Below are positions 1 to 39,240 of a DNA stretch of 39,240 bases, piece by piece. Source of the DNA: Streptomyces sp. 8K308 (GTDB lineage: Bacteria > Actinomycetota > Actinomycetes > Streptomycetales > Streptomycetaceae); NCBI RefSeq assembly GCF_004348315.1, contig NZ_SMKC01000027.1:1-39240 (forward strand), written 5' to 3'. The position numbers and the translations under genes were made by a program. The notes beneath the pieces were generated by a model, which did not search any database, was not told the DNA's origin, and saw nothing but the letters and a program-made list of their open reading frames with translations. The first letter of the stretch is position 1; every line of letters begins with the position of its first letter.

Positions 1-191
1 GCGCGGGGCGGTGGGGAGGGCGACGTGCCGGGCGCCGCCGTGGAAACAGGGGTACGAACCGTCACGCCGGCCACGCTAGGCGCGGGGCCACGGCCGTGGG
101 CTGCTCGCGCGGAGACGTCATCGTCTCGTCAGATTCGCCGAGGACGGACTCCAGGAACGAACGGGCCGGCCGTGGGTGGGGGCGGCGCGAG

Positions 192-218
192 GACGTCCGG
201 TCTCGGCGACCGGACGTC
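192..218 (-). terminator. Hairpin downstream of the oxidoreductase
   Basis: A perfect 10-base inverted repeat (GACGTCCGGT / ACCGGACGTC) with a 7-base loop lies about 40 bases past the stop of the minus-strand oxidoreductase. It has no U-tract, which is common for Streptomyces terminators. The rest of positions 1-256 holds no reading frame I can support. Confidence 0.5.
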
Positions 219-256
219 GGGGCAGCCGCACGCCGTCGCGGACGACGGCGGCTGGC

Positions 257-1054
257 TCATCGAGGCGTGGCGGGCACGTTCGCGGGGTCGACGGCGTAGT
301 GGGCGGCGATTCCCGTGGCCCCGGGCGCGACGCCAGGCAGGAGGACCAGGTCGTCGTCGTAGTCGCCGCCCCTCTCGGGTCGGAAGGGAAGCGGCGGGTC
401 CGATTCCAGGCCGAGCACCCGTTCGCGGAGTGCGTCGGCGCACGCCGTGAAGTCCGGTTCGGTGAACCGGTCGGCTCCGTAGACGACGAATGGCGGCAGC
501 GCGTCCATGCCGGTGTACCAGAACGTGCCGTGGTGCAGCGGGAAGAGGACGTCGTTCACGAAGCCGTGGATGCCGCGCGGGCCGAAGCTCGACCGGCGGG
601 CGCCGACCGAGGTGATGACCAAGGCGCGCTTTCCGGCGAGTCCGCCGTCGCCGTAGCGCCGGGTCCTGCCGTGCTCGTCCTTGACGCCGAACGCGAAGCC
701 CTGGACGAGCACCCGGTCGAGCCAGCCCTTCAGGATGGCGGGCGGGCCGAACCACCACAGGGGGAAGTGAAACACCAGGGTGTCCGCCCAGGCGATCTTC
801 TCGTGCTCGGCGCGGATGTCCGCGCCGAGCCCGCCCGTCCGGTAGGCGCTCTCCTGGGCGTCTCCGATCGACAGCCGTCCGGCCGCCGTGGGCGGGAAGT
901 CCGCGCGGTCGACCGTCGCCTTCCAGCCCATGGCGTAGAGGTCCGACTCCACGACCTCGTGGCGGTGTGCCCGCAGGGCGCGGATCACCTCGCCGCGCAG
1001 CGAGCTGTTCAGCGATGCCGGTTCCGGGTGGGCGAATATCCAGAGCAGCTTCAT
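257..1054 (-). CDS. NAD(P)H dehydrogenase (quinone) / flavodoxin-fold oxidoreductase
   Basis: This 265-residue protein belongs to the NQO/MdaB-like flavodoxin-fold family, which reduces quinones or similar acceptors through FMN or FAD in the cytoplasm. It starts MKLLWIFAHPEPASLN, the usual first strand and flavin phosphate loop. It continues with ADTLVFHFPLWWFGPPAILKGWLDRV and a GLAGKRALVITSVGA strand, both standard in the family. The ATG at 1054 follows an AGGA sequence at a good distance; longer frames reaching 1966 are shadow of the neighbouring regulator. It is divergent from the GlxA-type regulator with only 72 bases between start codons, so that regulator probably controls it. The substrate is not evident. 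Confidence 0.85.
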   Translation of the reverse strand: MKLLWIFAHPEPASLNSSLRGEVIRALRAHRHEVVESDLYAMGWKATVDRADFPPTAAGRLSIGDAQESAYRTGGLGADIRAEHEKIAWADTLVFHFPLWWFGPPAILKGWLDRVLVQGFAFGVKDEHGRTRRYGDGGLAGKRALVITSVGARRSSFGPRGIHGFVNDVLFPLHHGTFWYTGMDALPPFVVYGADRFTEPDFTACADALRERVLGLESDPPLPFRPERGGDYDDDLVLLPGVAPGATGIAAHYAVDPANVPATPR

Positions 1055-1126
1055 GGCTTCGATCCTGCGCGGACCGCACACCCGGAAACGAGTGGCCTGA
1101 TCGCCACGATATGGAAGGATCTGGCC

Positions 1127-2158
1127 ATGAACGCCTTCGCCCAACAGGTCGGCGACGAGCGCCGCCACCGGGTCGCCGTACTCGTCCGCCCCGGCGTCAT
1201 GCCGATGGAGCTCGGTCTGGTGCACCAGATCTTCGGCTACGCCCAGTCCGCCACGGGCGAGCCGTTGTACGAGCTGGTGACCTGCGCGCCGGTGCCCGGC
1301 CCCGTCCGGACGGATGCCGATTTCTCGATCCACGTGGCACACGGGCCTGACGCGCTGGCGGAGGCCGACACCGTGGTCGTTCCGGCGACGCACGAGCCCG
1401 ACGAGACGAGCGGGCGGTTGGCGGAACCGGTCGCCGGGGCGTTGTCGCGCATCCGCCCCGGCACCCGTGTCGCCTCCGTCTGCACCGGCGCGTTCGTCCT
1501 GGCGGCGGCCGGTCTGCTGGACGGCCGCAGGGCGACGACCCACTGGAAGTCCGTGCCCGAGTTCCGGGCCCGCTTCCCGGACGTCGACCTGGACCCCGAC
1601 GTGCTCTACGTGGACGAGGGGGATGTGCTGACCTCGGCGGGAGAGGCGTCGGGCATCGATCTGTGCCTCCACATGATCCGGTGTGACCACGGTACGGCCG
1701 TCGCCAACGCGGTGGCCCGCACCACGGTCGTCCCCCCGCACCGGGACGGCGGGCAGGCGCAGTTCATCCCTCGGCCCATGCCGCCCGAGCAGCGTTCCTC
1801 GACCGCACGGGCACGCGCCTGGGCCCTGCGCCATCTGGGCCGCCCGCTCTCGCTGAGCGAGTTGGCGGCCCAGGAGTCCATGAGCGTAAGGACCTTCAGC
1901 CGACGGTTCCGCGAGGAGACCGGGCAGACGCCCGTGCGGTGGCTGACGCGGCAGCGGATCGACCACGCGCGGCAGCTGCTTGAGGAGACGGACCTGGGCA
2001 TCGACCGGATCGCGGCCGACACCGGGTTCGGTACGGCCGCCTCACTGCGGCAACACATGCGTGCCCTCATCGGCGTCTCCCCGCGCGCCTACCGCCGCAC
2101 GTTCCGAGGAGATGACGCGCCCACGGGCGGCTCCACTCCCCCAACCGGTGCGTCCTGA
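1127..2158 (+). CDS. GlxA-family AraC transcriptional regulator
   Basis: This 343-residue protein has an N-terminal DJ-1/PfpI-like domain (about residues 12-190) containing a CTGAFVLAAAGLLDG nucleophile-elbow-like segment, then a C-terminal AraC DNA-binding domain with two helix-turn-helix units (RTFSRRFREETGQTP and IAADTGFGTAASLRQHM). GlxA-type proteins are regulators whose amidase-like domain probably senses a ligand. The ATG at 1127 has GGAAGGA seven bases upstream. It is divergent from the flavodoxin-fold oxidoreductase, the usual arrangement of a regulator and its target. It is convergent with the MerR gene, 24 bases away. Confidence 0.9.
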   Translation: MNAFAQQVGDERRHRVAVLVRPGVMPMELGLVHQIFGYAQSATGEPLYELVTCAPVPGPVRTDADFSIHVAHGPDALAEADTVVVPATHEPDETSGRLAEPVAGALSRIRPGTRVASVCTGAFVLAAAGLLDGRRATTHWKSVPEFRARFPDVDLDPDVLYVDEGDVLTSAGEASGIDLCLHMIRCDHGTAVANAVARTTVVPPHRDGGQAQFIPRPMPPEQRSSTARARAWALRHLGRPLSLSELAAQESMSVRTFSRRFREETGQTPVRWLTRQRIDHARQLLEETDLGIDRIAADTGFGTAASLRQHMRALIGVSPRAYRRTFRGDDAPTGGSTPPTGAS

Positions 2159-2182
2159 CGCTCAGGGACGCGCCGTCGCGTG

Positions 2183-2539
2183 TCACGCATGGTTCCGGGC
2201 CGCGCGCAGCGCCCCCGCCAGGCGGTCGCGGACCTCCGACTGGGCGGCGATACGGGCGTCGAGGACGGCGAGGCGTTGCTCGGCGATCCGCAGGCCGACC
2301 TCGCTGGGCGGCCCGCCCGCCAGGTCCCCGTCGAGGCAGACCCGGAAGGCGCGCACGTCCTCCAGGGTGAGGCCGGCGGCCAGCAGGTGCCGGATGTTGC
2401 GGACTCGGGTCGCCGTGGACTCCAGGTAGTCCCGATAGCCGTTGGCCGCACGTTCCGCGCTGATCAGCCCGGCGTCCTCGTAGTGGCGCAGGGCGCGCGG
2501 CGTCGTGCCGGTGACCCTGGCCAACTCGCCGATCCGCAC
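2183..2539 (-). CDS. MerR-family regulator
   Basis: This is a short MerR protein of about 118 residues. It opens with the classical winged helix (RIGELARVTGTTPRALRHYE), followed by GLI...NGYRDY and a coiled dimerisation helix. I chose the GTG at 2539 because GGAGG lies eight bases upstream and the protein then begins at the family-typical position. An alternative GTG at 2569 overlaps the stop of the SDR gene as GTGA and would add ten residues. Either way it follows the SDR on the same strand, so the two are probably co-transcribed. No metal-binding cysteine cluster is present, so the effector is probably organic. Confidence 0.85.
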   Translation of the reverse strand: MRIGELARVTGTTPRALRHYEDAGLISAERAANGYRDYLESTATRVRNIRHLLAAGLTLEDVRAFRVCLDGDLAGGPPSEVGLRIAEQRLAVLDARIAAQSEVRDRLAGALRAARNHA

Positions 2540-2565
2540 GCACCCCACCTCCGGCACCCGTCCTA

Positions 2566-3330
2566 TCACGACACGGCCGCACCGCCGTCGACGGGGAGGA
2601 CGACGCCGGTGACGAAGGCGGCGGACGGGTCGGCGAGCCGGGTGATGGCCCAGGCGGCCTCCTCGGGCCGGCCGATGCGGCCCAGCGGGGTGTGAGCGAT
2701 CTGCCAGGCCCGCACCGCTGCCTTCTGCTCGGGGCTGAGGCCCATGTGGTCGCCGATCGACGTGTCGATCGCGCCGGGCGCCACGGCCACCACCCGTACG
2801 CCGCGCGGCGCCAGCTCGACGGCCCAGCTGCGGGTCAGTGAGTCCAGTGCGGCCTTGGTGGCGCCGTAGACGGAGTTCTCCGGCCAGCCCCGCAGGCCGA
2901 TGGGCGTGCTGACGTTGACGATCACCCCACCGCCCTCGGCCAGCGCCGGGAGCGCGGCCCTGGCCAGCAGGACGGGGGCGACCACATTGGTGGCGAGCAA
3001 CGTGTCGACGGCCTGCGCGGTCACGTCGGCGAGCGGACTTGAGCCGGCGACGCCCGCGTTGTTGACCAGGACGTCGAGGCGGCCGTGTTCGGCGAGCGTG
3101 GCGCGGACGATCCGCTCCGGCTCGCCGTCGCCGGTGATGTCGGCGGTCATCGGCATGACGCCGGGATGGCCGTCAGCGGTCTCGGCCAGCGGCTCCGGGC
3201 GTCGACCGACCGCGACGACCACGGCGCCCTGGGCGGCGAAGGCCCGCGCCGTGGCACGGCCGATGCCGATGCCGGTGCCGGCGCCGGCGCCGGTGACCAG
3301 GATGGTACGGGGAGCAGTTGCGTCGTTCAT
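2566..3330 (-). CDS. SDR-family oxidoreductase
   Basis: This 254-residue classical short-chain dehydrogenase has an N-terminal glycine-rich NAD(P) loop (TGAGAGTGIGIGRATA), slightly longer than the usual TGxxxGxG. It also has NNAG in LDVLVNNAGVAG, the catalytic YGATK (YxxxK) in ENSVYGATKAALD, and the closing FVTGVVLPVDGG. A GR-R pattern after the second strand (VAVGRRPEP) suggests NADP(H). The start is the ATG giving MNDATAPRTILVTG. There is no good ribosome-binding site because a perfect hairpin sits just upstream; an in-frame TTG at 3369 would place the hairpin inside the gene. The substrate is unknown. It probably belongs with the downstream MerR gene. Confidence 0.88.
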   Translation of the reverse strand: MNDATAPRTILVTGAGAGTGIGIGRATARAFAAQGAVVVAVGRRPEPLAETADGHPGVMPMTADITGDGEPERIVRATLAEHGRLDVLVNNAGVAGSSPLADVTAQAVDTLLATNVVAPVLLARAALPALAEGGGVIVNVSTPIGLRGWPENSVYGATKAALDSLTRSWAVELAPRGVRVVAVAPGAIDTSIGDHMGLSPEQKAAVRAWQIAHTPLGRIGRPEEAAWAITRLADPSAAFVTGVVLPVDGGAAVS

Positions 3331-3341
3331 GGCGTCATCGT

Positions 3342-3364
3342 GAAAACCTGCCGCCAGCGGCAGG
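3342..3364 (-). terminator. Perfect hairpin plus T4 just before the SDR start
   Basis: CCTGCCGC-CA-GCGGCAGG is a perfect 8-base inverted repeat at 3347-3364. Read on the minus strand it is followed directly by TTTT. It fits an intrinsic terminator for the RidA-like gene, but it ends only 12 bases before the SDR start codon. It could therefore also be an attenuator or an operator for the MerR regulator. Confidence 0.55.
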
Positions 3365-3480
3365 GGCAAGCTGCGGCCGCACGCTCGCCCGGGTGGTCGT
3401 CGAAGGGTGCCGTTTCCACGTCGCTGGAGGCGATCCGCCGGGTCGGACCGCGCTCGTGGACCGGCCCCGCCTCCGGCGCG

Positions 3481-3870
3481 TCAGACGACGGCGACGGCAT
3501 CGATCTCGACAAGGAACCCCGGGCCCAGGCCGGCCACGACATGGACCGTGATGGCCGGCGGTGGGTCGGCCCGGTTCCACACCTCCTGGAAGGCAGCCAC
3601 GCCCTCTTCGAACGTGTGGCCGTCCACCACGGCGATGGTCCAGTGGACGATGTTCGCCAGGCTCGCCCCCTCGCTCTCCAGGATGGTCGCGAGGTTCCGG
3701 AACGCCTGCCTGGCCTGTTCCCCGACCGTGGGGCCGACGACCGCGCCGTCGGCGTCGACGCCGTTCTGTCCCCCGATGTAGATCGTCTTCGCCGGCTGTT
3801 CGACCACGACCGCCTGGCTGAAGGCGGGGCTGCGATGCAGCCCCTCGGGGTTGATGTGCCGTACACCCAT
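3481..3870 (-). CDS. RidA/YjgF-family protein
   Basis: This 129-residue protein has the whole RidA fold: a start like MGVRHINPEGLHRSPAFSQ, the YIGGQNGVDADG turn, EQARQAFRNLATILE, and a closing VEIDAVAVV strand. RidA enzymes hydrolyse reactive enamine/imine intermediates. By my alignment the arginine that binds the substrate carboxylate in canonical RidA (in VAR-LPKD of E. coli) is glycine here (VAG-LGPG), so classical imine deaminase activity is doubtful. It may be one of the other Rid subfamilies. GGAGGAGG precedes the ATG at 3870. It is divergent from the CGNR regulator, with paired palindromes between them. Confidence 0.88.
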   Translation of the reverse strand: MGVRHINPEGLHRSPAFSQAVVVEQPAKTIYIGGQNGVDADGAVVGPTVGEQARQAFRNLATILESEGASLANIVHWTIAVVDGHTFEEGVAAFQEVWNRADPPPAITVHVVAGLGPGFLVEIDAVAVV

Positions 3871-3893
3871 GAGTTGCCTCCTCCGAGAGCGAA

Positions 3894-3908
3894 ACCAGTT
3901 ATAGGGGT
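3894..3908. promoter_or_regulatory. Near-palindrome site 1 in the RidA/CGNR intergenic region
   Basis: ACCAGTTATAGGGGT is a degenerate copy of site 2, sharing the TTATAG core and the ACC...GGT ends. Its reverse strand contains TATAAC, a plausible -10 box for the RidA-like gene. It is probably an operator bound by the CGNR regulator. Confidence 0.6.
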
Positions 3909-3918
3909 TCCACGCAGC

Positions 3919-3933
3919 ACCACTTATAGTGGT
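3919..3933. promoter_or_regulatory. Near-perfect palindrome site 2, overlapping the CGNR promoter
   Basis: ACCACTTATAGTGGT has six matched base pairs on each side of a 3-base centre. It lies 25 bases from site 1 and three bases before the CGNR start codon. It includes TATAGT, placed so that a transcript would begin at or near the ATG at 3937. No Shine-Dalgarno sequence is present, which agrees with a leaderless message repressed by its own product. Confidence 0.65.
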
Positions 3934-3936
3934 TTC

Positions 3937-4539
3937 ATGCGAACGAACGCAACCAGCCGGGTGTTGCGCGACCCCAAGGGAGGGTCGTTCCGGTTCGACG
4001 CCGGCGCCGTCTGCCTGGACTTCGCCCACACCGGCGGCGAGGGCCGGTTCGCGGTGTTCGAGACCCTCCACGCCCCCACCGACCTGGCCGACTGGCTGGC
4101 ACAGCCCCCACTGGCCGCCGTCATGACAGTGCCCGTGACCGCCGGCGAACTGGCCACGGCCAAGGCCCTCCGCCAGGCGATCTGGGACGCGGCACACGCC
4201 CGGGCAGCGGATCGTCCCGTGACCGCCGAGGCCATCGCGACCATCAACCGGGCCGCGGCCGCGGCATCGCTGATCCCCGAGCTCGCCACCGACGGCACGA
4301 CCACCGGCTGGGCACCACCGGTGCGCGCCACGCAGGCGCTCGCAACGCTCGCACGGGAGATGATCGAGCTGCTCTCCGGGCCACTCGCCGGACGCATCCG
4401 CGAGTGCGCGAGCGACGACTGCCCACTGGTGTTCGTCGACTCCTCCCGCCCCGGCGCCCGGCGTTGGTGCGCGATGGAACGCTGCGGCAACCGCCACAAA
4501 CTCCGAGCTCTCCGCGCCCGGCGAGCCACGGACACCTGA
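3937..4539 (+). CDS. CGNR zinc-finger / ABATE-domain regulator
   Basis: This 200-residue protein has two recognisable parts. The N-terminal ABATE-type domain (about residues 10-150) contains FRFDAGAVCLDFAHTGG. The C-terminal treble-clef CGNR zinc finger has cysteines in ECASDDC and in WCAMERCGNR, followed by a basic helix. Such proteins are predicted stress-type transcription regulators common in actinomycetes. The ATG at 3937 is supported by coding character but has no ribosome-binding site, so the transcript may be leaderless. It is divergent from the RidA-like gene and most likely regulates it and itself through the two TTATAG palindromes. Confidence 0.88.
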   Translation: MRTNATSRVLRDPKGGSFRFDAGAVCLDFAHTGGEGRFAVFETLHAPTDLADWLAQPPLAAVMTVPVTAGELATAKALRQAIWDAAHARAADRPVTAEAIATINRAAAAASLIPELATDGTTTGWAPPVRATQALATLAREMIELLSGPLAGRIRECASDDCPLVFVDSSRPGARRWCAMERCGNRHKLRALRARRATDT

Positions 4540-4676
4540 CGCGGCCGCGGACACGGGGGCCGGGCGACAGGTCGCGTGGGAAGGCCTCGCGGCCGGCTGG
4601 ATCTGAGCGGTGCGGCCTCCGGGCGCTCTTGCCCCTCCACGACCGGGCTGGGACGATCCCGGCGTGCGCCACGCGG

Positions 4677-4705
4677 CGGCCGGAGCATCGGACAGACTCC
4701 GGCCG
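4677..4705. repeat. 9-base inverted repeat upstream of the secreted repeat protein
   Basis: CGGCCGGAG and CTCCGGCCG are perfect inverted arms separated by 11 bases. They lie 52 bases before the next start codon and about 140 bases past the CGNR stop. This could be a weak terminator or a regulatory site. Nothing else is evident in 4540-4757. Confidence 0.4.
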
Positions 4706-4757
4706 GGCCCCCACCCGTCGATTCTGCTCCGTGGACGAACCTCAGGAGTGAGATCAC

Positions 4758-5108
4758 ATGCTGCGTTCGAAACTGCGTTCCTTACTGCTCGGCTCAGGCG
4801 CCGCAATCGTCATGACGGGCACCGCTCTGTCACCGGCCACGGCGGCGGCATCCCCGGCGCCTGGGGACGTCTCCGCCGCTGCGGGGTACTGGTCCTGCAC
4901 GATTCCGGCCGGCTACACGTACACCCAGGTCCAGAGCACCCTGTCCTGCTCCACCACCGGCTTCGCCCCTCGGTACTACGTGGTGCCGCCCTCCGACGGC
5001 CTGTGGGCCTGCACCATCCCGGCGGGCTACACCTACACCGCCACGCAGAGCACGATGTCCTGTTCCACCACCGGTTTCAGCACCAGCTACCGCCTCAGGG
5101 CACTCTGA
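4758..5108 (+). CDS. Small secreted protein with two tandem repeats
   Basis: This 116-residue protein has a signal peptide: basic MLRSKLRS, hydrophobic core, ATAA-type cleavage site near residue 30. Two repeats of about 30 residues follow, starting at W45 and W83 (period 38), with the shared pattern W-x-CTIPAGYTYT-x-x-QST-x-SCSTTGF-x-x-x-Y. Each repeat has two cysteines 17 residues apart (C47/C64 and C85/C102), so one disulfide per repeat is likely after export. CAGGAGTG precedes the ATG. I do not recognise a characterised family. It may be a small extracellular binding or structural protein. It is followed by a strong terminator and looks monocistronic. Confidence 0.8.
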   Translation: MLRSKLRSLLLGSGAAIVMTGTALSPATAAASPAPGDVSAAAGYWSCTIPAGYTYTQVQSTLSCSTTGFAPRYYVVPPSDGLWACTIPAGYTYTATQSTMSCSTTGFSTSYRLRAL

Positions 5109-5131
5109 ACGGCGCCCCGGACTCCGTTCTC

Positions 5132-5157
5132 CGGCCCGCACGCCTCCGTGCGGGCCG
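5132..5157 (+). terminator. Strong intrinsic hairpin after the secreted protein
   Basis: A perfect 11-base stem (CGGCCCGCACG / CGTGCGGGCCG) with a CCTC loop lies 23 bases after the stop codon. It has no U-tract, but stem strength and position support a terminator. Confidence 0.75.
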
Positions 5158-5224
5158 TGAGTCACGCCTCGGCGCGCGGCAACCTCGTCGGGGCGCCCCA
5201 CGACGACCGGGTACGCTCTCGGCC

Positions 5225-5575
5225 ATGACACGCCCGATACGCGCCAGCGAGTCGGACGGCACCACGTGGGACGCCCCCACCGACGAGCAACTCCACGACC
5301 TGGTCGCCGACCTCAACCTGCGCCACCGATTCCTGATCGTGCAACGCTTGGACTCGCCCGACCCCCGCCAGCACTACATCCAGGTCTACCTCGAGGACGA
5401 CCTCAGCCACACGATCGAATACCGCGAGGGCGGCACCGACGCCCACTACACCGCGCGGATCCCGCGCGACCCGAGCCCCTGGGCCGCCGAACCCGTGGCC
5501 CGCGTCATCACCAGCTGGGCCGCCGGCGACGCCACCTGGCGGCACGCCCTGCCCTGGCAGCCCGTCGTCTTTTGA
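5225..5575 (+). CDS. Hypothetical protein, 116 residues
   Basis: The frame from the ATG at 5225 encodes an acidic, soluble protein. It has the pattern RHRFLIVQRLDSPDPRQHYI, then YLEDDLSHTIEYREGG and VITSWAAGDATWR. This alternation of short strands with a final helix and conserved-looking tryptophans resembles small actinobacterial proteins of unknown function, possibly of immunity-protein type, but I cannot assign a family. Codon usage is typical of a real gene. The ribosome-binding site is weak. A longer frame beginning at 4610 runs antisense-like through the secreted gene and is not real. It is convergent with the MbtH gene, 15 bases away. Confidence 0.7.
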   Translation: MTRPIRASESDGTTWDAPTDEQLHDLVADLNLRHRFLIVQRLDSPDPRQHYIQVYLEDDLSHTIEYREGGTDAHYTARIPRDPSPWAAEPVARVITSWAAGDATWRHALPWQPVVF

Positions 5576-5590
5576 GCCCGGCGGGACGCG

Positions 5591-5803
5591 CTACCGCGAG
5601 GCCGCCGACCGCTGGAAGTCCCGGACCGACCGCGGCCGCATGTCCGTCCACACCGACTCGATGTGGGAGAGACATTCCTCCCTGGTCCCCCTCCTGCCCT
5701 CCGGCCGCCAGCCCGCCGGCAGGTCCAAGCCGTGAGGCCAGATAGAGTACTGCTCCTCATCGTTGACGACGACCGCGAACGCCTCGTTCGACACGTCACT
5801 CAC
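5591..5803 (-). CDS. MbtH-like protein
   Basis: This 70-residue MbtH-family chaperone carries the hallmark NDEEQYSIWP, LPAGWRPEG, ECLSHIESVWTDMRP and a final SVR. MbtH proteins bind NRPS adenylation domains and are needed for their folding or activity. The GTG at 5803 is chosen because AAGGAGA lies six bases upstream; the longer frame to 5854 would lie inside NRPS1. The start overlaps the NRPS1 stop by 8 bases, so translation is probably coupled and the partner is most directly the NRPS1 adenylation domain. It is the only MbtH gene in the window and probably also serves the two adenylation domains of NRPS2. Confidence 0.96.
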   Translation of the reverse strand: MSDVSNEAFAVVVNDEEQYSIWPHGLDLPAGWRPEGRRGTREECLSHIESVWTDMRPRSVRDFQRSAASR

Positions 5804-8800
5804 CAGATTCTCCTTCGCTCGTACTGACACTGCCGCCCGCCGGTCCGAGTTCACCCACTCGGGCCTGACGCACGATGCGGGAGATCCGCTCCACCACGTT
5901 CGCCGTTCCCACCTCGTCAGCGAGTGCCCGCGAAACGGACTCGACCGTGGGATCGCGGAACACCTTGACCGGAGGCACTTCTATCCGCATGAGCACACGC
6001 ATGCGCGAGATGAGGCGGACGATGTCCAGCGAACGTCCCCCCATGGAGAAGAAGTTCTCTCGCCTGCCGACCTGGTCGGCTGACACGCCGAGGATCTCCG
6101 CCCACAGTTCGGCCACGAGCAGCTGAGTGTCACCCGCCGGTGCGGCGTCCGTGTCCGGACGGGAACGGTCCGTCTGGTCCGGGCGTGGGAGCGAACTCCG
6201 GTCGACCTTCCCGTTGGCGTTCAACGGGATCCGGTCGACCGGCACGATCCAGTGCGGCAGGAGATACGACGGCAGCGTCTCCCGCAGGAACTCCCGCAGC
6301 TCCGCCCCGGAGGGTCCCGGACGACCGCCCTCCCGCACCACATAGGCCGCGATGCGTGACCGCCCGCGCGGCTCCGAGGCCGCGAGAGCCAACGCCTGAC
6401 GCACCTCGGGGTGCCGCTCAAGTGCCGCCTCGATCTCCCCGGGTTCCACCCGATGGCCGTCCACCTTCACCTGCTCGTCGACCCGCCCCAGGAACTCGAA
6501 GGCACCGGACGCGTTGAGCCGGCCGACGTCCCCGGTCCGGTACATGCGCGCACCGGGCACCCCGGAGAAAGGGTCCGGCAGGAACCGCTCGGCGGTCAGC
6601 GCGGCACGTCCCACATAGCCGCGTGCCACACAGTCGCCACCGATGTACAGCTCGCCTGCCGCGCCGACCGGTTGGGGTTGAAGATGGGCATCGAGCACGT
6701 ACATCCGGGTGTTGGCGATGGGGCGGCCGATCGGAACGACCGTCTGGTGCTCGGTGCCGCTGATCCGGTGGACCGTGTTCCCGACCGATGCCTCGGTCGG
6801 GCCGTACTCGTTGAGGACGGGCGTCCGCGGCGCCAGGTCCCGCCAGGCGTCGAAGGAGCGTCTGGGAAAGGCGTCGGCCCCGACCACGAGGGTGTGGCAG
6901 AGGACCGCGGCGGACCGCTGGTCCAACTGGTCGTTGAGGAGGTCCAGATGGCCTGGGGTGAGCTTCACGAAGGCGTAGGGGGCGCGGCGCGTCAGCTCTT
7001 TCGCCAGGTCGCCGGGGGTCGCCTCGTGCGGCAGCAGGTGAAGCTCCTGCCCACAGACCAGCGGCCCGTACAGGTCAGGCACCAACATGTCGAAGGCGAA
7101 GGACGAGAACACTGGCGCGCCTCCGCCGTTTCCCGCCACGTACTCCCGGACGCACCACGTCAGGTAGTTCACCAGCCCCCGGTGTTCGACCATGACTCCT
7201 TTCGGCACGCCCGTGGACCCGGAGGTGTGAATGACGTATGCCAGGTTCCTCGGGCCCACCTCGCGCGGCGGCGGGGTGGTGGCGGCGCGCCGCACCGCCT
7301 CGCCCTCCGGGTCGAGTCGTGGGCCGTCCGTCCAGAAGACCGCACGCTCCGGAGGGGCGACGAGCACGGCCGCACCGGGACCGGTCATCATGAGCCGCTT
7401 GCGTTCGTCGGGGTAGTCGGGATCGATGGGAACGTAGGCGCCGCCCGCTTTCAGGATCCCCAGCAGTGCGGCCACCATCCCGGGTGAGCGGTCGACGCAC
7501 ACGCCGACGGTCACGTCCGGCCCGACCCCCGTCTCCCGCAGGCACCAGGCGACCTGGTTGGCCCATGCCTCCAGTTCGGCGTATGTCAGGGTCCGCCCGG
7601 AGGAGTACACGGCGATCGCTTCCGGCACCCGTGAGACCTGCTGCTCGAACAACTCGTGGACGCATGCTTCCGTCGGGTAAGGGCCGGACACGTCATTGAC
7701 GCGCGTCAGGAGTTCGATGTCCTCGGTCGAGCGTGCGTCGAGCGCGGAGAGGCGCGCTGAGGGATCCGAGCAGGCGCTGTCGAGCAGGGTGACCAGGTTG
7801 TCTGCCAGCAGGGCCACGGTGTCCGCGGTGAACAGGTCCGTGCTGAACGTGAGGAGCCCGTCGATGCCAGTGCGGCTCTCCGTGAGGGACACGACCAGGT
7901 CCGTCTTGGACGTCGCGGTGTCGATCAGCCGGGCGGACCAGTCGAGCCCCGGGGGCGGGGGCCCGGCCACCGGCTCCTCGAGCTCCAGGATGGTCTGGAA
8001 CAGCGGCGTACGGCTGACGTCGCGCTCACCCACGACGTGGTCGACCAGGGCATCGAAGGGCAGGTCCTGGTGTGCGTGGGCAGCTCGCAGACGGCCCCAG
8101 ACGTGCGCGAGGAAGTCCTCGAAGCGGGGATCGCCCGGAAGGTCGGCCCGGAGCGGCAGCGTGTTGAACATCGGACCCACGACGGTTTCCGTCTCGGCCC
8201 GGTCCCGGTTGGCCGTGTTGACGCCGACGATGATGTCCCGCTGGCCCGAGTACCTGCGGAGCAGGGCGTGGTAGGCGGCCAGGAGGACGGCGAACACGGT
8301 GACCTCGTACTCCCGGGCGACGCGCCGCACCGCCTCCGCCAGGGGCCGTGGGATGTGGAAGGAGTGCGTTCCGCCGCGGAAGGTGGGCACCGCGGGCCGC
8401 GGCAGGTCCGTCGGCAGGTTGACGGGCTCCGGTTCGTCCGTCAGGACCTCGGCCCAGTAGCGGAGGGCCGGCGCCAGGGACCCCGCGTCGAGAGCGCCTC
8501 GCTGCCATGCCGCGAAGTCGTCGTACGTGATGTCCCGGTCCGGCAGCCGAAGCTCGGCCCCCTGGTCGGCGGCCTGGTAGGCGGCGGCCAGCTCGCGGAT
8601 GAGCAGCCCGATCGACGCGCCGTCGCTGACGAGGTGGTGGAGGGTCAGCAGGAGGGTGTGGCGTCGCTCGGCGAGCTGGACCAGGTCGGCCCGGAACAGT
8701 GGACCGTTGGCGAGATCGAACGGCTCCGTGGCCCGGCGGGTCAGGAGTGACTCGGCGGCTGCCCGGGCCTCGTCCGGTGGGCCGGGGGTCAGGTCATGAC

Positions 8801-10031
8801 GGGTCAGGAGGACCGGCTGCGTGGCGGGCACGGGGCGTGGCCTCCCGTCGACCTCCTGGAACGCCGTGCGAAGCGTCTCGTGCCGCTCGACGACGACGGC
8901 GAGGGCCGTCTCCAGCGCTCGCGGGTCGAACGGCCCTTGGATGTCCAGGGCCCATGGCATGTGGTAACTGGCGGTTCCCGGCCGAAGTCGCTCGAGGAAC
9001 CAGATCCGTTCCTGCACCGGGGAGGCGAGACGGTCGTGGCCTCGCCGTGCGGCCGTCAGCGGAGGCAGGGAGAGCGCGGAGCGACCGGAGCGTACACCGG
9101 CTATCGCCACGGCCGTCTCACGCACGGTTGGGCCGGCCAGAATGACGTCGGCCGGGATTTCCGGACCGAATTTCTCCCGCAGCCGGCTGACGGCCCTGAG
9201 AGCCTGGATCGAGCTGCCTCCCAGACCGAAGAAATTGTCATTCCCCGCTACCCGGTCGACCTCCAGAACCTCCTGCCAGATCTCGGCAACCGCGCGTTCC
9301 AAGGGGCGCTCGGGACGGGACAGGGCCACCGCCGGGGACGGACCGTACCGCTCGTCGCCTGGCCCCGTGCCGCTGTTCCGGAGGAAACCGGCCACCGCCA
9401 CCGGCACCGTCGGGTCGGTGAGACACTCTCGCAGCGTGTCGAGAAAGTCCCTGAGGAATTCCCGGACCGAGTCGTGGTCGTACCGGTCCGCGTCGAAGAG
9501 GCAGTGGACGTCGGCGCCTGCCTCCTCCCCGCCGGCACGGGGCGCGTAGCAGATCACCAGGTCCAGGTCCGCGTGTCGTCGCGCGGCCTCGCGCACGCGG
9601 TGCCCATCGCCGGGTTCCCCTTGGCCGGCGGTGAGGCCGGTGACCAAGGCGACCCGGGCTGCCTGGCCGGTCCGCGAGGGGGCCCGACCCTCCGGGGAGG
9701 CCGACCGCCGCACCGACAGGTCCGCCACGAGGTCCGCCAGGGCACTGTTCGCCGTCACCCTCGTGCTGACCCGCTCTTCGGCAGCCGGCGTTCCCGAGGC
9801 GTCGGCCCTGAGCACGACCGCCGACAGGTGCGTCCGGCCGGTGCGTCGGCACAGGACGGCGCACAGAGCCGCGAGGGGCAGGGAGTCCCGGTGCTCCGAC
9901 CGGGCGGCCGCCAGCCGGGCCGTCTCCGCCGGCACGGCAAGCCAGCAGTGCTCCCGCAGGAACCGGGGTACGGGCGACGCGCGACGAGTGGCGGGCAGGG
10001 TGACGGGCTGCCCCAGGGGCTCGTTGCTCAT
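5796..10031 (-). CDS. Nonribosomal peptide synthetase 1 (half C-T-C-A-T)
   Basis: This is a 1411-residue NRPS. Residues about 20-225 resemble only the C-terminal lobe of a condensation domain and lack the HHxxxDG lobe. A carrier domain follows (LGGSS, serine about 274), then a full condensation domain (about 320-755, HHLVSDG near 465), an adenylation domain (about 788-1283; HTSGSTGVPKG, NEYGPTEASVGN, NANGKVD) and a second carrier domain (MGGRS, serine about 1334). By eye the specificity code is DMPKVGEVGK, identical to the last adenylation domain of NRPS2 and nearest to aspartate/asparagine codes. There is no thioesterase or epimerase. The ATG at 10031 has GGGAG eight bases upstream; the frame opens with a GTG at 10082. 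The stop overlaps mbtH. Confidence 0.95.
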   Translation of the reverse strand: MSNEPLGQPVTLPATRRASPVPRFLREHCWLAVPAETARLAAARSEHRDSLPLAALCAVLCRRTGRTHLSAVVLRADASGTPAAEERVSTRVTANSALADLVADLSVRRSASPEGRAPSRTGQAARVALVTGLTAGQGEPGDGHRVREAARRHADLDLVICYAPRAGGEEAGADVHCLFDADRYDHDSVREFLRDFLDTLRECLTDPTVPVAVAGFLRNSGTGPGDERYGPSPAVALSRPERPLERAVAEIWQEVLEVDRVAGNDNFFGLGGSSIQALRAVSRLREKFGPEIPADVILAGPTVRETAVAIAGVRSGRSALSLPPLTAARRGHDRLASPVQERIWFLERLRPGTASYHMPWALDIQGPFDPRALETALAVVVERHETLRTAFQEVDGRPRPVPATQPVLLTRHDLTPGPPDEARAAAESLLTRRATEPFDLANGPLFRADLVQLAERRHTLLLTLHHLVSDGASIGLLIRELAAAYQAADQGAELRLPDRDITYDDFAAWQRGALDAGSLAPALRYWAEVLTDEPEPVNLPTDLPRPAVPTFRGGTHSFHIPRPLAEAVRRVAREYEVTVFAVLLAAYHALLRRYSGQRDIIVGVNTANRDRAETETVVGPMFNTLPLRADLPGDPRFEDFLAHVWGRLRAAHAHQDLPFDALVDHVVGERDVSRTPLFQTILELEEPVAGPPPPGLDWSARLIDTATSKTDLVVSLTESRTGIDGLLTFSTDLFTADTVALLADNLVTLLDSACSDPSARLSALDARSTEDIELLTRVNDVSGPYPTEACVHELFEQQVSRVPEAIAVYSSGRTLTYAELEAWANQVAWCLRETGVGPDVTVGVCVDRSPGMVAALLGILKAGGAYVPIDPDYPDERKRLMMTGPGAAVLVAPPERAVFWTDGPRLDPEGEAVRRAATTPPPREVGPRNLAYVIHTSGSTGVPKGVMVEHRGLVNYLTWCVREYVAGNGGGAPVFSSFAFDMLVPDLYGPLVCGQELHLLPHEATPGDLAKELTRRAPYAFVKLTPGHLDLLNDQLDQRSAAVLCHTLVVGADAFPRRSFDAWRDLAPRTPVLNEYGPTEASVGNTVHRISGTEHQTVVPIGRPIANTRMYVLDAHLQPQPVGAAGELYIGGDCVARGYVGRAALTAERFLPDPFSGVPGARMYRTGDVGRLNASGAFEFLGRVDEQVKVDGHRVEPGEIEAALERHPEVRQALALAASEPRGRSRIAAYVVREGGRPGPSGAELREFLRETLPSYLLPHWIVPVDRIPLNANGKVDRSSLPRPDQTDRSRPDTDAAPAGDTQLLVAELWAEILGVSADQVGRRENFFSMGGRSLDIVRLISRMRVLMRIEVPPVKVFRDPTVESVSRALADEVGTANVVERISRIVRQARVGELGPAGGSVSTSEGESGE

Positions 10032-10226
10032 GAGATCTACTCCCGGTAGGCGCGAGGGGCGAAATGACCCTAACCAGGCCACCGGCCAAGCGTCTTCCGT
10101 CAGAAGTCAGAAAGATTTCCTCGACTTTGGGATAGGGCGCCTCACCATCTGCTGTGCTTTCCTTAACAGATATGTGTCCGTCACTCGAGGTGGCCCCCGG
10201 TTAGGGCTTTCCGGGAAGGCTTAGGC
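10032..10226. promoter_or_regulatory. Divergent promoter region between NRPS1 and the exporter
   Basis: This 195-base segment is more AT-rich than its surroundings and must hold the promoters of both NRPS1 and the MFS gene. It contains a tandem direct repeat of GTCAGAA at 10099-10112. The stretch CTTAACAGATATG near 10160-10175 is a candidate -10 area. I cannot assign precise promoters. Confidence 0.45.
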
Positions 10227-11462
10227 GTGCATCCTCAAAAGCTGGGATTTGCCAAGGTTTGGCTCTCCGCGTCCTTTTCGAATCTCGCTGACGGACTCTT
10301 CCTCATCGGAGCTCCCCTCGTCGCGCTGACCGTCACCGACTCCCCGGCGCTCATAGCCGGCTTACGCGTGGCGCAGACCCTGCCGTGGTTCGTTCTCGGC
10401 CTCTTCGTCGGGGTCCTGGTCGACCGGGTGGATCGACGGGTCCTGGCGATCTACGCGGAACTGCTGCGCGGCTCCGCGCTGATGCTCGTGGCGGCCGTGG
10501 CCGCCTTCGGCGAGCTGGGTCTCCCGGTGCTTTACCTGGCGGTGGCGCTCGCGGGTGTGGCCGAGACCGTCGCGGACACCTCGACCCAGACACTCGTGCC
10601 CATGGTCGTCCCGGCCGAACGCCGTCGCCGCGCCAACGGCCGGCTGATGGCGACCCAGATGGTGATGAACGACTTCGTCGGAGCGCCGTTGGGGTCGTTG
10701 CTCGTCGCAGGAAGCGTCGCGGTGGCCTTCGCCGTACCCGGGGGTCTCTACCTCGGCGCCGGCCTGATCCTGCTGACACTGGCGGGCAGGTTCTCCGTCG
10801 GGCGAGCCAAGCGGCAGAGCGTGGCAGTCGACATCAGGGAAGGGCTCGGCGTCCTCGTGCGTGGCTCCGTCATCGCACGCCTCACGCTGTACGCCGTGGT
10901 GACGAACCTCACCAACACCGCCTTCTTCGCGGTGTTCGTGGTGTACGCCGTGGGGAGCGGCTCGATCCTCGGACTCTCCGGATTCGGCTACAGCCTGCTC
11001 CTCATCGCGGCGGCCGTGGGGGCCATATCCGGTGCGCTGACCGCGGACCGGGTGGCTCGGGTGGCGCCCACCTCCGTGCTCCTGACCACCGCGGTGCTCG
11101 CCCTGGCGGTCTGCTTCGCCACGCCCTACCTCGTCAGGCAGCCCGTCGTCATCGGGGCCGCGTTCGTCCTGTCGGGCTTCGCCATGGCGGTGGGCTCGGT
11201 GGTCAACACCTCACTGCGGCAGGATCTCGTTCCCATCCATCTGTTCGGGCGCGTCGCCGCGGGCCTGCGCTTCCTGACATTCGGCGCCCGGCCGGTGGGA
11301 GCGCTCGCGGGTGGTCTCGTGGCCGAGGCGATCACCCCGACCAGGCTGTTCGGCGTCCTGGCCGTGCTGGTACTGCCGTTGGTCCTGGTCACCGCACGGT
11401 TGCGCGTGCCCGAGGCCGCGCCGGCGGACACGACCGCGCCCGACGGGTCCCAGGCCGGCTGA
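10227..11462 (+). CDS. MFS exporter
   Basis: This 411-residue membrane protein of the MFS_3 (enterobactin exporter EntS-like) type has about 12 hydrophobic segments. The MFS loop between segments 2 and 3 is visible as GVLVDRVDRR, and the halves are joined near residue 200 by a polar loop. It probably exports the peptide product and may give self-resistance. The GTG start at 10227 follows a purine-rich GGGAAGG. Codon 46 (10362-10364) is TTA, a codon rare in Streptomyces, so translation may depend on the bldA tRNA. It is divergent from NRPS1 and convergent with the free condensation gene, 21 bases away. Confidence 0.92.
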   Translation: MHPQKLGFAKVWLSASFSNLADGLFLIGAPLVALTVTDSPALIAGLRVAQTLPWFVLGLFVGVLVDRVDRRVLAIYAELLRGSALMLVAAVAAFGELGLPVLYLAVALAGVAETVADTSTQTLVPMVVPAERRRRANGRLMATQMVMNDFVGAPLGSLLVAGSVAVAFAVPGGLYLGAGLILLTLAGRFSVGRAKRQSVAVDIREGLGVLVRGSVIARLTLYAVVTNLTNTAFFAVFVVYAVGSGSILGLSGFGYSLLLIAAAVGAISGALTADRVARVAPTSVLLTTAVLALAVCFATPYLVRQPVVIGAAFVLSGFAMAVGSVVNTSLRQDLVPIHLFGRVAAGLRFLTFGARPVGALAGGLVAEAITPTRLFGVLAVLVLPLVLVTARLRVPEAAPADTTAPDGSQAG

Positions 11463-11483
11463 CCGCCGGCGGCGCGGCACCCG

Positions 11484-12803
11484 TCACAGCGGGCGGCTGC
11501 CCGCCACCCTCGTCCGCACACCGTCCAGGACACCGTCGATCGCGGTGGCGGACATCAGGCGGCCGTCGGCGAACATCCGGAGGACGACATCCTCCTGATT
11601 GGCCACCAGGGTCAGGCCGTAGCGCAGGAACGAGGACGTCACCGTGGGACCCGGAACGGTCACCCACGCGTCCCTGCCGAGTGCCTGGAAGACTTCCGTC
11701 GGGTGCAGGGGGACGTGCTCCTCGACGAAGTTCACGTAGTGGCCCACATGCGGCTTGCCAGTGAGCTCGCGCAATACACGGTTGACGTCGGCCGGCTCGT
11801 AGGCGCTGCTTTCGTGCACGGTGAGCAGCGCCTCCCAGGTCCTGGTGATGACGTCGGACGCCGGCGCGCCCAGGGAATCGAGGCGGATGACACCCTGCTG
11901 GGCGACGGTCCCGGCATAGCCCGCCATCCTGCGGGCCATCCGGTTCCCGCACGTGACGACGACCGACTGCGCGTCGACGCCCTGATGAGCGGCGAGCGCG
12001 GCGGTCGCCGCCCCGATGAACACCGCCGAGATGCCGACGTCCAGCCGGTCGGCCAGCTCCTGCGCCCGGGCGCCAAGCCCTCGCGCACACAGCAGCCGGG
12101 CCGGAAAGGCCGGGTCGGCGGCCGGCAGGGACGGTGCTTCGGGGAGGCTGGCCGGCGTTCCGGTGAGCGCCTGGCGCCACAGCTCAGCCGCCCGTCGTGA
12201 GGCCGCGCGCCCCGCCGAGGACTGCTCCCCCTCCGCCTGGTCCAGGGGCTGCAGGACGGCCGGGCGGCCAGGCTCCGGGTCTGGTGCGCCCGCCATCCTC
12301 GCCGCGGCTGCCCGCAGATCACGCCGCAGGATCTCCGTCCCGGCCGCGTCCACCGCAAGGTGGGACAGCGCCGCGCCGAGCCACAGCGCCCGCCCGTCCA
12401 GGACAGCCACACAGAACCGCGCGGGGTACTCCTGGGTCGGCTCGAAACGCCTGGCCGCGAGGTCGCGCACCGGATCCACCGGGCTCCCGCCCCGGTCCTG
12501 GCCCGCGGCGTCCACGATCAACACCGGGTGAACGCCGCGCCGGTCCACGACCTGGGTGGGCGGCTCTCCGGGCGACTCGGCGAATCGCGTCCGCAGAATC
12601 TCGTGCCGCTCGATGAGGAGACGCAGGGAGGCCAAACCGTCATCGAGGAGGGTCCCGGCCGGCAGCTCCCAGCGCACGGCCATGTTGAAACGGGCGTCGT
12701 GGGGCCGGTTCGCGACCATGGTGGCCCACTGCTCGCGCTGGCCCCAGGTCGTCGGTCCGTGTGCGCCACGCTCTCCGTGGAACGAAAGGTCAACGTGAGG
12801 CAC
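11484..12803 (-). CDS. Free-standing condensation-domain protein
   Basis: This 439-residue protein has the size and layout of a single NRPS condensation domain: an N-lobe with RLLIERHEILRTRFAE and a C-lobe with GNRMARRMAGYAGTVAQQGVIRLD in place of the usual latch region. The active-site motif HHxxxDG is changed to SHLAVDA. The second, catalytic histidine and the aspartate remain, but the first histidine and the glycine are lost. It could condense a carrier-bound acyl chain with a free amine and so release the product, which would compensate for the missing thioesterase. The GTG start at 12803 lies 14 bases inside the M20 gene, so the two are coupled. It is the last gene of the luxR-M20-C operon. 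Confidence 0.88.
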   Translation of the reverse strand: MPHVDLSFHGERGAHGPTTWGQREQWATMVANRPHDARFNMAVRWELPAGTLLDDGLASLRLLIERHEILRTRFAESPGEPPTQVVDRRGVHPVLIVDAAGQDRGGSPVDPVRDLAARRFEPTQEYPARFCVAVLDGRALWLGAALSHLAVDAAGTEILRRDLRAAAARMAGAPDPEPGRPAVLQPLDQAEGEQSSAGRAASRRAAELWRQALTGTPASLPEAPSLPAADPAFPARLLCARGLGARAQELADRLDVGISAVFIGAATAALAAHQGVDAQSVVVTCGNRMARRMAGYAGTVAQQGVIRLDSLGAPASDVITRTWEALLTVHESSAYEPADVNRVLRELTGKPHVGHYVNFVEEHVPLHPTEVFQALGRDAWVTVPGPTVTSSFLRYGLTLVANQEDVVLRMFADGRLMSATAIDGVLDGVRTRVAGSRPL

Positions 12804-14076
12804 GCTCAGTCCCTTCCGCGGCGCGCTGGCCCCGACCGAAGCCGAGCACTGTCCTGAGCAGTACGTCGGCGCCCGCCACCAGGTCGGTCGCCGCGGTCGC
12901 CTCGTCGGGCGCGTGGCTGATCCCGCGTCGGCTGGGCACGAAGATCATGCCCATCGGCGCGAACTCACCGATGATCTGCGCGTCGTGTCCGGCGCCGCTT
13001 GGCACCGTGCGGTGCGGCAGCCGCAGTTCGTCCGCGGCGCGGGCGATGGCCTGCCGGAGCGATGGCGCGCAGGGCACGGGGGGAATCTGCTGCCCGACCC
13101 GCACCTCGACCCGCGTTCCCGTCCTGCGGGCCATGACGCCTGCGACCGACTCCACTTCGGCGACCCCACGCGTGAGCGCCTGCCGGCTTCCGTCCCGCAG
13201 GTCGACGCGCAACCGGACGCGGCCGGGAACCACGTTCCAGGCGTTCGGGTGGACGAAGCACTGACCCACCGTCGCGACCCTGACCACGCCCCGCGGGCCG
13301 GCCAGCCGCGGGATCGCGGCGATGATGTGGGAGGCTGCCACCAGCGCGTCGCGTCGCAGGTCCATCGGCGTCGTGCCCGCGTGGTTGGTCTGTCCGGTGA
13401 TGTCCAGGTCCACGCTTGTCCGGCCGGTGATGACGTCGACCACTCCGATGCGGTCGCCGTACTCGTGGAGCACGGGCCCCTGTTCGATGTGCAGTTCCAG
13501 GAAGGCCGCGATGCGGCCGCTCGGCCAGGCGGCCTCGTCGACGCGGTCGGCGTCCCCACCGACGCGCGGCAGCCACTCCGCGATGGTGTCCCCACGGGAG
13601 TCGGGAACGTCGAGCTCGCCCTTGACCAGTCCACCGACGAGGGCCCGGGAGCCGAACATGCCCCGGGTGCCGAAAGCCCCCTCCTCGTTGTTGAACGCCA
13701 CGACCGCCAGGGGATGAGCCGGGCGCACCCCGTGCGTCGCCAGGACCTGTGCCACCTCGACGGCGGCCAGGACCCCGTAAGCACCGTCGAGGGTTCCGCC
13801 TCCCGGGACGGAGTCGATGTGGGAGCCCAGCAGGAGCACGGGCAGGTCCTCCGGTGCGTCCGGCTGCCGACCCAGGAGATTGCCCGCCGCGTCGACGCTC
13901 GGCCGGAGGCCGGCCTCACGCATGTAGCCCGCGACCAGTTCCCGGCCCCGAACGTACTCCTCCGTGAAGGCCAGCCGGCTGACCCCTCCTCCGGGGTCCG
14001 CGCCGACGCGGCCGAGTTCTTCGATACGCCGTACCAGCCTTTTCCCATCGACACGTAATACGGGTACTTCATTCAC
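12790..14076 (-). CDS. M20-type Zn hydrolase (N-carbamoyl amino acid hydrolase family)
   Basis: This 428-residue amidohydrolase of the HyuC/AmaB/allantoate amidohydrolase branch cleaves ureido or carbamoyl amides. Dinuclear metal ligands are visible: H86 in GSHIDSVPGGG, D97 in TLDGAYG, E131/E132 in FNNEEGAFG, H196 in LELHIEQGPVL, and H388 in GISHAPDE. The dimerisation insert has GQTNHAGTTPMDLRRDA. In this cluster it might remove a carbamoyl group installed by the carbamoyltransferase, or act on a ureido precursor; both are inference. The GTG start at 14076 overlaps the regulator stop as GTGA. Codon 7 is TTA, an early bldA-type checkpoint. Confidence 0.92.
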   Translation of the reverse strand: MNEVPVLRVDGKRLVRRIEELGRVGADPGGGVSRLAFTEEYVRGRELVAGYMREAGLRPSVDAAGNLLGRQPDAPEDLPVLLLGSHIDSVPGGGTLDGAYGVLAAVEVAQVLATHGVRPAHPLAVVAFNNEEGAFGTRGMFGSRALVGGLVKGELDVPDSRGDTIAEWLPRVGGDADRVDEAAWPSGRIAAFLELHIEQGPVLHEYGDRIGVVDVITGRTSVDLDITGQTNHAGTTPMDLRRDALVAASHIIAAIPRLAGPRGVVRVATVGQCFVHPNAWNVVPGRVRLRVDLRDGSRQALTRGVAEVESVAGVMARRTGTRVEVRVGQQIPPVPCAPSLRQAIARAADELRLPHRTVPSGAGHDAQIIGEFAPMGMIFVPSRRGISHAPDEATAATDLVAGADVLLRTVLGFGRGQRAAEGTERASR

Positions 14077-14747
14077 GGCCCCGGGAACTCCCGTTCATGT
14101 AAGTGCAGGCCGTTACGGTAGGCAAACGCCACGGCCTGCAGACGGTCTCTCAGCCCGAGCTTTCTCAGCATCTGTGAGATGTGGTACTTGACGGTGGGCT
14201 CACCCACGAAGAGCCTGCCGCTGATCTCCGTGTTCGACAAGCCCTCGGTGAGAAGCAGCAGGACTTCTCGTTCCCGTTTGGTCAGATGGGAGTAGATGCT
14301 CTGCCCCGCGGATGTCGAAGGGCGTGGATCCAGATGCTCAAGTACGTGCCGTACCACCGGAGGAGCAAGGTATCCGTGCCCTTGAAGAATCACTTCGACC
14401 GCGTGGAGGAATTCTTCGGCGGCACTTGACCGGAGAAGGATTCCTGAGGCTCCCGCCTGGAGGGTCTCGACGATTCTCTCGTCCCGTTCGGGCGCCAGGA
14501 TGATCACGGCCGACTCGTTTGCGGTCTCCTGGTGGACGATTTGGCGGGTGAGTTCCACCGGCCCGTCTCCCGGGAGGTCCATGTCGGCCACGACAATGTC
14601 AGGTCGCAGCGAATGACTCAACCGAACAGCCTGCTCACACGTCTCGGCCTCGCCCGCGACCCGAGCACTCGGCACCGCGCTGAGCAGCGAGTGCAGGCCG
14701 ATCCTGGTCACCGGCTGCGGTTCGCATAACAGGATGCTGACGGTCAT
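14073..14747 (-). CDS. NarL/LuxR-type response regulator, atypical receiver
   Basis: This 224-residue protein has a receiver domain (residues 1-120) and a LuxR-type helix-turn-helix (about 150-210; LTKREREVLLLLTEGLSNTEI...VGEPTVKYHISQML). The presumed phospho-acceptor aspartate is present (VVADMDLPGDG). However, the acidic pocket near residue 8 reads CEPQ instead of a D-D/E-D pair, and the switch lysine is arginine (GILLRSS). No histidine kinase is nearby, so it may act without phosphorylation or bind a ligand. It is the likely cluster-specific activator. A TTA codon near its C-terminus (14100-14102) suggests bldA dependence. The ATG at 14747 follows AAGGGGAGG. Confidence 0.92.
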   Translation of the reverse strand: MTVSILLCEPQPVTRIGLHSLLSAVPSARVAGEAETCEQAVRLSHSLRPDIVVADMDLPGDGPVELTRQIVHQETANESAVIILAPERDERIVETLQAGASGILLRSSAAEEFLHAVEVILQGHGYLAPPVVRHVLEHLDPRPSTSAGQSIYSHLTKREREVLLLLTEGLSNTEISGRLFVGEPTVKYHISQMLRKLGLRDRLQAVAFAYRNGLHLHEREFPGP

Positions 14748-14760
14748 GGAGGCTGCCTCC
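14748..14760 (-). promoter_or_regulatory. Palindrome that can hide the regulator's ribosome-binding site
   Basis: GGAGGCTGCCTCC is a perfect 13-base palindrome directly before the ATG of the LuxR-type gene. On the message, GGAGG of the Shine-Dalgarno sequence can pair with CCTCC next to the start codon, giving a 5-base stem with a CAG loop. Confidence 0.6.
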
Positions 14761-15157
14761 CCTTGACACGGGCCCCTGCCTGGGACATGACACCCGCATC
14801 TCTGCACGGCTCGGTGAACGTTGCGCTCTGGCGCGCCGCCTCCGCCATCGAGCTCCAGCATCAGGCTCCAGAGCAGGTGCGCTGTTGCCGAAGAGTTCCC
14901 GCCCGGAAGAAGTAAGCGCTTCCAAGGACGTTACGATAAATTGCACGGACGGCGCGGTCAACAGTCTATTGACGACTTCCTCGACCATGACCGCGCGTGC
15001 CACACCGACTTCGACCATCGGCTAGGTTGCGGAAAGATCAGCACCGCGCCTTCACCACGGGCAGGCAAAAACCTCGCCCAATGGCTGGGGATTATCGAGA
15101 GCGCCCCGGGTAACGTGCCTTCGGACCGTGCCGGCTGGCCGAGTTGGAGGCTGACCA
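14761..15157. promoter_or_regulatory. Divergent control region between the regulator and NRPS2
   Basis: There is no credible gene in these 397 bases. The region should hold promoters for the luxR-M20-C operon and the NRPS2 operon. Features seen: the octamer palindrome AAGCGCTT at 14914-14921, inside GGAAG (14905-14909) and CTTCC (14919-14923) arms, and a local AT-rich stretch TTACGATAAATTG at 14931-14943 that could be a -10 area. GGAGG at 15146-15150 is the NRPS2 ribosome-binding site. The AAGCGCTT dyad is a candidate site for the LuxR-type regulator. Confidence 0.45.
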
Positions 15158-18100
15158 ATGAGCGCCGACCCATTCCCCTCAACCGATGGAGATCTTTCCG
15201 TCGGGAGGGTTGTCGATGCCCTGCTCCGCAAGGAGGGGATCCATACGCCGGCCGGCGGGTCACTTCCGTTGACGGGGCAGCGGAAAGCCGTGCTGTCCTA
15301 CGGACAGCGGCGCATCTGGTTCTTCGAACAGTGGCATCCGGGAACCCCCACCTACAATGTGGCCAACGCCTACTGGGTCCGCGGGCGGCTCGACCCCGCG
15401 ACGCTCAGCCAGGCACTCGGAGTGCTGGCGGATCGTCACGAGACCCTGCGGACACGCTATCTGACCCTCGATGATGAACCGTTTCAAGTCGTCGAGACTC
15501 TAGCAAGCATTCCGCTGAGCGTCCATGACGTCGCGGAGAGTGCAAGCAAGGGGTGGGACGTCGCCGCCACGGCGATGGCGGAGCGGGTCGCCAGGGAGCC
15601 GTTCGACCTGCGGGGCGGGCCGCCCTTCCGCGTCGCGCTGGTCCAGGGACCGGGAGAACGACAGCTACTCGTCATCGTCGTGCACCACATCGCGCTCGAC
15701 GGCATCTCCTTCGACATCCTGCTCGACGAGCTGCGCAGGGTGTACGACGCCGTGTCCGCCGCGCGTCCCACGGAACTCGGCGCGCCGGCCGTCCGGTACA
15801 TCGACTTCTGCGTCTGGGAACGCGAGCGTTGGGAGGCGGGCGGGCTTGCCGAGCAGACCGACTACTGGCGGCAGCGGCTGGTCGGGGCTCCCGAGGTACT
15901 CGACCTGCCCACCGATCGCCCCAGGCCGCAGACGCAGACCTTCACGGGCGCCACGCGCGCCTTCCCGGTGCCGCCCGCGCTGGACCGCCGCCTGCGCATG
16001 CTGGCCGTCGAGTCGGGAGTCTCGCCGTTCGTCGCCTACCTGGCGGCCTTCAACGTGCTGCTGCTGCGCTTCACTGGCGTCGAAAACCTGGTGGTCGGCA
16101 CTCCGGTCGCCACCCGGGGCCGGTCCGAGTTGGAAGGGCTTGTCGGGGTCCTGCTGAACCTCCTGCCGCTGCGGGTCGACCTGTCGGGCGAACCGGACTT
16201 CCACGAGGTGCTGCGTCGGGTGGCGGGCTCCACGACCATGGCCTTCGCCCACCAGGACGTGCCCTTCGAGCGGCTCGTCGCCGAGACCGGGGTCCGCAGG
16301 CAGCTCAGTCACAGCCCGATCGTGCAGACCGTGTTCGGCATGCAGCCCGCCCCGCTGGCCCGGCTGTCCATGGGTGGGGCCACCCTGGTGCGCGCTGAAC
16401 TCGACCGCGGGACCGCGAAGTTCGACATGACCTGGACCGTGCTCGACGGCGACCGGGTCTGCTGCGAGGTCGAGTACAACGCGGATCTCTTCGACGCGGA
16501 CTCCGTGGACCGCATGCTGGACTGCTACCTGCGGCTCATCGAGGCCGTCGTGACGGCGCCGCACGCTCCCGTGACACGGGTGCCGATGTATCCGCCCCCG
16601 GCTCGGTCCGGCCGGTCGAACCCGACCACGGAGGTGCCGGCCGAAGCGCCGGCCGTGCCCGCCCTCGTCGCCCGCTGGGCACGCGAGACGCCGGACGCGG
16701 TCGCGGTGACCTGCGGGGACGAGCGGGTCACGTACGCGGCGCTCGACGAGCGGGCGCGGCGACTGGCGGACCTGCTGCGCGCGCGGGGGGCCGTCCCGGG
16801 CGAGACGGTCGGCATCTGCCTGCCGCGTGGCGTCGAACTGGTCGTGGCGATCCTCGCGGCCTGGCGGATCCGCTGCGCGTATCTGGCGCTTGACCCCGAG
16901 TATCCCCCCGGGCGCCTGGCCTACCTGCTCGGTGACTCGCGCATCCGGCTGATCGTGGCAGGCCCTGAGGCCGCGGACCGGATACCGGAAGGCGACTGGA
17001 CCCTGTTGACGTCGCGGCAGGGCCCGGCTCAGCCGCCGTCCGGCGCGCCACCGGTGACGGACCCCGGCGGCGCGCGGCCGGGCGACGTGGCCTACCTCAT
17101 CTACACGTCCGGGTCCACCGGCTCCCCCAAGGCCGTCGAGGTAACCCACCACAACGTGGCCCGTCTGTTCTCCTCCGTGCGGGGCCTCTTCGACTTCGGC
17201 GAGCGCGACGTGTGGACGATGTTCCACTCCCCCAGCTTCGACTTCTCCGTCTGGGAGATGTGGGGTGCGCTGGCGCACGGCGGACGGCTCGTGATCGTGC
17301 CCACCGCCGTCGCCCGCTCGGCGCCGGACTTCTACGACCTGGTCGTCGCCGAGGAAGTGACCGTCCTCAGTCAGACGCCCTCTGCCTTCCGGCAGTTCGA
17401 GGGGGTGGACGCGGAACGACCCGGTTGCCTGGCGTTGCGTTGGATCACTCTGGGAGGCGAGGCGGTCGACGTGGCGAGTACGAGTCGATGGCTGCGGCGG
17501 CACGGGGACGAGTCACCGCGTCTGGTGAACATGTACGGGATCACGGAGACGACCGTTCACGTCACTCACCAACGTCTGACCTCGGAGATGCTGGGCGACG
17601 AGCGCAGTCCGATCGGGACGCCCCTGCCGGACCTGGAGGTGCACGTCCTGGACGCGTGGGGCAATCCGCTGCCCCCGGGTGTGCCCGGTGAGATGTACGT
17701 GGGCGGGGCCGGAGTGACCCGGGGCTATCGGAACCAGCCGGCACTCACCGCGGAACGGTTCGTCCCGGACGCCCTGTCGGGTCGGGCCGGAGCCCGGCTC
17801 TACCGCACCGGGGACCTGGCCAGGCGACGCCCGGACGGCCGGCTTGAGTACCTGGGCCGGAACGACGACCAGGTCAAGATCCGCGGCTTCCGCGTCGAGA
17901 CCGGGGAGATCGCCACCCTCCTCGCACGTCACCCGCGGGTGCGGGGCTCGGTCGTCGTCGCGGCACGCTCGGCCGACGGTTCCGCCCGGCTGGTGGCGTA
18001 TGTGGTGGCACCGGACGTGCCCACGCTGACGGAACTGCGATCCCATCTGGCCGCCGGCCTGCCGGAGCACATGATCCCTGCCACCTTCGTGTTCCTTGAC

Positions 18101-21100
18101 TCGCTGCCGACGACGGAGAACGGGAAGGTCGATCTCTCGGCCCTGCCGGAACCCGCCTCCGCCCGGCCCGAGTTGGCTCAGGGCTTCACGGAGCCGCGCA
18201 ACGATGTCGAGAGTCTCCTCGCGCGGATCTGGTCCGACGTTCTCCAGGTGGACCAGGTCGGCGTCCACGACAACTTCTTCGAGCTGGGTGGGGACTCCAT
18301 CCTGAGCCTCCGCATCCTGGGCCGGGCCCGGGAGCACGGACTGGGTCTCACCCTGCAGGACCTGTTCGGGGAACCCACCGTGGCCGGCATGGCCCGGCTG
18401 GCCAGGCCGGCCGAGCGGCTGCCGGGTCGCACGTCGGATGGGCCGTTCGCGTCCCTCTCCGCCGAAGAACGCCTTCGTGTCCCCGAGGGCGTCGAGGACG
18501 CGTATCCCATGTCCGTGCTGCAGGCCGGGATGGTCTACCACATGAGCATGGACACCGACACGTTGCCCTACCACAACGTGAACAGTTTCCACGTTCGGGC
18601 GCCGTTCGACGCCAAGACGTTCCAGCGCGCGGTGGACGACGTGGTCGCGCGGCACCCGATCCTCCGCACCGGCTTCGACCTCGTCCGGTACGGCAAGCCC
18701 ATGCAGTTGGTGCACCGGTCGGCACACCTGCCCGTCCACACGCAGGACCTGCGTGACGTCCCCCCCGGGGAGCAGAAGAGGCGGCTGCTCGATCTGATGC
18801 ACGAGGAGCGGCAGCGCCCCTTCGACCCGGAGCACCCCCCGCTGCTGCGCTTCTTCCTCCACCGCAGGACCGCGGACACCTTCCAGTGGACCGTGACGGA
18901 ACATCACGCCATCTTCGACGGCTGGAGCCTGTTCTCGACGCTCGCCGAGATCCTCGACCGCTACACGACCCTGCTGGGCGCACCGGACGCTCCGGCGCCC
19001 GCGCCGCCCTCCTCGTCGTTCCGGGACTTCATCGCCGAGGAGCAGCGGGCGATCGCCTCGGCACCGCACCGCGAGTTCTGGCGGCAGGCGCTCGCCGACT
19101 ACGAGCCCGCCATGCTGCCCCGGTGGCCCTCGACCGGCGAACAGCGGGCAGGGGGGGCCGACGCCGGAGACACCGACGTGCGGGGCGAGGACATCGCCGG
19201 CGTACGGCACTGGCGGCTCACCTCGACCCGCGACGCCAGCCATCGGGGCCTGGAGTCGTTGGTCCCCGCCGAGCTGTGCGACGCCCTGGTATCCCTGGCG
19301 GCCCGGATCGGCGTGCCGCTCAAGAGCGTCCTGCTCACGGCGCACCTGAAGATGATCAGCCTCTTCACGGGACGAGACGACCTGATCACCGGCCTGACCT
19401 CCCACGGGCGTCTGGAGGAGTCCGACGGCACCGAGGTGCGGGGCATGTTCCTGAACGTGCCGCCCCTGCGCGTGAGACTCGCCAACGGCACCTGGGCGGA
19501 CCTGATCCGCCACGTCTACCGGGCGGAGGAACGGCTCCTGCCGCACAGGCGCTATCCACTGGCGCAGATCCAGTGGGACCACGGTGGTGGGGAGCTCTTC
19601 GACAACACGTTCCTCTACAACCACTTCCACGTGATGAGCGACGTGCTCGGTTCGGACGTGGAGATCCTGGACGACAAGATCGACTCCACCACGGAGTACC
19701 GTTCTGAGCCCACGAGTTTCGCGCTCAACGCCGGTTTCCTGCGCAACCCGCGCACCTCGGGGCTCCTGCTCAGGCTCGACTACTACACCGCCAGGCTCTC
19801 GGACGAGCAGGCACTCGCGATGCGCGACCAGTACCTCGCGATCCTGCGGACCTTGGTCGACGCCGGGCGCCCCCACGAGGAGTTCGTGCCGCTGCCCGAC
19901 GCGGACCGCCAGCGGGTGCTCATCGACTGGAACGGCCCACGACGTACCGAGCCGGTCTCCCACTGCGTCCACGAACTGGTGGAGGAACAGGCCGAGCGCA
20001 CGCCCGACGCCATCGCCGTGTGTGACGACACCCGGCAGTTGACCTACGCCCAGCTCAACGCCGCGGCCAACCGCCTCGCCCGCCACCTGCGGTCCCTGGG
20101 GGCCCGGGCGGAGACCGTGGTCGGCGTGTGCGTGCCGCGCGACGCCGGGCTCCTCGTCACACTCCTCGGGATCCTGAAGTCCGGAGCCGCCTACCTTCCG
20201 CTCGTCCCCGACTATCCAGCTGAGCGGCTGCGCTTCATGCTCGAGGACGCCAACGCCACCCTGGTCGTCACCACCGACGACCTGGTCAACCGAGTCCCGG
20301 ACGGCGCGTGGCGGGTGATCACCGACCACCGCGACGGCGAGGCGATCGACCGGCAGGCCACGGACAACCTCACCACCGTGAACGGCCCGGACAACCTGGC
20401 GTACATCATGTACACATCGGGTTCGACCGGGACCCCGAAGGGCGTCCTGGTACCGCACCGGGGCGTCGCCAACTACCTGGTCTGGGCACGCGAGGAATAC
20501 GCCTCGCGAGGCACGGGAGGCGCCGCGGTGTTCTCCTCCTACGCGTTCGACATGATCGTGCCCAACGTCTACACCCCCCTCATCATGGGTGAGCGGGTTG
20601 TCGTGCTCCCCCAGGACACCGACCCCACCCGCCTCGGTCGGCGCCTGTCCGAGTACGCGCCGTTCAACTTCCTGAAGCTGACGCCAAGTCACCTGGCCCT
20701 GCTCGCTGACACGCTGGGACCGGCCTCGGCCCGCCGGCTGGCAGCCACCCTCGTAGTCGGCGCCGACGCCTTCCCCGGCCGCCACCTCGCGGCCTGGCGC
20801 CAGCTCGACCCGGACTCGGTACTGCTCAACGAGTACGGCCCGACGGAGGCGTCCGTGGGGAACTGCGTCTATCGCACGGGCGCCGCCGCCCACCGGGACC
20901 TCGTACCGATCGGCCGGCCCATCCCGGACACCACCATGTACGTCCTCGACGCCCACCTGAGGCCGGTGCCCCCGGGCATGCCGGGCGAGCTGTACATCGG
21001 TGGCGAGTGCGTCGTCCGGGGGTACGCCGGCCGACCGGCTCTGACCGCCGAGCGCTTCCTGCCCGACCCCTTCTCCACGACGCCGGGGGCCCGCATGTAC

Positions 21101-21763
21101 CGCACGGGCGATCTGGGTCGCTGGCTGCCCGACGGGAGTCTCGACTTCCTGGGTCGGGTGGACGACCAGTTGAAGATCAACGGCTTCCGCGTGGAGCCCG
21201 GCGAGATCGAAGCGGTACTGGCGGAGCACCCGAAGGTGCGCCAGGCGGTGGCGGCCGGGGTGCGGTCGGCCGCGCACCACCGCACGCTCGTCGGGTACTA
21301 CGTTCCGGCCCAGCCGGTGTCCCCCGCCGAGCTGTCCGACTACCTGCGGAGCAGACTCCCGGCACACCTGGTGCCGACGGCCCTGGTGCCGATCGCCGAG
21401 ATCCCGGTCAACGCGAACGGCAAGGTCGACCGCTCGGCGCTGTCCCGGCCCGACGCCATGGAGCACGCCCGCCGGCAGGAGGAGGCGACCAACGGCGGAG
21501 CGGCCGTGCGGCCCGCCCCGGGAGGCACGCATCAGGCGGGCGTCGCGGAGATCTGGGCGGACCTGCTGGAGATGGAGAAGCCCGAGACGGCGGCCGACTT
21601 CTACCAGCTCGGCGGGAACTCGATCCTCGCGGCACAGCTGGTGTCCAGGATCAACGCCCGGTTCGGAATCCGTCTGTCCATGTCGGTCATGCGGCGTGCC
21701 CGCACCGTCGAGGCGCTCGCCCAGCAGGTGGCCGAGGCGCTACAGAACAAGGAAGGTGCATGA
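15158..21763 (+). CDS. Nonribosomal peptide synthetase 2 (C-A-T-C-A-T)
   Basis: This is a 2201-residue dimodular NRPS. C1 (about 40-480) has HHIALDG at 176. A1 (about 495-1000) has YTSGSTGSPKA, MYGITETTVH and ENGKVD; its code by eye is DFWSTGMVHK, close to threonine (DFWNIGMVHK). T1 has LGGDS with serine 1047. C2 (about 1113-1590) has HHAIFDG at 1249, opens YPMSVLQAGMVYHM and carries a polar insert near 1325-1350. A2 (about 1601-2100) has code DMPKVGEVGK, the same as NRPS1. T2 has LGGNS with serine 2155. There is no thioesterase, reductase or epimerase. GGAGG lies seven bases before the ATG. An N-terminal C domain means it accepts a chain, probably from NRPS1. Its stop overlaps the carbamoyltransferase start. 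Confidence 0.96.
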   Translation: MSADPFPSTDGDLSVGRVVDALLRKEGIHTPAGGSLPLTGQRKAVLSYGQRRIWFFEQWHPGTPTYNVANAYWVRGRLDPATLSQALGVLADRHETLRTRYLTLDDEPFQVVETLASIPLSVHDVAESASKGWDVAATAMAERVAREPFDLRGGPPFRVALVQGPGERQLLVIVVHHIALDGISFDILLDELRRVYDAVSAARPTELGAPAVRYIDFCVWERERWEAGGLAEQTDYWRQRLVGAPEVLDLPTDRPRPQTQTFTGATRAFPVPPALDRRLRMLAVESGVSPFVAYLAAFNVLLLRFTGVENLVVGTPVATRGRSELEGLVGVLLNLLPLRVDLSGEPDFHEVLRRVAGSTTMAFAHQDVPFERLVAETGVRRQLSHSPIVQTVFGMQPAPLARLSMGGATLVRAELDRGTAKFDMTWTVLDGDRVCCEVEYNADLFDADSVDRMLDCYLRLIEAVVTAPHAPVTRVPMYPPPARSGRSNPTTEVPAEAPAVPALVARWARETPDAVAVTCGDERVTYAALDERARRLADLLRARGAVPGETVGICLPRGVELVVAILAAWRIRCAYLALDPEYPPGRLAYLLGDSRIRLIVAGPEAADRIPEGDWTLLTSRQGPAQPPSGAPPVTDPGGARPGDVAYLIYTSGSTGSPKAVEVTHHNVARLFSSVRGLFDFGERDVWTMFHSPSFDFSVWEMWGALAHGGRLVIVPTAVARSAPDFYDLVVAEEVTVLSQTPSAFRQFEGVDAERPGCLALRWITLGGEAVDVASTSRWLRRHGDESPRLVNMYGITETTVHVTHQRLTSEMLGDERSPIGTPLPDLEVHVLDAWGNPLPPGVPGEMYVGGAGVTRGYRNQPALTAERFVPDALSGRAGARLYRTGDLARRRPDGRLEYLGRNDDQVKIRGFRVETGEIATLLARHPRVRGSVVVAARSADGSARLVAYVVAPDVPTLTELRSHLAAGLPEHMIPATFVFLDSLPTTENGKVDLSALPEPASARPELAQGFTEPRNDVESLLARIWSDVLQVDQVGVHDNFFELGGDSILSLRILGRAREHGLGLTLQDLFGEPTVAGMARLARPAERLPGRTSDGPFASLSAEERLRVPEGVEDAYPMSVLQAGMVYHMSMDTDTLPYHNVNSFHVRAPFDAKTFQRAVDDVVARHPILRTGFDLVRYGKPMQLVHRSAHLPVHTQDLRDVPPGEQKRRLLDLMHEERQRPFDPEHPPLLRFFLHRRTADTFQWTVTEHHAIFDGWSLFSTLAEILDRYTTLLGAPDAPAPAPPSSSFRDFIAEEQRAIASAPHREFWRQALADYEPAMLPRWPSTGEQRAGGADAGDTDVRGEDIAGVRHWRLTSTRDASHRGLESLVPAELCDALVSLAARIGVPLKSVLLTAHLKMISLFTGRDDLITGLTSHGRLEESDGTEVRGMFLNVPPLRVRLANGTWADLIRHVYRAEERLLPHRRYPLAQIQWDHGGGELFDNTFLYNHFHVMSDVLGSDVEILDDKIDSTTEYRSEPTSFALNAGFLRNPRTSGLLLRLDYYTARLSDEQALAMRDQYLAILRTLVDAGRPHEEFVPLPDADRQRVLIDWNGPRRTEPVSHCVHELVEEQAERTPDAIAVCDDTRQLTYAQLNAAANRLARHLRSLGARAETVVGVCVPRDAGLLVTLLGILKSGAAYLPLVPDYPAERLRFMLEDANATLVVTTDDLVNRVPDGAWRVITDHRDGEAIDRQATDNLTTVNGPDNLAYIMYTSGSTGTPKGVLVPHRGVANYLVWAREEYASRGTGGAAVFSSYAFDMIVPNVYTPLIMGERVVVLPQDTDPTRLGRRLSEYAPFNFLKLTPSHLALLADTLGPASARRLAATLVVGADAFPGRHLAAWRQLDPDSVLLNEYGPTEASVGNCVYRTGAAAHRDLVPIGRPIPDTTMYVLDAHLRPVPPGMPGELYIGGECVVRGYAGRPALTAERFLPDPFSTTPGARMYRTGDLGRWLPDGSLDFLGRVDDQLKINGFRVEPGEIEAVLAEHPKVRQAVAAGVRSAAHHRTLVGYYVPAQPVSPAELSDYLRSRLPAHLVPTALVPIAEIPVNANGKVDRSALSRPDAMEHARRQEEATNGGAAVRPAPGGTHQAGVAEIWADLLEMEKPETAADFYQLGGNSILAAQLVSRINARFGIRLSMSVMRRARTVEALAQQVAEALQNKEGA

Positions 21764-23571
21764 TGCGTGTGCTGGGGATCAGTGGCCTGAACGGGTCGAT
21801 CGAGTTCAAGAAGCGGCACTTGCCGGATCTGGCGGACCGGGAGTACCGCGTTGTTCAGGGCCTGGACTCAGCCGCCGCACTCGTCACCGACGGCACCGTC
21901 GTCGCGGCGGCGGCCGAGGAACGGTTCACCGGGGACAAGACCACGGGTGCCTTCCCCGTCCGCGCCATCGAGTACTGCCTCAGGGAGGCGGGAATCGCCA
22001 TGCGCGACATCGATTTCGTCGCCCACGGCTTCCACTACCGGCCGTCGGAGTTCCACCAGCTGAACGAGTTCACGAACAGGCGTTTCTCCGATGTCTACGC
22101 CCCGGACGTCCAACGGGCCCTGTTGAACCACCACTGGCCCGACGTCGACTGGCAGGAGCGGTTCATCCCGGTACCCCATCACCTCGCTCACGCCGCGAGC
22201 TCCTTCTACGTGAGCGGATTCGACGAGGCACTGGTCGTCGTGGCTGACGGGATGGGCGAGACAGAGAGCATGACGGTGGCCGTGGGCCGCGGCAAGGACC
22301 TCGAGGTGCTCAGGACCGTGCCCGCGATCCACTCGCTCGGCACCCTGTACGGAGCCGTGACCCTCTACCTCGGCTTCGTCTTCGCGATGGACGAGTACAA
22401 GGTGATGGGTCTCGCCCCCTACGGCGATCCTCGTCGGTACTTCGACGAGGTGATGGAGCTGATCCGGCTCGGCCCCGACGGCACGTTCACCGTTCCGGCG
22501 CTGGGTGAGAACCGGGGCTGGCGTGAGCACGAGACGCTCGCCGGAACCCTGCGCGAACTCACCAGGCGCTTCGGCCCTCCGCGAGCCCCGGGCGCGGCCG
22601 TGGAAGAACGGCACCGGGACGTGGCGGCGGCGCTGCAGGCTGGCCTGGAGGCGGCCATGCTGCACGTCCTGCGACACTTCCGGGAGGTGACGGGCCAGCG
22701 GCGCCTCTGCCTGGCCGGAGGCGTGGCACTCAACTGCACCCTCAACGGCCTGACAGCGCGCAGCGGCTGGTTCGACGACATCTTCGTCCAACCGGCGGCC
22801 GGGGACGACGGCTCCTCGTTGGGAGCCGCCCTGTACGTCCAGGCGCAGCAGGCCGGCGTCGTCCCGGAGGCGCGCATGGGAGCGCCGTACTGGGGGCCGG
22901 GATACGACGACGATCTGGTGGGACTCGCCGTCGACAAGCGCCTGGAGTGCCCCAAGCGGCGCTATCTGTCGGACGAGGAGCTGGTGCCGGACGTGGCGAC
23001 CCTGTTGGCGCGGGGGCAGGTCGTGGCGTGGTTCCAGGGACGGATGGAGTTCGGTCCCCGAGCCCTGGGAAACCGCAGCATCCTGGCCGATCCCCGCGAT
23101 CCGGGCATGCGGGACCGGTTGAACGAGCTGGTCAAGCAGCGAGAGAACTTCCGCCCCTTCGCCCCCGTGGTGAGGGAAGAGGACGCCCACCGCTACTTCG
23201 ACATCCCGTCCGGCATGGAGCGGGCCTACGCGCACATGCTGCTGGTCGCCAGAACCCACGAGGAACACCGCGACACGTTGCCGGCCATCACCCATGTGGA
23301 CGGCACCGCGCGAGTGCAGATCCTCCGTCGGCAGGACAACGAACGGCTCTGGCGGCTCATCGGGGAATTCGGCCGCATCACCGGCGTCCCGGTCCTGCTG
23401 AACACCTCGTTCAATCTCCGTGGCCAGCCGATCATCTGTGATCCGGATGTGGCCCTGGAGACCTTCGTCCGCTCCCGGATGGATCACCTGGTGATGGGGA
23501 ACTACCTCCTCAGCAGGCCGGGCGCCGCGATGCGGGACCAGAAACCCGATGTCACGGCGGGCACTCGGTGA
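21763..23571 (+). CDS. Carbamoyltransferase (NodU/CmcH/TobZ family)
   Basis: This protein of about 602 residues transfers a carbamoyl group from carbamoyl phosphate, via carbamoyl-AMP, to a hydroxyl or amine. The N-terminal Kae1-like part has the HHLAHAASSFYVSGF metal-binding segment, VVADGMGE, and CLAGGVALNCTLNG. The C-terminal part has GRMEFGPRALGNRSILADPR and FRPFAPVV, typical of the family. Two ATGs lie in tandem at 21760 and 21763; I prefer the second because GGAAGG is then six bases away. It overlaps the NRPS2 stop (TGATG), so it is a tailoring or precursor enzyme of this cluster. The hydroxyl of a threonine-like residue or an amino group of a side chain could be the acceptor. Confidence 0.94.
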   Translation: MRVLGISGLNGSIEFKKRHLPDLADREYRVVQGLDSAAALVTDGTVVAAAAEERFTGDKTTGAFPVRAIEYCLREAGIAMRDIDFVAHGFHYRPSEFHQLNEFTNRRFSDVYAPDVQRALLNHHWPDVDWQERFIPVPHHLAHAASSFYVSGFDEALVVVADGMGETESMTVAVGRGKDLEVLRTVPAIHSLGTLYGAVTLYLGFVFAMDEYKVMGLAPYGDPRRYFDEVMELIRLGPDGTFTVPALGENRGWREHETLAGTLRELTRRFGPPRAPGAAVEERHRDVAAALQAGLEAAMLHVLRHFREVTGQRRLCLAGGVALNCTLNGLTARSGWFDDIFVQPAAGDDGSSLGAALYVQAQQAGVVPEARMGAPYWGPGYDDDLVGLAVDKRLECPKRRYLSDEELVPDVATLLARGQVVAWFQGRMEFGPRALGNRSILADPRDPGMRDRLNELVKQRENFRPFAPVVREEDAHRYFDIPSGMERAYAHMLLVARTHEEHRDTLPAITHVDGTARVQILRRQDNERLWRLIGEFGRITGVPVLLNTSFNLRGQPIICDPDVALETFVRSRMDHLVMGNYLLSRPGAAMRDQKPDVTAGTR

Positions 23572-24197
23572 ACTCACCGGGTAGACGTCCCCCAGCTCGA
23601 CCTCCCCTGCGGATCGGCGTCCTGGGGGACTCGTTCCCCGCCCCCTCGGACGACGGGATCAGGCAGGGGAGAGAGCTGGGGCACCTGCTGGGCACCAGGG
23701 GATACTCGATCCTGTACCAACCGCACGCGAGCAGCCTCAAGCAGGTGCTCGCGGAGAGCGCCGCCAGATCGGGCGCCCATGTGACGGGGTTCCTCCCGGT
23801 CGAGCCGGGTAACCGGGAGGGGCCGCCCACCCGGCACGGGGAGCTGCTGTTCGTGGTGCGCGATGCCGACCAGGCGCGGCGGATGCTTCGGCGGCAGTCG
23901 GATGCCTTCCTCGTCCTGCCCGGCGGACTTGAGACGCTCGGCGACGCCTTCCAACTCATCTCGCTCGTGGCCTCCGGCCGCGACGACAGACCTGTGGTGC
24001 TGATGGAAACGGCGCCCGCCGGAGATCTGCTCCGCGAGGCGCTGCGGAGACTGGTCGACGACGAGGTGCGTCATCACAGGTACCGGCTGGTTCACCTGGC
24101 GGGCACCCCCGCGGAAGCCCTGAGGCTCCTGGAATCCGAGCCGGTGTCCGGGCTCGCCGCGGTGTCGTCGCGCCCCGGCGACCTGCGGCGGTACTGA
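23568..24197 (+). CDS. LOG-like Rossmann-fold protein (lysine decarboxylase-like family)
   Basis: This 209-residue protein resembles the LOG/YgdH superfamily, whose members hydrolyse nucleoside 5'-monophosphates to release the base. Visible features: LRIGVLGDSFPAPSDDGI at the N-terminus, ARRMLRRQSDAFLVLPGG, and a helix-rich end. The signature PGGxGTxxE reads PGGLETLGD, with Gly replaced by Glu and the catalytic Glu by Asp. The N-terminal YGGG-type turn is also changed, so activity may be altered. The GTG start overlaps the carbamoyltransferase stop as GTGA, which makes it the last gene of the NRPS2 operon. A role in cutting a nucleotide-derived precursor is only one possibility. Confidence 0.8.
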   Translation: MNSPGRRPPARPPLRIGVLGDSFPAPSDDGIRQGRELGHLLGTRGYSILYQPHASSLKQVLAESAARSGAHVTGFLPVEPGNREGPPTRHGELLFVVRDADQARRMLRRQSDAFLVLPGGLETLGDAFQLISLVASGRDDRPVVLMETAPAGDLLREALRRLVDDEVRHHRYRLVHLAGTPAEALRLLESEPVSGLAAVSSRPGDLRRY

Positions 24198-24204
24198 TAG
24201 GTGC

Positions 24205-24223
24205 GGCCTATACGGGGCATCGA
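24205..24223 (+). promoter_or_regulatory. Shared 18-base element, copy 1 (upstream of dctA)
   Basis: GCCTATACGGGGCATCGA (24206-24223) matches the copy before the tartrate dehydrogenase in 16 of 18 positions. TATACG may be a -10 box. It lies about 100 bases before the dctA start and is probably an operator/promoter shared by the catabolic genes. Confidence 0.6.
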
Positions 24224-24323
24224 TGTCTGGTCATGGACCCCCGAACGTGTGGCCCGGTTCACTGTGGCGCGAAGCCGGCGCGCGCCGACGGCGCTCGGTG
24301 CTCGCGCGATCAGGGAGGCCGCA

Positions 24324-25696
24324 ATGACGCAAACCCGGATACCGAGCGAGCGGGACAGGCCGCGGGCGGCGCGGCGAGGCCGTGGTATCGGCAGTTGTAC
24401 GTCCAGGTGCTCGTGGCGATCGTGATCGGCATCGTGTTGGGCTGGCGGTGGCCGGACGTGGGCACCGCCATGGAGCCGATCGGCACGACGTTCATCACCG
24501 CGATGAAGATGCTGATCGGCCCGATCGTGTTCCTGACCATCATCGGCGGCATAGCGGGCGTGGCGGACCTGAAGAGGGTCGGGCTCACCGGGCTCAAGGC
24601 GCTGACTACTTCCAGGTCGGCACGATCGTCGCGATGGCGGCGGGGCTGGTGGCGATCAACCTCTTCCGGCTCGGCGAGGGCGTGCACGCCGACCCGTCGG
24701 CCCTGGACACCTCCGGCGACGCGGGCGAGTACATCGAGGCGGGCGAGCGGCAGCAGTGGTGGGAGTTCCTCACCCACATCGTGCCGGACAGCTTGTTCGG
24801 CCCGTTCGTCGAAGGCGACGTCCTCCAGGTGATCTTCCTGGCGGTGATCTTCGCGATCGCGCCGAAGGCGGTGGGGAGGGCCGGGGAGCCGATCATCGAG
24901 GTGGGCCGGCTGACCGAGGTCGTCTTCAAGGTCCTGTCGTACGTCATGAAGGTCGCGCCGCTCGGGGCCTTCGGCGCGATGGCCTACGCCATCGGGCGAT
25001 TCGGCCTGTCCACGCTGACCAGCCTGGGTTCGCTGATCCTTCTCTTCTACGTCACCTCCGTCGTGGTCGTACTCGGCGGCGTGCTGGCGGCGTACGTGCG
25101 GCTGAACATCTTCCAGCTCTTCCGCTACTTCAGGGAGGAGTACCTGCTGGTCCTGGGCACGTCCACCGCCGAGCCGGCGTTGCCGGGGCTGATGCGGAAG
25201 CTTCAGCACCTGGGCGTCGAAAGGTCCACCGTCGGTCTGGTGGTGCCCACGGGCTACAGCTTCACCTGGACGACGCGGCGATCTACCTCTCCCTCGCCAC
25301 GCTGTACATCGCCCAGGCCACCGACACGCCGCTGTCCGTGCCCCAGCAACTCGGGCTGCTCGCCGTCATGCTGCTGACCTCCAAGGGCGCCGCGGCGTGG
25401 CGGGCGGCGGTTTCATCGCGCTCACCGCCACCCTCTCCACGGTCGGCACCGTGCCCGCCGCCGGCATCGTGCTTGTCTTCGGCATCGACAAGTTCATGTC
25501 CGAGTGCCGGGCCCTGGTGAACTTCTCGGGCAACGCCGTCGCCACCCTGTTCATCGCCCGCTGGGACGACACGCTGGATCTGGCGCCGGCCCGCGAGGTC
25601 CTCGCGGGCAGGGCGAAGGAGCCGCCGGCAGCGGCGGAGGCGGTGGGGGAAGAGAATCGGCCGGTCATGACTCGGAACGCCGAGGTGGCGTCCTGA
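24324..25696 (+). pseudogene. dctA: C4-dicarboxylate/cation symporter DctA, frameshifted
   Basis: The pieces read in order as a whole DctA (DAACS family, proton/sodium-driven uptake of malate, succinate or similar acids). The start MTQTRIPSERDRPR follows GGGAGG. Then come FITAMKMLIGPIVFLTIIGG, a middle part with YVMKVAPLGAFGAMAYAIG and [16 protein letters not shown], the substrate region VPTGYSF...[13 protein letters not shown], and [21 protein letters not shown]. Reading-frame changes fall near 24380, 24606, 25264 and 25395, each equivalent to one lost base. At the last three the missing base restores a doublet or triplet run. The last shift returns to the frame used after the first. It lies upstream of a LysR gene and a tartrate/malate dehydrogenase, which fits its role. 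Sequencing error is possible. Confidence 0.85.
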
Positions 25697-25830
25697 CGGC
25701 GTCCGTGCTGGCCACGCCGGACAGGTTCAGGGGTTCCCCCGGCGCCGACGACACGGTCCACGCCGTCGCCCGGCGGCCGGTAGGTTGGCCCCCCACCGCA
25801 GCCGCATCCCAGAAGGACCGGGAGGCACCC

Positions 25831-26739
25831 TTGGACGCCCGGCAGCTCGAGTACTTCCTGGCCATCGTCGAGCACGGCGGATTCAACAGGGCGGCCGCCG
25901 CGCTGCACGTGGCTCAGCCCTCGTTGTCGCAGGCGATGGCGAACCTGGAGGCCGACCTCGGGGTGGCGCTCTTCCACCGCGTCGGTCGGGGCGTCGTGCT
26001 CAGCGACGCGGCGCTGGAACTGTTGGAACCGAGCCGGCGTGTGCTGCGGGACCTGGCCGCCGTGCGGGACACCGCCGCCGCGCTCGCCGGGCTGCACGGC
26101 GGCACGGTCGAGGTGGCCACCATGCCTTCGCCCGGCATCGAACCGTTCACCACGCTCGTCCGCCGCTTCGCCGAGGCGCATCCTGCGGTGACCGTGAGCG
26201 CGCGGGCCGCCTTCACCCCCGACGAGGTCCTGACCCTGGTCCGCGGCGGCGCCTGCGAGCTGGGCCTGCTGGGCTCCGCCACGCCCGTGCGTCCTTCGGG
26301 TCTCGACGTCCTGCACGTCGAGGACCAGCCGTTCGTGGTGGTGGCCATGTCCGGTGGAGAGTTCGAAGACGACGTCATGGTCAGGCCGGAGGACCTGGCC
26401 GGGCAGCGGCTCGTCGCGTCCCGGCCGGGCAGCCTGATGCGCAGCCTCGTCGACGGCATCACCGCGGACGGCTCAGGCACCAGGATCGTGAGCGTCGTCG
26501 ACCACCGCACGTCGATTCTGCCGCTGGTGCTCAGCGGGGTGGGGGTCGCGATCCTGCCGTCCTCCTGGACCCGGCTGGCCCGCCGTTGTGGCGCCGTCGT
26601 CGCGCCCGTCGAGCACGCCGCCCGGCTCCACGTCGCGATGGTCAGCCTGCCCGCGCACCTCACCCCGGGCGCACGGGCCCTGTTGACGCTGACCCGCGCG
26701 TACGCCCGGCGTGGGAAGCCCGAGGCCGAGGAGGCGTGA
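25831..26739 (+). CDS. LysR-family regulator of the dicarboxylate genes
   Basis: This 302-residue LysR protein has an N-terminal winged helix (LEYFLAIVEHGGFNRAAAALHVAQPSLSQ) and a two-lobe effector domain. The start is taken as TTG at 25831 because GGGAGG lies five bases upstream and the protein then begins at the canonical position; there is no ATG in the right place. It lies between the broken transporter gene and the tartrate/malate dehydrogenase gene on the same strand, so it probably controls their use of a hydroxy-dicarboxylate. The 18-base element found before both genes is a candidate target. Confidence 0.88.
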   Translation: MDARQLEYFLAIVEHGGFNRAAAALHVAQPSLSQAMANLEADLGVALFHRVGRGVVLSDAALELLEPSRRVLRDLAAVRDTAAALAGLHGGTVEVATMPSPGIEPFTTLVRRFAEAHPAVTVSARAAFTPDEVLTLVRGGACELGLLGSATPVRPSGLDVLHVEDQPFVVVAMSGGEFEDDVMVRPEDLAGQRLVASRPGSLMRSLVDGITADGSGTRIVSVVDHRTSILPLVLSGVGVAILPSSWTRLARRCGAVVAPVEHAARLHVAMVSLPAHLTPGARALLTLTRAYARRGKPEAEEA

Positions 26740-26753
26740 CACCGATCGGCCAC

Positions 26754-26771
26754 GCCTATACGTCGCATCGA
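26754..26771 (+). promoter_or_regulatory. Shared 18-base element, copy 2 (upstream of the dehydrogenase)
   Basis: GCCTATACGTCGCATCGA differs from copy 1 at two adjacent positions only. It lies 75 bases before the dehydrogenase start. TATACG with GTGAC about 16 bases upstream could form a promoter. Confidence 0.6.
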
Positions 26772-26845
26772 AAGCAGGTCTTGGACGCGCCACGGCCGTC
26801 CTGTGTTGACTCAAACCGACCACACCCAGCGAGCCGGAGGCCCCC

Positions 26846-27937
26846 ATGACCGCGCCCCACACGTTCCGCATCGCCGCGATCCCCGGCGACGGCGTCGGCA
26901 AGGAGGTCGTCGCCGCCGGGCGAGCCGTCCTGGACGCCCTCGCCGAGGACTCCAGTGGCTCGTCGAGCCCCTTCGCCTTCTCCTGGGAGGAGTTCCCCTG
27001 GGGCTGCGAGTACTACGAGCGCACCGGCACCATGATCGACGCCGACGGCCTCGAGAGGCTCAGGGACTTCGACGCCATCTACTTCGGCGCGGTCGGCTGG
27101 CCCACCGTCCCCGACCACATCAGCCTCTGGGGCCTGCGCCTGAAGATCTGCCAGAGCTTCGACCAGTGGGCCAACGTCCGCCCGGTCCACTTCCTGCCCG
27201 GCATCACCAGCCCCCTGCGCAAGGCCGACGACACCGACCTCGACTGGGTCGTCGTCCGCGAGAACAGCGAGGGCGAGTACGCCGGCCTCGGCGGGCGCAA
27301 TCTCGCCGGCCGCGGCCCCGGCGGCGAAGTCGCCGTGCAGACAGCCCTGTTCACCGAAATCGGCTGCGAACGCATCATGCGCTTTGCCTTCGACCTGGCC
27401 CGCACCCGGACCCGCCGCAAGGTCTCCAGCGTCACCAAGAGCAACGCCCAGCAGTACGGCATGGTCCTGTGGGACGACGTCTTCAGGCGCGTCGCCGCCG
27501 ACTACCCCGACGTCGAGACCGAGAGCGTCCTGGTCGACGCGATGTCGGCGAAGTTCGTCCTGCACCCAGAGGACCTCTCGGTCGTCGTCGCGTCCAACCT
27601 CAACGCCGACATCCTCTCCGACCTCGGCAGCGCCCTGGCCGGCAGTCTCGGCTTGGCCGCCAGCGCCAACCTGAACCCCGACCGCCGCTTCCCCAGCATG
27701 TTCGAGCCCGTCCACGGCTCCGCGCCCGACATCGCCGGCCGCGGCCTCGCCAACCCCATCGGCGCCGTCGGCAGTGCCGCACTGATGCTCGACCACCTCG
27801 ACCTGTCCCACCAGGCGGCCCGGCTCCACCGAGCGATCGAAGCGACCACGTCCGCGTCCATCCTCACCAGGGACGTCGGCGGCACCGCCACCACCGAGGA
27901 CGTCACCAAGGCCCTGATCGACGCGCTGAACGCCTGA
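26846..27937 (+). CDS. ttuC: Tartrate dehydrogenase / D-malate dehydrogenase family
   Basis: This 363-residue enzyme of the isocitrate/isopropylmalate dehydrogenase superfamily, TtuC/DmlA branch, performs NAD-dependent oxidation (with decarboxylation for D-malate) of beta-hydroxy acids. Diagnostic segments are IAAIPGDGVGKEV, WGLRLKICQSFDQWANVRP (specific to this branch), ENSEGEYAGLGG, KSNAQQYGMVLWDDVF, and the metal and cofactor region NLNADILSDLGSALAGSLGL with EPVHGSAPDIAGRG. GGAGG lies five bases before the ATG. Together with the dicarboxylate transporter and the LysR gene upstream it forms a tartrate/D-malate use block. Tartrate, D-malate and isopropylmalate specificities overlap, so the substrate is not certain. 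Confidence 0.92.
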   Translation: MTAPHTFRIAAIPGDGVGKEVVAAGRAVLDALAEDSSGSSSPFAFSWEEFPWGCEYYERTGTMIDADGLERLRDFDAIYFGAVGWPTVPDHISLWGLRLKICQSFDQWANVRPVHFLPGITSPLRKADDTDLDWVVVRENSEGEYAGLGGRNLAGRGPGGEVAVQTALFTEIGCERIMRFAFDLARTRTRRKVSSVTKSNAQQYGMVLWDDVFRRVAADYPDVETESVLVDAMSAKFVLHPEDLSVVVASNLNADILSDLGSALAGSLGLAASANLNPDRRFPSMFEPVHGSAPDIAGRGLANPIGAVGSAALMLDHLDLSHQAARLHRAIEATTSASILTRDVGGTATTEDVTKALIDALNA

Positions 27938-28045
27938 CGACGGGGCGCCCGCCGAGCTCCAGCGCGGTGGCCACGGCCGCGGTCCGCGTCGCTCGTGGCG
28001 CGCACGCCCCGGGCCACGCCGGGCGCTCCTGAGAGGGTGTACCGC

Positions 28046-28954
28046 ATGGCCGACATGGTGGAACTCAGACAACTGCGGTACTTCCTCGCGGTGGCGGAGG
28101 AGCTGAGCGTCACGGCGGCGGCCCGGCGCTTCCACATGGCGCAGCCGGCGCTCAGCCAGGCGATTACCAAACTGGAGCGCCAGCTGGGCGTGGCCCTCTT
28201 CGACCGGGCGGGTGGCCGGCTGCGCCTGACCGCCGCCGGCCGGCTGCTGGTTCCCGAGGCCGGGGCCCTGGTCGAGCGGGCCCGGGAGGTGACCGAGCTC
28301 GTGCCCCGCGCCCAGGGCCCCGAGCCGACGGTGCTGCGCGTCGGCTCCATCACCTCCGCCGTCTCCGGGCTGCTGCCCCGGGTGCTGCCCGCCTTCCTCG
28401 CCGCGCACCCCTGGGTGGTGCCCCGCGTGTCCGAGCTGGGGCAACGGGCACAGCTCGCGGCTCTGCGGGCGGGCGACATCGACCTCGGCGTCTGCCGCCT
28501 GGCCGGCGCCGAGCCCGGCACCGGTGCCGAGGTGCTGCCACTTTTCGACGAGCCGCTGCGCTGTGCCGTGCCCGCGAGCCACCCGCTCGCCGCCTGCGGG
28601 CCCCTGTCGTTGGGCGAGCTGGCCGGGCGTGACCTGGTCGGGTTCCCGCGCTCGTTGGCGCCGGTGGCCTACGACACGATCGTCGCGGTGTGCATGCGGG
28701 CCGGGTTCTCGCCGCGGTTCGGCCACGAGGTGCACAACGACCAGGCCATCCTGGGCCTGGTCGCGTGCGGCCTCGGGCTCGCCCTGGTGCCCGAGCTGAC
28801 GACCCGGATGACGATGCCGGGCGTGGTCTACCTGCGGATCGTCGAGGAGTACGCCGTGACCCCCCTGTCGGTCGTGGTCAGCGCAGCGGGCCCGCCGGAG
28901 GCGGCGCTGCTGCTGCGCGAGGCACTCAGCCGGGCTTTCCCGCCGGCCGGGTGA
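28046..28954 (+). CDS. LysR-family regulator
   Basis: This 302-residue LysR protein has a standard winged helix (LRQLRYFLAVAEELSVTAAARRFHMAQPALSQAI) and an effector domain with LGVCRLAGAEP and GLGLALVPELT. The ATG at 28046 follows GAGAGGG at eight bases; a second in-frame ATG lies at 28055. It is on the same strand as the dehydrogenase, 108 bases downstream. It is convergent with the FAD oxidase gene, and their coding ends overlap by 29 bases, so antisense interference at the 3' ends is possible. It could regulate the oxidase/symporter pair or the dicarboxylate genes; the sequence does not decide. Confidence 0.88.
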   Translation: MADMVELRQLRYFLAVAEELSVTAAARRFHMAQPALSQAITKLERQLGVALFDRAGGRLRLTAAGRLLVPEAGALVERAREVTELVPRAQGPEPTVLRVGSITSAVSGLLPRVLPAFLAAHPWVVPRVSELGQRAQLAALRAGDIDLGVCRLAGAEPGTGAEVLPLFDEPLRCAVPASHPLAACGPLSLGELAGRDLVGFPRSLAPVAYDTIVAVCMRAGFSPRFGHEVHNDQAILGLVACGLGLALVPELTTRMTMPGVVYLRIVEEYAVTPLSVVVSAAGPPEAALLLREALSRAFPPAG

Positions 28955-30074
28955 GGAGCCGGGACGCCGTCATGTTGGCGACATCGAAGCCGGTGCCGCG
29001 CTCCAGGGTGAGCTCGGCGGCGATCTGGCCGAACGCCGGGGCCAGCTTGAAGCCATGTCCTGAGAAGCCGGCCAGCACCACGGCGCGGTCCGTTCCGGGG
29101 AGTCGGTCCACGACGGCGGTGCGGTCCCGCGTGTAGGCGTCCAGGTAGACGGCGTACCTGACCGGGTCGGGGTGCAGCCCTGGCAGCAGGCGGCGCACCG
29201 CCTCGCCCACCGGGCGCAGCCTGGCCTCGTCGAAGTCCCGCGTGAACGACTCGGGCCCCGGCAGGTCGCCCCACGCGTCGGCGAAGCCGGTCTTGACGGA
29301 CATGCCGTCCAGCATCGGCACGCCGAACAGGTGCGTGCCGTCGGTGTCGCGGATGAACGCGGGGAACCGCTCGGGGGCATACGGCGCCGGGTCCGTGGGG
29401 GCGAACCAGGTCAGGACGATCGGCTTGACGGTGAGGTGCCCGGCCAGGGAGGGGACGAGCCGCTCGGTCCAGGGGCCGGCGGTGAGGACGACCCGGCCGA
29501 CGGTGTACTCCGTGCCCGCCGCGGTGATCAGGACCCGGTCGTCCTCGGGGCGCACGCTCTCCACCGGGGTGTGGTCGAAAAGCCGGGCGCCGTGCCGGCG
29601 TGCCTGGCCACAGGCGGCCAGCACGGCGAGTTCGGGGCGCAGCACCCCGCCCATCGTGTCCAGGACGCCGATCTCCCCTTCGCGGGGCAGGTGTTGCGGG
29701 TACCGGGCGGCGAGCTGATCGTGGTCAAGGATTTCGTGGTCGAGGCCGTGCTCGTCGACCGACCGCCGGACGTTGCGCATGGGCGGCAGCTTGGGCAGGC
29801 CGATGGAGAGGCAGCCGGTGGCGTGGAACAGCGGCAGACCGCTCGCCGCCGCCAGCTCCGTCCACAGCGCCCTGGCGCTCCGGAGCATCGGGACGTAGCC
29901 GGCGCCCTCGTGGTAGGCCATGCGGAAGAGCCGGGACTCGCCGGCCGAGGCACCCCGGTCGTGGGCCAGTCCGTACCGCTCGAAGCCGAGGACCGAGGCC
30001 CCCGTGCGGGCGAGCCGCCAGGCAGTCATGGATCCCATGGCTCCCAGGCCGATGACCGCTACGTCGGCGTCCAT
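28926..30074 (-). CDS. FAD-dependent sarcosine / N-methyltryptophan oxidase family
   Basis: This 382-residue protein has the N-terminal dinucleotide loop VIGLGAMGSMTAWRLA, GERSR-like GESRLFRMAYHEG, and the family-closing FSGHGFKLAP. MSOX/SolA enzymes oxidise secondary N-methyl amino acids, giving formaldehyde and peroxide. By my alignment the cysteine that binds FAD covalently in MSOX/MTOX is tyrosine here (AVYLDAYT), so FAD is probably non-covalent and the substrate may differ. AAGGAAG precedes the ATG at 30074. The GltS-type symporter gene ends 61 bases upstream on the same strand, so import and oxidation of the same amino acid derivative is a reasonable inference. Confidence 0.88.
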   Translation of the reverse strand: MDADVAVIGLGAMGSMTAWRLARTGASVLGFERYGLAHDRGASAGESRLFRMAYHEGAGYVPMLRSARALWTELAAASGLPLFHATGCLSIGLPKLPPMRNVRRSVDEHGLDHEILDHDQLAARYPQHLPREGEIGVLDTMGGVLRPELAVLAACGQARRHGARLFDHTPVESVRPEDDRVLITAAGTEYTVGRVVLTAGPWTERLVPSLAGHLTVKPIVLTWFAPTDPAPYAPERFPAFIRDTDGTHLFGVPMLDGMSVKTGFADAWGDLPGPESFTRDFDEARLRPVGEAVRRLLPGLHPDPVRYAVYLDAYTRDRTAVVDRLPGTDRAVVLAGFSGHGFKLAPAFGQIAAELTLERGTGFDVANMTASRLLTRPAGKPG

Positions 30075-30135
30075 AGAAGCTTCCTTCGGTTCGAGGCGTT
30101 CTCGGGGGGGGTGCGGGCGAGTGGGGCCGCGGGGG

Positions 30136-31512
30136 TCAGGAGGTTCGTTGGCGCACGGTGTCGGGTGCGGCGGCGCCGGTCGATCGCCGCCAGCCGCCGC
30201 GGGCGAGGAGTAGCGCGGCCGCCGTGGCAAGCAGCCCGAGCGCGGTCCAGCCACCGGCCAGGGCCCACGCCGCACCGGCCGCGACGATGGTGGGGGTGAG
30301 CGTGACGGTCAGGGTCTCGATGGGGGCGAGCGGCAGGTAGGCGAGGCCGAACTCGTCGAGGGTGCGCGATTCCAGCTTCGGGTCGCTCATCCGCAGCAGG
30401 GCGATGCCGGTGGAGACGGACCCGGTGGCCCAGCCCCAGGTGAACAGCGCCCGCTCGAACCAGTCACGCTCGAACACGCGGGGCGCGACGACCAGGAAGA
30501 GCACCAGGCAGACGGCAAGACCGAGGACGAAGAGCAGGATGAGTGGCGAGACGTAGTCGGCGACGAAGCTGGGCACGATGGACGCGATGCCGCAGACGAT
30601 CAGCACGTCGGTCGCGGTGCCGGAGACACTTCTGATCGTTCGTGGGTCGACGTAGTGCCAGGCCGGGGTGCGGCTGCCAGCCAGCCGGAGCAGCAGGCCG
30701 ACGACGAAGGCCAGCGCGAACACCGGAACGGCGAAGTCGGGGTAGAGGTCGCCGGCCCACTCGGCTAGTCCGTAGGCGGCCGCGGACACGGCGGCCACCA
30801 GCGACAGTTGCAGGGCCAGCGGCTCGATGGAGACGGCGGAGGTGGTGGCGGTGCCGGTCGAGGTGCGGTCGGCGGGTTCCCTGACGAGGCCGGAGCGCAG
30901 TTCCTCCGGGAGGCTGGCGAAGGTGCCCACGCCCTTGGCGTGGCCGCGGCGCGCGCCCCAGTTGGTGATCACGATGCCGCCGACGATTCCGACGAGCATG
31001 CCGACGGTGGCCGAGGTGAATCCCAGGGAGCTGGCCTGCTGCCAGCCGTCCTCCTCGAAGGCCGAGCCGAGCGCGGCGGCGGTGCCGAAGCCACCGGCCC
31101 AGCCGGCGAACAACAGCGTGCCGAACGCTTCAGGAGTGCCCCACATCGGCCCGAGGAATATGAGCGCGAAAACCAGGCCGAGGCCGACCTGGATCGTGTA
31201 ACTGCCGATCGAGTAGAGCGAGAAGGAGCCGGTCGATTTTCCGAACGTGCCGAATCCGGAGTCATTCGACAACGCGAGGCACGCGAACACGATGACGATC
31301 AGCACGGAGGCGTAGGTGCCGAGTTGGTCGGAGAACGGCAGGAGGTCGAGCGCCTCAGGGCCGAGCAACAGCCCCAGGCCGCCGGCCAGCACGCTCGACG
31401 GGAGCATCAGGCGCTGGACGATCACCAGGCGCGCGCGGAGCAGGGCGCCGACGACGAGCAGTGCCGCGACGAGTCCCGCATCGCCCAACAGCGACCAGGG
31501 GGTGTATTCCAT
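30136..31512 (-). CDS. GltS-type sodium/glutamate symporter family protein
   Basis: This 458-residue membrane protein has about 11-12 hydrophobic segments in two halves, with glycine-rich re-entrant-type segments such as PSSVLAGGLGLLLGPEAL and TLLFAGWAGGFGTAAALGSAF in the first half and FTWGWATGSVSTGIALLRM in the second, as in GltS carriers. These move glutamate or related acids with sodium. A polar loop of about 40 residues (near 195-235) separates the halves. GGAGGAG lies before the ATG. It lies upstream of the FAD oxidase gene in the same direction. The solute may be the oxidase substrate rather than glutamate. Confidence 0.87.
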   Translation of the reverse strand: MEYTPWSLLGDAGLVAALLVVGALLRARLVIVQRLMLPSSVLAGGLGLLLGPEALDLLPFSDQLGTYASVLIVIVFACLALSNDSGFGTFGKSTGSFSLYSIGSYTIQVGLGLVFALIFLGPMWGTPEAFGTLLFAGWAGGFGTAAALGSAFEEDGWQQASSLGFTSATVGMLVGIVGGIVITNWGARRGHAKGVGTFASLPEELRSGLVREPADRTSTGTATTSAVSIEPLALQLSLVAAVSAAAYGLAEWAGDLYPDFAVPVFALAFVVGLLLRLAGSRTPAWHYVDPRTIRSVSGTATDVLIVCGIASIVPSFVADYVSPLILLFVLGLAVCLVLFLVVAPRVFERDWFERALFTWGWATGSVSTGIALLRMSDPKLESRTLDEFGLAYLPLAPIETLTVTLTPTIVAAGAAWALAGGWTALGLLATAAALLLARGGWRRSTGAAAPDTVRQRTS

Positions 31513-31589
31513 CCGTTTACTCCTCCGCCACGCGCCTTTCCCTTAGCCAGGATTTCTATCAGCAGACGCGCGACGAGGGAAAGGGAACG

Positions 31590-31619
31590 GCCTATACGAA
31601 CAGCCGGATAAGGCTATAT
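31590..31619 (-). promoter_or_regulatory. Third copy of the GCCTATACG core, upstream of the symporter
   Basis: GCCTATACG at 31590-31598 repeats the first nine bases of the shared element, in a local AT-rich stretch ending GGCTATATG (31612-31620). On the minus strand it reads CGTATAGGC, giving a TATAGG -10-like box about 80 bases before the symporter start. The rest of 31513-31759 shows no gene. Confidence 0.45.
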
Positions 31620-31759
31620 GCGGCGGTTATGGCGGGAAATACTGACGGGCATGTCATCGACCGGAAACATCGGTGTGCCAGCTGGCGCACCGCCACGCGC
31701 CTGGCCAGGCCAGGCCACTCAGCACCCGCGATCCGCGAAACGTCGTCGCGTCGGCCCGC

Positions 31760-32300
31760 TCACGGGGCGGGGCAGGATGGCAACCTGTGGTCGGCGTAGG
31801 TGGACTGCCACACGGCGGGGTGTTTCAAGCGACCATTGACGAAAGAGCCGCACTCCATGGCCCCGGTCCATGAGCGGCCGTCGGGGTGGTGGACGACTTC
31901 ATCGAAGCGCGGCCGCAGGCCGTGCTCGGCCAGCAGGTCCGCCACGATCCCGTCGAGCCGCTCACGGTGTTCCTGGGCCGGGCCCCTATGTACGCCTCGC
32001 GGACCTCTTCGGGCTCGCCGGCGAGGACCTGATCCATGCCGCTCGCGGATGTACCGCTTGAGGTTGACGTGGTCCATGAACACCTCGCTCACGCCCGCGT
32101 CGACGAGCCGCTCGAAGAGGGCCTCCAGGAGCTCGGGCTGGGTGGCGAAGTGGGGCAGGAGCGGGCCGAGGAAGGCATATGTGGGGATGCCGGCGTCCTT
32201 GAGTTCCCCGAGCGGGTGCAGCAAGCAGTAGGCGCAGCCCAGTACGCAGCGGTGTAGGGGGTGATGACGCCGTCGTTCGATATCCGGCCGGCCGCCTGCC
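31760..32300 (-). pseudogene. Radical SAM protein remnant, frameshifted and internally shortened
   Basis: Three frames combine into a broken radical SAM protein. An N-terminal piece ends ITPYT, followed after one missing base by C-V-L-G-C-A-Y-C, a CxxxCxxC iron-sulfur motif. Next come LKDAGIPTYAFLGPLLPHF, SEVFMDHVNLKRYIRER, MDQVLAGEPEEVREAYIG and ERLDGIVADLLAEHGL. Frame changes lie near 32251, 32040 and 31985. The FeS motif runs almost directly into LKDAGIP; in this family about 90-100 residues normally lie between, so a central piece is probably deleted. No function is expected. The 217 bases between it and the TetR gene hold nothing I recognise. Confidence 0.65.
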
Positions 32301-32516
32301 GCGCTCCGACCGGATCACCACTCCGGCGGATCGGCCGCGTCAGCGGAGCGCCGAGAGCAGGCCAGCCGGTGGGCATTCGTCCGGTCGGTGAAGGCGAACC
32401 CGACCACAGACGCGCCGTGCGTGTCGATATGGTTTTGGACTCGATCTCAGCGCCCGTACAGTGCCGCAGCTGGCCCTCGATCACCGCCGGCTGGTGTCTG
32501 AGCCAGGGGTGTCTCT

Positions 32517-33152
32517 TCAATCATGAGTGTCAGGTGCGGCCGGAGGTGTCTGCCCCCAGCCGTGCTCGACCGACGGGCGGCATCTGTCGGGATCGTCGCC
32601 CGCGCTGATGAACAGTGCGGTCAGCATGGGCACGGCGTGGGCGAGCGCCTGGGGTGGCAAGGGGCCTGTGGTGACGAGTGAGGCGAGTCCGTGACCGATC
32701 GTCCAGCTCTGTGTTGCCAGGTCAAGCGGGTCCACGTCGCCATGGAAGCGACCGGCCGTCTTGGCCCGTTCGACGGCGCGGACGAGGAAGTGCAGGGCTT
32801 CGTCCGCCGCATCGGCGTCCTCGAGTTCGAAGCCCGCGTCGAACATGACGCGGTACAGGTCGGGACTCTCCAGCGCGTTGGCCAGGTAGGCGGCCCCCAG
32901 GGCGGCGAGGTCTCGCACCGGGTCCGTGGTCGTCGAGACGGCCGCGAGTTTGGCGGCCAGGCGGGTGAAGCCTTCCTGCCGCAGTGCTTTCCACAGGCCG
33001 TCCATGCTGCCGAAGTAGGTGTAGATGGCCATCGTCGACACGCCGGTTCCGGCGACCAGTGTGCGGAGTGTGACCGGGTGCCGGTTCCGGAGCATGTACG
33101 CGGCCCGGTCCAGCAGTTGGGAGCGGACAGTGGGGTCTTTCATCCTGGCCAT
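32517..33152 (-). CDS. TetR-family regulator
   Basis: This 211-residue TetR protein has an N-terminal helix-turn-helix (LLDRAAYMLRNRHPVTLRTLVAGTGVSTMAIYTYFGSMDGLWKAL) and an all-helical ligand domain with a WHG-type C-terminal segment (QSWTIGHGLASLV). I chose the ATG at 33152; 33143 is also possible, and neither has a clear ribosome-binding site, so a leaderless transcript is possible. The perfect ATAGC-ATC-GCTAT dyad 14 bases upstream suggests self-repression. No intact target gene lies next to it, since its neighbours are remnants, so its original partner may have been lost. Confidence 0.87.
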   Translation of the reverse strand: MARMKDPTVRSQLLDRAAYMLRNRHPVTLRTLVAGTGVSTMAIYTYFGSMDGLWKALRQEGFTRLAAKLAAVSTTTDPVRDLAALGAAYLANALESPDLYRVMFDAGFELEDADAADEALHFLVRAVERAKTAGRFHGDVDPLDLATQSWTIGHGLASLVTTGPLPPQALAHAVPMLTALFISAGDDPDRCRPSVEHGWGQTPPAAPDTHD

Positions 33153-33165
33153 GGCGCCACAATAC

Positions 33166-33178
33166 ATAGCATCGCTAT
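33166..33178. promoter_or_regulatory. Operator-like dyad upstream of TetR gene 1
   Basis: ATAGCATCGCTAT is a 13-base dyad with perfect 5-base arms. On the minus strand it overlaps TATAGC, a possible -10 box. It fits autorepression by the adjacent TetR protein. Confidence 0.6.
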
Positions 33179-33235
33179 ACTTTCGCGGAACACTGATCTT
33201 GTCGCCCTTGACGCCAAGGAGTCCCAATGACGATG

Positions 33236-33370
33236 TCAAGCCGCCGTCGTGACCGGTGGGGCGGAGGTGAACGCCCGGTTGTCGCGCAGGAGTGCCCACA
33301 GAACGCTGGCCCGTCACCGCGCCATGGCGATGACGGCCCAGACCTGAGCCTTCCGCTTGCTCACTCGCCC
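33236..33370 (-). pseudogene. C-terminal remnant of an IS110-type transposase
   Basis: A short minus-strand reading contains QVWAVIAMAR, then an in-frame TGA, then RASVLWALLRDNRAFT and a natural stop. This resembles the end of IS110-family transposases (ALARRRVNVLWALLRDG). Only about 45 codons remain. It is next to another transposase fragment, so the area is an insertion-sequence graveyard. The remaining bases to 33530 show no gene. Confidence 0.4.
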
Positions 33371-33529
33371 CTCCTCGCAACGTCCGGTCTGCCGTCGGCC
33401 CGAGGAACACCCCGCTGCCATCTCCGTAATCAGCGACCGCACGAAGCGCGCACATCTCAATCAGCAGCCAGGGCGCCCCGGAGAGCCGGACGGCCACTCC
33501 TTGGAAGCCACTGAAGGCAAGAAGCCATA

Positions 33530-33966
33530 AGAGTTTGTCTCATGTGGTGATCTTGGCCAGCTTCTTGTAGCAGGTCAGAGCCGCTGCGAGTCCGAGGAAG
33601 GCCAGGAAGTGTGTGGCTTTCCGTTCGTATCGGACGGTGAGGCGGCGGTAGCCGAAGAGCCAGGAGATCGACCGTTCGATCTTCCAGCGGTGTCGGCCGA
33701 GGCGTTCGCTGGACTCGATGCCTGGCCGCGCGATGCGCGGGACGATGTTGCGGCCGCGTAGCCACCTCAGGTGCTCAGCCGAGTGGTAGGCCTTGTCTGC
33801 ACGGAGCTTGGCGGGGCGGCGCCGGCGCGGACCGCGCCGCGACCGGATCGCGGGTATGCCCAGGATCAGCGGCAGCAGGGCTTGACTGTCGTGGGCATTG
33901 GCACCGGACACACCGAGCGCCAGAGGTAAGCCCTGGGCGTCGGAGAGGACGTGCAGTTTTGGTGTC
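33530..33966 (-). mobile_element. C-terminal part of an IS5-family transposase
   Basis: The minus-strand frame ending at 33540 reads KLHVLSDAQGLPLALGVSGANAHD and continues through RADKAYHSAEHLRWLRGR, RIARPGIESSERLGRHRWKIERS and WLFGYRRLTVRYER. This is the second half of an IS5-type DDE transposase, including the final catalytic glutamate region. The N-terminal half is missing; at about 33966 the sequence passes into a different transposase. GAGTTTGTCTCA at 33531-33542 could be the terminal inverted repeat of the element. It cannot be active. Confidence 0.8.
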
Positions 33967-34725
33967 CGGCTTGGCGAAGCGGAACTCCTTGCCGTACTTC
34001 GGTGGCCTGCCGCCTTGGCGCGGCGAGACCCACGGCGTGGGGACGGGCTTGCGCATCACCCGGTCCGACCGCAGCCGCCCGAGGACCTCCACCGGCAGGC
34101 CGTCCAGGAGGAAGGCCATGCGTGGGGCGTCGTAGCCGGCGTCGAAGACGACGAGGATGTCGCGGTCGCCCTCGCGCCAGCGGCCTGCGGCGATGAGGTC
34201 CTTCACCACCCGGCGGACCTGGCGGGCGGTGACCTCGGCGACGATCGTCCTAGGGCCCGAGACGGCGTCCAGCAGCTGACACCACGAGGTGCGGCCCGAC
34301 TCCAGCGCGGCGACGAACGAGTACGGCCACCCGGGGATCATCAGGTGCTGCTCCCGGCTACGGCCGTACTCGTGGCAGAACAGCCGATTCGCGCTGGTAG
34401 GGGCATCCGGCCGGAGCCAGTTGCTCACGTCCACGGCCAGCACCAGCCGCCCGTTTGCGGCCTCGGGCTGCGACACGCTCGCCAGCAGTCGCCGCAGCCC
34501 GTTCGTATCGATCCGCCCGCGGTTCAGCGCGTCATACATCGCGCCGGTGCTCAGCCACCAGCGTCAAGTCCACCGGAGAGATCACGGGGCCGTCCGCGCA
34601 CAACAACGCGTCGGCAAGTTCGAACAGCTCGTCCCCCGTGCGGTCAGGCAGGCATAGAAGTCGTCCCGGAAGTGTGACGCAAGAGTGGACGGCTCCCGCT
34701 GGGCGTCGTGATGCAACAGGGTCAT
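33967..34725 (-). mobile_element. N-terminal part of an IS701/IS4-like transposase, frameshifted
   Basis: Three frames together read MTLLHHDAQREP...HFRDDFYACLTARG, then DELFELADALLCADGPVISP up to EHRR, then MYDALNRGRIDTNGLRRLL and the DDE-type core VLAVDVSNWLRPDAPTSANR and VVFDAGYDAPRMAFLLDG. This matches a large actinobacterial transposase family. Frame changes lie at a run of five C (34633-34637, plus strand) and near 34540, where a GGCGC unit appears lost. The protein is cut off after FRFAKPDTK, where the IS5-type fragment begins, so the locus is a fusion of two dead elements. Confidence 0.78.
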
Positions 34726-34839
34726 TCCCCAACGGCCTTGGATCTGGTCATGTGTGCCTTTGGTCGGAGCACAGAATCGGACGAAGGCCGTATTCACAAC
34801 CGGCGATCCCACTCCGAGAAATCACGTGCGGGCAGCGTT

Positions 34840-34856
34840 CGGGACTCTTCGTCCCG
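34840..34856 (-). terminator. Hairpin downstream of the SRPBCC gene
   Basis: CGGGAC and GTCCCG form a 6-base stem with a TCTTC loop about 35 bases past the SRPBCC stop on the minus strand. There is no U-tract. The other bases of 34726-34890 show no gene. Confidence 0.4.
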
Positions 34857-34890
34857 GGGCCAGTTGGCCTGGCTGGGAGTCCGGGGCGCC

Positions 34891-35382
34891 TCAGGCCAGG
34901 GACTCGAAGTATGCCTTCTGCGCCGGGTAGTAGTCCTCGAAGTCGGGCCGGGGCTCGCCTGTGCGCGCTGCGGTGAGCATGTCTAGGTAGTACTCCCAAC
35001 CCGGGCCGGTCTCGCCGAGGTGCTCGGTGGAGGCAAGGTGATGGACCAGGCGGAGCTCAGTGGTGCCGCCGGTCTCGGCAAGTAGCAGCTCCATCGGCCA
35101 GGAGCCGGCCTCGTCCTCCATCGCGACGGCGAGCCGGTGCGGTGGTTCGCAGGCTTCGATCCGCATCGGGCACCAAGGCGCCGACTCCTCGAACGTCATC
35201 TGCACCTCGACGGTGCGGCCGGGCGCCGGCTGGCCGCGCCACGGGCCGAACCAGCGGGCGGTGCGCTCCGACTCAGTGACACTCGCCCAGACGTCGTCGA
35301 CGCGGGCGCGGTAGGTGCGGGTGAGGATCAGGTCGTATCCCGTTGGCGTAGGTACGAGCCGTCCGGTGGGCTCAAGGGTCAT
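34891..35382 (-). CDS. SRPBCC / AHSA1-type ligand-binding protein
   Basis: This 163-residue START-like fold protein of the AHSA1 branch has the N-terminal YDLILTRTYRARVDDVWASVTESERTARWFGPW, the family's first strands and helix, then TELRLVHHLAS and the C-terminal long helix GWEYYLDMLTA. These proteins bind hydrophobic ligands and are often encoded with an ArsR regulator. The ATG at 35382 overlaps the ArsR stop as ATGA and is preceded by GGAGG, so translation is coupled. It is an ordinary member of the ArsR-SRPBCC pair class; the ligand is unknown. Confidence 0.9.
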   Translation of the reverse strand: MTLEPTGRLVPTPTGYDLILTRTYRARVDDVWASVTESERTARWFGPWRGQPAPGRTVEVQMTFEESAPWCPMRIEACEPPHRLAVAMEDEAGSWPMELLLAETGGTTELRLVHHLASTEHLGETGPGWEYYLDMLTAARTGEPRPDFEDYYPAQKAYFESLA

Positions 35383-35771
35383 GCCGTGTCCTCCTGGGAG
35401 TGGTGCGTGATGCACGGGGTGCTTGTGGGCTCCGCCCGGCTTCGGTCCCGCCGGGTGCGGTGGACCTCGGTCTCCAGCGCTGCCAAGCGCTGCGACCAGT
35501 CGGACCGCTGAGCGTCGAACTGGGCGAGCCATCTGGCGAGGTGGCCCAGCCGGGAGTGGACGAGCGAGTAGCGCCGGTGGCGTCCGACCTGCTCGTCCCT
35601 GACCAGGCCGCTTTCACGCAGCACGCGCAGATGACGACTCACCGCAGGCCGGCTGATGGTGAACGGTGCAGCGATCTCGCCCGCCGTCAGCGGGGTGTGG
35701 CACAACATGACCAGAATCTCCCGGCGCACCGGATCAGCGATGGCATCGGCCACCTCGGTCAGTTCGTCCAC
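35379..35771 (-). CDS. ArsR-family repressor
   Basis: This 130-residue protein has the ArsR winged helix: DAIADPVRREILVMLCHTPLTAGEIA, ISRPAVSRHLRVLRESGLVRDEQVGRHRRYSL. No metal-binding CxC pair is present in the recognition helix, so it is not a classical metal sensor. The start is GTG at 35771; AAGG is directly next to it, so a leaderless or short-leader message is likely. A 14-base perfect inverted repeat begins two bases upstream, an evident autorepression site. It is coupled to the SRPBCC gene. Confidence 0.92.
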   Translation of the reverse strand: MDELTEVADAIADPVRREILVMLCHTPLTAGEIAAPFTISRPAVSRHLRVLRESGLVRDEQVGRHRRYSLVHSRLGHLARWLAQFDAQRSDWSQRLAALETEVHRTRRDRSRAEPTSTPCITHHSQEDTA

Positions 35772-35772
35772 C

Positions 35773-35804
35773 CTTGAAGCGTAACCTACAGGTTACGCTT
35801 CAAG
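35773..35804. promoter_or_regulatory. ArsR operator: 14-base perfect inverted repeat
   Basis: CTTGAAGCGTAACC (35773-35786) and GGTTACGCTTCAAG (35791-35804) are perfect inverted arms around TACA. On the minus strand it contains TAGGTT about 11 bases before the GTG start, a possible -10 box that bound ArsR would cover. Its length suggests two dimers or an extended site. Confidence 0.85.
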
Positions 35805-35928
35805 CCAGCCCTCAACCTTGGCTTCAAAGCCTGATAGGCCCACGCCGAGGCATCGCACACAGGCCACCCCCTGTCACCATGCGTGACTTCCGAGCGCGTC
35901 AGCACAGGCGGCGCCTTGAACGGACGTT

Positions 35929-35979
35929 AAAAAGCAAGCTGAGCCTGCGCGGCCTCCTGGAGGGAGCGGCGCAGGCTCA
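35929..35979 (-). terminator. Intrinsic terminator of the carboxylesterase
   Basis: An 11-base perfect stem (TGAGCCTGCGC 35940-35950 with GCGCAGGCTCA 35969-35979) encloses a second CCTCC/GGAGG stem. On the minus strand it is followed by GCTTGCTTTTTAA. It lies 73 bases after the reconstructed esterase stop at 36053, which supports that stop as the original end. The rest of 35805-36052 shows no gene. Confidence 0.7.
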
Positions 35980-36052
35980 TGATGGCGGGCTGACCACCAT
36001 GATTCACAACGCCGCCGATCGGTTCACCGCCCCTACGTCTCCTGGCTTGTGT

Positions 36053-37615
36053 TCACCCGGATCGAGGCGTGTCCCAGAGATCACAGTTGTGGGCGGTACT
36101 CAGGTCGATCGTCTCCGTGTCGTCCGGGGTCAGGCTGAGCGCGCCGTCGGGACTGTCGGTGGTGCCGAAACGGGGCCAGGGTGGGCTGTCCGTGCCGTTG
36201 GGGTCGCCGGTGCGGATGAATCGAGTCCGGGCTGATGAGTTGGTCGGCTAGGGGCTGTTGCTCGGCGGTGGGTTCTGGGTGGTCGGGGAAGTCGAACAGG
36301 TAGCTGATCTCTGCTCCGTGTGCGGTGGCGGGTCGAACGTACCCGGGGAGTGGCTGCCCGCTGGGGGGGCGGCGCTGAGGGGTCGGTGAAGACGTAGGCG
36401 TAGGTCGGCGCCTCGCGTGCGTAGGTGGCGGGCGGACTCCCTCGTGGGGCAGATCCAGTCGCGGTCGCTGAACACCCGGCTGGCCGCTGCGGTGGGCGAG
36501 GGGAAGTCTCCTACCGGGTAGCGTCTTTCAACGTCGGACGCGGCCTGGTCGAAGGCGATGTCGAGCAGCTCTGAGTACTGGTCGGTGGTGATGCCCTCGG
36601 GATAGGCGGTCAGGATGAACTCGACGTGCTCGTCCCGGGCGTTGCCCCGGAGGAGCGGAACGGCGGCCTGGCTTCCCTCGGCGAACGCCCGGGCCGGTTC
36701 CGCCGGTACGAGGTCGGTGCCGTAGGCGACGAGCGGGGACATCATGGTGTAGGGCAACAGCTCGTCCGCGGGCTTCTCGCGCAGGCAGGCCACGTCCGGG
36801 CAGGACAACTCCTCGGCCAGTGCCTGGCCGGTGCCCTGGATGGTGCTGATCGGGTGCCAGGACGATATGGCGTCGACGCCCTCGCCGATCGCGCCCGCCG
36901 GATGGCCGGTCAGGCAGGACCCGCTGTGCACGATCGCCCGCTGGAACAGCCCCTCGGCCGCGGGCGAGGTCATGAGGGTGCAGGCGCTCATGCCGCCGGC
37001 GGACGCCCCGGCCAGGGTGACCTGTGCCGGGTCGCCACCGAGCTCGGCGATGTTGTCGCGGACCCAGCGCACCGCCGCTGCCTGGTCCTGCAGTCCGAAG
37101 TTACTGTCGTTCCCGAGCTCGGAGTGTGCGAAGAAGCCGAACACCCCGAGCCGGTAGTTGACCGTCACGACCACGACGTCCCCGGCCTCGACCAGTCTGG
37201 TCGGATCGTGAATCGAACCGGCGCCGGTGACGAACCCGCCGCCGGGCAGCCACACCATGACCGGCCTTCCCGCGCCGCCGTCGGCCGGGGCGGTCACCTC
37301 CAGGGGCAAACAGTCCTCGCTCCGCGGCGTGTCCGCCGGCATGTCGGGAGCCTCCGGCTGCGCGCACACCGGCTCCGCGGCGGTCGCGTCCCTGATACCC
37401 GTCCAGGGGCTCGCCGGCTGCGGCGGCTGCCACCGCCGCTCACCGAGCGGCGGCGCGGCGTAAGGGATGCCAAGGAACCGGCGTATCCCATCCTGCTCCA
37501 CCCCTCGAACGCTGCCCGAGGTCGTCATCGCCGTCGGCGCCGGCTCCCGGTCATCCTCCGGCGGCGAGGAGCATGCCGCCAGCGCGGACACCGTGGCCAG
37601 CGGGCGAGCAGCCAC
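36053..37615 (-). pseudogene. Lipoprotein carboxylesterase (type B), frameshifted near the C-terminus
   Basis: From the GTG at 37615 a short lipoprotein-type signal (SALAACSS) leads into a type B carboxylesterase: IRRFLGIPYAAPPLGERRW, SEDCLPLEVTAP, WLPGGGFVTGAGS (oxyanion hole), and the nucleophile elbow GASAGG. One continuous frame ends at 36248, but the true C-terminus is recovered by three changes, each equivalent to one extra base, near 36422, in a run of seven G (36363-36369), and near 36230. This gives APTYAYVFTDPSAPP, HGAEISYLFDFPDHPEPT, FIRTGDPNGTDSPPW and HNCDLWDTPRSG with a stop at 36053. The catalytic His region falls in a shifted part, so the encoded protein is probably inactive unless the indels are errors. 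Confidence 0.82.
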
Positions 37616-37637
37616 GCGATCGATCGTCGCGCGCCGG

Positions 37638-37865
37638 TCACACGCCCGTGCCCGACTTCTTCGCGGCCTCGCTCGCCCACCGGGCGAGCAGTGCGCCGGC
37701 GACGGCCATCAGCGCATAGCACGCCAGTCGAACGCCGGAGCCACCGGGCGTCCAGCCGAGCACCCCTGCGTTGTCGTGGTCGACCAGCAGGCGGATGCCG
37801 CCCTGGGCCCCGACCGCTAGCAGGACCATGCCCACGACCAGCCCCGTGATGTCCCTCGCGCTCAT
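37638..37865 (-). CDS. Small two-segment membrane protein
   Basis: This 75-residue protein has two hydrophobic segments (ITGLVVGMVLLAVGAQGGI near residues 6-24 and LACYALMAVAGALLARWA near 47-64) joined by VDHDNAGVLGWTPGG, a pattern I know from actinobacterial proteins of unknown function. GGGAGGGG precedes the ATG. It lies directly upstream of the esterase on the same strand (22 bases) and divergent from a TetR gene. It is thus the first gene of a TetR-controlled pair with the esterase. Function unknown. Confidence 0.8.
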   Translation of the reverse strand: MSARDITGLVVGMVLLAVGAQGGIRLLVDHDNAGVLGWTPGGSGVRLACYALMAVAGALLARWASEAAKKSGTGV

Positions 37866-37883
37866 GCCGCTCCCCTCCCTTTG

Positions 37884-37926
37884 TGGTTCAGTCGAACCAT
37901 AACAGCTTTCTGGTACGATCGCACCA
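37884..37926. promoter_or_regulatory. Paired TetR operator sites
   Basis: TGGTTCAGTCGAACCA (37884-37899) and TGGTACGATCGCACCA (37911-37926) share the form TGGTNC-N4-GNACCA and start 27 bases apart. The first has perfect 6-base arms, the second 5 of 6. They lie between the divergent membrane-protein and TetR genes and probably repress both. Confidence 0.8.
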
Positions 37927-37975
37927 CAACGTTGGGCGGGGTGGGATTCCGCAGCGGCGTGAAGGAGCGGACGGC

Positions 37976-38587
37976 ATGCCTCGACAGGTGAACCACGAGC
38001 AACGCCGTCGCCAGATCGCCGAGGCCGTGTGGCGGCTGGCCACCCGGCGCGGTCTCGAGGACGTCACCCTGCGGCAGGTCGCCGCCGAGGCCGGCGTCTC
38101 GGCACGCCTCCTGCAGTACTACTTCGGCACGCGTGACCAACTGCTGCTCGGCGCCCTGGAGATCCTCAACACCGACGCCGAACGTCGGGCCCGCGAGCGC
38201 CTGGAGGCCCTGGGCGAGAACCCGGGTATGCGCGCGCTCGTGCGCGGCGTGCTGCTGGAGATGCTGCCGCTGGACGACGAACGCCGCAGCAGACACGTGG
38301 TGTACGCGGCCTACTTCGTCCGCTTCCTCACCGAACCCGCCCTCGCCGCCGTGGCCCGCGAGGCACCCCCCGCCCTCGAGGACTTGATCGGCGGGCTGAT
38401 CACCCAGGCTCAGGAGCTCGGTCAGGCTCGGCCCGACATCGACCCCATCGCCGAGTCCGCACTTCTCCTCGCCAGCGCCGAGGGACTGCAGACGACCGTC
38501 CTCCTCGGTCAGCGCAGCCCGGAACGGGCCATCGAGCTGCTCGACCACCAACTGGACCGCGTCTTCACCGAGACCACCGACGACTGA
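37976..38587 (+). CDS. TetR-family regulator
   Basis: This 203-residue TetR protein has the DNA-binding part RRQIAEAVWRLATRRGLEDVTLRQVAAEAGVSARLLQYYFGTRDQLL and a helical effector domain; DDERRSRHVVYAAYFVRFL is the typical central helix. GAAGGAG lies eight bases before the ATG at 37976. A longer frame from 37883 would run through the operators and is unlikely. It is divergent from the membrane-protein/esterase pair and, with the two TGGTNC-N4-GNACCA sites, makes a self-contained regulatory unit. The inducer could be an ester substrate, by inference only. Confidence 0.9.
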   Translation: MPRQVNHEQRRRQIAEAVWRLATRRGLEDVTLRQVAAEAGVSARLLQYYFGTRDQLLLGALEILNTDAERRARERLEALGENPGMRALVRGVLLEMLPLDDERRSRHVVYAAYFVRFLTEPALAAVAREAPPALEDLIGGLITQAQELGQARPDIDPIAESALLLASAEGLQTTVLLGQRSPERAIELLDHQLDRVFTETTDD

Positions 38588-38789
38588 CCGACCACCTGCG
38601 GTCGACGATCGCCCGCCTGCGCCGGCCCAACCGCTCGCTGGACCGGCCTTTTCGGCGGGAGGCCAGCGAACCGCTCATCGTAAACAGGCTGAACGCCCTC
38701 TCGGGTTGGTCCTCTCGGCGGCATGCACCGTCATCCCGGTAACGGGCGGGTGCCCAGGCCGATGACCGGCAACGGAGAGGCGGTGCCGA

Positions 38790-39240
38790 TCAGTCCCGGT
38801 GGCGAGAGTGAGAGAGACCTGTTGTGCGGACGTCGGCCAGCCGCGGTTCCCCGACGATCTGGCGGAGCTGTTCCGCGGCGCTGGTGCCGCCGACGGCGCC
38901 GTAGGAGACGAACCCGGCGTCCCTGTTCATTTGGCGTACACGTGGTCGAGGGCGTTCTTGAGCACACGCCGGGGATGCTGTGGTTGTACTCGGGCGTGAC
39001 GATGACGTACCCGTCGAAGGGGTGCTCGTTCTGGTTCTGGCCCGTCGACGGGGCAGCGACTCGTCGAGGTGGGGCAGGGGGTGATCGCGCGGATCGACCA
39101 GTTGGCGGTCGGCGTCGCCGCGCCGGCGGGCGATGCCGTGCACCTACGGGGCGACCTGTTCGCCGTCGCGGTTGGGGCGGGTACCGCCGGCGGGTGGTGG
39201 CATGCCGGACGGTGGGTGTCGGCGAACTGCTGTCCGTGGG
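38790..39240 (-). pseudogene. NADPH-dependent FMN reductase remnant, reaching the window edge
   Basis: The minus strand carries GGTRPNRDGEQVAP, then a TAG at 39144-39146 where the family has tryptophan, then VHGIARRRGDAD, LVDPRDHPLPHLDESLP, FDGYVIVTPEYNHSIPGV, LKNALDHVYAK, and NRDAGFVSYGAVGGTSAAEQLRQIV. Frame changes lie near 39051, 38963 and 38929, each equivalent to one lost base. After LADVR the sequence no longer matches the family. The nonsense codon and lost C-terminus show true decay. Positions 38588-38789 hold no gene I can support. Confidence 0.75.

Follow-up and report, generated by a model that had tools for sequence, protein, structure and literature searches.

The N-terminus of NRPS1, a nonribosomal peptide synthetase (NRPS) of Streptomyces sp. 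8K308, consists of half a condensation (C) domain, deltaC, fused directly to a carrier, T0, that has no adenylation (A) domain of its own. Our best reading, to which we assign a probability of roughly 0.6, is that T0 is a loading carrier that receives its residue in trans, an A domain within the same assembly line being the likeliest loader, and that deltaC is a non-catalytic remnant; the figure is held there because the loader can be named only as the most likely one. Of the separate parts, we have good confidence that T0 works and is loaded in trans, consider it probable that deltaC is mostly vestigial, and regard charging by an A domain of the same line as an even call.

The window, that is the whole 39,240-nucleotide stretch analysed, is the entire contig C199 of a 7.76-Mb draft genome in 703 contigs, and since non-NRPS genes lie on both sides there is no obvious sign that a contig end truncates the cluster. 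NRPS1 runs from the ATG at 10031 to 5796 on the - strand (1411 aa; residue r lies at position 10031-3(r-1)) with the architecture deltaC-T0-C-A-T1, in which Pfam recognises two carriers, one C and one A domain. The features used below are:

5591..5803, - strand: MbtH-like protein overlapping the end of NRPS1, a possible A-domain helper (Pfam MbtH, 5e-21)
5922..6125, - strand: T1, the NRPS1 carrier with a cis A domain (second PP-binding stretch; GGRS)
6207..7649, - strand: A domain of NRPS1, core motifs present, pocket read as DMPKVGEVG (Pfam, motifs)
7713..9026, - strand: C domain of NRPS1 with HHLVSDG intact (Pfam Condensation 1.8e-94, residues 336-773; motif)
9102..9305, - strand: T0, a carrier (PCP) without a cis A domain (Pfam PP-binding, motif, conservation)
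9396..10004, - strand: deltaC, a C-terminal lobe remnant without the HHxxxDG lobe, residues ~10-212 (hhalign and structural match)
11484..12803, - strand: stand-alone C-domain protein, SHLAVD replacing HHxxxDG (Pfam Condensation 1e-14; motif)
15158..21763, + strand: NRPS2, C-A1-T-C-A2-T, with a Thr-like A1 code and DMPKVGEVG in A2 (Pfam, codes)
21760..23571, + strand: carbamoyltransferase, the marker for finding related clusters (Pfam)

The cluster also encodes an MFS transporter, an M20 hydrolase of the carbamoylase/allantoate amidohydrolase family, a LuxR-type regulator and a LOG-like protein; Pfam showed no thioesterase domain in NRPS1 or NRPS2. A literature search on carbamoyltransferase together with NRPS gave nothing pertinent to the product, which may be linked to purine breakdown. 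Elsewhere in the window, a sodium:dicarboxylate symporter is split over two frames (24233-25520; a pseudogene or a sequencing error), and two overlapping - strand ORFs at 33540-34539 resemble transposase fragments by eye.

Pfam gives no match for residues 1-224 of NRPS1, even at E 10, so the assignment of deltaC rests on more sensitive tests. A two-sequence hhalign profile of the N-termini from the window and from the orthologous cluster of Micromonospora sp. KC606 aligned with columns 206-440 of a 470-column C-domain profile (probability 97.4, E 1.4e-11), and the single sequences did so with probabilities of 98.0 (window) and 93.7 (KC606), while 60 shuffles of the window N-terminus, a control for composition only, peaked at 0.4. 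The C profile combines the C domains of the window and KC606 with others harvested from the loci, and is not fully independent because some of these were found with the same N-terminus and some are repeats of one gene. Its alignment begins at the inter-lobe linker (LPATRRASPVPRF vs LPTDLPRPAVPTF) and several C-lobe stretches are missing from deltaC (190 aligned vs 235 profile columns). No HHxxxDG motif precedes residue 465 of NRPS1, and the catalytic N-lobe is absent. Phmmer searches with residues 1-224 matched C-lobes weakly among NRPSs of the genus (best E 2.8e-6, query 68-215), revealing no orthologue and weak C-lobe matches in at least 47 of 392 genomes, its own included, among the best 7 candidates per genome. 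Against the PDB the weak C-lobe match (7kw2, E 5.2) ranked below chance matches; the top sequence matches there were TAL repeat proteins (E 0.48 and up), which we took as chance.

Structure prediction agrees with the profile comparison. An AlphaFold model built on an alignment of the window and KC606 only had a pLDDT of 54, with C domains and carriers among its best Foldseek matches at low confidence; a second, whose alignment included C-lobes, reached a pLDDT of 68, and its residues 3-212 superpose on C-lobes with Z 12-13 (2jgp 280-517: Z 13.0, rmsd 3.7, 173 aligned). The sequence-only reading, which had assigned residues 20-225 to the C-terminal lobe of a C domain alone, is thus borne out with limits of ~10-212 (hhalign 97.4-98.0). 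It had named as a refutation that the N-terminus should model as a full domain of another type; the models were examined for this and we discarded the idea, there being no Pfam match at E 10 and a fit of the second model to C-lobes. A catalytic N-lobe upstream of NRPS1 was likewise rejected, as a divergent MFS gene starts at 10227 and leaves only ~200 bases, as was an assembly error at the deltaC-T0 junction, because the same junction occurs in KC606.

T0 is recognised by Pfam as a PP-binding domain at residues 247-307, with the motif LGGSS and the phosphopantetheine Ser274 at 9210-9212. The next domain is the C domain at 336-773, with no A domain between or upstream, as had been proposed from the letters alone; the region singled out at that time, 9200-10031, holds the feature but stops short of the end of T0 at ~9102. 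An HMM scan of all window frames of at least 100 residues located just three A domains, one in NRPS1 and two in NRPS2, with no stand-alone A next to the carbamoyltransferase, which upholds the earlier claim that the cluster encodes none. A carrier that precedes a C domain and has no A domain in cis, in a cluster with an MbtH-like protein, is the arrangement of A-less modules of the CmnI/VioI type; it differs from the ThdA type, a half C followed by its own A, in that T comes directly after deltaC.

KC606 came to light when 84,980 species genomes were scanned with a joined query; two relatives of the stand-alone C protein were obtained, one of them in this strain. Its cluster, in a different genus and an independent assembly, matches the window almost gene for gene: NRPS1 is 49% identical (residues 10-1391) and likewise deltaC-T0-C-A-T1, NRPS2 60%, MFS 67%, stand-alone C 45% (starting at the NRPS1 stop), M20 58%, LuxR 47% and carbamoyltransferase 70%. 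The LOG-like gene was not found in the 40 kb of KC606, and an HMM scan of the same 40 kb gave no match to a stand-alone A of the type seen in other Micromonosporaceae (below). In both species NRPS1 has a tail behind T1 and NRPS2 has an extension before its first C domain and no tail, which, read by eye, suggests that NRPS1 precedes NRPS2 in the assembly line. Xanthine dehydrogenase, allantoinase-like amidohydrolase and uricase genes adjoin the KC606 cluster (L033 6671-13061, L034 15204-16757), and a glutamine amidotransferase protein reading like PurF lies inside it.

Conservation of T0 is roughly on a par with that of the catalytic domains, and that of deltaC is not. Identities to KC606 and to a paralogous cluster in the same genome (below) are, respectively, 51 and 46% for T0, 47 and 42% for T1, 53 and 44% for the N-lobe of the NRPS1 C domain, and 60% for the NRPS1 A domain, which the paralogue lacks; deltaC has 37% with 29 gap columns and 24% with 80 gap columns. 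The C-lobe of the full C domain (53 and 34%) shows that a real C-lobe is better conserved over the same pairs. An earlier global alignment to KC606 had given 30% for residues 25-224 and 56% for the T0 core. The GGxS serine is present in 10 of 10 aligned T0s (of 14 labelled as such), a count that is partly built in because the ten were cut at GGxS. In a carrier tree the T0s of the window, KC606, the paralogue and genome G144 form a clade (support 99/92), which adjoins the last carrier of NRPS2, served by A2, with support that is not strong (92/80) and on few tree columns. The 14 labelled T0s are not one clade (4 changes needed), those of Micromonosporaceae relatives with a stand-alone A forming a separate one, so these relatives may have reached the design separately.

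Relatives were located with the carbamoyltransferase as marker, which was found at six loci spread over 5 of the 392 genomes of the genus (all six examined) and, in a close form, in 18 of 354 Micromonosporaceae genomes, of which we examined the neighbourhoods in 10, KC606 included, and left out G431, G445, G455, G564, G572, G603, G640 and G688. The genome of the window itself carries a second, paralogous cluster on contig C699, in which NRPS1' is T0-C-T1 with no A domain and has 160 residues before T vs 234 in NRPS1. By hhalign this shorter N-terminus reaches 9.2 with the C profile and 3.7 with the deltaC family, for which 60 shuffles did not exceed 1.2; that it is probably an eroded deltaC is indicated by its collinearity and by the stretches LPGDLPEPVVPQFFR and DRYS. 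NRPS2' is 50% identical to NRPS2 and has a tail, and a third NRPS comes next (L055 17702-21004), whose A domain is missing its middle and C-terminal parts in frame, through decay or misassembly. G144 has T0-C-T1 at a contig end. G610 also has T0-C-T1 (40% identical to NRPS1 over 247-762), and none of the three frames upstream of it gives a C-lobe or deltaC signal (probability 2.4 at most); the space between the LuxR-type regulator and the NRPS1 homologue there holds a helical-looking ORF of 110 residues (L108 12143-12475).

Five Micromonosporaceae (G585, G638, G666, G685, G642) encode a stand-alone A, then the carbamoyltransferase, then deltaC-T0-C-A-T, complete in four and cut by a contig end after C in G642. 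Their deltaC signal is weak (12-26 bits; hhalign alone against the C profile 56.4, 21.2, 38.2, 71.3 and 70.5, in that order of genomes), and the idea that their stand-alone A genes bear a deltaC of their own did not hold (hhalign 0.5 and 0.8). G359 starts with a C-lobe (hhalign 95.7) followed by A-T, the ThdA-like order, and G369, G383, G448 and G715 have T-C-A-T beside the carbamoyltransferase without deltaC. A relative of the stand-alone C protein is present in G618, with no other cluster protein within the 21 kb examined, and Streptomyces phaeoluteigriseus (L025) has only this relative on a 4.2-kb contig, the best NRPS1 match in its genome being 40%. Stand-alone C-type proteins are common in Micromonosporaceae, at least 124 of 354 genomes having one at E 1e-30 among the best 4 candidates each.

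Specificity pockets were read from anchored motifs at the Stachelhaus positions. In the window the codes of NRPS1 A and NRPS2 A2 are identical, DMPKVGEVG; the corresponding KC606 codes differ from one another (DAPKVGEVA and DMPKAGEVG), and A2 of the paralogue and of G144 again reads DMPKVGEVG. Since this resembles DLTKLGEVG, which we take to be an Asn code, the residue selected is probably Asn-like, and the NRPS2 A1 code reads as Thr. The NRPS1 homologues of the paralogue, G144 and G610 contain no A domain for T0 or T1. In the first two, an A2 shared among carriers is the simplest reading, because T1 there also lacks an A domain. Such sharing cannot be general: the second A domain of the G610 NRPS2 homologue (L080 7277-13693) has no TSGSTG and looks dead, and without that core motif A2 cannot load T0 there.

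We therefore favour the following course, in which NRPS1 would be the initiating subunit of a small assembly line with T0 as its loading carrier. T0 would be charged in trans by an A domain that also serves another carrier, NRPS1 A or NRPS2 A2 being likeliest, presumably with help from the MbtH-like protein. The NRPS1 C domain, judging from position, would take its donor from T0 and join the T0 residue to that on T1, and the dipeptide would move on to NRPS2. DeltaC would catalyse nothing, having been left from the C domain of an ancestral C-A-T module after loss of the N-lobe and the A domain, and might keep a minor role in holding T0 or docking an A domain. Because relatives keep T0 while deltaC decays or vanishes, the T0 arm is probably functional and receives its load from a neighbour.

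The alternative that we rate highest, possible if fairly unlikely, is that T0 depends for loading on a stand-alone A or acyl ligase whose gene is not part of the cluster. The five Micromonosporaceae clusters, with their stand-alone A by the carbamoyltransferase and deltaC-T0-C, favour it and support trans loading of T0 by analogy. The window genome, too, holds a 541-residue stand-alone A frame outside the cluster, on contig C33, the only one found, and with this frame elsewhere the word 'must' in the earlier statement that T0 must be loaded in trans or be a vestige was too strong. However, the C33 protein is only 37% identical to the relatives' dedicated A, and its counterparts in G144 (83%) and KC606 (68%) give it the look of a gene that is widespread and belongs to another pathway. 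Searching the window genome with the dedicated A gave 7 matches at E 1e-40 or better, six inside long NRPS frames, the best (40%) within NRPS2; no closer stand-alone match turned up among these NRPS-A-like proteins. The dedicated enzymes themselves share one code, DIL..VIW, presumably Gly-like.

That deltaC is functional as a docking platform for a trans A domain we judge unlikely. The C-lobe is the half of a C domain that contacts the A domain in normal modules, which favours such a role. CmnI needs a 20-residue N-terminal extension to bind its trans A (PMC12400406). Against this, no part of NRPS1 is less conserved than deltaC, which is shorter in the paralogue and goes undetected in G610.

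A broader proposition, which we hold to be quite doubtful, is that this NRPS family is dismantling its A domains. DMPKVGEVG, present twice in the window, would serve three carriers there; the paralogue and G144 would have lost the NRPS1 A domain, leaving A2 alone for T0, T1 and T2; and in G610 A2, too, would have lost its core motif. A shared trans enzyme would then load the residue, and the assembly line would be on its way to a dissociated design. The residue itself may be asparagine-like and rich in nitrogen, with a link to the breakdown of purines.

It is improbable that the stand-alone C protein supplies condensation in trans, with T0 as the acceptor of an elongation module that draws on both its C and its A in trans. 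This protein is kept beside NRPS1 in KC606, a C-domain protein follows NRPS1 in G610, and 3 of 3 aligned sequences retain the motif's second His and its Asp. But the G610 protein shares only 23% identity across a span of 302 residues, none was found in the 21-kb paralogue contig (cut by its end), and, there being no thioesterase domain seen in NRPS1 or NRPS2, the stand-alone C could equally release the product. That T0 is itself a vestige carrying nothing is very unlikely: the cluster has no identified loader, but T0 is as conserved as T1 with its serine in 10 of 10 aligned (a count partly built in), G610 retains it without deltaC, and the adjoining intact C domain needs a carrier-bound donor, so that the vestige suggested from the letters alone fits the half C domain and not the carrier.

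The preferred reading, a trans-charged T0 behind a remnant deltaC, has precedents for its parts. According to PMC12400406, CmnI of capreomycin module 3 is, like T0-C here, a T-C unit without an A domain, whose T was measured to be charged in trans by CmnA-A1 with an MbtH-like protein, as we infer for T0; it differs in having a 20-residue disordered extension where NRPS1 has a half C domain. Viomycin, andrimid, syringomycin and yersiniabactin are cited as further cases of A sharing. ThdA (thermoactinoamide; PMC7253712) likewise opens its first module with a truncated, probably inactive C domain, for which a C-lobe-A contact is stated, but there the loading module's own A (Leu) follows, whereas in NRPS1 T follows directly. 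The MbtH-dependent trans A domains Cal22/Cal23 (WS9326A, Streptomyces calvus; PMC7539972) serve A-less modules; they are dedicated stand-alone genes, as in the five deltaC-T0-C relatives, whereas the window cluster has none. The X* of glycopeptide NRPSs resembles deltaC as a C-like leftover of a module with a decayed A, but sits elsewhere in the NRPS, before A remnants and not before an intact A-less carrier (PMC1894796). Searches of open-licence papers worded for partial C domains or for a lacking A domain in NRPSs gave none, and deltaC-T fusions may be reported elsewhere; there is precedent for A-less modules loaded in trans (CmnI) and for C domains truncated at an NRPS N-terminus (ThdA), and their direct fusion, seen here in stages of decay, would be new.

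If correct, this reading would place these proteins as naturally occurring steps from an ordinary starter module to a carrier loaded in trans: deltaC-A-T in G359, deltaC-T0 accompanied by a stand-alone A, deltaC-T0 lacking such a gene, and T0 with no deltaC. Two practical questions could then be tested, namely by what route a carrier is taken over by another module's A domain and whether this requires the C-lobe, and structure predictors that count one residue per A domain would miss one in this product.
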